Source: Antrihabitans cavernicola
GTDB lineage: Bacteria > Actinomycetota > Actinomycetes > Mycobacteriales > Mycobacteriaceae
Reading direction: 5' to 3'
DNA length: 48,232 nucleotides
Assembly (NCBI RefSeq): GCF_008297975.1
Contig: NZ_VLNY01000024.1
Coordinates: 1 to 48,232, forward strand
Below the pieces are notes generated by a model that was not told the origin of the DNA, did not search any database, and saw only the letters and a program-made list of their open reading frames with translations. How positions within the stretch are numbered: position 1 is the stretch's first letter; each line of letters opens with the position of its first letter. Made by a program: the position numbers and the translations under genes. Below are positions 1 to 48,232 of the stretch, in pieces.

Positions 1-1
1 T

Positions 2-745
2 CGTTGGTGGAAGGTCATGGCCGCCGAAGCCGCGGTCGAGGCCGATCCGATCAACCCGATGCGGCTCTTCGCCGAACTCTCGTCTCGGCTGCCCGACGAC
101 GCCATCGTGACAGCCGATTCCGGATCCTCCGCCAACTGGTACGCGCGACAACTGCGGTTCCGGGGGAACATGCGCGGCTCCTTGTCCGGCAACCTCGCCA
201 CCATGGGCCCCGGAGTGCCGTATGGAATCGGAGCCAAATTCGGTCACCCCGATCGGCCGGTCATCGTCTTCGCCGGCGACGGCGCAATGCAGATGAACGG
301 GCTCGCCGAACTCATCACCATCAAGCACTACTGGCAAGAATGGGACGATCCGCGCCTGATCATCACCGTTCTGCACAACGACGACCTCAACCAGGTCACC
401 TGGGAGATGCGGGCGATGGCGGGGGCGCCGAAGTTCGCCGAATCCCAGACTCTGCCCGACGTCGACTACGCAGCGTTCGCGGCCAGCCTCGGCCTGCACG
501 CCATCACCGTCACCGACCCCGAGAAGCTGCGTGCCGCATGGGATTTCGCGTTGGCGGCCGATCGGCCGACGATCCTCGACGTGCACTGCGACCCCAACGT
601 CCCACCGGTGCCGCCGCACGCCACCTACGAACAGATGAAAGACACCGCGATGTCTGTACTCAAAGGCGACGACGACGCCTGGGGTCTGATGAAGGAGGGC
701 GTCAAGATCAAAGCCCAGGAATTCCTTCCGCACCCGACGCAATAG
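2..745 (+). CDS. Thiamine-diphosphate-dependent enzyme, C-terminal part (5' end outside window)
   Basis: The reading frame is open from the first bases, so the gene begins upstream of the window; the ATG at 17 is probably internal. What is visible is the C-terminal TPP-binding domain of the acetolactate synthase/pyruvate oxidase/benzoylformate decarboxylase superfamily: a GDGAMQMNG segment followed about 30 residues later by NDDLNQ, the GDG...N motif that binds Mg-thiamine diphosphate. The substrate cannot be told from this domain. It ends with TAG directly before the enolase-superfamily gene (14 bases to its ATG), suggesting a common transcript and a catabolic pathway for a keto or hydroxy acid. 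Family assignment is firm; the specific reaction is unknown. Confidence 0.85.
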   Translation, partial: RWWKVMAAEAAVEADPINPMRLFAELSSRLPDDAIVTADSGSSANWYARQLRFRGNMRGSLSGNLATMGPGVPYGIGAKFGHPDRPVIVFAGDGAMQMNGLAELITIKHYWQEWDDPRLIITVLHNDDLNQVTWEMRAMAGAPKFAESQTLPDVDYAAFAASLGLHAITVTDPEKLRAAWDFALAADRPTILDVHCDPNVPPVPPHATYEQMKDTAMSVLKGDDDAWGLMKEGVKIKAQEFLPHPTQ

Positions 746-759
746 TGAGGTCGGAGATC

Positions 760-1863
760 ATGATCGGCACGGTTGTCGACGACGTCGATGTCGCCGCGTA
801 CACCGTTCCCACCGACGCACCCGAGGGCGACGGCACCATCACGTGGAGTTCGACCACGATCGTGGTGGTCCGAATCCGCGCCGGAGACACGGTAGGCACC
901 GGCTGGACCTACGGGCCGGTGGCGTGCGCGAGCGTGGTACGAGACATGTTGGCCGACATCGTCCTTGGCCGCGATCCCCTCGATGTCGGTGCCGCACACG
1001 AGGCGATGGTTCGGGCGGTGCGCAACGCCGGGCGCCCCGGCGCCATCGGCTACGCGATCTCGGCTGTCGACGTGGCGCTGTGGGATCTCAAAGCACGACT
1101 GCTCGAGGTGGCGCTGCATCGCTTGCTCGGGGCGGTACGCACCGACGTCCCCATCTACGGCAGCGGCGGCTTCACCACCTATGACGCCCCGCAACTGCGC
1201 ACCCAACTTTCGCGTTGGGTATTCGAGCAGGCGATACCGCGGGTGAAGATCAAGGTCGGAGAATCGTGGGGCAGCAACCCCGACCGCGATCTCGAGCGAA
1301 TCGACCAGACTCGCCGCATCATCGGTGACGGCACCGAGTTGTACGTCGATGCCAACGGTGGCTACACCCGCAAACAAGCCATCCGGATGATCAGGGCCGC
1401 TGACGATTTCGATGTGCGGTGGTTCGAGGAACCGGTGTCCTCCGATGACCTGGACGGGCTACGGGAAGTACGCGATGCGATCTCGGCGGACGTCGCCGCC
1501 GGCGAGTACGGATACGACCTCTACTACTTCCGCCGGATGTGCGCTGCCGGTGCTGTCGACTGCCTCCAAGTCGATGCCTCCAGATGCGGCGGGATCACCG
1601 AATGGCTCCGTGCTGCCGCCGTCGCCGCCTCGTTCGGGCTCGACGTCTCCGGTCACTGCGGACCGCACCTGCACGCGCACGCCGCAGCCGCGATTCCGAA
1701 CCTGCGCCACCTGGAATGGTTCCACGACCACGTCCGCATCGAGTCGATGTTCTTCGACGGCACTTTGAACCCGCTCGGCGGAACCGTGAGCCCAGATCCC
1801 GACGCTCCAGGTCACGGACTGACTCTCCGAACTTCGGACATCGACAGATATCTGATCCGATGA
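760..1863 (+). CDS. Mandelate racemase/muconate lactonizing enzyme family protein (enolase superfamily)
   Basis: A 367-residue enolase-superfamily protein: N-terminal capping domain, then a (beta/alpha)7-beta barrel. From the ATG at 760 the catalytic residues fall at almost the same positions as in mandelate racemase: KIK with K163/K165 as base, metal ligands D197 (VDANGG), E223 (WFEEP) and E249 (GEYGYD), and the D272 (VDASRCGG)/H299 (GHCGPH) dyad. This predicts abstraction of a proton alpha to a carboxylate, as a racemase or sugar-acid dehydratase. The ATG is preferred because GAGG lies 9 bases upstream; an in-frame GTG at 745 overlapping the previous stop is an alternative. It is probably cotranscribed with the TPP enzyme. 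The substrate is unknown. Confidence 0.88.
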   Translation: MIGTVVDDVDVAAYTVPTDAPEGDGTITWSSTTIVVVRIRAGDTVGTGWTYGPVACASVVRDMLADIVLGRDPLDVGAAHEAMVRAVRNAGRPGAIGYAISAVDVALWDLKARLLEVALHRLLGAVRTDVPIYGSGGFTTYDAPQLRTQLSRWVFEQAIPRVKIKVGESWGSNPDRDLERIDQTRRIIGDGTELYVDANGGYTRKQAIRMIRAADDFDVRWFEEPVSSDDLDGLREVRDAISADVAAGEYGYDLYYFRRMCAAGAVDCLQVDASRCGGITEWLRAAAVAASFGLDVSGHCGPHLHAHAAAAIPNLRHLEWFHDHVRIESMFFDGTLNPLGGTVSPDPDAPGHGLTLRTSDIDRYLIR

Positions 1864-1913
1864 ACCCCACATGCAACCGAAGGGGCAGAAAACGTGGAAT
1901 TTGCATACCCGGA

Positions 1914-1928
1914 CCGCTGAATCAGCGG
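1914..1928. terminator. Short perfect inverted repeat after the enolase-superfamily gene
   Basis: CCGCTGA and TCAGCGG are separated by one base, about 50 bases after the stop codon at 1863. In RNA this would be a small stem with a GAATC-type loop. There is no T tract, so it could equally be an operator for the small gene starting at 2011. Confidence 0.35.
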
Positions 1929-2010
1929 CGCGCCGACGACTACGGTCTACTCTGAAGGGCGCGTCGAGCCATTCCGAACGTGCGGCCTGGCGCCACGGGG
2001 GTGCATTGAC

Positions 2011-2199
2011 ATGACAGACGATGACATCGATGTCGGCACCGCCCTGTTGTCATACGAATTCCGCTGCGGTCACTGCGAACACCGATTCCACACAGCCGCC
2101 GCACAGCCCGACGATGCTGCCAGCGCGGCCCGCATCAACGGCTGGGAGATCACGAGTACGCATGCAGTGTGCCCCGGCTGCATCCAGGCTCTCCGATAA
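2011..2199 (+). CDS. Small zinc-ribbon-like hypothetical protein
   Basis: A 62-residue acidic protein with two CxxC pairs (RCGHCEHRF near residue 18 and VCPGC near residue 53), the layout of a zinc-ribbon knuckle. Similar small proteins are common in actinobacteria and have no defined function. The ATG at 2011 follows a G-rich stretch that could act as a ribosome binding site. It stands alone between the enolase-superfamily gene and the decayed cupin gene. The Cys spacing argues for a real gene, but the short length leaves doubt. Confidence 0.55.
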   Translation: MTDDDIDVGTALLSYEFRCGHCEHRFHTAAAQPDDAASAARINGWEITSTHAVCPGCIQALR

Positions 2200-2271
2200 C
2201 GCCGAAGCGATCGCAACAGTGGCAGCACGCAGGTCGCTCTCGGCGTCCTGAAACGCCTGACGCCCTGGGAC

Positions 2272-2641
2272 TCACGCAGGTGTTGGCCCCAGCGGGCGGC
2301 CGCCATCGCCGACGCTGCGTGTGTCGAGGTGCTCCTTGAGCTCGACGAACACGACGTGGCTGTCGGCGTCACCGATATTTTCACCCGCATGTTCCTGCGC
2401 ATCGAGCCACCGCACCTGCCCGGCCGCGAGTTCGACTTCCACCTGTTTCCCTTCGGTGCCGAGCCTGCGGCGGATCGGGCTCAGCGTGACCATCACACTG
2501 TCGGGATGACGGTGCGCCGTGGTGCAGTCACCGGGCCTGTCGTGGTAGTCGCAACACCCGCACCCGCTCATTCTCGAATACCATCGAGTACAGATCCGGA
2601 TCGGTCAGCACCGGGTCCGTCGATGCAGATTCCTCGATCAT
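2272..2641 (-). pseudogene. Cupin-domain protein, frameshifted
   Basis: Reading from ATG 2641 the frame encodes a typical small-cupin start (DLYSMVFENERVRVL) and hits a stop within about 40 codons. The rest of the protein continues in another frame from about residue 32: DYHDRPGDCTTAHRHPDSVM, then QVRWLDAQEHAGENIGDADS and VVFVELKE. Those are the two conserved cupin motifs with their metal-binding His and Glu residues. Removing one base near 2550, within the run gtgttgcgac, restores one continuous protein of about 120 residues. Either the gene is recently inactivated or the base is a sequencing error. It is divergent from the TetR gene with the palindrome between them, so it was probably that regulator's target. 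A second, shorter remnant of the same gene lies near 20.8 kb. Confidence 0.75.
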
Positions 2642-2694
2642 GACGACTCCCTTGTCGATCGGGCAGCCCGCTGCCGGTGCGCGCCCGCTTGATC

Positions 2695-2712
2695 ATGAGA
2701 TTTACGTCTCAT
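2695..2712. promoter_or_regulatory. Candidate TetR operator
   Basis: ATGAGA-N6-TCTCAT is a perfect interrupted palindrome of 18 bases. It sits in the 96-base gap between the divergent cupin and TetR genes, 25 bases before the TetR start. Size and position fit an autoregulatory TetR operator controlling both genes. Seen directly; the binding partner is inferred. Confidence 0.6.
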
Positions 2713-2737
2713 AAGAATACGCCGGTACCATAGGCGC

Positions 2738-3349
2738 ATGTCAACGCCCTACGAGGCCAGCGGCCGAACCCGGCAGAAGCAACGCACCCGCGCGGCACTG
2801 ACCGACGCGGCGCGCACGCTGGTTGCTTCGGGTATCACCCCGACCATCGACGACCTGGCCGATGCGACCGGCATCTCACGCGCGGTGGTGTACCGGTATT
2901 TCCCCAATCGATTGGCGATGCTTACGGCCGCGCATCCATTCACCGGGAGGCATTCCCTGCTACCCGAGGATCCGCCCGGGGACCCCGCCGCGCGATTGGA
3001 GATCGTCGTGGACACGCTCATCCGGATCGTCCTCGACACCGAGGCGCAGCAGCGCACCATGCTGCGCTTGTCCCTCGAGGCCGGACCCATCGAACGCGCA
3101 GATCTACCGTTGCGGCAGGGTCGCGCCATCGGGTGGATCGCCGAGGCATTATCACCACTGCACGCGCAGCTGTCCGAGCAAGCCGTCCACCGACTGGTCC
3201 TCGCGGTCCGTAGCGCGGTCGGAATCGAAGCCCTCGTCTGGCTGACCGATGTCGCTGGGCTCGACAGCGAGGCCGCGGCGGCACTGATGTCCTGGTCCGC
3301 CCAAGCGATGTTGCACGCCGCGCTCACCTCCGCGCCGCCGATGGGCTGA
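2738..3349 (+). CDS. TetR/AcrR family transcriptional regulator
   Basis: A 203-residue protein with the TetR N-terminal helix-turn-helix: ALTDAARTLVASGITPTIDDLADATG followed by the hallmark recognition helix and VVYRYFPNR (residues about 18-60). The remaining two thirds is the helical ligand/dimer domain, with no recognisable ligand signature. Length is normal for the family. It is divergent from the frameshifted cupin gene, and the ATGAGA-N6-TCTCAT palindrome lies just upstream, so autoregulation and control of the cupin gene are likely. It converges with the mycolate methyltransferase with only 8 bases between the stop codons. Confidence 0.88.
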   Translation: MSTPYEASGRTRQKQRTRAALTDAARTLVASGITPTIDDLADATGISRAVVYRYFPNRLAMLTAAHPFTGRHSLLPEDPPGDPAARLEIVVDTLIRIVLDTEAQQRTMLRLSLEAGPIERADLPLRQGRAIGWIAEALSPLHAQLSEQAVHRLVLAVRSAVGIEALVWLTDVAGLDSEAAAALMSWSAQAMLHAALTSAPPMG

Positions 3350-3357
3350 TCGACCGC

Positions 3358-4218
3358 CTATTTCGTGAGGGTGAATTGCATGACGTCGAGGTAGCGGGTG
3401 CGGAACAGGTCGGCGCACCCGGTCAGGTATTTCATGTAGCCGTCGTAGGTTTCTTGCGAGGCGATGCGGACCGCGTCGTCTCGGCGCTCCGACAGGGCCG
3501 CGGCCCAGCAATCGAGCGTGCGCGCGTAGTGCGGCTGCAGCGACTGAATCCTCTCGACCCGGAACCCGGTGTCCTGCGCTGGGTCGGTGACCCAGTCGGG
3601 TTCGGGAAGCTGCCCACCGGGAAAGATGTTGCGCAGCATGAAGATCGCGAAGAGAAGATGCTCGCGCGTCACCGGAATTCCGCGTTTCTCCAGGGTGGCG
3701 CGTTGATAGCCGATGATGGTGTGCAACAACATTCGGCCGTCCTCGGGCAAGATGTCGTGGCACCGTTGAAAGAACGCCGGGTAGCGACGCTGGCGGAAAT
3801 GCTCGAACGCGCCGATGCTGACGATCCGATCCACCGGTTCGTCGAACTCCTCCCAGCCTTGCAGCCGGACCGACGCGGTCCGCGCCCCCGACAGTGTCGA
3901 ACAGATCCGCTCGACGTACGCGTACTGGTTGCGGCTGAGGGTGAGCCCGATCACGTTGACATCGTATTTTGCGATTGCTCGCAGCATCGTCGAACCCCAG
4001 CCGCAGCCGACGTCGAGCAAGGTCATTCCCGGCTGCAGATCGCACTTGCCGAGCGCGAGGTCGACCTTCGCCCATTGCGCCTGCTCGAGTGTCATATCGT
4101 CGCGCTCGAAGTAGGCGCAGCTGTAGGTCAGGCTGCGATCGAGAAACAGAGCGAAGAACTCATCGGACACGTCGTAATGTGACCGCACGTTCTCATAGAA
4201 GGGCTTCAAATCCGGCAT
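3358..4218 (-). CDS. Mycolic acid cyclopropane synthase-like SAM-dependent methyltransferase
   Basis: A 286-residue protein of the CmaA/MmaA/PcaA family, which transfers a methyl group from SAM to double bonds of mycolic acid precursors in the cytoplasm. Visible features: FYENVRSHYDVSDEFF and LTYSCAYFERDDMTLEQAQ at the N-terminus (typical of this family), the SAM motif LDVGCGWG at residues 68-75, and the GLTLSRNQY and EHF segments around the lipid/bicarbonate site. The start at 4218 is chosen because GGAGGAAGG lies just upstream and the family begins here; upstream sequence in this frame is unrelated. The preceding small ORF on the same strand overlaps its start by 13 bases, so translation may be coupled. 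Family is certain; the exact modification is not. Confidence 0.92.
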   Translation of the reverse strand: MPDLKPFYENVRSHYDVSDEFFALFLDRSLTYSCAYFERDDMTLEQAQWAKVDLALGKCDLQPGMTLLDVGCGWGSTMLRAIAKYDVNVIGLTLSRNQYAYVERICSTLSGARTASVRLQGWEEFDEPVDRIVSIGAFEHFRQRRYPAFFQRCHDILPEDGRMLLHTIIGYQRATLEKRGIPVTREHLLFAIFMLRNIFPGGQLPEPDWVTDPAQDTGFRVERIQSLQPHYARTLDCWAAALSERRDDAVRIASQETYDGYMKYLTGCADLFRTRYLDVMQFTLTK

Positions 4219-4592
4219 GGCAATCCTTCCTCCGATTTCCGCGGATCGTCGCTGTAACGGCCGTAGCGCCGCATGCGTGCCGACCGGGCGGTCGGCACAT
4301 CTGCACGCGATGGCCGCCGGATGTCCACGACCTGGGCGGCAGCTTCCTCGTGTTGACGCTCCTCGACGACCAGCGCCTCCTTCGACGCATCGGCACGTTC
4401 GACGGCGGTGGAGTCGGCGAAAAGTCGGCCCGCACCGTAGTCGAGGGTGACCAGCATCTTTCGATACCTCAGCAGCAGCGACGACCGACGATCGAGCACG
4501 ATCGACGCCACACCCTCCCCCGCCCGAAGCACGGATCGGATCCCTTCGTACTCGAAACACGCCACCGCGCGCGGCCACATCGTCCACACCAT
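4206..4592 (-). CDS. Hypothetical protein coupled to the mycolate methyltransferase
   Basis: A 128-residue ORF lying directly upstream of the cyclopropane-synthase-like gene. Its ATG overlaps the stop of the small ORF before it (TGATG at 4594-4590), and its 3' end overlaps the methyltransferase start by 13 bases, an arrangement expected of a translationally coupled operon. The sequence (MVWTMWPRAVACFEYEGIRS..., SIVLDRRSSLLLRYRKM, a Glu-rich EERQHEEAAAQVV stretch) shows no domain I recognise. Support comes from gene spacing, not homology. It could be a non-coding upstream region. Confidence 0.4.
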   Translation of the reverse strand: MVWTMWPRAVACFEYEGIRSVLRAGEGVASIVLDRRSSLLLRYRKMLVTLDYGAGRLFADSTAVERADASKEALVVEERQHEEAAAQVVDIRRPSRADVPTARSARMRRYGRYSDDPRKSEEGLPCRI

Positions 4593-4753
4593 CAGCTCGG
4601 CCGAGCGGTATCCGGATCGCCGCCGGCAGCGTCGTGGGTCGCGGCTCTGGTTACCGGGTCCGCGAACATCGCCTCGATCCGGTACTTGACCTCCGCGGTG
4701 CTCATCACTTCATGACGCCGGACGTGCCCGCGCGCTGCGGTGGAACTGCTCAT
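4592..4753 (-). CDS. Small hypothetical protein (53 aa) at the head of the mycolate methyltransferase operon
   Basis: ATG at 4753 opens a 53-residue ORF (MSSSTAARGHVRRHEVMSTA..., EVKYRIEAMFADPVTRAA) that ends with TGA overlapping the ATG of the next ORF by one base. No domain is recognised; the central part looks helical and amphipathic. An internal ATG at MSTAEVKY is an alternative start. It would be the first cistron of a three-gene unit leading into the cyclopropane-synthase-like gene. Confidence 0.4.
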   Translation of the reverse strand: MSSSTAARGHVRRHEVMSTAEVKYRIEAMFADPVTRAATHDAAGGDPDTARPS

Positions 4754-5272
4754 CTGGATCACTCTTTCGATCGAAGTCGGGGTGCACCCTCGTCGTGTCA
4801 GCCAGCGCTGGTTCATACCAAGATCGCCGACAGCACCGCGGCACTTCATCCCGTCTGCCGCATCCCCGCCGACCCGCAACCCGTGTGACAGCACCCCGGA
4901 AACGAAAGTTCGTCGAGGCCGGTGTCGCGATAGGCAGGACGCTAGGTCGACACCCCGAACCACGTCAACCGGAAACCGGTGGATACCCCCCATGGCGCAC
5001 TCACAGCAATCACCTAGAAACAAGATAGGCACTAGTTTTCGCTCGCAGATTTTGAACTATCGGTTTGCTTGCATCGTGTCCGCAACGGCGATCGACCCAA
5101 CTCTGCACGACCGCCGCGGCGCTGCATGCGTAGTTCGGCCCGCCGTCGCCGGGAATCGGTTGGGTTCTCGCTACGTCCCGCAAAGAAAGAAAAGGCCGAA
5201 AACATCCCGCAAACCGTCTGGCCGGTATTACGGCGTCGATAGCAGCGCAGTGTCGGGGGTTGTGGGCTGGTC
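4754..5272. other. Intergenic region, 519 bases, no gene seen
   Basis: This stretch lies between the minus-strand methyltransferase unit and the plus-strand ABM-like gene. Open frames here have no recognisable motifs. It contains a short hairpin ACCGG-AAA-CCGGT at 4968-4980 and a more A/T-rich patch around 5020-5080 that could hold promoters for the flanking units. Confidence 0.5.
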
Positions 5273-5275
5273 GTG

Positions 5276-5599
5276 ATGGCTACGAAGGTGCGTTTGCAGT
5301 CGCGCAGGCACCTTCCCCGGAATGTCGTCGAATTCCGGAGGGTCCGCCGCACCTTGCTGCGCGGACCCGGGTGCGTCGGTGTCGGCGTGATGGCGGTGCC
5401 GTCGATCGCTACGTTCTGGTCCTTCTCTGCGTGGGCCGACCGGGCCAGCCTCGACACTGCGATCGGTCACCATCGCGAGACCACGATGACGGCGACCCTG
5501 TCGGGGAGGGTCGCGATCTCGCTGGTCGTCGTCTACACCGTGCCAACCGGGGAGGTTCCACCGCACTGGGGCGAGGTGCAGGCCCGTCTGCGGCCGTAA
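5276..5599 (+). CDS. Antibiotic-biosynthesis-monooxygenase (ABM)-like / dimeric alpha-beta barrel protein
   Basis: A roughly 107-residue protein whose pattern fits the family of small dimeric alpha/beta-barrel proteins: FRRVRRTLLRGPGCVGVGV, then FWSFSAWADRASLDTAIGHH, and a C-terminal VPTGEVPPHW followed by EVQARL. Members in actinobacteria typically read F-W-[TS]-[LF]-S-x-W at the same place. Function in this subfamily is undefined (monooxygenase-like fold, often without cofactor). ATG 5276 is preferred over the adjacent GTG at 5273; no strong Shine-Dalgarno is visible. The match is by pattern only, so confidence is moderate. Confidence 0.5.
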   Translation: MATKVRLQSRRHLPRNVVEFRRVRRTLLRGPGCVGVGVMAVPSIATFWSFSAWADRASLDTAIGHHRETTMTATLSGRVAISLVVVYTVPTGEVPPHWGEVQARLRP

Positions 5600-5673
5600 C
5601 CGTCGTGCTGCGAGGACTCCGGCTGGGTGCGCCGGTTCACGAGGTTGCATCCCGCGCTGCCATGAGACGGCGA

Positions 5674-5886
5674 TCAAGATGGATCGTCACGGTGAGCGCA
5701 TATCCCGGCATAGACGGCGTTGTAGGTGGCATCGTCGTCGAACACCCAGGACATGGAGCGGGTGTCGAACAGAAACGCAGCCAGCTGCCGATCCAGCGAG
5801 CACTGCGAGTATCGGCCGGTGCGGTAGCCGGAGGCCAAGAAGGATTCGACTATCGCAGCGGACGATGTCTCCCCGGGGCGACTCAT
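5674..5886 (-). CDS. Small conserved hypothetical protein with YRTGRY/DRQL/DDAT motifs, copy 1
   Basis: A 70-residue protein from ATG 5886, with core ASGYRTGRYSQCSLDRQLAA, then WVFDDDATYNAVY. A paralogue at 15090-15293 shares 25 of 46 aligned positions over this core, including YRTGRY, LDRQL, AFL, WV and DDAT, so this is a genuine protein family and not a chance ORF. An upstream in-frame ATG at 5970 has a GAGG motif and would add 28 residues not present in the paralogue. No catalytic signature and no membrane segment is visible. The two copies flank the Pls operon on opposite sides, and the second is coupled to a PAS-domain gene, suggesting a signalling or regulatory partner role (inference). 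Confidence 0.65.
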   Translation of the reverse strand: MSRPGETSSAAIVESFLASGYRTGRYSQCSLDRQLAAFLFDTRSMSWVFDDDATYNAVYAGICAHRDDPS

Positions 5887-5970
5887 GCGACACCGCTCAC
5901 TGCCGATGCGGGAGTAGGCCCCGAGTTCGGCGGAGCGAGTGGCGAGCAGAATGCACAGTGACCGATCCAT

Positions 5971-6557
5971 CGACGCTACCTCGGCGGGTTCCACCGAGCA
6001 TCCGACGCTGCAGGACACCTGGTTTGCTGAATATTGCCTCAAAGAATTCTCTGGTCAATCCACAGTGCCGGATGACGAGAAAGCTTCGTAGCCGATGCGG
6101 GTGCCGAAGTTCGTACTGCACGGTCTGGTTAGGGCGTTAGCGGGCGATCCGCTGGATCGGTGCCCGTGATTTACAGTCGTACGGTTTGTTTGCAGAAGCA
6201 GTTCATGTCGGCCATCCGGATAATTTGGTGTAGCGGGTGATGAACTGCGGCATTCGGCGGCCAACGCGGCTTGACGACACCGTCAAACACTTCATAACGT
6301 CCAGATAACGACGGAGACCGCGTGGTTTGGTACCGGAGGTATAGGGGCCTTCGTAGGGGGTGAAGCAAATGCCGGGCCAACCCTGCGGATCGGGGCTCGT
6401 GTTGGTGTAGTCCCGGAGTCGTTGGGGTGAATGCGTCTCCACAGCAATGCTTTTCACAATTCGGTGGACGACGTTCGGTGCAGGTTGACCCGCTGACCGG
6501 AGACGAGCACTGCATATCGATTGCAGTCGAACGAGAACAATTTGGGGGAATTCTCAC
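5971..6557. other. Leader/intergenic region upstream of the Pls operon
   Basis: 587 bases without a gene I can support. On the minus strand between 6203 and 6457 there is an open frame with coding-like composition (containing TSPDPQGWPGICFTPYEGPY) that I cannot assign; it may be the remains of a gene. The ribosome binding site of the Pls gene (GGGGGA, about 8 bases before ATG 6558) lies at the right edge, so the operon promoter should be within this region. Confidence 0.5.
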
Positions 6558-9500
6558 ATGGGGGACACTTCAGGGGCCGAATGGCGGACCAACCGGGACA
6601 ACCGCCCCGGCGGATGCGACATCGGCGATCCGCGGCGACGACTCAACCACGTGTTCGAGGGGTCGTGTGATCGTACGCCAGCGTCGGTGGCGCTCGAATG
6701 CGGACCGGTGCGGTTGAGCTACCGCGACCTCGACGAGCGCGCCAACCGGGTGGCGCATCATCTGATCGATCGTGGGATCGGTGTCGGCGCCCGGGTGGCG
6801 GTGTTGTTGCATCGTTGCATCGATACCTATGTTGCGATCCTCGCCGTCGCGAAGTCCGGCGCCGCGTTCGTGCCGATCGATCCGGAGAGTCCGGTCGACC
6901 GGATCGCCTACATCACCTCGGATGCGGATGTCGATCTGGTGGTGACCTCGGCGTCGTTCCGGGAGTCGCGAACACGGTTGGATCGGGCGTGGCTCGAGAT
7001 CGACCGCGAATCGTTCGACGGCTACTCCAGAGGTCGGCCGCTGCCGATCGGTGATGGCCCGGGGGTGGGCGCCGATCCGGCGTGTTACGTGATCTACACA
7101 TCCGGGTCGACTGGGCGGCCGAAGGGTGTCGAGGTGGCGCAGTCGAGTATCTGCAACTTCCTCGACGTCGTTCCCGGCATCTACGACGTGCAGCCGGCCG
7201 ATCGGGTGTATCAAGGGATGACGATCTCGTTCGACTTCTCGATCGAGGAGATCTGGCCGACCTGGGCGCGTGGTGCCACGCTGGTCGCGGGTCCGACCGA
7301 TTCGCGGCGCCTCGGAGCCGACCTGGCGGATTTCCTCGACGACGCGGCGATCACCGTACTATATTGCGTGCCAACACTTTTAGCGACGATTCCTCGCGAT
7401 CTGCCAGGCCTGCGCACCGTTCTGGTCGGTGGCGAAGCATGTCCTCGTGAACTCGTCGAACGGTGGAGTCGACCCGGGCGCCGCATCCTGAACACCTACG
7501 GCCCGACCGAGGCGACGGTGACCGCCACCTGGTGCGAGCTGTTACCGGGCCGACCGGTCACCATCGGTCGGCCGCTGCCGAGCTACTCGGTGGTGTTGCT
7601 CGACGAGCGGCGCACCGTGGTTCCCGACGGAGAAGTGGGCGAAATCTGTGTCGGTGGGCCGGGGGTGGCCCGCGGCTACGTCGGGCGACCGGAGCTGACC
7701 GCGGAACGCTTCATCGACCATCTCCTCGCGCCGCCGGGCGGCAAGCTCTATCGCACCGGCGACCTCGGCCGGATCACCGCCGAGGGCGAGGTCGAGTATT
7801 TGGGGCGCGCCGACAGCGAGGTCAAGATTCGCGGGCATCGGATCGATCTGGGCGAGATCGAGAGTGTGATCCTCGAGGACGCCGATGTGGCCGTCTGCGT
7901 GGTGGCACCGGTCGATGCGGTCGACGGTGACGAGTTGGCGAGTTATCTCGAGTTACGCGCCGGAACGGCCCGCCACGTCGACGAGGAGACGGTGATCGCC
8001 CGCGTCCGCGACGAACTGCGTGTCCGCCTCCCCCGCTACATGGTTCCGGCCTTTCTCGACGTCCTCGACGCCTTGCCGACCATGCCCAGCGGCAAGGTCG
8101 ACCGTAACCGGCTACCCACACCGACCGGTCGTCGACTGCTCACCGCCGGTCCGATCGTCGCGGTCGTAGGCGAACTCGAACACCAGCTTCGGACGGTGTG
8201 GGCGCAGGTGCTCGGACTCGAAGCGGATCGGGTGTCGGCGGAGGCGGACTTCTTCACCGATCTCGGCAGGCATTCGTTGACGGCGGCGCGCCTGATTTCG
8301 CAGCTCCGCGAGTCCGAACTGCATTCGTCCGCCGGTATCCGCGATCTCTACGAGCACCCCACCATCCGTTCGCTGGCACAATCGTTCACCGGTGCAGCCG
8401 ACTCCGCCGACATTCAGGTACCGGATCGTCCGGAAGTGTTGCGGCACACCGATGCCCGGGTTGCCCGGGCCGGCGCCGTGCAGGCGGTGTTTCTGTTGAC
8501 GGTGCTGCTGGTAGTGACGGCACCGGTGTCGATCGTCTACAGCCGCCATCACGGACAACCCTCGGTTCGGGTGCTGCTCGAACTGCTGCTTGCCACGATC
8601 CCGACGTATCTCGGGGTGCGGTGGTTGTTGCCGATGCTGCTGGTGCGGCCACTGTCGTGGGGTATCGGAGCGGGTCGCTACCCGTTGTGGGGGTCGACGT
8701 ATCTGCGGTTGTGGATGATCGACCATCTGCTGGTGCTCTCACCGATACCGGTGTTGAGCGGTTCGGCGATGCTCGCCCCGTTCCTGCGGGTGCTGGGAGC
8801 CAGCATCGGGTCCAACACCGACATCGGCACGAGTGCGATCTCACTGCCGTCGCTGATCCGGATCGGGGACGGGGTGGCGGTCGGCTACAACGCCGACCTG
8901 CGGGCGTGGCGCGTCGAGCACGGCTGGGTCGTCGTCGCGCCGGTGATCATCGACGACAACGCCTTCGTCGGGTCGAGCTGTGTGCTCGAACCCGGTGCCC
9001 GAGTCGAGACCGCGGCGATGCTGGCCGAACAGTCGCTGGTCTGCGCCGGACACCGGATACCCGAGGGCACCCGGTGGGCGGGGTCGCCGGCGCGTCCGGT
9101 GGCGAGGCTCACCGCGACGGTCGAGCAGATGATGGCCGCCGAGTCGCCGCGGCCCTGGACACCCGCACTGCTGGTGTGCTCGGCGGCAGCAGTCGCGGCG
9201 TTGGAGGTGGTCGCGATCGCCACCATCGTGCCCGCACTGGTGCTGGTCTGGGCGGTGTTGCTCGAATACGGGATGATCGCCGCGCTGCTCGCGACGCTGC
9301 CGTCCGGCACGGTATATGTGCTCACCGTCTGTGGTGTGGTCGCGGCGGGCAAACGTGTCGTGCTGCCGACGTTGCCGGCCGGGGTGTTCGACGCGCACTC
9401 CGGGCTCGGGATCCGCAAATGGATCGCCGACAAACTGTTCGAGATGAGCCTGACCTACACCAATTCGCTCTACGCCACCCTCTACACCGCACCCTGGCTA

Positions 9501-10544
9501 CGGCTGCTCGGGGCGAAGATCGGTCGCGGCGCCGAAGTCTCGACCGCCGCCCACATCGACCCGTCCCTGCTGCGCATCGGTGCGGAAAGCTTCGTCGCGG
9601 ACATGGCGTCCGTCGGCGGATCCACCTTCGCCAACGGGCGGATGGCGTTCGATGCCACCGAGGTAGGTGTCCGATCCTTCGTCGGGAACGCCGCGTTCGT
9701 GCCCGCCGGCACCCGAACCGGTACCGGTTCGCTGGTCGGGGTGTTGACCGTGCCGCCGACCGGTGATGTGCCGGAGGGAACGTCGTGGCTCGGCTCACCC
9801 GCGATGTTCCTCCCGACCCGCCAGGACAGCGGCGACTACGCCGAGACGCAGACGTTCCGGCCGACGCGGCGGCTGATCGGGCACCGCCTGCTCATCGAGT
9901 ACTTCCGAATCACCTTGCCCGCCACCGTGATCGGGGTGAGCCTGTATTTCTATCTGTTGGGGCTGTCGCAGTTCGCGCGGACCACCACCCTGGTGGCCAC
10001 GATCGTGGCGGCACCGTTTCTCGCGGTCGGTACCGCTGTGGGCGTGGTGCTCTACGTGTCGGCGGTCAAACGCAACGTTGCCGGTACCTACCGGCCACGG
10101 GTCGAGCCGCTGTGGGCCCGATTCGTGCGGCGATCCGAGTTCGCCACCGGACTCTACGAGGCGGCGGCGGTTCCGGTGCTGCTCAACCAGCTGCTGGGGA
10201 CGCCGTTCCTGGCGCCGTTGCTGCGCGGATTCGGCGCCGACATCGGCAAACGCACCTGGATCGGTACCACCTACTTGGCCGAGTTCGACCTGGTCCGCAT
10301 CGGCGACGACGCAGCGATCGGCACCGAGGTGTCGCTGCAGACGCACCTCTTCGAAGACCGGGTGATGAAGATGTCGCAGGTCACCGTCGATGACGGTGCC
10401 ACCGTCGGATCCCGGTCGATCGTGCTCTACGACGCCATCGTCGGCGACGACGCGACCGTCGCCTCGTTGTCGCTGTTGATGAAGGGGGAACAGCTTCCCC
10501 CCGACACCCACTGGCGCGGGATCCCCGCGCAGGCGGTGCACTGA
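6558..10544 (+). CDS. Pls/PosA-type non-ribosomal peptide synthetase (epsilon-poly-lysine synthetase-like membrane enzyme)
   Basis: A 1328-residue single-module enzyme. Adenylation domain about residues 20-525: YTSGSTGRPKG at 180, FDFSIEE, NTYGPTEA, YRTGDLG, KIRGHRID near 422 and SGKVDR with K513. Carrier domain about 535-615 with phosphopantetheine serine S573 (LGRHSLTA; the usual second Gly is Arg). The rest is membrane-bound: paired hydrophobic segments near 637-697, 865-935 and 1112-1175 alternate with three left-handed beta-helix (hexapeptide-like) domains near 750-850, 985-1090 and 1228-1328. This is the Pls architecture, in which the C-terminal domains link one activated amino acid into an isopeptide homopolymer at the membrane. 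The pocket residues by alignment to GrsA read D-F-E-Y-L-G-T-V-T-K; the acidic E suggests a basic amino acid such as lysine, ornithine or diaminobutyrate (inference). It is the first gene of a coupled five-gene operon. Confidence 0.9.
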   Translation: MGDTSGAEWRTNRDNRPGGCDIGDPRRRLNHVFEGSCDRTPASVALECGPVRLSYRDLDERANRVAHHLIDRGIGVGARVAVLLHRCIDTYVAILAVAKSGAAFVPIDPESPVDRIAYITSDADVDLVVTSASFRESRTRLDRAWLEIDRESFDGYSRGRPLPIGDGPGVGADPACYVIYTSGSTGRPKGVEVAQSSICNFLDVVPGIYDVQPADRVYQGMTISFDFSIEEIWPTWARGATLVAGPTDSRRLGADLADFLDDAAITVLYCVPTLLATIPRDLPGLRTVLVGGEACPRELVERWSRPGRRILNTYGPTEATVTATWCELLPGRPVTIGRPLPSYSVVLLDERRTVVPDGEVGEICVGGPGVARGYVGRPELTAERFIDHLLAPPGGKLYRTGDLGRITAEGEVEYLGRADSEVKIRGHRIDLGEIESVILEDADVAVCVVAPVDAVDGDELASYLELRAGTARHVDEETVIARVRDELRVRLPRYMVPAFLDVLDALPTMPSGKVDRNRLPTPTGRRLLTAGPIVAVVGELEHQLRTVWAQVLGLEADRVSAEADFFTDLGRHSLTAARLISQLRESELHSSAGIRDLYEHPTIRSLAQSFTGAADSADIQVPDRPEVLRHTDARVARAGAVQAVFLLTVLLVVTAPVSIVYSRHHGQPSVRVLLELLLATIPTYLGVRWLLPMLLVRPLSWGIGAGRYPLWGSTYLRLWMIDHLLVLSPIPVLSGSAMLAPFLRVLGASIGSNTDIGTSAISLPSLIRIGDGVAVGYNADLRAWRVEHGWVVVAPVIIDDNAFVGSSCVLEPGARVETAAMLAEQSLVCAGHRIPEGTRWAGSPARPVARLTATVEQMMAAESPRPWTPALLVCSAAAVAALEVVAIATIVPALVLVWAVLLEYGMIAALLATLPSGTVYVLTVCGVVAAGKRVVLPTLPAGVFDAHSGLGIRKWIADKLFEMSLTYTNSLYATLYTAPWLRLLGAKIGRGAEVSTAAHIDPSLLRIGAESFVADMASVGGSTFANGRMAFDATEVGVRSFVGNAAFVPAGTRTGTGSLVGVLTVPPTGDVPEGTSWLGSPAMFLPTRQDSGDYAETQTFRPTRRLIGHRLLIEYFRITLPATVIGVSLYFYLLGLSQFARTTTLVATIVAAPFLAVGTAVGVVLYVSAVKRNVAGTYRPRVEPLWARFVRRSEFATGLYEAAAVPVLLNQLLGTPFLAPLLRGFGADIGKRTWIGTTYLAEFDLVRIGDDAAIGTEVSLQTHLFEDRVMKMSQVTVDDGATVGSRSIVLYDAIVGDDATVASLSLLMKGEQLPPDTHWRGIPAQAVH

Positions 10545-11245
10545 TGGCAGGCACCGAGTCGACCGCACGGCCCGCGTCCGGTGGTCTGGCATTGGTCTAC
10601 CGCGGTCCGGCCGCGTTGCCCGGATGCCCGGAATCGGTCGCGCGACTGCTGCGCGGCAGCCACTGGAACTTCGATGTCCGCTTCGTCGGCCCGGACGAGG
10701 GGCGTGATCTGTCCGCCGACACACTGCGCGGGGCGGCGGTCTACGCCCAGCCCGGCGGGGCAACCCTGCGTCCGGCGTGGCGCGCACTGCGCGCCGTCCG
10801 CCAACCCCTGCGCGACTACGTCCATCACGGTGGCCGATACCTCGGCTTCTGCCTCGGCGCCTACCTGGCCGGGCGCACCCCCGGGTTCGGGTTGCTGCCG
10901 GGCGACACCGAGCAGTACATCCGCACCGCCGGCGCCACCACCGGCACGACCCGGCCGACGATCATCGACGTGACCTGGCGGGGCACCCCACACGCACTGT
11001 ATTTCCAGGACGGTGCCACCTTCGTCCTCGACGAACCGGACGAGGATGTGGATGTGGATGTGCTCGCCCGCTACCCGAACGGCGAGATCGCCGCCCTGAG
11101 CCACCGATTCGGTTCCGGCCGGGTCGCGGTCGTCGGCCCACACCCGGAGGCGACCACCGACTGGTTCGCCGACACCGGCCTGCGTGACCACACCGATCCT
11201 ACGATGCACGCGGGACACGACCTGATCGACACGGTGATGCGCTGA
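10544..11245 (+). CDS. BPL_N/class I glutamine amidotransferase-like protein, cytoplasmic copy
   Basis: A 233-residue protein with the fold signature of the biotin-protein-ligase N-terminal domain (BPL_N), a class I glutamine-amidotransferase-like family: ALVYRGPAALPGC at the N-terminus, VYAQPGGATL, the nucleophile elbow GFCLGAYLAG with C103, and GPHPEAT supplying H200 and E202 as a possible Cys-His-Glu triad. No signal peptide, so cytoplasmic. Its ATG overlaps the stop of the Pls gene (TGATG) and its stop overlaps the next start in the same way. A role in hydrolysing or amidating the polymer, or in making its precursor, is inference; the family has no settled activity. The second copy at 13394 shares all these motifs. 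Confidence 0.82.
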   Translation: MAGTESTARPASGGLALVYRGPAALPGCPESVARLLRGSHWNFDVRFVGPDEGRDLSADTLRGAAVYAQPGGATLRPAWRALRAVRQPLRDYVHHGGRYLGFCLGAYLAGRTPGFGLLPGDTEQYIRTAGATTGTTRPTIIDVTWRGTPHALYFQDGATFVLDEPDEDVDVDVLARYPNGEIAALSHRFGSGRVAVVGPHPEATTDWFADTGLRDHTDPTMHAGHDLIDTVMR

Positions 11246-12546
11246 TGGCCACCACAACTACCGCCGTGTCGACCGGCAGCTCGGCGACGGGCTCGCCCAC
11301 CGTGGCGAAACAGTCGCGGCTGATCGGTGTCGACATCACCCGCGGCCTGGCCGTGCTCGGGATGATCGCGATCCACTCGCTCGACGAGTACGACAACAGC
11401 GGTGCGCCCACCCTGAGTTTCACCCTCTTCGCCGGGCGGGCCGCGGCGATGTTCGCGGTGTTGGCCGGGGTCGCCATCTCCTTCATCGTGGGCCGCCGAC
11501 AACTCGTCGGCGGACCGGTGGCCCGCGGGAAGGTCGCCGCCCTGATCACCCGGGCCGCGACGATCGGGGTGATCGGCCTGGCCCTGGGCTATACCGACGC
11601 CGACTACGGCACCGTGATCCTGCCCTACTACGCGATCATGTTTCTGCTGGCGATCCCGTTGACCTATCTGCGGACCCGGGTCCTGATCCCGCTGACCGCC
11701 GTAGTCGTCATCGCCGCGCCGGTCCTGAGTCAATGGGTGCGCCCGCACCTGCAGGAGCCCTTGGGGACGCAGGCGTCCTTCGGCATTCTGCTGCACAATC
11801 CGCTCGGGCAGCTGATCGATCTCACCGTGACCGGCGAATACCCGGCGCTGGTGTGGATGAGCTACGTGTGCGCCGGGATCGTGGTCGGGCGGATGCGGCT
11901 GACCACGCTGCGGGTGGCCCTCGGCCTCGCCGGACTCGGGGGGATCCTCATGATCGCATCGTCCGGACTGAGCTGGCTGCTGCTGCGCCCGCTCGGCGGG
12001 ATCGCGCACCTGAGCGCCGGCGTCGACACCGACACCGCTCAGGACTTGTTACTCTTCGGCGGTGACGGCATCGTGCCCACCACCTCGTGGTGGTGGCTGG
12101 CGGTCGACGGTCCACATACCGGAACACCCCTGGACTTGATGGCCACCATCGGCAGCTCGTTCGCCGTACTCGGTGCAATTCTGCTGCTGGGGCACCTCAC
12201 CAGGCACCACCTCGGCTGGGTGCTCGCACCGCTCGCCGCCACCGGCAGCATGTCGTTGACCGTGTACACGGCGCACATCATGTTCATCAACTCCGACTTC
12301 GACATCTACGGTCCGACGTCGGGATACATCCGCCAACTCGTCTGCATCTTCGTCTTCACGCTGGCCTGGCGGGCCACCGCCGGCCGCGGCCCCCTCGAAG
12401 GACTCGTCGCGGCGATCACCACGCGCGTCGCCCGACACGTCGAGCGACGCGCATACTCCCGGACGCCACGACCAGCACACATCACTGGTGAACAGGGCGC
12501 AACCGAACGACGGGGAATCACCCAGCGACTCGGCCGCGGTCGATGA
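11245..12546 (+). CDS. Multi-pass membrane protein, HGSNAT/DUF1624-DUF418-like
   Basis: A 433-residue integral membrane protein. It opens, after a 25-residue Thr/Ser-rich tail, with RLIGVDITRGLAVLGMIAIH, the hallmark of the heparan-alpha-glucosaminide N-acetyltransferase-like (DUF1624) and DUF418 families (R-x-x-x-[LV]-D-x-x-R-G-x-A). About ten hydrophobic segments follow, with GSMSLTVYTAHIMF near residue 335 and a basic cytoplasmic tail. Family members carry acyl groups across the membrane or are uncharacterised. Coupled by TGATG to the gene before and ATGA to the gene after. In this operon it might acylate or export the Pls product (inference). Confidence 0.82.
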   Translation: MATTTTAVSTGSSATGSPTVAKQSRLIGVDITRGLAVLGMIAIHSLDEYDNSGAPTLSFTLFAGRAAAMFAVLAGVAISFIVGRRQLVGGPVARGKVAALITRAATIGVIGLALGYTDADYGTVILPYYAIMFLLAIPLTYLRTRVLIPLTAVVVIAAPVLSQWVRPHLQEPLGTQASFGILLHNPLGQLIDLTVTGEYPALVWMSYVCAGIVVGRMRLTTLRVALGLAGLGGILMIASSGLSWLLLRPLGGIAHLSAGVDTDTAQDLLLFGGDGIVPTTSWWWLAVDGPHTGTPLDLMATIGSSFAVLGAILLLGHLTRHHLGWVLAPLAATGSMSLTVYTAHIMFINSDFDIYGPTSGYIRQLVCIFVFTLAWRATAGRGPLEGLVAAITTRVARHVERRAYSRTPRPAHITGEQGATERRGITQRLGRGR

Positions 12547-13397
12547 CGGACACAGTTCCGGAGTTTCGTGCCATCTTTCGTGACGCCCCCACCGCACTAG
12601 CGGTGTGCACCCGCGGCGAGGTCATACTCGAAGCCAATTCGGCGTTCGCGCAGCTGCTCGGACGCACCGTCGACGACCTCGCCGACACCGCGCTGCTGCC
12701 CTGCGTGCACCCCGGCGATCGGCACATTCTGCACACCGTCTGCGCGACCACCGCCACCGCCACCGCAGTCGCGCGGCGGGTACGCATCCTGCGCCCGGAC
12801 GGCGGCGAGCGCGCGATCACGGTCACGGCATCGACCACGGCTGGTCACGGTGCCGCCGCCCTGCTCATCCTGCACCTCGACCACGCCCGCTCCACCGACA
12901 TCGCCCACGCCGCGGCGACGCCGACCTTGTCGCGGCACCACCCTGCGACCGGCCTGCCCGATCACGACACATTCCTCGACCGCTGCCGACACGCAACGAT
13001 CGCAGGCCACCGTGCGGGCACCCCGACGACCGTGACGGTCGTCGCCGTGACCACCACCTGCTACGGTCGACTCGTCGCGGAGGCCGTCGCCATCGAAACG
13101 GCGCGACGCGTCACCGCCTGCCTGCCCGGAGCCGTCATCGGCGCAACCGGCACCGTGGCGTGCGTCGCCACGGGAACATTCGCAGTGGTGTCACAGAACA
13201 CCACACCCGCACAGGCCACCCGCATAGCGGACCGTCTGCGACGCGAAACGGCCAGACCCATCCACCTCGCGGCTCGACCCCTACAGTGCGCAACGTCCGT
13301 CACGGTCTCGAAGATCACCGATCACGATGATCCAGCCACCCTGCTCGCGGCGATGATCCGAGACACCCAGGACCACCTGGCAACGAGTTCACGATGA
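12543..13397 (+). CDS. PAS domain protein with degenerate GGDEF domain
   Basis: A 284-residue cytoplasmic protein. Residues about 8-115 form a PAS domain (FRAIFRDAPTALAVCTRGEV, EANSAFAQLLGR, VHPGD, RVRILRPDGGERAI). From about 140 the sequence resembles a GGDEF domain, starting with ATGLPDHDTFLDRC (the usual TGLPNR..F..R), but the place of the GGDEF signature reads VATGTFAVVSQ, so the active-site half-motif and diguanylate cyclase activity are lost. It probably senses or binds a ligand rather than making c-di-GMP. ATGA overlaps link it to the membrane-protein gene before it and the BPL_N gene after it, so it is a structural member of the Pls operon and likely its regulator or a partner. Confidence 0.8.
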   Translation: MTDTVPEFRAIFRDAPTALAVCTRGEVILEANSAFAQLLGRTVDDLADTALLPCVHPGDRHILHTVCATTATATAVARRVRILRPDGGERAITVTASTTAGHGAAALLILHLDHARSTDIAHAAATPTLSRHHPATGLPDHDTFLDRCRHATIAGHRAGTPTTVTVVAVTTTCYGRLVAEAVAIETARRVTACLPGAVIGATGTVACVATGTFAVVSQNTTPAQATRIADRLRRETARPIHLAARPLQCATSVTVSKITDHDDPATLLAAMIRDTQDHLATSSR

Positions 13398-14224
13398 ACC
13401 ATCACCACTGGCCACCGCACACTCGCCCGCCCCGAACACTGACCCGTCGGCGGTTGCTGATCAGCGGTGCCGGCATCCTCACGGTCGGCGCAACCATCGG
13501 CATCACCACACACCAGCATTTCGACCCTCCCGGCAACCGCCCCGTAGCGCTGGTTTACCGCGGCCCGGCGTCGTGTGCCGGATGCTCGGAGGCCGTCGCC
13601 AACCTGCTGCAGACCTCCCCGACTCCGTTTCGGACCGTGTTCTGCGGCCCCGACGAAGCCACCCCGCTCACAGCGGCGAACCTGGCGAACGCGACCGTCT
13701 ACGCCCAACCCGGCGGCGGAACCCTCGCACCGGCCTGGCGCAAAATGCGCGGCCACGCCGACGACCTCCGCGCCTGGGTCCGCGGCGGCGGACACTACCT
13801 CGGCTTCTGCCTCGGCGCCTACCTGGCCGGCCCGACGTCCGGGTTCGGACTCGTGCCTGGCGACATCGAACGCTACATCGACTCCGACAACGCCACTGTC
13901 CACAACACCGACGACACCGTCATCGCGATCCGGTGGCGAAACCAACCGCGGCACATGTTCTTCCAAGACGGCCCCACCTTCCCTAACACCACACCCGCCA
14001 CGACGGCAGTACCGGCCCGCTACGACAACGACCTACCGGCCGCAGTCATCACCACCTACGGGACCGGGCGCGTCGGGCTCGTCGGACCACACCCCGAAGC
14101 CGACCCGACCTGGTACACCGGAATCGACCTCACCAACCCCGACGGAATCCGCTACGACCTCGGCCACGACCTCATCGAATCCACACTCCACCCCACACCC
14201 AACGAACCAGCACCAGCAGGGTGA
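13394..14224 (+). CDS. BPL_N/class I amidotransferase-like protein with Tat-like signal, exported copy
   Basis: A 276-residue paralogue of the second operon gene. The N-terminus carries RTLTRRRLLISGAGILTVGA, a twin-arginine-like signal (arginines near 18-20 followed by a hydrophobic stretch), predicting export, possibly as a membrane-anchored protein because no clear cleavage site is seen. The mature part repeats the family motifs: ALVYRGPASCAGC, VYAQPGGGTL, GFCLGAYLAG with C139, and GPHPEAD with H233 and E235. A cytoplasmic and an exported copy in one operon suggest action on the same kind of bond on both sides of the membrane (inference). It is the last gene of the operon; an IS21 remnant starts within about 70 bases of its stop. 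Confidence 0.82.
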   Translation: MNHHHWPPHTRPPRTLTRRRLLISGAGILTVGATIGITTHQHFDPPGNRPVALVYRGPASCAGCSEAVANLLQTSPTPFRTVFCGPDEATPLTAANLANATVYAQPGGGTLAPAWRKMRGHADDLRAWVRGGGHYLGFCLGAYLAGPTSGFGLVPGDIERYIDSDNATVHNTDDTVIAIRWRNQPRHMFFQDGPTFPNTTPATTAVPARYDNDLPAAVITTYGTGRVGLVGPHPEADPTWYTGIDLTNPDGIRYDLGHDLIESTLHPTPNEPAPAG

Positions 14225-14289
14225 GGGACATGCGCGAGCTGGTGAGGTTCATGTTCGGTGCGAACGCACAGCGCTACACGCCTTCCACG

Positions 14290-14678
14290 CAAGTCGCGAC
14301 CCGCATATTCCGGTCGCAGTTCGGCGATCTTCGTGCGGAACCAGGATTGCGAACCGTGCCAGCCCACCCGCTCGGCGATCACCGTGGCAGGCATCGTCGA
14401 AAACTCCGCGAGCAACGCCCGCACGTGTGGCTCGAACGGAACGACCGCCGACGGCCCCGACACCCGCTGATATCGCGGTGGCGACTCGACGACGATCGCC
14501 CGCGCGACCGTGTCGCGTGAAACTCCCTCCGGGTCGCGATAGCCCGAATCGACAGACCCTCGCTCGGCTGGAGATACCTGACCTGCGCCAGTCCTGCACT
14601 GTGATCACCCATCCGATCGTGGTTGGGTGGCCGATTTTCAAAGAGCGCCAGCGGCCTGGTCTTCAAGGAGCGCTGACA
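14290..14678 (-). mobile_element. Truncated, frameshifted IS21-family element (istA 5' fragment plus left end)
   Basis: The minus strand encodes the start of an IstA-type transposase: VRYLQPSEGLSIRAIATR (helix-turn-helix), then, in another frame, VSRDTVARAI, RYQRVSGPSAVVPFEPHVRA and LLAEFSTMPATVIAERVGW with WFRTKIAELRPEY. The frame change is near 14525. Homology stops near 14290; the catalytic DDE core and IstB are missing. The element end is visible at 14671-14678 (TGTCAGCG on the minus strand), followed inward by two imperfect 20-base direct repeats at 14653-14673 and 14629-14648, the multiple terminal repeats characteristic of IS21 ends. It is a dead remnant between the Pls operon and a truncated PAS gene. 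Confidence 0.8.
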
Positions 14679-14821
14679 CTCTCTACGAAGTAGGAGCCCA
14701 ACTGTGTCCCTGCGGCCTCGCCACAAGTACGCCGTATACCTTCCCCGCGGCCTCCCGACCGGAAACGGTAAACCGGCCCAGAAGTCCCACCGACCAAGTT
14801 GGCGGTACGCACGATCACGGT

Positions 14822-15074
14822 GCGGCGCCGCTGTTCACGTTCGCCGATGTCGGCGATTCGGAATCGGTCGTTGCGCATGTGCAGGCGCTGGCCAGCACGA
14901 TCGTCGAGTTGGCGCACGCCGACGGTTCGACGGTGCGTACGGTGGTCAGCGAGTCCGTCTTGCTCCGCGCCGACGACCCAATCGCTCTTGTCGCGTTTCA
15001 CGATGTCACCGAACAACTGTGGACGCGGGGGTGCCAGGGCCGAAATCTTTGTGCGCACGTTCGCCAACGGTTAG
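14822..15074 (+). pseudogene. PAS-domain protein, N-terminally truncated remnant
   Basis: The plus strand encodes the second half of a PAS domain: APLFTFADVGDSES, TIVELAHADGSTV, then VVSESVLLRADDPIALVAFH and HDVTEQLW. Over 32 residues, 22 match the intact minus-strand PAS protein at 15298-15807 (LVSTSALARVDDP..., HDVTEQLW). The first half of the domain is missing; upstream sequence in frame runs into the IS21 end at 14678, so insertion or deletion around the element probably removed it. After HDVTEQLW the frame probably shifts, giving a short tail ending at 15074. Convergent with the YRTGRY gene. Confidence 0.65.
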
Positions 15075-15089
15075 CCGTACTCGGGGGAG

Positions 15090-15293
15090 CTACCCGTTGG
15101 CGGAGAGTCGTCGCTGCCCGGCCTGGACGACTCGATAGAGGTTGTTGAAGGTCGCATCGTCGGTGAGTACCCAGGCCGTGTCACGGCCGTTGGCGAGGAA
15201 CGCGACGAGTTGCCGATCCAACGTCCAATGTGCGTAACGTCCGGTCCGATACGCGGAGCGAACGAATGCCGCCGCCAGGCGTGCGGTACCCAT
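15090..15293 (-). CDS. Small conserved hypothetical protein with YRTGRY/DRQL/DDAT motifs, copy 2
   Basis: A 67-residue protein from ATG 15293: AAAFVRSAYRTGRYAHWTLD, RQLVAFLANGRDTAWVLTDD, ATFNNLY. It is clearly paralogous to the protein at 5674-5886. It starts 4 bases after the stop codon of the PAS gene upstream, with GAGGA as ribosome binding site inside that gene's last codons, so the two are cotranscribed and probably work together. The family is not one I recognise. Conserved Arg, Trp and Asp residues hint at a small folded binding domain rather than a peptide toxin. Confidence 0.7.
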   Translation of the reverse strand: MGTARLAAAFVRSAYRTGRYAHWTLDRQLVAFLANGRDTAWVLTDDATFNNLYRVVQAGQRRLSANG

Positions 15294-15297
15294 GTGT

Positions 15298-15807
15298 TCA
15301 CCGGTCCTCGCCCGAGGGTGGGGAGTGACACGCATCGGACCAGCCCGGGTGGAGCTCGAACGCTGTTCGTGCCCACAGTTGTTCGGTGACATCATGGAGG
15401 GCGACCAACGCCACCGGGTCGTCGACACGTGCCAGCGCCGAGGTGCTCACCAGCGCGTGCACGACCCACCCATCCTGATGACGCAGATCGATGACCACAT
15501 TCGATCGCCCGCGCAGGCCGTCGATGCCGGTATCGGCATCAGCAGGGTCGGCCAGGATGTGACCGGCACCCCGGTTGATCAACGCGCTGCAGCTCGGATA
15601 TCCCAGCATGTCGGCGAACGCCGCGTTGACGTAGACGATGACACCGTTCTGGTGCACCGCCAGAATCGGCACCGGGAACCGATCGAGAACCAGCGTGGTC
15701 GGCAATCCCTCGAGATAGCCGAGCGGAGTGTCCGGGGGCGCGCACCGCCGACGCTCGGTCCGCGTGTTGCTGGGCGTATATCCGCGCGTGACGTTATCGC
15801 CGATCAT
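15298..15807 (-). CDS. PAS-domain protein
   Basis: A 169-residue protein built around one PAS domain (about residues 35-155): LVLDRFPVPILAVHQNGVIV, YVNAAFADMLGYPSCSALIN, VIDLRHQDGWVVHALVS, then DDPVALVALHDVTEQLWAR. There is no kinase, GGDEF or DNA-binding output domain, so it is a stand-alone sensor. ATG 15807 is preferred (GGGGGA upstream at good spacing); ATG 15888 lacks a ribosome binding site. It forms an operon with the small YRTGRY gene. A truncated plus-strand relative lies at 14822-15074 and a PAS protein also occurs in the Pls operon, so PAS sensing is a recurring theme here. Confidence 0.78.
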   Translation of the reverse strand: MIGDNVTRGYTPSNTRTERRRCAPPDTPLGYLEGLPTTLVLDRFPVPILAVHQNGVIVYVNAAFADMLGYPSCSALINRGAGHILADPADADTGIDGLRGRSNVVIDLRHQDGWVVHALVSTSALARVDDPVALVALHDVTEQLWARTAFELHPGWSDACHSPPSGEDR

Positions 15808-16771
15808 TGCGTTCGTCCCCCGAACCGGGGATTGCCCGGACGCGACATGCCCGAACAGGGTTCTCGAACCGAGATTGCATATCGACATAAAAAATAAGAT
15901 CGCGCCCCTTCACCGTGACGACCACAACGGTCGAGATACTCCCGATGCGTCTTCGGAATCCCAAGGTCTGCCTCACCCTCGATAATGACCATCCGGCATT
16001 GCACGACCGGCGACGTCGAGGAACTATCCGATTCAGCACGCGACGTGTCAGCCGTGTTCGCCGGCGACATTTCAGGACTCACGGCGGGCTACCGATACCG
16101 ACCGGCAACCGTCCGATACCCCGCTGCGTAATGGGTACCCGCGCCGAAAAGAGGTGCTCCAAAGCAACTCGCTTATGCATCCTCACCGCCCCCTGTCCGA
16201 CTCAGAACCCAAGCCGTTACCGCGACGTTATAAGGATCTCCCGTAATGGTCAACCGGATAATCCGCCGGAAGCGATCCGCGCATTATCCGCAACCAATAT
16301 TTACCAAGTAGGACGAACGGTATCCGCTACCGAACGCCGACCTGTAGTTTGTTATTGGACCGAATTTCAAGACTTCGTATGGCGTAAAACCGCTGACGGT
16401 ATCGAAATGTGAGTTGCAAAACCTACATGCGGTCGGAAATACATGCGTCCATTCCGCCGGGTCGACCTGCACATCGAGCCAGACAATGTTGAGCAACCAG
16501 TGTTTCACGAGTCGCCATCGTCACGCCGCGTACACGCTGGCAAAAGCAGTTGCAGAACATTGCGTCCATACCACTGCTGCGAACACCCTGGCCCGGTTCG
16601 CAGCTACGTAGAGACGTTTGTCAGTGGGCAGCGTGACCGCCGGAATGCTTGCGCGGCAGGTGGTTAGGGCCAGCTCGATGCCCGCTCGGACGGTGCGTTT
16701 CCCAGCGGCGAAAGCGGGTATTCCCCACCGGACGAACACCGAGTTGGCGACACATACCCAAGGGAGCAGAA
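15808..16771. other. Long region without supportable genes
   Basis: About 960 bases, visibly more A/T-rich than its neighbours, especially 16200-16450. Open frames on both strands are short and carry no motifs. It separates the PAS unit (transcribed leftward) from the GlsB/YeaQ gene (transcribed rightward) and probably contains their promoters and decayed DNA. Confidence 0.5.
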
Positions 16772-17047
16772 ATGATCGGAACCATCATCGGCGCGATTAT
16801 TGTCGGATTGATCGTCGGTGCACTGGCGAGGTTTGTGATGCCCGGCAAGCAGAACATCGGTGTGATCATGACTGTCGTGCTCGGGATCATCGGCTCGTTC
16901 CTGGGGACCTGGATCTCCTACAAACTCGGGTATTCCAATCAGAACGGCGGATTCAAGATCATCCCGTTCCTCGTCGGGATCGTCCTCGCCGTCATCCTGA
17001 TCGCTGCCTACCTGGGCGTCACCGGACGCCGCCGCGCACATCGGTAG
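16772..17047 (+). CDS. GlsB/YeaQ/YmgE family membrane protein
   Basis: A 91-residue protein with three hydrophobic segments: MIGTIIGAIIVGLIVGALAR, then VIMTVVLGIIGSFLGTWI and IIPFLVGIVLAVILIAAYLG, separated by short Gly-rich loops (VMPGKQNIG). This is the small 'transglycosylase-associated'/stress-response integral membrane family, whose molecular role is not established. Length is typical. ATG 16772 has AGGGAG 6 bases upstream; the longer upstream frame lacks membrane character. It is monocistronic and followed by a strong hairpin at 17138-17162. Confidence 0.88.
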   Translation: MIGTIIGAIIVGLIVGALARFVMPGKQNIGVIMTVVLGIIGSFLGTWISYKLGYSNQNGGFKIIPFLVGIVLAVILIAAYLGVTGRRRAHR

Positions 17048-17137
17048 GGTACGGCGTCGAACTGCTGAGGAGCGGGTCGACATTAGGTGATCGCCCGGCG
17101 AACAAATTTGGGAACCGCATTGCGATCCTTTCCCGTC

Positions 17138-17162
17138 GCGTCCGCGGGTCTGTCGCGGACGC
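17138..17162. terminator. Hairpin between convergent genes
   Basis: A 9-base-pair GC-rich perfect stem (GCGTCCGCG / CGCGGACGC) with a 7-base loop lies between the GlsB/YeaQ gene and the convergent truncated haemoglobin gene. No T tract follows on either strand, as is common for actinobacterial terminators. Its position suggests bidirectional termination. Confidence 0.5.
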
Positions 17163-17210
17163 TGTCCGGCCGTGGTTTGCACCGGCAGGTGTCGGGGGCG
17201 CGCGGCGCGG

Positions 17211-17582
17211 TCAATTTTCGGGTCGGCTGCTCACGATGTCGTCGGCGAGCGGGGCGACGGTGGTCAGTACCTCGTCGATCACCGCCGGGGACACGCCCGC
17301 GGCGGTGAGTGCGGCACCGAGATGGGTCGCCACCCGGTCGAAGTGCGCCTGGGTGATGGCGCGTCCGCGGTGCACATCGGGCAGCGAGGCACCGGTATAG
17401 GGCTCCGGTCCGCCGAGTGCGGCACAGAAGAACTCGGTCTGTCGACCCTTGAGCCGCGACACATTCGCACCGGTGAAGAATCCGGACAAGTGCCGGTCGT
17501 CGAGGATCCGGTCGTAGAAGTCGACGACCACGGCCTCGATGGCCTGGCCGCCGCCGATCCGCTGATATATCGAGGGTGTCAT
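17211..17582 (-). CDS. glbN: Group I truncated haemoglobin
   Basis: A 123-residue truncated (2-on-2) globin: [38 protein letters not shown], the [13 protein letters not shown] loop and [19 protein letters not shown]23 is the likely B10 tyrosine that contacts bound O2/NO, and H71 (DVHRGRAI) the likely proximal F8 haem ligand, by alignment with mycobacterial HbN. Group I members in mycolic-acid bacteria detoxify nitric oxide by dioxygenation. AGGAGG directly precedes ATG 17582. Monocistronic. Confidence 0.92.
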
Positions 17583-17632
17583 GGTTCCTCCTGAGATGCG
17601 GTGCGCCGCATCGTCTAATCGATTCGGTGGGT

Positions 17633-18505
17633 CTAGATCGGGGCCTGCCGCCGATGCGACGCGGAGCTGCGGGCGGTGTCGGCGTCGGGGTGATCGGTTG
17701 CACCGTCGTGCAGTGTGCGGACGCTGCGATCGAGTCGGTGCCTCGGCAGTGCGGGTGACGCCGCTGCGGGCAGGGCGGCGGCGACCGGTGGTGAGTCGAG
17801 GTGGGGCAGATCCCCGAGTTTGTCGATCTCGGTCGAGAGTGCGGTGACGATCGCCCGCAACTGATTCTGCGCAATCCGGGCGTGGGTGCGCACGTACTCG
17901 ATCTCGGGTATCGGCCTGCTGTAGTTCGCCCCACTCCCCTGGGTGAGGCTGGTCAAACCGTCGGCGGTCTCGGCGGCGCTGCGTTGTGCACGGCGCAGAA
18001 TCTCCCGGTACTGTTCGCGCGCGGTCAGCACCAGATCCCGGGCGTACAGTTCGGCTTCACCGATGGTGGCGTCGGCGGAGACCTGAGCCTGGCTGAGCAG
18101 GTTGACAGCGCGGACACTGACGCCGAGCAGATCCTGCTCGGACTCCGCCCGCAGCCGTGCGTTCTCCCGCTGCACCGCCGCCAGTTCCGCCCGCACACCG
18201 GCGATCGCGGCACCCCCGCCCACCGCGGTGCCGCGTTGATGTAGTTGATGTAGTTGATGTAGTTGCCATTCCAGGGTGCGTACCCGGGCGATCAGCCGGT
18301 CGTTCTCGGCGTCGGTGTCGATGTCGGTGGTCTCGGCCAGTCGGGTGTTGTCGGCGACCAGCCGGGCGTTGCGGGCGAGAAGGCCGGCGACGTCGGCGCC
18401 CACCGCATCGAGGAAGTCGTCGACGTCGTTCTCGTCGTAGCCGCGCCGCCCGAGCGGGGACCGCTTGAATTCCTTCCGATGAATCTCGGACGGGGTCAGC
18501 GCCAT
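17633..18505 (-). CDS. DivIVA-domain protein (Wag31-like paralogue)
   Basis: A 290-residue protein starting [20 protein letters not shown] and continuing [17 protein letters not shown], the membrane-curvature-binding DivIVA N-terminus found in Wag31. A long coiled coil follows (about residues 30-225, heptad-rich with many Leu/Arg/Glu), then a Pro/Ala/Arg-rich C-terminal tail. A perfect 9-base tandem repeat encodes HQLHQLHQL within the coiled coil. The start at 18505 is where family homology begins; an upstream in-frame ATG at 18532 is possible. True Wag31 usually sits by ftsZ and sepF; the absence of these here suggests a second DivIVA-type protein, perhaps for a different polar or septal task. 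Confidence 0.82.
18236..18264. repeat. 9-base tandem repeat within the DivIVA-like gene
   Basis: Three copies of ttgatgtag (plus two further bases) in a row, encoding the HQL tripeptide repeated three times in the coiled coil. Because the unit is a multiple of three, copy-number change by slippage keeps the frame and changes the coil length. Confidence 0.85.
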
Positions 18506-18725
18506 CCGCTCACCCCGTGACGGGCCCGACACCCACGGTCCGGGCGCCCGGTGTCCACATGCCGCCCGGCGTTGGCGCGGTATCGCCCGGTGTCGATTGC
18601 TGGCGAGTGGTGGTGGCGATGCCGCCCGGTTCCGGTTGTCGACCGAAACGAGGTGATGGACACGGCTCTGGGAGGACTATCCACACCCGACCGCGCCACC
18701 GCGCTCGGGAAGGGGCGTCGCCGGG

Positions 18726-19820
18726 TCACGGGTACACGCCGGCGACGGGATAGCCGCCGACCTGCGTCGACCCTGTTTGCGCACCACTGGCGGTGTCGTA
18801 GCTGTTCAGATACCCGATCCCGCCCGGCGGCAGCAGATAGAAATAGTCGTATTTCAGAATCTGCAGGGCGGTCGGAAGATTGGTCAACGCACCGAGATCG
18901 CTGACGTAGGCGGTGCGTCCGTCGGACGAAAAACCAACGTAGGCAGGAGAATTCTGCGTTTTTATCGTCCTCCTCGTGACGCCGGTGTGCGCGTCCAACA
19001 CCGTGATGTCGTTCGACCCGACATTGGCCACCCACAGTTCGGAGTCGTCCGCGGTCAACGTTCCCGACAACGGCGACGAGCCGAGCGGCAGCACGAAATT
19101 GTCGATCACCCGCCAGAGCCGGGTGTCGATCAGGGTGATGTTGCTGGTGATGAAGTTGATCGCGTAGATGATCGATCCGTCGCGGTTCATCGCACCCCAG
19201 CCCGGGGCGATGCCGTCCACCAGGATCGGCAGGTTCAGCGGTGCCCCGGTCTGCGAGTCGAACCGTTCGATCGTGTTGAGCGCGGTCAGCACGTAGAACG
19301 AGCGACCGTCCGGTGCGACTTCGAGGTGCGTCGGCGCGAACGGGATCGGGAACGTGTGCACGATCGTGTCGGTGGCGGTGTCGATGACCTGCACCAGCGA
19401 CAACGCGGTCGGGACGAACAAGAAGCGGCCGTCGGCCGAGAGCTGCGACACCGCATAGGGTGCGCCGAGCGTCGGAATCTTCTTGATCAGCCGATTGCTC
19501 GCCGTGTCGATGACCCCGATCTCGGCGGTGAACGGACCGAAGTTGCCGACGTAGAGTTTCGACTTGTTCGACAGCATCTTGAGCACGATCGGATGCGAAC
19601 CCACATCGGGGATCGTCGCCACCACGACATGACGCGCGGGATCGACCACCTGGACCGACCCGTCGGTGTACATCGGGACATACACCAGACCGTTGCCTGT
19701 CCCCTGGGTACCGACCGGCGGTCCCGCACCCGCGATCGGTACCAACACCACCAGACTCACCACGGCCACCACACCGGCCAACGCGATCGACACTCTGCGC
19801 GGAATCCACTCGATCTTCAT
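18726..19820 (-). CDS. Secreted YVTN/YncE-type beta-propeller protein
   Basis: A 364-residue protein with a Sec-type signal peptide (basic start, SIALAGVVAVVSLVVLVPIA, likely cleavage after AGA near residue 32). The mature part is a run of about 40-residue beta-propeller blades: GLVYVPMYTDGSVQVVDPAR, KLYVGNFGPFTAEIGVIDTA, FLFVPTALSLVQVIDTATD, ELWVANVGSNDITVLDAHTG, with the repeated V-[IV]-D-[TP]-A pattern typical of the YVTN family. Such proteins bind ligands or partners at the cell surface; no catalytic residues are visible. G-rich ribosome binding site (GGGGGTAGG) before ATG 19820. Monocistronic; function unknown. Confidence 0.85.
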   Translation of the reverse strand: MKIEWIPRRVSIALAGVVAVVSLVVLVPIAGAGPPVGTQGTGNGLVYVPMYTDGSVQVVDPARHVVVATIPDVGSHPIVLKMLSNKSKLYVGNFGPFTAEIGVIDTASNRLIKKIPTLGAPYAVSQLSADGRFLFVPTALSLVQVIDTATDTIVHTFPIPFAPTHLEVAPDGRSFYVLTALNTIERFDSQTGAPLNLPILVDGIAPGWGAMNRDGSIIYAINFITSNITLIDTRLWRVIDNFVLPLGSSPLSGTLTADDSELWVANVGSNDITVLDAHTGVTRRTIKTQNSPAYVGFSSDGRTAYVSDLGALTNLPTALQILKYDYFYLLPPGGIGYLNSYDTASGAQTGSTQVGGYPVAGVYP

Positions 19821-20209
19821 TACCTACCCCCGAGCCGAAAGGCACGAACCTCGCTGCCAAAAGCCGACGGTTCACAAACCGAACGGTACCTACAGCAATG
19901 GTTTTCCACAGGAGAATCAGGAATTACCGCGATAAACCGGTGCCGGATCGGGGTTCAGACGCAATATTCGGTGCTCATACACTCGCCTCATCGACAGTTT
20001 TCGTTCCATTTACCGCGGCTGTGGCCGGACTGACATTCCCGAGGCGGCCGCTCCCGAAACGGACCCGCCGGACAACAGAATCGTTGCCGGGCGCACAATC
20101 TCGTCAGCGAAACTATGCAGGCGTTCGGTCGGTATGCAGCAGAAACCAACCGAAAGATGGGGGCTGGGCCCGATTGCAGCACCAGCAATTTTTTGGCAAA
20201 TTCCCTGGG
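19821..20209. other. Intergenic region, no gene seen
   Basis: About 390 bases upstream of the beta-propeller gene, containing its promoter. Composition is mixed with A/T-rich patches; no open frame has recognisable motifs. Confidence 0.5.
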
Positions 20210-20326
20210 ATGGTGTTGCTTCTCATCGCTGTCGGCCTCTGGTGCGCTGCATCCCTGCCAACCGCAGTGCTTCTCGCGCGCATCCTCACCCCGTGGTCTC
20301 GTCGTCCCGCGTCGATGTTTCCGTAA
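20210..20326 (+). CDS. Possible small single-pass membrane protein (38 aa)
   Basis: ATG 20210 opens MVLLLIAVGLWCAASLPTAV, then LLARILTPWSRRP and a stop: one hydrophobic helix followed by a short basic tail. Small proteins of the form 'LxxVxLWxxxSLPxAxLxxRxL' are frequent in actinobacteria. There is no good ribosome binding site, so this is tentative. Confidence 0.35.
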   Translation: MVLLLIAVGLWCAASLPTAVLLARILTPWSRRPASMFP

Positions 20327-20736
20327 CCCGGGTCTACCTGCTGATTCGGCACTTCGGCCAGGAAAGGCTGCACCGTATCGCCATTTGACTTTCCGCAGGG
20401 ATCACGGATTTCGCATTTCATCGCAACGTCATTGTTGACTGCCGGCAGGTCGACGCCTTCCGGTGTGGCAGCATCACCAAATGGCCTGGCGGCGACCGTT
20501 GCCGTCACGCTCGGGCCGCATGTTCGCCGCCACTGCGCACCGCAACGCTGCCGCGGCGATACCGAGCCTGCCCAGCGTTACCGCGCGCGATACCGATTCG
20601 CGAACAGCGGCAGCAACCAGGTCGGCGCTGGAGTCAGGAACGCCGGCCGTTCAGTCTGTATCGGCGAGGGCGAATCGCCGATTCGATTCTTGTCTTGCCC
20701 GCCGAGAGTTGGTTCTGTCCGGTGTGCTTGCTCGCA
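20327..20736. other. Intergenic/decayed region
   Basis: About 410 bases with no gene that can be supported. It sits next to the cupin remnant and is probably part of the same decayed tract. Confidence 0.45.
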
Positions 20737-20865
20737 CAGGCGTAGGCCCAGCGGGCGGACACCTTCGCAGATGCTGCCGGTGTCGGGTTGGTCCTTGAGC
20801 TCGACGAACACGACCTGGCTGTCGGCGCCACCGATATTTTCACCCGCATGCTCCTGCGCCTCGAA
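20737..20865 (-). pseudogene. Cupin gene remnant (C-terminal fragment)
   Basis: The minus strand encodes FEAQEHAGENIGGADSQVVF, then VELKDQPDTGS and VRPLG, closely matching the C-terminal half of the cupin gene at 2272-2641 (AQEHAGENIGDADSHVVFVE). The DNA itself is also clearly similar, including a shared run across the ENIG codons. Sequence upstream does not encode the N-terminal half of the cupin, so this is a truncated duplicate. Confidence 0.75.
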
Positions 20866-21235
20866 CGTCAAGCTCCGCGACCTTGCCACACGACTCCTCG
20901 ACGGCGTGGCCCAGATCGACGTCGTGGCCGTAACGCGCTCGGCGATTGACCGGATACCGCTGAGGGACAACACCGGCAACCGACACTGAAATGCGCTGCG
21001 CTGGCAACCTTCTGCCCGGGTCGGCGACGACATGTTGAGGGGAACACGGCGGGACGTGCAGCGCTCCGGCGGGATCGGAGGACATAGTCCACCCCGCTTT
21101 GCGGGGGTGCGTGCCTACAACCGCATCGTCGAACTTCATTGTGATCTCTTGTGGCCCGGCTATGCCGCTCGGCGGTACCGCCCTGGCGACACCCGCGACC
21201 CAGATCGTCGATGGCCGCCCCGGTTGGTTGTGGGC
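20866..21235. other. Intergenic region with a hairpin
   Basis: About 370 bases between the cupin remnant and phoU. The only clear structure is a stem CCCCGC-TTT-GCGGGG at 21092-21106, within an almost symmetrical CACCCCGC...GCGGGGGTG. It lies downstream of phoU on the phoU strand and may terminate that transcript. No gene is seen. Confidence 0.5.
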
Positions 21236-21895
21236 TCAGCGGCGGGTGTCGGCGGGGGGGTTCAGTCCCGTGACCAGGTACACCACACGCCGCCCGACCT
21301 GCACCGCGTGATCGGCGTAGCGCTCGTAGTAGCGGGCCAGCAGGGTCACATCGATCGCCGACTGCACACCGTGATCCCAGTCCGGTCCGGCAATGTGCAC
21401 GAGCAGGCGACCGTGCATCTCATCGACCGCCTCGTCGTCCACCCCCAACCCGGCGGCGCGCTCGGGGTCATGCCCGGCCAGCACATCCCCCGCGGTGGCT
21501 GCCATCGCGACCGCAATGCGGCCCATCTCCGCGAACTCGGCGCGCACCTCCTCGGGCAGGACGGGGTCCGGGTGCCGTCTGCGTGCGACCTGGGCGACGT
21601 GGCGCGCCAACCCGCCCATGCGTCCGAGGTCGGCCACGATATGGATTCCACCGACGATCTGCCGCAGCTCGCTGGCGACGGGCGCCTGCAGAGCCAGCAA
21701 CGTGAACGCGTTCTCCTCGCACTCCAGCGCGAGTCGGTCGATTCGACCCACGTCATCGATCACCTGCTCGGCAAGCACGAGGTCGGTGTTCAGCAAGGCC
21801 GCGGTAGCCAGGCGCATCGCAGTGCCGGACAATTCACACAGTGTCCCCAACGTCCCGGCAAACGAATCGAGACGCTCGTGAAAGCGTTCGCGCAT
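21236..21895 (-). CDS. phoU: PhoU, phosphate signalling complex protein
   Basis: A 219-residue all-helical protein with the PhoU pattern in two repeats: MRERFHERLDSFAGTLGTLC, IDDVGRIDRLALECEENAFT, LLALQAPVASELRQIVGGIH with VADLGRMGGLARHVAQ; then second-repeat segments ending DVTLLARYYERYADHAVQVG. The E/D-x-x-R-x-x-[DH] clusters bind metal. PhoU links the Pst transporter to the PhoR/SenX3 sensor and represses the phosphate regulon. The length matches PhoU proteins, and the start at 21895 begins at the family start; upstream frame is unrelated. No pst or pho partner is adjacent in this window, as is common in mycolic-acid bacteria. Confidence 0.92.
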   Translation of the reverse strand: MRERFHERLDSFAGTLGTLCELSGTAMRLATAALLNTDLVLAEQVIDDVGRIDRLALECEENAFTLLALQAPVASELRQIVGGIHIVADLGRMGGLARHVAQVARRRHPDPVLPEEVRAEFAEMGRIAVAMAATAGDVLAGHDPERAAGLGVDDEAVDEMHGRLLVHIAGPDWDHGVQSAIDVTLLARYYERYADHAVQVGRRVVYLVTGLNPPADTRR

Positions 21896-21964
21896 AGCAG
21901 CCAACCTAGCCCGACCGTGACCCCCGCGTACCCGAGTGTCCAATAGTCGAACGGTGCGGTCGCT

Positions 21965-22423
21965 ATGAAGGAATTCGTGAAGTCGCTGGTGGTCATCGTA
22001 GTGATGGTCGGCGTCGGGGTCGGCTTGTTCTTCTTGGGGTCGACCTATCTGGTGTCCGACCCGTCGCCCAGCGCGGCACCCCCTCCGCTCGCCGACACCG
22101 CATACACGGTAAACGGCCGACCCACCACGTGCACCGACCTGTTCCACCAACCATGTGACTTCACCCTGCAATACGGGTACGACATGTGGGGCCAGCATCT
22201 CGAGTCGTTCGTCAACTCCGGTGTGCTGGGCACCTATCGCGACGACATCGGTTTCGTCGCTTCCGCCGAGCTGAGCCTGCAAGCGTGTGGTGTTGCGCAT
22301 ACCACTGGGAAGACTTTTCTGGATTACCTCGACCTCGCGCACACAGACCATCCAGAAGCAGGCAGCCCGCAACTCTTTCCGTTCTGGAACCGGACTCGAC
22401 AAGATTTGTGCCCTTCGAAGTAG
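21965..22423 (+). CDS. Hypothetical membrane-anchored or secreted protein
   Basis: A 152-residue protein with one hydrophobic N-terminal helix (VKSLVVIVVMVGVGVGLFFL), a Pro/Ser-rich linker (DPSPSAAPPPLAD) and an extracytoplasmic domain with four cysteines (TCTDL, QPCDF, QACGVA, DLCPSK) that could form two disulfides. No family is recognised. It is divergent from phoU with a 69-base gap. The signal anchor and ordered Cys residues support a real protein. Confidence 0.6.
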   Translation: MKEFVKSLVVIVVMVGVGVGLFFLGSTYLVSDPSPSAAPPPLADTAYTVNGRPTTCTDLFHQPCDFTLQYGYDMWGQHLESFVNSGVLGTYRDDIGFVASAELSLQACGVAHTTGKTFLDYLDLAHTDHPEAGSPQLFPFWNRTRQDLCPSK

Positions 22424-22776
22424 CTCGAGACTCGTCGGACCGAGCCGCGACCATGGACTACCTGACTACTGCGCACGCCAACCCCGTCCGGCACCGGGGT
22501 CGGCATGCACGATCACCGCTCGGCCCTTGCCGTTGTTTCGGAGGCCTTCGATGCTGAAGGCGTCGGTCGACGTAACCGGCCCGACCTGTGCCGTCCTCGC
22601 GAACATGGACAGACATCAGGTCGCCGGCGTGTTGCACACTCGCCTCGCCGCCCAGCCTCAGCACATCCCCGCGAACAAGAACCTGCCAGCCCTCCCCCCT
22701 GGTATCCGTTTCATGTTCGTCCTATCGCAGGGCTTCTCGGTACCGGGCGTCGTCAGCGAACTCCGTGCGGGTCACG
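22424..22776. other. Intergenic region, no gene seen
   Basis: About 350 bases at the edge of a decayed tract. Open frames on both strands lack motifs. Confidence 0.45.
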
Positions 22777-23058
22777 CTACGAATTTTCCCGGCCAGGACG
22801 GTCAGCATCAACCGCGTCGGGTGGCTCGACATGCCGCGAAACCCGCTTCACCTGTGTGTGACAGCGGGCGCAGTTCGGGCAGATCACAGCTCCGGGCGCG
22901 TTCGGGTTGAGACTGGGCAGACCGTTACGAAAGTAGTAGTCGCTCTGGTGGCCGCGAGTGTCTTCGACGTGGAGAACGTCGTAGTTCACCACCCAACTGT
23001 GTCCACAACCCGAGCAGGACAGGGTGAACCGCTCGATCGCACGCTCTTCGAGAAGCAT
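22777..23058 (-). CDS. Small zinc-ribbon hypothetical protein
   Basis: A 93-residue protein from ATG 23058: MLLEERAIERFTLSCSGCGH, SWVVNYDVLHVEDTRGH, then PGAVICPNCARCHTQVKRVS. Two Cys pairs (CSGC and CPNC) about 45 residues apart form a likely zinc ribbon; the W..-Y-D-V-x-H-V-E-D core is shared with a family of short actinobacterial proteins without known function. The open frame continues upstream without a stop into the decayed mycolyltransferase, but that part is unrelated. It looks intact. Confidence 0.65.
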   Translation of the reverse strand: MLLEERAIERFTLSCSGCGHSWVVNYDVLHVEDTRGHQSDYYFRNGLPSLNPNAPGAVICPNCARCHTQVKRVSRHVEPPDAVDADRPGRENS

Positions 23059-23192
23059 TTCAGACACCCTTCCGGTGCGCCGTGTGAACGACGGCACCTT
23101 TTCGGCCCGCCAACGTACGAGCTGACAGAGCAAAGCCAGTCTAAACGCAATCTTTGCGATACCGCAATAGATGCCGCTGCGCAGACGACACT

Positions 23193-23930
23193 GCTCGAGA
23201 TCGTCCTGCCAATACGGCCAGCCATGCACTCCCGTGGGAAGCATGTCGACAATCGCGGAGATGTTCACAGCGCGCAGTCGATCGACGAGGCGGCGGGCGC
23301 ACTGGTTGACCACCGCTTCGATCCCACCACCGACCATTGCTCGATCCATGAGCGCACCGACGTTGCCGTCGAATCCATCGTCTCGTGTGGTCCACGCATG
23401 CCGGTTCCGGCCGAGATGTATAGCCGAGATGTATAGCAGAGTGCCCGCCTGCAGAGGCGGATCGTTGTGGCCCATGCCGGATTTCCCCGGCCCGCCCCAC
23501 ATATTGCCCGCATCGGGCCGAACATGTGCCACCTGCGAGTACATACGCCTGAGCCACCGGGTCACGCGTATGCGCGCAGCCACTGGACGAACCGGCGACC
23601 TGATAGAGCTCCCGGTGCATCAATGGCCAGGTTCAAGGCAGAACATCGCCGATATGTTGCACCGAGAATGGGATCGTCGTGCTGCCAGTCCGTGTAAGGG
23701 CAAGCACTTCCGGCCAGCTGGAACCACAATGTTGACATTCTCGCCCGCGAAGAACGACGCCAGGTCGGGCGCTCCGCCTGCCTCACCGCCATCGACGCCG
23801 TTGAGCGAACACGCGGATGCGACACCCACAACGGAATCTGCTGATTCATCGCTGCCGAGTACACAATCACGTCGAGCTGCCCGGCCTGGCGAACGGTGCA
23901 ATCGAGACAATGGCGGGCGCACCTCCAAGC
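23193..23930 (-). pseudogene. Antigen 85-type mycolyltransferase/esterase, decayed
   Basis: Pieces of the same family as the intact gene at 26512-27495 appear in order but in different frames on the minus strand: GGAPAIVSIAPF near 23920, VYSAAMNQQIPLWVSHP near 23860, SLNGVDGGE and DLASFFAGENVNIVVPAG near 23780, YTDWQHDDPILG near 23690, LNLAIDAPG, GNMWGGPG near 23500, then IEAVVNQCARRLVDRLRA and TGVHGWPYWQDDLEQ near 23200. At least four frameshifts separate them and the catalytic serine motif is lost. It is a dead paralogue. The zinc-ribbon gene follows immediately downstream. Confidence 0.82.
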
Positions 23931-24104
23931 CGACGCTTACGGTTTCCCAGCGGATCGGGCGCACAGGTCGGTCGACCTCCACACATCGTGGACGTAGCCA
24001 CCGGGCGCGCAGTGTGCTCGCAACGAACGTTCAGTGTCCGTTCAGGTCCGAGGCGGTATCGTTTGCGCGATGACCGGGGAGTTCCGAACTGCCCACCGAG
24101 TCCG

Positions 24105-25392
24105 ATGATCGACCGGGCTCCCCGATCCGCTGGCGGCACGTCACGGCCGATGTTGAGTGCGTGGCGGTTCGTGACAGTCTTCGGCGCGGTCAGCTTGCTC
24201 GCCGACTTCGTCTACGAAGGTGCCCGATCCATCACCGGTCCCCTGCTGGCCGCCCTCGGCGCGACCGGGCTTGTGGTCGGCGTCGTGACCGGCATCGGCG
24301 AGGCGGCAGCTTTGGGGTTGCGGTTGGTCTCCGGCCCGCTCACCGACCGCACCCAGCGGTTCTGGGCCTGGACCATCGCCGGCTACACCGTGACCGTGAT
24401 CACCGTGCCGGTCCTCGGTATCGCCGGCACGCTCTGGGTTGCGGCCACGCTGGTCATCGCAGAACGGGTCGGCAAGGCGGTCCGTAGCCCTGCCAAGGAC
24501 ACGCTGCTCTCCCACGCCACCAGCGTCACCGGTCGTGGTCGCGGCTTCGCTGTCCACGAGGCCCTCGATCAGATCGGCGCGGGTCATCGGACCGCTCACT
24601 GTGGCGGCCGTCCTCGCGGCCACCGACAACAACTATCGCCCAGCCCTGGGGGTGCTGGCCGCACCCGGCGTCGCCACGCTGGCCTTGCTCGTCTGGTTAC
24701 GGTTGCGCGTACCGGAACCGGCTCGATACGAAACACCAGCAGCCGACGAACTCGACGAACCCATCGCGTCGCCTGCATCGACCGGCGGTCCGCGGCGCGC
24801 CTGGGCTATCGCGCTGCCGCGCGCGTTCTGGCTCTACGTCGGGTTCACTGCGACCACCATGCTCGGCTTCACCACCTTCGGACTGCTCTCGTTTCACATG
24901 GTGACGCGTGGCCTGTTGCCTGTGGCGGCGGTACCTGTTCTCTATGCGGCGGCGATGGTCGCCGACGCGGCTGCGGCGCTCGTCTCGGGCTGGGTTTACG
25001 ACATGATCGGCGCGAAAACCCTTGCTGCGCTGCCTATCCTGTCGGCATTGGTACCGCTGCTGGCATTCTCCGACCACGTCGGGCCAGTGATCGCCGGTGC
25101 GTTGCTGTGGGGTGCCGCGGTCGGGCTGCAAGAGTCCACGCTGCGCGCCGTCATCGCCGACCTCGTCGGTCCTGCGCGCCGCGCCACCGCGTACGGTGTG
25201 TTCGCTGCCGGTCTCGGCGTTGCCACCGCGGTCGGCGGTGGCCTGACCGGGCTGCTCTACGACATCTCGATCACCACGCTGGTCATCACGGTCGTGGCAA
25301 TCCAAATCATGGCGCTCGCAACCGTTGTGGCGGTCCGAATCCGACGTGGACCGAATCGCACGGCTTCCGAATACGAGGATCGGATCACGTGA
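24105..25392 (+). pseudogene. MFS transporter with a single-base frameshift
   Basis: From ATG 24105 (or 24150) the frame encodes the first half of a major facilitator protein: FVTVFGAVSLLADFVYEGAR, SGPLTDRTQRFWAW, ERVGKAVRSPAKDTLLSHAT and EALDQIGA. The protein then continues in another frame: VIGPLTVAAVLAATDNNYRP through to the stop at 25392, supplying the second half. The break lies at the GGG run 24581-24583: deleting one G gives IGAVIGPLTV and a normal transporter of about 428 residues. The ERVGKA.R.PA.D motif is typical of MFS families near resistance and export proteins; the substrate is unknown. It is either inactivated recently or a sequencing error. The stop overlaps the GTG of the YkvA gene. 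Confidence 0.8.
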
Positions 25393-25808
25393 CCGCGGTG
25401 TGTACAACCGTGGCCGCCGTCGCGGCCGGATTCGTCGTACTGTGGCTCACGTTGCTTGTCGGGTTGGCGGTGATACGGCCCACAGACGCGAGCATCCCGG
25501 ACGCGCTGCGCCTGCTTCCGGACACCGTTGTGTTGCTGCGCCGACTCGCCGCCGATCGCGAACTGCCCCGCGGAGTCCGCATACGACTGGCATTGCTGTT
25601 GGTGTATCTGATCCTGCCGATCGACCTCGTCCCCGACTTCATCCCTGTCCTTGGCTACGCCGACGACGCGATCATCGTCGCGGTCACACTGCGCTCCGTT
25701 GCCCGCCGCGCCGGCACGCACGCGCTCGACAAACATTGGCCGGGTACACCCGACGGGCTGCAGGTCGTTCGGCGCCTGGCCGGCGTACCGGATCGACCCG
25801 GGAACTGA
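25389..25808 (+). CDS. YkvA-family (DUF1232) membrane protein
   Basis: A 139-residue protein with an N-terminal membrane helix (VAAVAAGFVVLWLTLLVGLA) and the DUF1232/YkvA signature LLLVYLILPIDLVPDFIPVL followed by GYADDAIIVAVTLRSVARRA. Function is unknown. GTG 25389 overlaps the transporter's TGA (GTGA), so the two are translationally coupled; the intact state of this gene argues that the frameshift upstream is recent or an artefact. Converges with the FHA gene. Confidence 0.85.
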   Translation: MTAVCTTVAAVAAGFVVLWLTLLVGLAVIRPTDASIPDALRLLPDTVVLLRRLAADRELPRGVRIRLALLLVYLILPIDLVPDFIPVLGYADDAIIVAVTLRSVARRAGTHALDKHWPGTPDGLQVVRRLAGVPDRPGN

Positions 25809-25925
25809 AGGTCCCGGCCCATCCACGGGCGAGATGAGTCGCATCGATCAGCTTGTGGAGCCAGTCCCTACGTGCCGCCGACGTTATCGCACGCCGGGTC
25901 GGAGGCGCGGTCGGTCAGCGTCCGG

Positions 25926-26375
25926 TCAGTGGCGTGGGTTGGAAGTGAGATAGGTGAGCCGGAATTTGCCGACACGAATCTCGTCGCCGTCGCTGAGAAC
26001 TGCGGTATCGACAGATTCCCCGTTGCGATACGTTCCGTTCAGGCTACCGACATCGGCGAGCCGGAAACGGTCCCCGTCGCGGCGGAACTCGGCGTGGCGG
26101 CGGCTGACGGTGACGTCGTCGAGGAAGATGTCGCTATCGACGTGCCTGCCGACGGTGATGACCGGCCCGTCGAGTAAGAATTGTGCTCCCCGGTTGGGTC
26201 CGCGTTTCACGATGAGCAGCCCGGCACCGTGCGGGAGCGGGCCGAGCGCGACAGGTCGTGCAGGGTCGGGACCCCGCGATATGTCCTCGTCCATGCCTTC
26301 GAGATCGGCACGGAACTGATCCGTGTGCTCCACCGGCCGACCACTCTCGCCTGCGGGCCCGTTTTTGTCGATCAC
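25926..26375 (-). CDS. GarA-like FHA-domain protein
   Basis: A 149-residue protein whose last 95 residues are a forkhead-associated domain almost superimposable on mycobacterial GarA: LLIVKRGPNRGAQFLLDGP, VGRHVDSDIFLDDVTVSRRH, GSLNGTYRNGESVD and IRVGKFRLTYL. GarA binds and regulates 2-oxoglutarate decarboxylase, NAD-glutamate dehydrogenase and glutamate synthase, switched by Ser/Thr kinase phosphorylation of an N-terminal ETTS motif. Here the equivalent position reads VEHTDQFRADL, with a single Thr in place of the Thr pair. GTG 26375 is chosen (GGAGGA about 9 bases upstream); TTG 26378 or 26381 are alternatives. It could be the only GarA or a paralogue. Confidence 0.85.
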   Translation of the reverse strand: MIDKNGPAGESGRPVEHTDQFRADLEGMDEDISRGPDPARPVALGPLPHGAGLLIVKRGPNRGAQFLLDGPVITVGRHVDSDIFLDDVTVSRRHAEFRRDGDRFRLADVGSLNGTYRNGESVDTAVLSDGDEIRVGKFRLTYLTSNPRH

Positions 26376-26511
26376 CAACAAGTCTCCTCCCGCCGCTTCG
26401 CGGGTTTGCGCTCAGAATACGCCCTGCCCGGAGGTGCCCGCATGACCCATGGTCCTACACGAGCGATGGTGGGATTCCATCGATCAAGGCCCGACCCGAC
26501 GTGACGCAGGC

Positions 26512-27495
26512 TCAGACGCCGAGGGCGGCTGCCAGTGACGGCCAGCTCGCCTCGAGTTGGTCGGTCCAGTACGGCCAGCTGTGTGTTCCGGTGGCGGTGT
26601 GGACGACGGTCGCGGCGATGTGCAACCGATGCAGACGGTCGGCGAACTCGGTGGTGCACTCGTTCACCGCCGCCTCCAGTGCACCACCGGAGACAACGGT
26701 GTTCGCGAGATCCGGAGTGGCCGAGTTTTCGTGCGGTCCAGGCAAACCGGACCCACTCGAGAGGTAGACGAGTTTGCCCCGCAACGCCGGGGCATGGGTC
26801 GCGACATCGTGAGCAACCCAATCCGGATCGTCGATTCGGCCCCACATGTTATCGGCCGTGCCGCCGTGTGTGCCGACGACGAAACGCATCTCGGCTTGCC
26901 CGACAGGATCGCTGGTGCGGTAGCAACCACTGTAGGCGGCGACGGCGCGGTAGAGCGGCCCAGTGCGTTCGGCCAGCATCACCGCCGACTGCCCGCCCAT
27001 CGACAGACCGATGACCGCGTTGGTTCCGCTGCCGCCGAAAGTACGGTCGAAGAGCGGCGGGATCTCTTTGGTGAGCATTGTTTCCCATTTCTGCCGTCCC
27101 AGTACCGGGTCGTCCGATTGCCAGTCGGTGTAGTAGCTGCCGTCACCTCCGACCGGCAGCACGACATTGACGTCCTTGTCGTCGAAGAACGGCACCGCGC
27201 CGCCCTGTGCGGTCCAGTCGTTCTGATCCGGTCGTAAACTGTCGACTCCTTCGAGCAGGTATACGGTCGGCCGCGGTGCGACCGTGTCTTTGGGCAACAG
27301 CAGATCGATCTGCACAACGCGGTGCATTGCCGGCGAGTCGACGAACACCTGGAGCCACCGTGGCGTGACCGCACTGATGTGATCGATCCTCGCCGGTATC
27401 GGATCGACGGTCGGGCTCGCTGCTGCCGGCGCCGTGCCGCAGGTCATCAATGCAATGGCGGCAGCGACCCGCGCCGTCGCTCGGGCGCCGATCAT
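26512..27495 (-). CDS. Antigen 85-type mycolyltransferase/esterase
   Basis: A 327-residue secreted alpha/beta-hydrolase. Signal peptide: VAAAIALMTCGTAPAAA, cleavage near residue 27. Mature protein: VYLLEGVDSLRPDQNDW, VPFFDDKDVNVVLPVGG, YYTDWQSDDPVLG, nucleophile GLSMGG with S165, YSGCYRTSDPVG, DNMWG, LVYLSSGSGLPGP and the catalytic-His segment GTHSWPYW with H305. These match FbpA-C-type enzymes, which transfer mycoloyl groups between trehalose monomycolate and arabinogalactan or trehalose. Start ATG overlaps the stop of the deacetylase gene (ATGA), so the two are coupled. Family certain; acceptor specificity unknown. Confidence 0.92.
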   Translation of the reverse strand: MIGARATARVAAAIALMTCGTAPAAASPTVDPIPARIDHISAVTPRWLQVFVDSPAMHRVVQIDLLLPKDTVAPRPTVYLLEGVDSLRPDQNDWTAQGGAVPFFDDKDVNVVLPVGGDGSYYTDWQSDDPVLGRQKWETMLTKEIPPLFDRTFGGSGTNAVIGLSMGGQSAVMLAERTGPLYRAVAAYSGCYRTSDPVGQAEMRFVVGTHGGTADNMWGRIDDPDWVAHDVATHAPALRGKLVYLSSGSGLPGPHENSATPDLANTVVSGGALEAAVNECTTEFADRLHRLHIAATVVHTATGTHSWPYWTDQLEASWPSLAAALGV

Positions 27496-28367
27496 CGTGG
27501 CGGCACCAAGTGCCAGAGGAGCTCACCGCCGCGACGCGCATGCGATCGTCGGATCATCGCGGCGAGTCGGTTCAGACCGCCGAGCATCGCCGTTTGGCTG
27601 CGGTATTGCCCGATTGCGGCGATCTTGGCCTGCTCGTGACCGCCGACGGGAACGACCTGCGCTGTCCACGTGTGATGATCGCCATCGGTGGGGCTGAGGC
27701 CGAGGAAATCCGACGATGCGGGCCCGCGCGCAGCCCAGGACACCGCCTCGATGGCCAGTCCCGCCCTCGGGGCGGACCACCCCGGTGCGGAGGGCCACGG
27801 AAACGGTGCCGTCGCCGACACCGGATGCCGGCGGCGGCAGCGTTCCGAGATTGCGTAGAATTCCTCGTAGAAGGCGATCCGATCGGTCGCGTCGGTGCCG
27901 ATGGCGGCCCGCATCGCCGCGACCGAGACCTCGACGTGATCGACATGGTTGCCAATTCCCAGCGGCGCCAGCATCGTCACTACGGGATCGGCCAGCACCT
28001 CGCGAATACCGGATTCGATCGTGTCCAGTTCGCCGAACCCGGCGACGCTGCTCGGTGTTCTGAAGACCTGTATGGGCCGAGCCAGCGGGGGGTTGCGAAA
28101 GAGGCGTTCGCGCAATCCCATCCGGCTACGGTCGGCGCCGAGCAGCGCGAGGGCTCGATCGTCTTCGCCGCGTCGTACTCCGTAGTCACCGAAGACTCGC
28201 CGCCGCCCGCGCAATGTGGTCGGCGGTGGGCCGTCGCTGTAGACGGAGATGACGTGCACCGATCGTCGCGCAGCAGTCCGACGTCCGATCAGGGCACCGA
28301 CCGCGAGCACCGCGTCATCGAGGTGCGGTGACAGGATGTACAGGGGCCCGGGCCCGTCGACAATCAC
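27492..28367 (-). CDS. PIG-L/LmbE family deacetylase
   Basis: A 291-residue protein of the zinc-dependent PIG-L family, which removes N-acetyl groups from sugars (as MshB and the GlcNAc-PI deacetylase do). The signature AHPDD appears as SPHLDD with H15, D17 and D18; the third zinc ligand lies in GNHVDHVEV (H144, with H141). Other family segments: VHVISVYSDG and RIAFYEEFYA. Starts with GTG at 28367; 62 bases separate it from the divergent glycosyltransferase. Overlaps the mycolyltransferase start by four bases, so envelope glycolipid remodelling is a plausible shared role (inference). Too divergent to call MshB or Mca. Confidence 0.85.
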   Translation of the reverse strand: MIVDGPGPLYILSPHLDDAVLAVGALIGRRTAARRSVHVISVYSDGPPPTTLRGRRRVFGDYGVRRGEDDRALALLGADRSRMGLRERLFRNPPLARPIQVFRTPSSVAGFGELDTIESGIREVLADPVVTMLAPLGIGNHVDHVEVSVAAMRAAIGTDATDRIAFYEEFYAISERCRRRHPVSATAPFPWPSAPGWSAPRAGLAIEAVSWAARGPASSDFLGLSPTDGDHHTWTAQVVPVGGHEQAKIAAIGQYRSQTAMLGGLNRLAAMIRRSHARRGGELLWHLVPPR

Positions 28368-28429
28368 CAGAAGCTGCCTTCGTGGTTACTACGCTGGCGA
28401 TCGCGTGCCGCCGTTCGAAGGATATGTCC

Positions 28430-29542
28430 ATGCGCGTCCTGATCGTAGCGTTACCGCTGATCGGCCACCTGTTCCCGATGATGCCTCTCGCGGTCGAACT
28501 GGCGTCGTCCGGACACGACGTCCGCATCGCCACCGGTGGCGATGCCGTGCTCGCCCGCGACAGTGGGATCGCCGTCGAGGACATCTGGCCGCTACCCCGG
28601 TCCAACTTCGGTGGGGCGGCGGTGCGCGCGCTGGCGTTGCACCCGCAACGGGCATTGCGCGGCATGCGCGGCATCGCCGACCCGCAGGCCGCCGGACGAG
28701 TCTTCGCCGTCGTCAACCGGCCGATGATCGAGCCGGTATTCGCTCTCGCCCGCCGATTTGCGCCCGATGTCATCGTGCACGAGCCGTACGCGGCGGCCGG
28801 AGCCATCGCCGCCGCACGGCTGGGCATTGCGTCGGTGTTGCACAACATCGCCCTCATCGACGGGGCCGCCCTGCTCGAACAGATCCTGCTCCGCCTCGGT
28901 GCCCGCGCCGCACCGGCACAGGCTTTTGCGGCGACACTCTCGATCGCACCACCGAGCATGCTCACGGTGCCCGGCTTGCCGATGCGATACGCCCCGTATT
29001 CCTCACCCGGCTCCACCGCACCGCCGTGGCTGCACGAGTCCGCAACCCGGCCTCGCATCCTGGTGACTCGCAGCACGATGCTCGGCGACGGACCGAACGC
29101 GATGCTCGATTCCGTCCTGCGGGCAGCACCGCAGGTGGACGCGGAGATCGTGATCGTCCGACCCAACGATCCGATCGTGAACGCGACGCGACTGCCTGCC
29201 AATGTTCGAACGGTGGGCTGGATCCCCCTGTACTCGGTTCTGCACAGCTGTACCGCGATCCTCACGCACGGTGGTGCCGGATCGGTCTACGAAGGGCTCC
29301 GCGCCGGGATCCCGCAACTCGCCACCCCAGCACCGGGCGATCGGGCCTGGACTGCGGCCTTGGTGCAGCAACGCGGTGTCGGGCTTTCGGTCCCGGCCCG
29401 CAAAATCACCGCCACCCACCTGTCCTCGCTGATCAGCGACCCGACGATGGTGAGCGCGGCCCGAGAGGTCGCAGCCGAGATCGCGGCAATGCCGAGCGTC
29501 GAACAAGTGGCCGCCATGTTGACCGCCCAGATCGCGTCATAG
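28430..29542 (+). CDS. GT1-family glycosyltransferase (UGT/macrolide-type)
   Basis: A 370-residue GT-B glycosyltransferase: N-terminal MRVLIVALPLIGHLFPMMPL, ELASSGHDVRIATGG, then DVIVHEPYAAAG, and the C-terminal nucleotide-sugar site VGWIPLYSVLHSCTAILTHG with HGGAGSVYEGLRAGIPQLA. Enzymes of this group glycosylate lipids or small natural products using NDP-sugars. ATG 28430 is preferred to ATG 28424 because GAAGGA lies 7-8 bases before it. It is divergent from the PIG-L deacetylase; the two share a very short promoter region, which links a sugar transferase and a sugar deacetylase (inference). Confidence 0.88.
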   Translation: MRVLIVALPLIGHLFPMMPLAVELASSGHDVRIATGGDAVLARDSGIAVEDIWPLPRSNFGGAAVRALALHPQRALRGMRGIADPQAAGRVFAVVNRPMIEPVFALARRFAPDVIVHEPYAAAGAIAAARLGIASVLHNIALIDGAALLEQILLRLGARAAPAQAFAATLSIAPPSMLTVPGLPMRYAPYSSPGSTAPPWLHESATRPRILVTRSTMLGDGPNAMLDSVLRAAPQVDAEIVIVRPNDPIVNATRLPANVRTVGWIPLYSVLHSCTAILTHGGAGSVYEGLRAGIPQLATPAPGDRAWTAALVQQRGVGLSVPARKITATHLSSLISDPTMVSAAREVAAEIAAMPSVEQVAAMLTAQIAS

Positions 29543-29775
29543 CCGTCACCCTGCTTGCCGAACCTTCGCTTACCGAGACCTTTGCTTACCGAACGTCGCA
29601 ACCGCACGCCTCTCCGCCACAGCACGAACGGCGACGGTGGTTGCTCGGGCACTCGGGTGTCGTGGTTGTCTCCCGGATGATGCCAAGGGGCACGGCAGTG
29701 GGGCGCTCGGCCCGGCCGTCGCGCAGCGAGTTCACCCGGGATCGGTTTCGCAGGATCTTGGCCGCGTCCTCATCG

Positions 29776-30300
29776 TCACCGGACTGGTCGGGCTCCCAGA
29801 TAATCGACTTTGACGCCCTTGTGCAGCAACGTGCAGCGCATATGCGCGAGGGCATAATGCAGGCGAGACTTGATCGTTCCCACGGCGACGTCCACCTCCC
29901 CGGCGACCTCCGTCGGCGTCATGCCCCGAAAATAGGTCAGGACGACGACTTCGCGCTGATTCTTGCTGAGGGCGGCCAGCGCGTCGAAGATGATCCAACG
30001 ATCGAGTACCTGATCGAACCGGTCATCTGCTGGCTGCGGCGGAAGAGCTGCAACGCATACTTCGTGCCTCACGCACGCACTACGGCTGTAGTCGATCGCG
30101 AGGTGGCGGGCAACAGTCCACAGCCACGGGCGCGGTTCACCCCGTGAGCGATCCAGGACTTCCGGATGTTGCCAGGCACGCAGCAGAGTTTCCTGAACAA
30201 TGTCCTCGACACGCGCACGATCGCTTGTCAGACTTCTGGCATAGTCTCGGAGGGCTACTCGCTGCTCGCCGTCGAGCACGCGAAACGACTGCATCGACAT
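29776..30300 (-). CDS. ECF RNA polymerase sigma factor, SigL-like
   Basis: A 174-residue group IV sigma factor. Region 2: YARSLTSDRARVEDIVQETL, LRAWQHPEV, PWLWTVARHLAIDYSRS. Region 4: LAALSKNQREVVVLTYFRGM with TPTEVAGEVDVAVGTIKSRL. The closest match I recall is mycobacterial SigL (QETLLRAWQHPEV, GTVKSRLHYA). ATG 30300 is chosen: AGGAGG lies about 9 bases upstream, whereas ATG 30306 is too close. SigL is normally followed by its zinc-dependent anti-sigma gene rslA; here only about 230 bases of apparently non-coding DNA follow, so the usual partner is missing locally. Confidence 0.88.
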   Translation of the reverse strand: MSMQSFRVLDGEQRVALRDYARSLTSDRARVEDIVQETLLRAWQHPEVLDRSRGEPRPWLWTVARHLAIDYSRSACVRHEVCVAALPPQPADDRFDQVLDRWIIFDALAALSKNQREVVVLTYFRGMTPTEVAGEVDVAVGTIKSRLHYALAHMRCTLLHKGVKVDYLGARPVR

Positions 30301-30644
30301 CGACATGGCCCTCCTCACCTGACCCGGCCTCAGAGTCCATGATGCCCCGTTCGCAGCGATCCGACACCGTCATCCGTGGCTGAACAGGAAAGGGGCGCTT
30401 CGATATTCGCAAACCTCACATCCGAGACTCGAGCCGCCACCCAGCGTAAGAAACCGACGGGCACACGGTGTCCAACTCGTGAATGTGCGTCCGCGCGGAC
30501 AGTCCATGTCGGGTGTCGCTCAACTACCCACGAGAAGAGTCCGCCGGGGCGACGATGCGAGGATGACCCACAAGTCGTGGCCATCCGCCGGCACCCTGGC
30601 ACTGATCGTCGAAACGATCGCACGGCTGGTGCGCAATTCGGGTT
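30301..30644. other. Intergenic region, no gene seen
   Basis: About 340 bases between the sigma factor gene and the methyltransferase at the 3' end of the amine oxidase operon. Both flanking genes are on the minus strand, so this holds the sigma factor promoter and the operon terminator. No distinct motif was identified. Confidence 0.5.
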
Positions 30645-31577
30645 CTAGCGCGGCTTGTCGGCCGAGGCGACCACGTAGTCCAGCCATGTGCCCCAGAACG
30701 AAGCGCCGATGTTTCCCAGGAATATTCGTCCCGCGGGATTCACTCGGGCCATTTCCGGATCACGGAGGCGATTTTTCATGAACGCCGCGTACGGCTTGAA
30801 TACGTGATCACGAATGGAGTACAACTTGACGTTCACGAAACCTGCGTGTTCCATCGCATCTCGGTACTCTGCCAGAGTCGGACGATTCTTCCGATCTGGC
30901 ATGAAAAGCCAATGAACCATGGGGCCAACTGGACGTATCCCGCGCAACCTGGATGACACCTGATCACGAGGAAGCGGGATCATGTCGGCGGTGACGATCC
31001 GTCCACCAGGTTCGAGCACCCGAAAGGCCTCAGCGAAAAACTCGGCCCGAGAGGGGAAATGGAACGCCGATTCCATGGCTGTCACCTTGGTCCCGGAGGA
31101 GTCCGGTCTCGGAATCGAGCTCGCAGAACCGAGCAAGTGCCGAACGGTACCATCGAGTCCTAGTTCCCGAGCCCTGGCGTTCGCGATTTCTATCTGCCCC
31201 GGAGCGACGTTGACTCCGACTATTTCCTTGACATCGAACTCGATGGCCCACACAAAATCTTGATCTCCGTATCCGCAGCCCACATCTATCACGACGTCAT
31301 CCGGGCTCAAATGCGCTTCGTTCGCGACCAGCCGTGCTAGCTCGGTGCACGCCTCATCGAGGGTCTTCGGGCTGTTCGCCCAATACCCGAAATCCTGAAA
31401 CATCGACTCCTCGCCGAAGGATGTCGCGGGCCCGAATCCATTGTCGTACAACAGGCGAGAATATTTCTCCGGAGCTTTGGTTGAGAACGGCAGCGTTGCG
31501 AAACTCGCCCATTCCCGAGCCCAACGTCCTAGCCGCTTCGCCTGCTTCTCGGGCGGACGATAATCAGTAGGTGTCAT
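30645..31577 (-). CDS. SAM-dependent methyltransferase, last gene of the amine oxidase operon
   Basis: A 310-residue class I methyltransferase. SAM motif I is VIDVGCGYGDQDF near residue 96; later motifs are IVGVNVAPGQIEIANARAR and AFRVLEPGGRIVTADMIPL. The pattern (GVNVAPGQ, MESAFHFPSRAEFF, V..ADM) is that of the small-molecule and sterol-type methyltransferases found in natural-product clusters. Start ATG overlaps the stop of amine oxidase 1 (ATGA), so it belongs to the six-gene operon. It probably methylates O, N or C of the pathway product; the site is not predictable. Confidence 0.88.
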   Translation of the reverse strand: MTPTDYRPPEKQAKRLGRWAREWASFATLPFSTKAPEKYSRLLYDNGFGPATSFGEESMFQDFGYWANSPKTLDEACTELARLVANEAHLSPDDVVIDVGCGYGDQDFVWAIEFDVKEIVGVNVAPGQIEIANARARELGLDGTVRHLLGSASSIPRPDSSGTKVTAMESAFHFPSRAEFFAEAFRVLEPGGRIVTADMIPLPRDQVSSRLRGIRPVGPMVHWLFMPDRKNRPTLAEYRDAMEHAGFVNVKLYSIRDHVFKPYAAFMKNRLRDPEMARVNPAGRIFLGNIGASFWGTWLDYVVASADKPR

Positions 31578-32974
31578 ACTGTTCTTCCATTCATTTGCGA
31601 GTACGCCTCGAGATCGAGAATTTCCGTCGCGACCCGCCTACCCGAATCGATGGCACCGCTCATCGAACCATATTCGATGGGAACGGTTTCCGAACCAGCC
31701 CAGTGAATACGTCCGATCGGATTCCGGAGTGCAGCACCGTATTCGGTGAGTAGGCCAGGAGGAGTGCAACCGTGATAGCACCCCCTTGTGTATTCCTCGG
31801 CCATCCAGTCTTTTTCGAACAGCTCGAAGGGCCGCCCGGCGCGTGGACCGAATATGCGCGTGAGCGCGCCGACTACCGCATCACGTCTGGCGGCTCCGGG
31901 CAGGCGTGCGAGTTTTCGTGCGTTCGGACCGGTGACAAATGCAGTGAGGACACCGGGCGATCCGTCAGGTGGCGAGCCATCCATGACCGCCTGTACCGGA
32001 CCGACATGGCTGAGAGCAGTACCTGACAGCTCCTCTTTACGCCAAAACGGTTCGTCGTAAACAGACAGATACTTGATCACCGATCCGGCCGGCAGACGTT
32101 GGGTGAGCTGATCGCGATAGCCCGGAAGAGCGGGTAGATATTCGATACGCGCGGCCAACGGCACCGGCACCGTGATCACCACACGACGACCGACAGCGTC
32201 GAATCCGGGTCCCGTCAGTCGAACACGATCGCGAAACTGCTCGATGCGCCGCACCACCGCACCCAGAAATATTTGCTCCTCGATGTTTTCGGCAAGTCGA
32301 TGCACAAGCCCCTGCGACCCACCGACCAATCGCCGCTCAAGAGATCCACCAGTCACCTTGGTCACAGCACGGTAGCCGCCCAAACCGTTCGAATAGTTCA
32401 AGATATGTAGTAGCGAAATCTCCGTCGCCGGTGCAGCAAATCCCGCTTCAGTCAATAGACTCATGAGCGTACGACCGCCCCGCGTCAACATATTGCGTCG
32501 CATCCAGGACGACAGCGTCTCGCTGTCCCAGCGTCGAGCATGCGGAGCGTCCCAGGGAGTCTCTTCCGGAACTTCTCGCCGCATCCGCTCCAGACGCATT
32601 GCCGCCTGAAAATAGTCGGCAAGTGTGATTGGATTCGCTCGCGGGATTTGACCTTTCCATCGGACAAGTTTGTCGTGTTGGTCGGTCAGCTTGTACCCGC
32701 GGTCGTATTGCTTGTACGACGAGATGCCGACGGCGTCCGCCATTTCGTCGGCAACGGCGCCGCGTCGGCCGATATGCTCACACCCGAATTCGACAATTTT
32801 TCCGTCGCCGATCGGATGGCTCAGTGACCGACCCCCGATTCGGGATCGCGCCTCCAGCACCGCAACAGTTTTTCCGGCGCGGCTGATTTCTCTTGCTGCG
32901 GTGATTCCGGCGAAACCCGCGCCGACGATGACGACATCGGCCTCGATCGACGGATTATCGGTGATATCTCGCAA
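31574..32974 (-). CDS. Flavin amine oxidase 1
   Basis: A 466-residue FAD-dependent amine oxidase: dinucleotide motif VVIVGAGFAGITAAREISRA, LEARSRIGGRSLSH, substrate-domain segments, and the C-terminal FAD segment GRIHWAGSETVPIEYGSMSG followed by AIDSGRRVATEIL. The family includes monoamine oxidases, L-amino acid oxidases and tryptophan oxidases; these oxidise an amine or amino acid to the imine with release of H2O2. It is related to amine oxidase 2 at the other end of the operon but clearly divergent, suggesting two successive oxidations. Located 32 bases after the adenylate-forming enzyme gene and overlapping the methyltransferase. Confidence 0.9.
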   Translation of the reverse strand: MRDITDNPSIEADVVIVGAGFAGITAAREISRAGKTVAVLEARSRIGGRSLSHPIGDGKIVEFGCEHIGRRGAVADEMADAVGISSYKQYDRGYKLTDQHDKLVRWKGQIPRANPITLADYFQAAMRLERMRREVPEETPWDAPHARRWDSETLSSWMRRNMLTRGGRTLMSLLTEAGFAAPATEISLLHILNYSNGLGGYRAVTKVTGGSLERRLVGGSQGLVHRLAENIEEQIFLGAVVRRIEQFRDRVRLTGPGFDAVGRRVVITVPVPLAARIEYLPALPGYRDQLTQRLPAGSVIKYLSVYDEPFWRKEELSGTALSHVGPVQAVMDGSPPDGSPGVLTAFVTGPNARKLARLPGAARRDAVVGALTRIFGPRAGRPFELFEKDWMAEEYTRGCYHGCTPPGLLTEYGAALRNPIGRIHWAGSETVPIEYGSMSGAIDSGRRVATEILDLEAYSQMNGRTV

Positions 32975-33006
32975 TTCTTCCTCCCGGTGTCACAGACGAC
33001 TCTGGA

Positions 33007-34707
33007 CTACGCACCATCCCGCAATGCCACTGTCGAACTAATTTGGCCGATGTCCATGCTTCCGCCGTTCTTGATCATTTCGCTGAGAACAAATCGCCGC
33101 GCTTTGGCGGTCGCAGTGCGCTCCAGTTCGACCCAGTCGATGATGAACGGATACTCGAGACTGGGGAGATCGGCCGAGACCCGTCGCCAAGTGCTACTGC
33201 TGAGCGACGTTCCATCACGCATGCACACGACCGGTACAGGTCGGCCGTCGCCGTCCGGAACGATGACGACTTCTCTCGCATCGGGGATCCGGTCGAGCAA
33301 TATGTCTTCGATCGCAATACAGCTCTCGACGCCGTCGATTCGGTCCGCTACTCGGTCCAGGAGCTTGAGCTGACCCCAACGCCCCCGCCGGCCCCAGTCA
33401 CCTGTGTCGAACCACCTCCCGTGCCGACGTTGCGAATATTTCTCGGGAGTACCCACGAAGGAGAGCGCATTCGCCCTCGTCTTCGCCTGAATCATTCCGG
33501 GCTCACTCTGGTGGCGGCGGCGCCCACCGTTCATCGGATCGGCGATCCTTACTCGCACCCCGGGCAGCGGCCATCCGTTTCCACGAGAGTCGGGATTTCC
33601 CCGCCGGCCGAGCGAACGCCTCGTGAAGAACGAGGCCGTGAGCGCCTGCGTCTCGGTCATCCCGTAGATGTCGACCCAGAACGGAAATTTCCGTTCCGAA
33701 GCGTTCAGGAGCCGGCGGATAGTCCGTGAATGCATTGCATCGAAGGTGTTGAAGAAGACGCGAACGCTCGCGAACGGCTTTGCCGGGTCGTCCACCAGCG
33801 CTTCCCAATCCATGAAATCATTCGGGTGTGCCAGGGCTATGGTCGGACGGTGACGAGCGAACAACCGAAGAATCGTCGCTTCGTCAGGTTTACCGATACC
33901 CAGCAGCGGGGTGCCGCGTGAAAAGGCTGCCAGCTGCTCCGTTGTAGCCGCTATGTGCGCGTGCGAGATGGAATTCGCAAGCAATTCATCGTGTGAGTGA
34001 CCGAACGGAAAGATCGACTCCATCAGGGCCGTGAACGACACCCCCGTTGCGGACGCCTCCACCAGTTTCGAGACACCTGTCGTAGACGAGGTGTGGGTTA
34101 TGACCATCGGCTCGTCGTCCTTCAGAGGCGAAGGTGCCGGAGTGGGAGCATCCCAGAGTTCCTCGATCGAGATCGCACCCTCGACCTGATCGATTCCGAT
34201 TGCGACACACGAGAGAGCGCGAAAACGATCGGTGTCCAAACCCGCATACCTGGCCGTTTCCGAGTCGGTTATGAGAATGCGCGGCTGGAGACGTTCGAGA
34301 AGTACGTTAAGTACCGCCGGGTCGAGACCTGCTGAAAGCGGAGCGGGAATAGCCCCGATCCGGGCGGCCGCCCACACGAATGCCTGAATGTCGTAGCTTC
34401 GCGACTTGACGATCGCAATCCGATCCCATCGTTCGGCGCCGGCCGCCTTGAACGCAGCGGACAACCGTTCCACCAGATTTGCGTAGTCGACATAGTCAAG
34501 GGTGTCACGATGCTCCGGATCCCAGGAGAATGGCTCGTCAAGATATATCGGTACGGTTCGTCCGAACTTGTTTGCAGCAAGCTCCGCGATCACACCGACA
34601 TTGACAGGTTTGAACAGCGGTACCCTGCGTTGGAACTGGCCGCGTACGAGCTTGAGCGGAGTGGTGCGGCGATCGAGAAGCGTGGGCGTGGCGCGAGGAT
34701 GGTTCAT
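33007..34707 (-). CDS. Adenylate-forming (ANL) enzyme with altered core motifs
   Basis: A 566-residue acyl-CoA synthetase/adenylation-type enzyme. The fold is evident from IAIVKSRSYDIQAFVWAAAR, IGAIPAPLSAGLDP, the P-loop-like HTSSTTGVSKLVEAS near residue 210, WVDIYGMTETQALTASF, WFDTGDWGRRG and the C-terminal TATAKARRFVL that may hold the catalytic lysine. Core motifs deviate: the P-loop reads SSTTG-VSK where SGTTG-PKG is usual, and the hinge segment reads LLDRVADRIDGVE. It may activate a carboxylic acid intermediate for amide, ester or thioester formation, or be repurposed. ATG 34707 is chosen because upstream frame overlaps the ALDH gene. Confidence 0.8.
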   Translation of the reverse strand: MNHPRATPTLLDRRTTPLKLVRGQFQRRVPLFKPVNVGVIAELAANKFGRTVPIYLDEPFSWDPEHRDTLDYVDYANLVERLSAAFKAAGAERWDRIAIVKSRSYDIQAFVWAAARIGAIPAPLSAGLDPAVLNVLLERLQPRILITDSETARYAGLDTDRFRALSCVAIGIDQVEGAISIEELWDAPTPAPSPLKDDEPMVITHTSSTTGVSKLVEASATGVSFTALMESIFPFGHSHDELLANSISHAHIAATTEQLAAFSRGTPLLGIGKPDEATILRLFARHRPTIALAHPNDFMDWEALVDDPAKPFASVRVFFNTFDAMHSRTIRRLLNASERKFPFWVDIYGMTETQALTASFFTRRSLGRRGNPDSRGNGWPLPGVRVRIADPMNGGRRRHQSEPGMIQAKTRANALSFVGTPEKYSQRRHGRWFDTGDWGRRGRWGQLKLLDRVADRIDGVESCIAIEDILLDRIPDAREVVIVPDGDGRPVPVVCMRDGTSLSSSTWRRVSADLPSLEYPFIIDWVELERTATAKARRFVLSEMIKNGGSMDIGQISSTVALRDGA

Positions 34708-34723
34708 CGTCGTGTCTTCACTG

Positions 34724-36340
34724 TTACCGCCGTTCCACAAGTTCGTCGACTGCTCGCACGTCACCTGTGCCCCAGACGATTCCTTGCAAGTGGGACGTGC
34801 GCAGCGCGACGTAGTTCAGCTCGCCGAACGGGCCACCCGTGCGACCGGTCCCGCCGTGGGTGGCCAGTCGAGAGCGGAAGCCGATATGCGAGTCGTTGAT
34901 TTTCAGCTGGCCTCCGTTGTTGACGTCCTTTGCGAATCTGTCGGCGATATCGCGAGACGATGTCCACACCGAATTGCGCAATCCGTAGACGTTCTGGTTG
35001 AGAAAGCCGATGGTCGCGCCGAGTAGCTCACTCTCTGCCACATCATCGGCAATAACGATCGGCAGCATCGGGAAGAACGTCTCTTCGGTGACACACGACA
35101 TCGCACGTCCTCGGTCGAGTCCCTTGATCCGAAGCACCGTCGGCTCGAAGAACAGGCCGGTATCTTGCCGGGTGCCGTCGACGCCGATTCGATGTCCACC
35201 ACACAGCACATCCGCGCCGTGTTCGTGTGCTTCGGCCAGATAGTCATAAAACTGGTCGGCTTTGAGTACTGGGCTGAGCAGCGCGTGCGGATCCTCGGGA
35301 TAGCCCGGGACCACCGTCTCGGTGATCGCGAGGAGTTCCTGTATGAACGCGTCGGCGACTCTCGGATGGACAATCGCATACTTGGGCACCATGCAGATCT
35401 GCGCGGAACCATAGAAGCATTCGCTAAGTGCCTGTGCCGCCGCGGGAAGATCGGCGTCCTCCCACACTACAAAGCCGTCATTGCCGGACAGTTCGAGAAT
35501 CGGCTTCTTACCAGCGGCGACACAGTCGTATCCAACCTTCAGTCCCACGTCGCTGCCGCCGAAGAACAGGACGTCATCGACGTAGGGGCTGGCGATCCAG
35601 TCCCGCATGATCTGCTGCGAATCGCCACTGACAATGTTCAGTGTGCCTGGCGGCGCGCCGATCGACTCGAGCGCCGGTTGCACGATGTCGCGGTAGAAGT
35701 ACATCACCGTCAGGGGAGTCGAGCGCGGGGCCTTGACGACCACCGCATTACCCGCCATCAAGGCCATGGCGCCGAGAGCACCGTTGGACCCGGCGGCGTT
35801 CTGCGGCGGATTCACACACACAACACCGTCCGGCTTGCGGACCAATTGCACAGCGTCGTCGGGCGCTGCGTGCATCGAATCGAACTGGTTGCGATACCAC
35901 GACAATGTGCCTTCGTCACAGCCTCGGATCACACCGCTCAATTCCCACTCGGCCAGCCGCCGCGGATGCCCCTCGATGACCAACATGTCGACGAGAGTCT
36001 CGACATTCGCCACCAGCGCCTTATGGACGAGGCCGAGCATGCCGATCCGATCATCGAGCGGTATCCGCGAATACTCGACGCTCGCGCCATGCGCCGCATC
36101 CAGGGCAGTCCGGCACAGCTCGCGCCCGCCCCAGGCGCAGCGTGCTGCCACCGAATCCGGATAGATACCTGCGGCCACTGAGCCGGGAACCGCGTCCGAA
36201 TGCAGGTCGAGTTCGAGGCCCCGCTTGAGATTGAAGGCACCAACGGTATCTCTGATCAGCTCCGAGGCGCGGACTACGTAGGTCCATCCGTCACCGTCAA
36301 CGTCTCGACCGTTTATGAACAACGGATACTCGTGCATCAC
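34724..36340 (-). CDS. Aldehyde dehydrogenase family protein
   Basis: A 538-residue member of the NAD(P)-dependent aldehyde dehydrogenase superfamily. Seen: N181 (VNPPQN), K203 (VVVKAPRSTP), the nucleotide-binding loop FFGGSDVG, general base E283 (LELSGND, usually ELGGK) and nucleophile C316 (SAQICMVPKY, usually GQxC). The C-terminal part has ETFFPMLPIVIADD and VNNGGQLKIND. The first 90 residues are longer than usual and the catalytic motifs are non-standard, so the aldehyde is probably unusual. It overlaps the TrpB-like gene by ATGA and may oxidise an aldehyde released by an amine oxidase (inference). Confidence 0.87.
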   Translation of the reverse strand: MMHEYPLFINGRDVDGDGWTYVVRASELIRDTVGAFNLKRGLELDLHSDAVPGSVAAGIYPDSVAARCAWGGRELCRTALDAAHGASVEYSRIPLDDRIGMLGLVHKALVANVETLVDMLVIEGHPRRLAEWELSGVIRGCDEGTLSWYRNQFDSMHAAPDDAVQLVRKPDGVVCVNPPQNAAGSNGALGAMALMAGNAVVVKAPRSTPLTVMYFYRDIVQPALESIGAPPGTLNIVSGDSQQIMRDWIASPYVDDVLFFGGSDVGLKVGYDCVAAGKKPILELSGNDGFVVWEDADLPAAAQALSECFYGSAQICMVPKYAIVHPRVADAFIQELLAITETVVPGYPEDPHALLSPVLKADQFYDYLAEAHEHGADVLCGGHRIGVDGTRQDTGLFFEPTVLRIKGLDRGRAMSCVTEETFFPMLPIVIADDVAESELLGATIGFLNQNVYGLRNSVWTSSRDIADRFAKDVNNGGQLKINDSHIGFRSRLATHGGTGRTGGPFGELNYVALRTSHLQGIVWGTGDVRAVDELVERR

Positions 36341-37686
36341 CCCACCACCTGCGCTTCCCTCTCGTCGAAAGATTCGACCTCCACATCTCGCAACTCACCG
36401 GCGTTGTAGCGTCCGTATGCCTCGAGGTCGAGCAGACCGTGCCCGCTGTAGTTGAAAACAATCGTTGCGTCGCGCTTCTGTTCCTTGCATTGCAGCGCAA
36501 GATCGATCACGCCCTTGATCGCATGACAGGTTTCCGGTGCGGGAAGGAATCCATGCAGGCGGGCGAAGGTGACGCCGGCATCGAACACCTGAGTCTGCGG
36601 ATAGGCCACCGAGTCGAGAATGCCCTGATGGCGCATCTGTCCGATCAACGGTGCGCACCCGTGATAGCGCAGCCCGCCCGCATGAATCGGCGGCGGCACG
36701 AATTCATGGCCGAGGGTGTAGGTGCAGACACCGGGCCCACTGCCGGCCGCGTCCGCGTAGTCGAAGCGGTATTCGCCGTACGTCAGCGGTGCACACGCTT
36801 CGGGTTCGACCGCCAGGAAGGTGGTCTCGGAACCGTTTAGTTTGTCCTCCATGAAGGGTGTGGAAAGTCCGGCCATATTCGATCCGCAGCCGACCGACGC
36901 AACCAGATAGTCGGGATAACGGTCGATCATCGCCAGCTGCTCACGAAGTTCCAATCCGATGATCGTCTGATGCAGGAGGCAGTGATTCGAGAATGCACCG
37001 ACAGACATGCGGGCAGCCGGATCTGCTCGTACGGTCTCAAGAGACTCGGAAACCGCCGTCGCCTCACTGCCAGGGTGGTCGGGGTTGTCGGCCAGCACAC
37101 CTCGCCCGTACTCCGTCGTCACACCCGGGCTGGGATGCACTTGGGCTCCGTAGGTTTCCATCAGATATCGCCGATATGGCTTCTGGTGGTAGCTGGCGCG
37201 AACCATGAACACGCTCAGGTCCAACCCGAACATCTGGCAAGCGAGAGCGAGAGCACTTCCCCACTGCCCGGCTCCGGTATCGGTAACCAAGCGCGAATGC
37301 CCTTCGCGCTTGGCATAGTAGGCCTGCGCGAGGGCAGAGTTGAGTTTGTGACTGCCACTCGGCGAGGTGGCCTCGTACTTGAACCAAATCTGTGCCGGCG
37401 TGTCGAGATACCGTTCCATCGCCACTGCACGGATCAATGGTGTCGGTCGCCACATCGCATACGCGTCCAGCACCGGCTGCGGGATGGAAATCCATCTGTC
37501 CAGCGAGAATTCCTGTGCTGCCATCGCTTTGGTCCACAACCGCTCGACATAGTCGAGAGTGACAGGCGCATCGGTCGTGGAGTCTATGTACGGTTCGGGC
37601 GCTGTGGGTAAAGCGGGTATTCCGTTGTACCAGCGCTTTGGCATCTGATCGAGAGGCAGATCGACTCGATCCAACAATGTATTCAT
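36337..37686 (-). CDS. TrpB2-like PLP-dependent tryptophan synthase beta-type enzyme
   Basis: A 449-residue protein of the stand-alone TrpB2 group. Seen: RPTPLIRAVAMERYLDTPAQ, the PLP lysine in SPSGSHKLNSALAQAYY (K114), DTGAGQWGSALALACQMFGL, RASYHQKPYRRYLMETYGAQ, the NHCLLHQTIIGLE helix, GCGSNMAG (usually GGGSN) for the PLP phosphate, YTLGHEFVPPPIHAGGLRYH and FNYSGHGLLDLEAY. TrpB2 enzymes join serine to indole without TrpA. No other trp gene is nearby; the setting in an oxidase/ligase/methyltransferase operon suggests synthesis of tryptophan or an analogue as pathway substrate (inference). Changes such as GCGSN could reflect another nucleophile. Confidence 0.88.
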   Translation of the reverse strand: MNTLLDRVDLPLDQMPKRWYNGIPALPTAPEPYIDSTTDAPVTLDYVERLWTKAMAAQEFSLDRWISIPQPVLDAYAMWRPTPLIRAVAMERYLDTPAQIWFKYEATSPSGSHKLNSALAQAYYAKREGHSRLVTDTGAGQWGSALALACQMFGLDLSVFMVRASYHQKPYRRYLMETYGAQVHPSPGVTTEYGRGVLADNPDHPGSEATAVSESLETVRADPAARMSVGAFSNHCLLHQTIIGLELREQLAMIDRYPDYLVASVGCGSNMAGLSTPFMEDKLNGSETTFLAVEPEACAPLTYGEYRFDYADAAGSGPGVCTYTLGHEFVPPPIHAGGLRYHGCAPLIGQMRHQGILDSVAYPQTQVFDAGVTFARLHGFLPAPETCHAIKGVIDLALQCKEQKRDATIVFNYSGHGLLDLEAYGRYNAGELRDVEVESFDEREAQVVG

Positions 37687-37708
37687 AGCGGTCTCCCCGA
37701 GATGTATG

Positions 37709-39115
37709 TCATTTCGTCAATGAATGTTGGGATACCAACTCCTGGCTGACCTCCGCGGCGACACGGTCACCGGAGGCGATCGCGCCGTCCATGAATCCCT
37801 GCCAGTAGGTCGCCGTCTCAGTGCCCGCCCAATGGACGCGTCCGACGGGCTCCCGCAAGGCCGGTCCACAGCTGGTGAGGAGTCCGGGCGGGGCAAGCGA
37901 CCCCGGGCAACCCCGAATCCATGGCTCGGTGTGCCACCGTTTCAACAGGATCTGGCGCGGTTCGGCCGCCCGTTCGCCGAAATAGTCGGTGAGATTGTCG
38001 ATGATGGCCTTTTCGACCGATTCGGGGCTCTGATTGTCGAGTTCACGTGCCGCGTCGCCCTTGATGAAACACACAAGCACCCCGGGGCTGCCTGCCGCAG
38101 GCGTGTTGTCCCATACATTTTGAACTGGTCCTCTATCGCTCAGGACGTAGCCGGAGAGCCCCTCGTCGCGCCAGAACGGCTGGTCGAACACGACGTTCGC
38201 CTTGATCTGAGAGCCACGTAAAAGCCTTTGCGCCAGGTGAATTCGCCGCTCCGGAAGTGGCGGATCGAATCGGATGTCAGCGGCCATCGCCGGAGGGGTG
38301 GCCACGACAACTCGCTGTGCGTGAATGGTCGTCGTCCCCGCACCCACCGTTACGCCGTGGTCGTCCTGAGATATGTGTGTGACGGGGCTCGACAGACGGA
38401 TCGCGTGTCTCAGCTTTGCTGCCAGCAGCAGCGGTATGCGCTGCGAACCACCCTCGATACGGAACATCGACGCGCCGTCAGCGGTAACCACCACGCGCAG
38501 GATCGATCCCGGATGATCTTCGTCCCCAGCGGCAGCCACGTAGGACGCCATATGCAGCAGCGAAAGTTGCGCTGGCTCACAAGTATTCGTGCCCCGGACC
38601 ACGTACTCGATCACCAGCCGGGCCGCCGGGTCATCGACATATCGGTCCATCCAGTCCTGAAAGGAATGCGCGTCCAGTTCCGCTGCATGTGGTGCCTCCC
38701 ACGGCCGATCGGGCGACACCTCCGCGGCCAGGTTCTGCAGCTCGGAGATGGTCGTCAACAGTTGTCCGATAGCCCGATCGGACTCCGGTGGGATCGGACC
38801 GCCGGTCGCGTCGTATCGGGTGCGAGTACCGAGCCGAAAATAGATATGGTCACCGGCGACGTGGGTCGGGTAGGTCGACAGACCCAATTTTTCGATCAGC
38901 GCGAGAATGTGATTCTGGGTAGGACCGACGAATTGTCCACCCAATTCGATCACCTGGCCGTCGCCGATTTCTGCGCCGAGCACCCTGCCACCGACCCGGT
39001 CGCTGGCCTCGAGAACCCGAACACTATGTCCGATGCGACGCAATTGCAGCGCCGCCGTCAATCCTGCGAGACCGGCACCGACGACGACGACGTCGACGAC
39101 TTCTGCTTCGCTCAT
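37709..39115 (-). CDS. Flavin amine oxidase 2, first gene of the operon
   Basis: A 468-residue flavin monoamine oxidase family protein: VVVVGAGLAGLTAALQLRRI, LEASDRVGGRVLGAEIGDGQ, IELGGQFVGPTQNHILALIE, and the C-terminal GRVHWAGTETATYWQGFMDG plus AIASGDRVAAEV. The GGQFVGPTQ and GTETA..W.G.MDGA patterns are those of bacterial monoamine/putrescine oxidases. ATG 39115 is chosen because GAAGG lies at good spacing and the flavin motif starts here; the upstream ATG at 39154 adds unrelated sequence. It leads the six-gene operon (22-base gap to the TrpB-like gene). Substrate unknown; an aromatic amine or amino acid would fit the neighbours. Confidence 0.9.
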   Translation of the reverse strand: MSEAEVVDVVVVGAGLAGLTAALQLRRIGHSVRVLEASDRVGGRVLGAEIGDGQVIELGGQFVGPTQNHILALIEKLGLSTYPTHVAGDHIYFRLGTRTRYDATGGPIPPESDRAIGQLLTTISELQNLAAEVSPDRPWEAPHAAELDAHSFQDWMDRYVDDPAARLVIEYVVRGTNTCEPAQLSLLHMASYVAAAGDEDHPGSILRVVVTADGASMFRIEGGSQRIPLLLAAKLRHAIRLSSPVTHISQDDHGVTVGAGTTTIHAQRVVVATPPAMAADIRFDPPLPERRIHLAQRLLRGSQIKANVVFDQPFWRDEGLSGYVLSDRGPVQNVWDNTPAAGSPGVLVCFIKGDAARELDNQSPESVEKAIIDNLTDYFGERAAEPRQILLKRWHTEPWIRGCPGSLAPPGLLTSCGPALREPVGRVHWAGTETATYWQGFMDGAIASGDRVAAEVSQELVSQHSLTK

Positions 39116-39887
39116 CTTCACACCTTCGATTCCGGATCGGTCATGGGTCGTCAATCGGGTTCACCGATGCTCGATAGTCGCGGCAACGACTTCTGTGTAA
39201 CACCCCGGGCGCGCTGCCCTCGATTCCCCGACAACCCGACGATAGTCGGCGGAGAGCACGAATGCGATAGCCCAGATGCTCATTACCGGTGAGGCGCTTA
39301 ACCAACTCGGATCTCTATCGCGTTGCTTGGCAATACATTTCGTAGCATGCACTTAGCGTGTCGAGCGAGGATCGCGGCGGCGACGGCAGTTGGGACGAAC
39401 GCGAATGAGTCTCACGTCGCCGTCGCCGGACTCTCTGCGCGACAATAGTTTCACTTGTAAAGCGTTGCGCCGCAGACCCATCGACTACGTCTCCGGTCGA
39501 GGAAACTCGGTCATTAATCCAATTACCTTGTCGATCAGCGTTATTCGTACTCCCGACGACATCGACGTTCACGATGCATTTCGACATCATGCCAGCCAGC
39601 GATTCCTTGCGCGCGGGGCCGTGGTCACAACGCGATTGCGGCAGCGGCCGGTCCCCAGCTCCATCATGTGCTCAATACCGGCGACGAGGACGGCGGTGCA
39701 TGAGAGCAACAGCCGTCCGCCACGCAGGGGGTGGCCTCGAAAACTGCGTGATGCTTTCGCACGAGGAACAGCGCTGGCCTCAGCGTGCCATCACAGAGTC
39801 GGTGCGTTGCCCTCGCCGCGGCTAGCCTCTAGCGCACCTTTGGCCCCGGTCTGACGTGGCGTTGCAGATATTCAGCGTGCAAAACCT
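39116..39887. other. Regulatory region upstream of the amine oxidase operon
   Basis: About 770 bases without a supportable gene, between the StrR-like activator gene and the operon it probably controls. Structures seen: an interrupted palindrome CCGAC-GATA-GTCGG at 39236-39249, and distant inverted arms CGGCGACGG (39378-39386) and CCGTCGCCG (39420-39428). Composition drops toward A/T near 39300-39350 and 39500-39550. The operon promoter and activator sites should lie here. Confidence 0.5.
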
Positions 39888-40802
39888 TCATCTCTTCCGG
39901 CGATTCAGCTGAGCCGCCAAGATAGCCCATTTCTCTGCATTATAGTTAGCTATTGAAAGGATACTGTCAATACAGTGCTCAGGTGTTTGAACGGCGATCT
40001 TCGTAAAATCCTCAGCCGTGCGCGGGCTAGCTTCCAACCAGCGAATCAATATCCGTCCGGATTCACTGAACCGGACCGAGGGGTCATTTCGCAAATTCGT
40101 GAGAATTGAATCCCGGTGGGGTTCGGCAATCCCTTCGACTCCGCGTCGGGAGGTGGCATCCGACTTGGTCGCAGGCGCGGGCTCATGGGCGGACAGGTTT
40201 TCGTCATTTCCGCCTTTCGAGGCCGATTTCCGCGCATCCCCATCGTGCTTTTTTACCTGCCGCCGGCGCCCATCCCGCCCTCTACGGGTATCCAACTGGG
40301 GAATTTCCCCAGTCGATTTACCGCGTATGACGCCGATGGTCTTGTGATCGAGTCCGACGACTTGGCCGATCCTCCGGTCCGACCATTCCGGGTGTGTCGA
40401 CAAGATCCGTTGTGCCGCTGTCCGGCGATCCGCAAGCGATAGCGGGAGTCCGTGCGCGATGTTCAGCTCGACCGAGAGGAGAAATGCTTCCTCAGCACTA
40501 CCTTCGTAGTACTGAACCAAAATGGTGCGCCGCCCCCTGAGCAGTGCCGCCTTCAGCCGATGCATTCCATCTATCACCAGATTGGATGGTCTATGCACAA
40601 GGATCGGCGGTAGGTCACTGCACGACTCGGCTAGGAGCCGCGTGTGTGACACATCTTCACCCGATACCCTCGGCGAGATATCACCAGCGATCTCGCTTAT
40701 CGGTAGTTCGATCGCGCCGTCGATCACTCTATGCCGAATCGGGCTGGACCCGATTTGCGATCCTGTCGTACCTAATTGGGATTCACTGAATCCATTCCCC
40801 AT
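39888..40802 (-). CDS. StrR/NovG-type ParB-like pathway-specific transcriptional activator
   Basis: A 304-residue DNA-binding protein of the family that activates streptomycin, novobiocin and glycopeptide clusters. The ParB-like nuclease-fold part carries LPPILVHRPSNLVIDGMHRL, KAALLRGRRTILVQYYEG and NIAHGLPLSLADRRTAAQRI; the helix-turn-helix is LSTHPEWSDRRIGQVVGLDH with KTIGVIRGKS. A charged linker and a C-terminal helical region follow. GGGGGGAG precedes ATG 40802. The protein is encoded upstream of, and on the same strand as, the amine oxidase operon, so it is the probable cluster activator. The gene uses more A/T-ending codons than the left half of the window, a hint of transfer. Confidence 0.9.
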   Translation of the reverse strand: MGNGFSESQLGTTGSQIGSSPIRHRVIDGAIELPISEIAGDISPRVSGEDVSHTRLLAESCSDLPPILVHRPSNLVIDGMHRLKAALLRGRRTILVQYYEGSAEEAFLLSVELNIAHGLPLSLADRRTAAQRILSTHPEWSDRRIGQVVGLDHKTIGVIRGKSTGEIPQLDTRRGRDGRRRQVKKHDGDARKSASKGGNDENLSAHEPAPATKSDATSRRGVEGIAEPHRDSILTNLRNDPSVRFSESGRILIRWLEASPRTAEDFTKIAVQTPEHCIDSILSIANYNAEKWAILAAQLNRRKR

Positions 40803-41567
40803 CGTCTCCCCCCATTGAGGTCAATAATTATACCCAAACACCTCGACATGAGGATATTTGTCGTGCACCCCTGCGCACCAATTCAGTTCTATTCATCCGT
40901 CCGCCGCACTCTGGACTCGACGGTTCTAGCCGCGATCTTTGCCTGCGCCGAGTACGGACCATTCGGACAATCATGACAATTTGCCGCAGCGTCGGAGCTT
41001 TCGCGAACCGACCGTCCTGATCACATTCTCAACGTAACAAGGTTTCGGTCGCTGTTCTAGCTACGGGATCTTCTTTCTGGATATCAAGAGTTGTGCGGTC
41101 AAGAGTTTACGGTCCATTCATTTACCACTCGCATGTAAATCACCAAACCAGGCTTTACCGAGGGGTCGCACTCTCACCGTGTCGAATGTGTGCGCCCGGT
41201 CGCGGAGCTTCCGGCTGCGGTTGCCCTTACGCATTGGCCGGACGGTCGTGCGTGATCGGTACGCACCCATTGGCCTGAACCCCTCGACTCGCCGCAACAG
41301 TGGCTGACTGGTAGGGCCGCGTGCGCTAAGCAGGCTGTGAACGTCAATCCGTTCAGTGAGCAGTTACCATATGGGCGCGAAGGAAGCCGTGCGCGGCAGT
41401 CTGAAAGGGGTTCGTTCGAACCCGGAGTCCGATGCAATCCCTTGCACCTCAACCTATTGTGCAAAGCCCACCCCTACTGCACCTGCGACGGGCGTTGGTT
41501 GAGAGCGCACTCCGTCTGCTGTCGAGTGCCATCGGCACAGCGGATGGTTAAGTGCCTTCAGCGAAGG
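40803..41567. other. Intergenic region between activator and MarR genes
   Basis: About 765 bases with no gene I can support. Both flanking genes are on the minus strand, so the activator's promoter should be here. The best structure is the palindrome at 41408-41423. A short plus-strand frame starting MGAKEAVRGSLKGVRSNPES near 41371 has no recognisable match. Confidence 0.5.
41408..41423. promoter_or_regulatory. Perfect palindrome GGGTTCG-TT-CGAACCC
   Basis: Seven-base perfect arms separated by two bases, about 600 bases upstream of the StrR-like gene. The half-sites GTTCG/CGAAC resemble the outer part of the StrR consensus GTTCGACTG-N11-CAGTCGAAC, but the spacing is much shorter. Candidate operator; which protein binds is unknown. 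Confidence 0.35.
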
Positions 41568-42047
41568 TCAAACTGATGTTTGTTCTCCTGCTATTTCTTC
41601 GACCGGTAGCGACGAGAGGACGCCGAGCGCACGAAGGAACCCCGCACGATCGCGGGGCTCCAACCGGCTGAGGGTGAGTTCCTCACGACGTTGAATCTCG
41701 GTCTGAACAGCTCGGCATAGACCTTCGCCGGCGGCCGTCACCGAGAGCAGATGCACTCGACGGTCCGCCGAGTCGGGATACCTTTCGATGAGACCTCGAC
41801 CCTGGAGATCGTCGAGCACAGAGATCAGCCGTGTCTTGTCGGCTCCGATCTCGTTGGCCAACCGCGTTTGACTGCGGACCGAACTGTCCGTCAGCGCGAT
41901 CAGCACGATGTATGCCCACATGGTGAGGTTGTGGGCACGCAAAATTGGCAATTCCGCAGTCGTGAAGGCCTGAGCCAAGGGCACAAGCATCGCCGCAACG
42001 TCCTTTCTGGAAGCCGTCGAGTGCCGACCTGCTCTTGAAGTACTCAT
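41568..42047 (-). CDS. MarR family transcriptional regulator
   Basis: A 159-residue winged-helix regulator: helix 1 AAMLVPLAQAFTTAELPILR, LTMWAYIVLIALTD, the recognition region RSQTRLANEIGADKTRLISV with LDDLQGRGLIERYPDSADRR and HLLSVTAAGEGLC, which is the MarR wing signature (D-x-R-x-x-x-[LV]-x-L-T). It is divergent from the MMPL exporter gene with 146 bases between starts, where direct repeats are seen, so it probably represses the exporter until the product or a related compound binds. Length is typical. Confidence 0.9.
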   Translation of the reverse strand: MSTSRAGRHSTASRKDVAAMLVPLAQAFTTAELPILRAHNLTMWAYIVLIALTDSSVRSQTRLANEIGADKTRLISVLDDLQGRGLIERYPDSADRRVHLLSVTAAGEGLCRAVQTEIQRREELTLSRLEPRDRAGFLRALGVLSSLPVEEIAGEQTSV

Positions 42048-42100
42048 CGTTCCCTGCTCAACACCGTCTTAAGAAGAATCCAGTATTCGTAAACCGACCG

Positions 42101-42123
42101 ATATTGTAGCCTAGGAATATTGT
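42101..42123. promoter_or_regulatory. Direct repeats ATATTGT in the MarR-exporter promoter region
   Basis: ATATTGT occurs at 42101-42107 and again at 42117-42123, 16 bases apart, with CCTAGG between. They lie midway between the divergent MarR and MMPL starts. Candidate regulator or promoter elements; the link is positional. Confidence 0.4.
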
Positions 42124-42193
42124 CTGATTTGCGAGACGATAAGCGCCGACCTATAGTTCGGAAGACAGCATCCATCCGGGGTGGAGGTCGGCG

Positions 42194-44413
42194 ATGCTTG
42201 ATGACTTTTCTGACGCCATCGTGCGGTACCGCAGAACTGTCCTGGTCATTGCGGCGCTGGTCGTGGTCGTCGCCGGCGCGTTAAGTCTTGGGCTGCGAGA
42301 CCGGTTGACCAGTGGGTGGGGCGATTGGGACGACCACGGGTCGGCAAACGTCGCTGCCCGTGAGGTGATCGAGAACGCAACCGGAGTCAACACCCAGCAG
42401 GGTTATGTGCTGTTGGTGCGCGATGACCAAAGGATCGACCCGACCATGGCAGTGCCACCCGTGGTCCAGGCTGCCGCCGATCTCCTGAGGCAGCGGCCGG
42501 AAGTGCGGCAGGTGATCGACTATCGATCGACGCAGAATCCGGCGTTGGTTTCAAAAGACAAACGCAGCACGCTGGTAATCGGGGAGATAGGAACCGTCAC
42601 CGAATCGAAGGTGATCCCTCAGCTCGAGCAGCAGATTCGCGACAACCCCGTGTTGAATGGACATGTCGTGGTTGGCGGATCCACAGCCGGAAGTGCGCAG
42701 GTAATGTCTGTGGTGCTCAAAGATTTGGCATTCGCTGAGTTGATCATATTTCCACTGCTGTTCGTGTTACTGGTCGTCGTTTTCCGCGGTGTCACGGCAG
42801 CACTATTGCCGTTGGTCGGCGGAGGTTTTGCAATTTTGACCTCGATGCTCGCGATACGCATCATCGTCGAGTTCTGCACGATCTCGGTATTCGGACTCGA
42901 TCTGGTCCTTGCGCTCGGATTGGGCTTGTCCGTCGATTTCAGCCTGTTAATCGTCTCTCGCTATCGTGAACAGCTGCGACAAACCGACAACGGCTCGAAG
43001 GCTTTGCGAGACACCGTCAATACTGCCGGCCGGACCGTGCTGTTTTCCGGGTTGACAATCAGTTCTGCCCTGGTCGGACTCCTGATCTTCCCGCAGCGTT
43101 TCCTCTATTCGATGGGAATCTGCGGCATCGCGGTCGTCGTCGCAGCCATGCTTTATGCACTGGTGATCCTTCCCGCCCTCCTGGCGGTGTTGGGCCACCG
43201 TACCGAGTCGCGTGCGCCAAGATACTGGCAGCGACGGTCCGATCAAGCCGAAGATCCGTCGGCGCAACGGTGGCGGAGGATTGCCATAGTCGTCACCGGC
43301 CGGCCGGTGCTATCGGCTAGTTTGGCCGCCGTCGCGCTATTGGTGCTGGCGTCGCCGCTACTTGGGGTGAAATTCACTGCGGTCCAGTCGGCCAACACGC
43401 TTCCTGACGGTGCGTCGGCCGGCCACGTGGCCCAGGTGATGGCCAGCGACTTCGGTGCATCGGTCAGCGATCAGGAGCAGGTGGTCATCGACGCACCGTC
43501 CACTGCAGGCCCACCCATCAACTCTTATGCAGAAAAGCTTCGGTCGATCGAAGGCGTCGCGGCGGTCGAGCCGCCGCAACGACTCAGCGGTAACCATTGG
43601 CTCGTTCCGATCAGCCTGACCGGGCAACCGAACACCGATACCACCCAGGACACAATGCATCGAGTCGAGAACCTGGATCCGGGATATCCGACGCGCTTCA
43701 CGGGTCCCACCGCCGATGGGCTGGCCTTGGACACCGATCTGGGGCGCCATCTCCCTCTCGCCGCAGCAGTTCTCATAGTGGCGACCCTCGTCGTGCTGTT
43801 CGCGATGACCGGGTCGGTCGTTTTGCCGGTGAAGGCCGTTGTCATGAACTTTCTGTCCCTCGGTGCCGCTCTGGGGGTGGTCGTCTTCGTATTCCAGAAC
43901 GGTCATTTCGCCCGCCTGCTGGGGACCACGGGCCAGGGCGCGCTGGAATCAACGTCTCCGATCGTTCTCGCTGCCGTCGGATTCGGACTTTCCACCGACT
44001 ACGGCGTGTTTCTCCTCGGGCGGATCAAAGAAGGCTGGGACTCCGGCCTATCGAATCGTCAAGCGGTCGCCGCGGGTATCGAACACACCGGCCGGATCGT
44101 CACCGCCGCTGCGGCCCTGTTCTGTTTGGCTATGTGTGCAATAGTCCTCGGGCGGCTCGCCTTCGCCAAGGAACTCGGATTCGGTGCTGCGTTGGCGGTC
44201 ATTCTCGATGCGTCGATCGTGCGCGCGATCCTGGTTCCGTCTTTGATGACTTTACTGGGCGGGGCCAACTGGTGGGCACCGAAACCGCTGCGGATCCTGC
44301 ATCGCCGAATGTTCCCATCCGCGGCGACACAGGTTGCGGCACAGGCGTCGTCAATAGACAGCGCCGGCACGCAGACCATCACTACGTCTCACAGCGAGGA
44401 AACACGAGCATGA
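42194..44413 (+). CDS. MMPL/RND-family transporter
   Basis: A 739-residue polytopic protein with the MMPL layout twice: a membrane helix (VLVIAALVVVVAGALSLGL), an extracytoplasmic loop of about 130 residues, then a bundle of five helices with FGLDLVLALGLGLSVDFSLL; in the second half VGFGLSTDYGVFLLGRIKE. The Asp in VDFSL and TDY are the proton-relay residues of this family. It is in the short MmpL class (relatives export lipids, siderophores or small hydrophobic products). GGAGG precedes ATG 42194. It overlaps the next gene by ATGA and is divergent from marR, so a regulated exporter for the adjacent cluster is likely (inference). Confidence 0.92.
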   Translation: MLDDFSDAIVRYRRTVLVIAALVVVVAGALSLGLRDRLTSGWGDWDDHGSANVAAREVIENATGVNTQQGYVLLVRDDQRIDPTMAVPPVVQAAADLLRQRPEVRQVIDYRSTQNPALVSKDKRSTLVIGEIGTVTESKVIPQLEQQIRDNPVLNGHVVVGGSTAGSAQVMSVVLKDLAFAELIIFPLLFVLLVVVFRGVTAALLPLVGGGFAILTSMLAIRIIVEFCTISVFGLDLVLALGLGLSVDFSLLIVSRYREQLRQTDNGSKALRDTVNTAGRTVLFSGLTISSALVGLLIFPQRFLYSMGICGIAVVVAAMLYALVILPALLAVLGHRTESRAPRYWQRRSDQAEDPSAQRWRRIAIVVTGRPVLSASLAAVALLVLASPLLGVKFTAVQSANTLPDGASAGHVAQVMASDFGASVSDQEQVVIDAPSTAGPPINSYAEKLRSIEGVAAVEPPQRLSGNHWLVPISLTGQPNTDTTQDTMHRVENLDPGYPTRFTGPTADGLALDTDLGRHLPLAAAVLIVATLVVLFAMTGSVVLPVKAVVMNFLSLGAALGVVVFVFQNGHFARLLGTTGQGALESTSPIVLAAVGFGLSTDYGVFLLGRIKEGWDSGLSNRQAVAAGIEHTGRIVTAAAALFCLAMCAIVLGRLAFAKELGFGAALAVILDASIVRAILVPSLMTLLGGANWWAPKPLRILHRRMFPSAATQVAAQASSIDSAGTQTITTSHSEETRA

Positions 44414-45405
44414 ACAACAATCCCCACTCCGTCCTCATCATCGGTTCCACCGGCGTCTTGGGATCCACCATCGCCGCGGCATTCACCGAACAGCAGTGGA
44501 CAGTCCTACGAGGCGTGCGAGCCTCGGATGACGCGCCCGGCACCGTACATGTAGACCTCGACGACCCGGATAGCGTCACTCAAGCAATGCGACAAAGCGA
44601 ACTCACGGTCACCTCCGTCCCTGACCACAATTGTGTCGCCGAAAATATCGCCCTCAAGCAGGGCGGCATTTTGCTCAATGTGTCGACACTCGATTCGGAG
44701 CACACACGAGCTATGCGCCAACAAAGTAATGCAACGGGCACCGTCATCCTCAATACTGGTCTGGCTCCGGGGGTGACAAACCTCGTCGTTGCCGACTTAC
44801 TGCAGCAGTATCCGGAGGCGGATACGATCGAGGTCGCGCTGGGGTTTTCCACGAAAGGAATGGGGGGGCGCGCAGGAGTCGAGTTCGTGTACCACAATCT
44901 CACGTCCGGAACGCATGACACCGCAGTAATTCCTTTTCCGCGGCCGATCGGACGGCGGCGCTGCATCGCCTTCGCCGAACAAGAACCAGGCTGGATGGGG
45001 GCCTGCGCCGACGGACGACAAGTTCACATCTATGCATGCTTCGATAGCCGGCCGCTCCATACCGGCATCCGTGCCCTGAACAAGATCGGACTACTATCGA
45101 AAATTCCTTCAGCCCCGTTCATGATCGGACATGGATCGGTCCCGAAGTCCCCAACGACGGAATCCATCGTCCACTGGGTGAGTGTCAAAAAGCAGGACCA
45201 GTTGTTAGCAGCGCGAACTGTGGAGTGCAGAGGCGACTATCTAAGCTGTGCGCGCGCCACCACGATATTTGCAGCCGCCGCGCTGGATGCAGATCTCAGG
45301 GCGAACTCGGGATGCTTCAGCTCCGAGGAGGTGTTCGGTCTTGCGGAATTGCGTCCGGAACTGTCGCGCGCGGGTATCGACGTCGTCGATCGCACTTCCG
45401 GCTAA
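44410..45405 (+). CDS. Saccharopine dehydrogenase-like NAD(P)-binding protein
   Basis: A 331-residue protein with a Rossmann start VLIIGSTGVLGSTIAAAFTE, then VHVDLDDPDSVTQAM and VISVP-like VTSVPDHN, and a middle section LNTGLAPGVTNLVVADLLQQ (the APGVTN motif found in saccharopine-dehydrogenase-like reductases). It probably oxidises or reduces a carbonyl or imine of a small metabolite in the cytoplasm. ATG 44410 overlaps the exporter's stop (ATGA), so the two are cotranscribed; a tailoring step coupled to export would fit. The partner substrate is unknown. Confidence 0.83.
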   Translation: MNNNPHSVLIIGSTGVLGSTIAAAFTEQQWTVLRGVRASDDAPGTVHVDLDDPDSVTQAMRQSELTVTSVPDHNCVAENIALKQGGILLNVSTLDSEHTRAMRQQSNATGTVILNTGLAPGVTNLVVADLLQQYPEADTIEVALGFSTKGMGGRAGVEFVYHNLTSGTHDTAVIPFPRPIGRRRCIAFAEQEPGWMGACADGRQVHIYACFDSRPLHTGIRALNKIGLLSKIPSAPFMIGHGSVPKSPTTESIVHWVSVKKQDQLLAARTVECRGDYLSCARATTIFAAAALDADLRANSGCFSSEEVFGLAELRPELSRAGIDVVDRTSG

Positions 45406-45726
45406 ATTCGGTCGGATTGTTTTGAGTGTCCAGCGGTGACTTTGACGGGGCTCTTCCGACTGGGACCTGGTTGAGTTTCGACGTCTTCACAATAGTGTCG
45501 GTATTTGTGATCGCGTTCGTCACAATGGCCGAACTCGTTGTTACAGTTCACAACTGGATTGAATCTTCAACACTCGGCGGAGGCACTGCGTGATCGAGAT
45601 GCTAAGCCCCATCGACTACGAGAAGTCGCTGGACGCGTCCGATTGGCCGTGTGACACTGTCCACTTTCGGGGGACCTCAGACACGGTGGCTGATCGATAA
45701 CGGTTCGCCCAAGTGCCCCGGCGTCG
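45406..45726. other. Intergenic region containing an IS3 remnant
   Basis: About 320 bases between the dehydrogenase gene and the PIN-domain gene. The centre holds the transposase tail listed separately; the rest shows no gene. Confidence 0.5.
45520..45690 (+). mobile_element. IS3-family transposase OrfB C-terminal remnant
   Basis: The plus strand encodes AELVVTVHNWIES in one frame and FNTRRRHCVIEMLSPIDYEK in the next (frame change near 45566). This is the well-known end of IS3-type OrfB (WIE.FN.RRRHS.LGMLSP.DYE). The upstream catalytic part is missing. The sequence after the stop, with CCACTTTCGGGGGACCTC, may include the element's end. It marks the right edge of the biosynthetic block. Confidence 0.7.
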
Positions 45727-46299
45727 TCAGGCGTTTCGAATCATCTCGACAGCTGCGCCCATCCCGTATCGCCCGGTGAGGATGTCGAGGATCTCGTCGA
45801 CTTCCTTCGGTGGGCGGGTGAGCCGCGCCGAGATCGCCTCGATCGCGGCGCGCGCCCTGTTCGGATCGACTGCCGTGGTGTCGGCAACGAATTCGGCAGC
45901 GCTGACAACGTGGATGGATCCGGGTATGCGCTCCGATGGAAAGTCGCGAAGGTTGTCGGTGACGATCGCGCCTGCGCCTCCCACTACGGCCGCAGCGACG
46001 ACATGCTCGTCGTCGACATCCGGAAGACCGAACGTGCCTTCAAGCGGTTCCCAATGCTCAACGATGGCGTCGTCGAACGCTTCCCGCATCACATGCAGCA
46101 GTCGTGCCGCGTCGATCGCTGCCTGCTCGGGATCTGCACCGCGATCGACAAGCTTGCGCGCCTCGTGGTACTCCAGCTCGTCGAGAATGGCGTCCGACCA
46201 GAGCGGCCGGTACAGATTCTCGACCGCCAAGGACAGAAGGAGATCGCGTTGGAGACTGGGCCAGAGCACACAGGTATCCAACACGGCCGCGAACATCAC
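45727..46299 (-). CDS. PIN-domain toxin (VapC-like)
   Basis: A 190-residue PIN-domain protein: FAAVLDTCVLWPSLQRDLLL with D8, WSDAILDELEYHEARK, and the acidic cluster LPDVDDEHVVAAAVVGGAGA then IVTDNLRDFPSERI. These acidic residues bind Mg2+ for RNA cleavage. Start ATG overlaps the stop of the antitoxin-like gene by four bases, the standard toxin-antitoxin layout with the antitoxin first. The C-terminal extension (RAAIEAISARLTRPPKEVDE) is longer than in VapC proper and typical of the PIN proteins paired with excisionase-type antitoxins. Confidence 0.88.
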   Translation of the reverse strand: MMFAAVLDTCVLWPSLQRDLLLSLAVENLYRPLWSDAILDELEYHEARKLVDRGADPEQAAIDAARLLHVMREAFDDAIVEHWEPLEGTFGLPDVDDEHVVAAAVVGGAGAIVTDNLRDFPSERIPGSIHVVSAAEFVADTTAVDPNRARAAIEAISARLTRPPKEVDEILDILTGRYGMGAAVEMIRNA

Positions 46300-46844
46300 A
46301 CGATTCTGGCAGACCGCTCCCTGCGCTCGCGCCGACGCTCCGCAATAGCCTTCCGAGCATCGCGAAGCTGCTCACGCACTGCCTCAGGATCGTTCTCGTC
46401 GAGGAAGTCGATCGATGTTTCAGCCAGCGCGGCGTACTGCCGAGTGCGTCGCTTCGTGCGGTAATCGAGGACATCGGTCAGCAGCAGTTTGTGCCGGCTA
46501 CCGACACGTTCCGCGGGTAGATCACCGATGTCGATCAGCCGCTTCACCGTCGGCCGGCTTACACCCAGCAGATCGGCCGCTTGCTGAGTCGTCAGCGTGG
46601 TGCTCTGCGGCGCGACAGTGACAGCACGCCCAGCCTCCATCGCGTCCACAACTTGCTTGAGTATCCGGTGAACGGACGCCGGCACAACGACCTGATCATG
46701 CTCGTCGGCACCGACCAGCATGTACCGCGGCTCAACAGTGTTGCCGCGCTTCGCTTCATGAATCGCGAGGAAGCTGATGACCTGTGCCAATTCGTCGGAC
46801 TTCTCCGGCAAGAATGTCTGCTGTTCCAATGCCTGGGCAGTCAT
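46296..46844 (-). CDS. Excisionase-type HTH antitoxin
   Basis: A 182-residue protein with a helix-turn-helix of the Xis/MerR type near residues 85-135: LTTQQAADLLGVSRPTVKRL, IDIGDLPAERVGSRHKLLLT, DVLDYRTKRR. The charged C-terminal helix (REQLRDARKAIAERRRERRE) probably wraps the toxin. ATG 46844 follows AAGGAGG at ideal spacing; the longer upstream frame lacks a ribosome site. It precedes and overlaps the PIN gene, so it likely neutralises it and autoregulates the pair. Confidence 0.85.
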   Translation of the reverse strand: MTAQALEQQTFLPEKSDELAQVISFLAIHEAKRGNTVEPRYMLVGADEHDQVVVPASVHRILKQVVDAMEAGRAVTVAPQSTTLTTQQAADLLGVSRPTVKRLIDIGDLPAERVGSRHKLLLTDVLDYRTKRRTRQYAALAETSIDFLDENDPEAVREQLRDARKAIAERRRERRERSARIV

Positions 46845-46915
46845 GACAACCTCCTTACTCGAACGAATAGTAACACGGTTTCGAAACTTTCGAACTGGGT
46901 TTCTCGATGCGAACC

Positions 46916-48109
46916 CTACTGGCGGCGTCCGACGCGTAATCGTTTTTTCAGCCGTTTCCACCAACCGTTCGGCACATCTGGCGAGAGCTGCAGGTCAATC
47001 CATTGCATCCAGTCCGGTTCCGGCTGTTGCATGACGAGTGCGGATTGCGCGGTCTGCGTCAGGTTGCCCTTGTCGGCGGCAGGATGGCGGGCCGCGAGTG
47101 TTGCTGGGTCGGATGGTGTCGTGGGAGTCGGTGCCGGGGCTGGTTGCGATGGCGCTGGCCCTGGGTGCGCGGGTGCAGGATCGGGCCGCGCAGGACGGTC
47201 CGCCCGCTCGTCGATGGCGGCGTTCACCGCGCGGAGGGCGTGTTGGATATCCTGTTGCGCTTTCAGCCACTGCTGATAGCGCTCGTACTCGGTCGCGAGT
47301 ACCCAGCCAGCGAATGAGTGGGCCGTTCCCCTCGGGTACCACACCCGTTCGCCTGACCACACCTGGCGCAGAAACTTCTCGAGCGGAATGGGGTGTGTTT
47401 CGAAGAATTTCTCACCGGGGACAACGTGCGGACCGTGGCGAAGGTGCAACACAGTTGCGCTCGCCGATATTTCTACCTCGGTGTCGCCTTCCCACGGCCG
47501 TCCCGGAATCAGGATCGTTTCTGTCGTCCGGGCGAGCTTCTTACTGATCCTGACCTGCACGCAGGGCGACCCGAAAAGGTACTTCTTCGTCGACTGCGTG
47601 ATCGCAGTCTCCCGTAGGAGCCACACCACATCGGGGTAGTCTCCGGTTCGCGTCGGGATGTCCGTCGGGACACGCTGGACCTCGACGCGCGCCCGGGTAG
47701 CGCCGGGAACCCACACATCGGCGCGCACGCCTGGGAGGGAATGTTCCAGTTCCGCCGCATAGCCGCACCGCTGCGCCACATCGAGCACGAACTGCTTGAG
47801 CCACAAGTGTTCGTCCGACTCTCCCCCACTCGCCGTCGGAGTCGACCGAACTTCGACCCCGTGTTCGACCTCTGCGTGCGTGCACCGTCGCGAGTTCTTC
47901 GGGAACCGAAAAAACCTGGTGACCGTGCCCTTCGTCTTGTTCTGCTTCTCGACCGCGATCAGCTTGCTACGACATCTGTCGTCGGAATCGGGGCAATACA
48001 TGTCAGGACCTCGGCCTGTTGACGGGTGCACCAGGGCCCAGTCGTCGTTATTGGCAGCACTTACCAGCTGACCTGTCTCCGAGATTCGGGCTTTCACCTT
48101 CACGGTCAT
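46916..48109 (-). CDS. CoiA-like competence/nuclease-fold protein
   Basis: A 397-residue protein. The N-terminal 60 residues include a Cys pair region (DMYCPDSDDRC). The central part matches the CoiA pattern of a PD-(D/E)xK nuclease: HLWLKQFVLDVAQRCGYAAE, RADVWVPGATRARVEVQRVP (the D...ExQ catalytic core), then YPDVVWLLRETAI. The C-terminus has a Pro/Ala-rich linker (PAPAHPGPAPSQPAPAPTPT) and a basic end. CoiA acts in DNA uptake/processing in firmicutes; in actinobacteria the role is unknown. ATG 48109 is chosen by reading into the conserved start; ATG 48193 is possible. It sits just upstream of the toxin-antitoxin pair on the same strand, suggesting a mobile or defence-related neighbourhood. 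Confidence 0.75.
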   Translation of the reverse strand: MTVKVKARISETGQLVSAANNDDWALVHPSTGRGPDMYCPDSDDRCRSKLIAVEKQNKTKGTVTRFFRFPKNSRRCTHAEVEHGVEVRSTPTASGGESDEHLWLKQFVLDVAQRCGYAAELEHSLPGVRADVWVPGATRARVEVQRVPTDIPTRTGDYPDVVWLLRETAITQSTKKYLFGSPCVQVRISKKLARTTETILIPGRPWEGDTEVEISASATVLHLRHGPHVVPGEKFFETHPIPLEKFLRQVWSGERVWYPRGTAHSFAGWVLATEYERYQQWLKAQQDIQHALRAVNAAIDERADRPARPDPAPAHPGPAPSQPAPAPTPTTPSDPATLAARHPAADKGNLTQTAQSALVMQQPEPDWMQWIDLQLSPDVPNGWWKRLKKRLRVGRRQ

Positions 48110-48232
48110 CAGTCTTACCGCAGGACTACGACACCTCTTTGGGCGCTGGTCACGAATCAGCATGAGCCTTATCCAGAATTGGGTAGCGAGCACCGCAACT
48201 AGCAGTTGTCAGCTCGGCGCAGCGGTGGGCAA

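Follow-up and report, generated by a model that had tools for sequence, protein, structure and literature searches.

A Pls/PosA-family synthetase operon in Antrihabitans cavernicola and its conserved BPL_N partner

The Pls/PosA-family homopoly(amino acid) synthetase encoded in a five-gene operon of Antrihabitans cavernicola and the BPL_N protein encoded behind it form a conserved pair that is present in at least 20 actinobacterial genera, and the BPL_N partner is nearly specific to one class of synthetase. Judged by its adenylation-domain code, the synthetase probably makes a polymer of a short diamino acid, the best guess being poly-diaminopropionate (poly-Dap). We give an even chance to the reading in which a matched pair of Cys-hydrolases manages a cationic homopolymer joined by isopeptide bonds, most likely poly-L-2,3-diaminopropionate. 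Chain-length control, release and self-protection in Pls-type systems are understood partly, and mainly for lysine; one specificity class with a near-constant partner, and a predicted two-compartment pair, offer direct gene targets for that question.

RESULTS AND DISCUSSION

Organization and duplication of the operon

The window, the whole stretch of DNA analysed here (48,232 nt), is the entire contig C17 of a 5.66 Mb genome in 41 contigs. Five intact ORFs are present on its forward strand (Table 1), with stop/start overlaps of 1, 1, 4 and 4 nt in gene order; coordinates and domain scans agree exactly with the five-gene overlapping operon of the original prediction. A search for sigma-70-type sites gave two promoter-like sequences (0.9 in shuffled sequences) and one terminator-like sequence (2.8 in shuffles), none of them usable. 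Nearby in the window are genes for a mycolic-acid cyclopropane synthase-type methyltransferase (3358-4587, minus strand), a truncated-type bacterial globin and a DivIVA-domain protein, the last two listed with the coordinates 17211-17582 and 17633-18532, both on the minus strand.

Table 1. Genes of the operon, window positions 6558-14224
Feature	Position	Strand	Length	Characteristics
Pls/PosA-family homopoly(amino acid) synthetase	6558..10544	+	1328 aa	A domain, carrier domain, C-terminal polymerisation domain; TIGR02353, AMP-binding, PP-binding; code DFEYLGTVTK
BPL_N protein 1	10544..11245	+	233 aa	Lacks a hydrophobic N-terminus, predicted cytosolic; triad C103-H200-E202 in a class I GATase-like fold
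HGSNAT-like (TmAT superfamily) membrane protein	11245..12546	+	433 aa	HGSNAT_cat; D30, R33 (DxxR) and H44 invariant
PAS + degenerate GGDEF-like domain protein	12543..13397	+	284 aa	PAS over cut-off, GGDEF under
BPL_N protein 2	13394..14224	+	276 aa	Tat-like RRR + hydrophobic N-terminus; predicted exported; triad intact

Three synthetases of the source genome exceed the family cut-off; they are encoded by this operon, by a close copy on contig C19 and by a more distant gene on contig C1. On contig C19 the entire operon is repeated, with 83% identity over 7617 bp (window 6642-14177 aligned) and with all five ORFs open. In gene order, the proteins of the two copies are 85, 79, 81, 71 and 75% identical and the dN/dS values are 0.20, 0.31, 0.32, 0.40 and 0.33, values that suggest purifying selection on both copies, weakest on the PAS-GGDEF gene. 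Given this second copy and the gene order preserved in relatives (see below), the operon is not a chance product. Window positions 25945-26423, 46003-46270 and 46393-46895 also resemble C19, with 78-94% identity.

The fourth gene sits apart from this conserved arrangement. Its PAS domain scores 34.2 bits (cut-off 22.6), its GGDEF domain only 16.4 (cut-off 23.8), and no GGDEF or GGEEF motif is present in the translation, consistent with the dead domain originally proposed. The five genes had been taken as a single set, which does not hold, as among 93 BPL_N loci the PAS-GGDEF gene was seen in the two copies of the source genome and in none of the other 91. We rejected it as a core component; it may be a local, regulator-like addition. 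Around the operon, at window positions 14840-15028 (plus strand) and 15298-15888, 5674-6042 and 15090-15428 (minus strand), are PAS-like genes or gene fragments as well as a small ORF that is repeated (judged similar by eye). There are also PAS matches near the C19 copy and a PAS-ANTAR gene near a plasmid cluster of Rhodococcus erythropolis (L177).

Conservation of the synthetase and BPL_N

Conservation of the neighbouring genes with the synthetase, on which the original prediction was made to depend, is observed for BPL_N, which adjoins close homologues of the synthetase. Two samples, 301 genomes of the family and 394 of the class, were drawn regardless of BPL_N; both include the source genome, and at most three and two candidates per genome, respectively, were scored. 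In the family, BPL_N 1 was matched in 23 genomes and the synthetase C-terminal region in 276 (E value 1e-20 or better), and the synthetases split by score into a close and a distant class at a limit that we set at ~400 bits. With the broken gene of one genome (G192) counted once, the close class occupies 17 places in 16 genomes and BPL_N adjoins 16 of the 17 (14 of 15 without the source genome). In genome G153, a close-class synthetase and BPL_N are on separate contigs, and in a quick tree this BPL_N 1 is placed beside a synthetase-adjacent copy from Nocardia. The order synthetase-BPL_N-HGSNAT-like is preserved in 16 family loci, including the two of the source genome. No distant-class synthetase is present in the BPL_N stretches fetched from the family, eight of the 23 BPL_N genomes have no synthetase within the fetched stretch, and the three other genomes of the genus of A. 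cavernicola have no BPL_N match.

The class sample, for which the limit was set at 570 bits, has higher-scoring synthetases at nine places in eight genomes, eight of them within ~120 nt of BPL_N (six of seven without the source genome). The exception, in G526, has a score of 575 bits, near those of the Dab-type synthetases (560-567 bits), and no BPL_N match. Four of the 11 genomes with BPL_N (G512, G642, G603 and G631) have no close-class synthetase.

A scan of the collection with a BPL_N alignment extended the range of genera. The best 80 of 227 confirmed matches define 79 named loci, 73 of which have the synthetase C-terminal region; five of the other six are on contigs shorter than 10 kb and the sixth is that of G153. 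As they were chosen by a BPL_N query, and as the best 80 of 227, these loci cannot gauge how often such synthetases occur without BPL_N. Streptomyces, Micromonospora, Microbispora, Dactylosporangium, Kutzneria, Amycolatopsis, Pseudonocardia, Georgenia and Geodermatophilus are among the genera represented. With nine named loci dropped as repeats of family loci, there are 93 BPL_N loci, 80 with a synthetase, the named part again being the best 80 of 227. In 79 of these 80, the BPL_N gene follows that of the synthetase in the same orientation, 3-1584 nt past the end of the synthetase alignment, with another gene in the longer gaps. The tight overlaps of the A. cavernicola genes are not preserved in relatives, and the fixed stoichiometry first deduced from translational coupling is not supported. 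At one locus (L138), BPL_N is beside an epsilon-PL-type synthetase, an exception to the class specificity.

The remaining genes are less constant. An HGSNAT-like gene is present in 49 of the 80 loci (in L107 as a weak match elsewhere in the stretch) and a second BPL_N gene in 35, always together with the HGSNAT-like gene; for these genes, and for the M1 peptidase considered below, 'not found' refers to the fetched stretch, and some contigs are short. The HGSNAT-like gene precedes BPL_N in L112, L140, L143 and L147 and is missing from most Streptomyces and Microbispora loci. All-against-all clusters of the neighbours contained numerous high-GC shadow frames, and the families used here are those checked against Pfam or NCBIfam. 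A DDAH/arginine-dihydrolase-like gene occurs in 17 of the 80 loci (for example, L071:9000-9893), mostly in Micromonosporaceae and usually with the synthetase gene on one side and BPL_N 1 on the other. The annotation of the R. erythropolis plasmid has the three core genes adjacent, under generic names, so that the synteny was already visible there.

Predicted substrate of the synthetase

The C-terminal domain of the synthetase matches TIGR02353 with 552.1 bits (cut-off 423.1), and the AMP-binding and PP-binding domains score 268.8 and 52.4 bits. Adenylation-domain codes were read from GrsA-type alignments, with positions assigned by eye in the GrsA numbering and then projected through the alignment. 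Among 86 synthetases coded in this way (eight repeats included), 82 have DFEYxGTVTK or DFECLGTVTK, three have DAESIGTVVK and one (L118) is incomplete. In the accessible text of PMC10522769, on PosA, Asp1 and Glu3 are described as conserved in such synthetases and the length of the side chain is proposed to be determined by code position 2, with Ala for Lys, Met for Orn and Phe for both Dap and Dab. The operon enzyme has Asp1 and Glu3, in line with the basic substrate originally predicted, and Phe at position 2, the residue given by that rule for PDAP and PDAB alike.

Lysine was rejected as the activated residue, as position 2 is Phe and not Ala, and a separate epsilon-PL-type synthetase with Ala at position 2 and an adjacent M1 peptidase is encoded elsewhere in the genome (L014, C1:36312-38363). 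The epsilon-poly-lysine synthetases have the code DAESIGTVVK, with Ala2, and neither the window nor L013 has an M1 match. Eleven of 12 DAESIGTVVK genes have an M1 peptidase gene within ~1.3 kb (L154, L155, L156, L161, L162, L163, L165, L166, L167, L014 and the second gene of L130); the twelfth, in L138, has none. The Pls-type synthetases of the 276 family genomes belong mostly to the distant class, and six that were examined elsewhere (L161, L162, L163, L165, L166 and L167) have DAESIGTVVK and a nearby M1 gene. Streptomyces pinistramenti has the synthetases in tandem (L130:5868-16470), first DFEYVGTVTK with BPL_N and then DAESIGTVVK with M1.

A synthetase gene of S. celluloflavus with the code DFECLSAVTK is followed by a diaminobutyrate transaminase gene (453.8 bits, cut-off 401.6), the linkage published for pldA (PMC8117764, accessible text). 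Supply of Dab by a linked dat gene was considered for the operon and rejected, as contigs C17 and C19 have no dat match. The preference for Dap comes by elimination in S. noursei, which has two full-length synthetase matches (E value 1e-100 or better), DFEYVGTVTK followed by BPL_N and DAESIGTVVK followed by M1, and from strain PD-1, which is catalogued under S. noursei and whose poly-Dap synthetase was proved by disruption according to the accessible text of PMC4668381. Two observations count against Dap: the reported PDAPs ORF of 4338 bp is longer than the 1422 open codons of the S. noursei A-2-1 gene, and the source genome has no match over the cut-off to SbnA, as a dedicated source of Dap.

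The BPL_N proteins

BPL_N proteins 1 and 2 match PF09825 with 55.6 and 39.8 bits (cut-off 24.2) and have a class I glutamine-amidotransferase fold with an intact Cys-His-Glu triad. A sequence search for solved-structure relatives of BPL_N returned none; in Foldseek comparisons, the fold is nearest to the Pdx2 and HisH glutaminases, with homoserine acyltransferases also listed. The triad is invariant across 61 aligned rows from many genera, a selected set that omits one broken locus. That locus (L058 and L144, from one genome of 79% completeness) has a synthetase split over three frames and a triad His replaced by Arg in BPL_N 1, and is decay or poor sequence. The invariant triad, together with the purifying selection between the C17 and C19 copies, makes it very improbable that BPL_N 1 and 2 are non-catalytic sensors or scaffolds in an operon little different from other Pls loci, even though searches of open papers yielded no activity for a BPL_N protein.

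The two proteins apparently differ in location. A hydrophobic N-terminus was scored for none of 78 synthetase-adjacent BPL_N proteins and for 49 of 54 other copies, at an arbitrary limit of 1.6 and with a simple choice of start codon; two of the five exceptions score 1.53 and 1.56, and BPL_N 2 of the operon 1.95. Stand-alone BPL_N genes (L064-L068 and L047), with a hydrophobic N-terminus and with no synthetase in a 20 kb stretch, have a lipobox-like motif in five of six cases, and may come from organisms that use the polymer or are immune bystanders.

The predicted export bears directly on whether cytosolic BPL_N is a glutaminase or amidotransferase that provides ammonia, either for the synthetase or for the supply of precursors, for instance to amidate the C-terminus on release or to furnish the Dap beta-amine. 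The nearest folds, the intact triad and the close association with the synthetase would all suit such an enzyme. A homologue with the same triad is, however, predicted to be exported, where it has no ATP-dependent amidation to serve; no ligase or synthase partner recurs among the neighbour families checked by Pfam; and at the position after PGG, where the PdxT of the source genome has Glu, 60 of the 61 rows have G, D, P or A, though HisH also lacks this Glu. We consider a glutaminase unlikely, and the amidation originally suggested is not supported, on the same three points. With no ATP-dependent amidation for the exported copy to feed, the reading of BPL_N as a polymer hydrolase is favoured.

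BPL_N could also assist the synthetase in release or editing, in a role comparable with that of a type II thioesterase or a transpeptidase, instead of a degrader. Its near-constant position downstream on the same strand, in some loci with an intervening gene, fits such a role, as do the homoserine acyltransferases among the Foldseek matches; for PDAPs, moreover, a thioesterase domain was not detected and the release step was termed unknown (PMC4668381, accessible text). This explanation accounts neither for the exported copy nor for the absence of BPL_N from the epsilon-PL and Dab-type loci examined, with the exception of L138, and we regard a release factor as improbable.

In other lineages with the same class of synthetase, an M1 peptidase gene with HExxH is located downstream, and the six proteins examined have a hydrophobic stretch near the N-terminus. 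The 80 loci comprise 35 with a second BPL_N, 22 with M1, 23 with neither and none with both; L130 was reassigned from M1 to neither, since its M1 gene follows the second, epsilon-PL-type synthetase. The exclusion has a Fisher value of 2.7e-7, with kinship ignored, and in a tree-aware test it rests on few independent events; it fits a shared role but was rejected as proof of equal function. PldII is an M1 peptidase, the type found behind epsilon-PL-type synthetases in the loci examined. In the accessible text of PMC9223678, PldII is an epsilon-PL-degrading aminopeptidase, located outside the membrane and translationally coupled to pls, the repression of which results in longer polymer.

A proposed model for polymer management

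The HGSNAT-like protein scores 34.5 bits against HGSNAT_cat (cut-off 22) and belongs by score, fold and DxxR motif to the TmAT/HGSNAT superfamily; a sequence search for solved-structure relatives gave one match, at chance level. That BPL_N trims or hydrolyses the polymer and that the HGSNAT-like protein acylates it are the best hypotheses that the sequences suggest. Very probably, judged by its family, the synthetase, located in the membrane, charges its carrier domain with a short diamino acid, which it then polymerises. Cytosolic BPL_N would then cut stray or over-long chains, or aid release, by Cys-His-Glu acyl-enzyme chemistry, and exported BPL_N would do likewise outside, for self-protection, trimming or re-use, replacing the M1 peptidase of other lineages. 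More tentatively, the HGSNAT-like protein might pass acyl groups through the membrane, taking them from acyl-CoA in the cytosol and placing them on free alpha-amines of the polymer, lowering its charge.

It is possible, but somewhat doubtful, that the BPL_N proteins are the founders of a family of Cys-dependent poly-Dap isopeptidases, cytosolic and exported, that provide two-sided length control and immunity together with HGSNAT-type N-acylation outside. Through this association the BPL_N domain, so far an orphan, is linked with a class of substrates, and a prokaryotic acceptor can be suggested for proteins of the HGSNAT-like type. As a rule for genome mining, DFEY-x-GTVTK plus BPL_N would point to polycation producers far beyond Streptomyces.

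Comparison with known systems

The synthetase family is known; its conserved BPL_N partner is undescribed in the open literature found. The original view, that the partner set is unlike the published pls-pldII pair, is borne out. The Streptomyces epsilon-poly-L-lysine locus likewise links a Pls-family synthetase tightly to a polymer-active enzyme (PMC9223678, accessible text), but has the code DAESIGTVVK and an M1 metallopeptidase, whereas the BPL_N class has DFEY-x-GTVTK and the operon a BPL_N Cys-triad protein, its exported paralogue and an HGSNAT-like gene. PDAPs of S. albulus/noursei PD-1 shares Phe at code position 2, and S. noursei A-2-1 has one synthetase of the operon's class with BPL_N behind it, but the reported length does not match the A-2-1 gene; the words 'hydrolase' and 'amidotransferase' are absent from the main text of PMC4668381. 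The poly-Dab loci, pldA-dat-ask and pddA-pddB-pddC-pddD, have a synthetase of the same family and a short diamino acid, but dat, ask or racemase partners (PMC8117764 and PMC8225329, accessible text), and the dat-linked S. celluloflavus gene, DFECLSAVTK, has no BPL_N in the stretch examined (L152). Pdx2, HisH and gamma-glutamyl peptidases share the fold and Cys-His-Glu triad of BPL_N, which differs in having a predicted cytosolic and exported pair, Tyr at C+4 and no synthase partner seen. Within the HGSNAT/TmAT superfamily, the operon protein stands apart, being 14% identical to human HGSNAT, a stand-alone bacterial protein and encoded next to a polycation synthetase.
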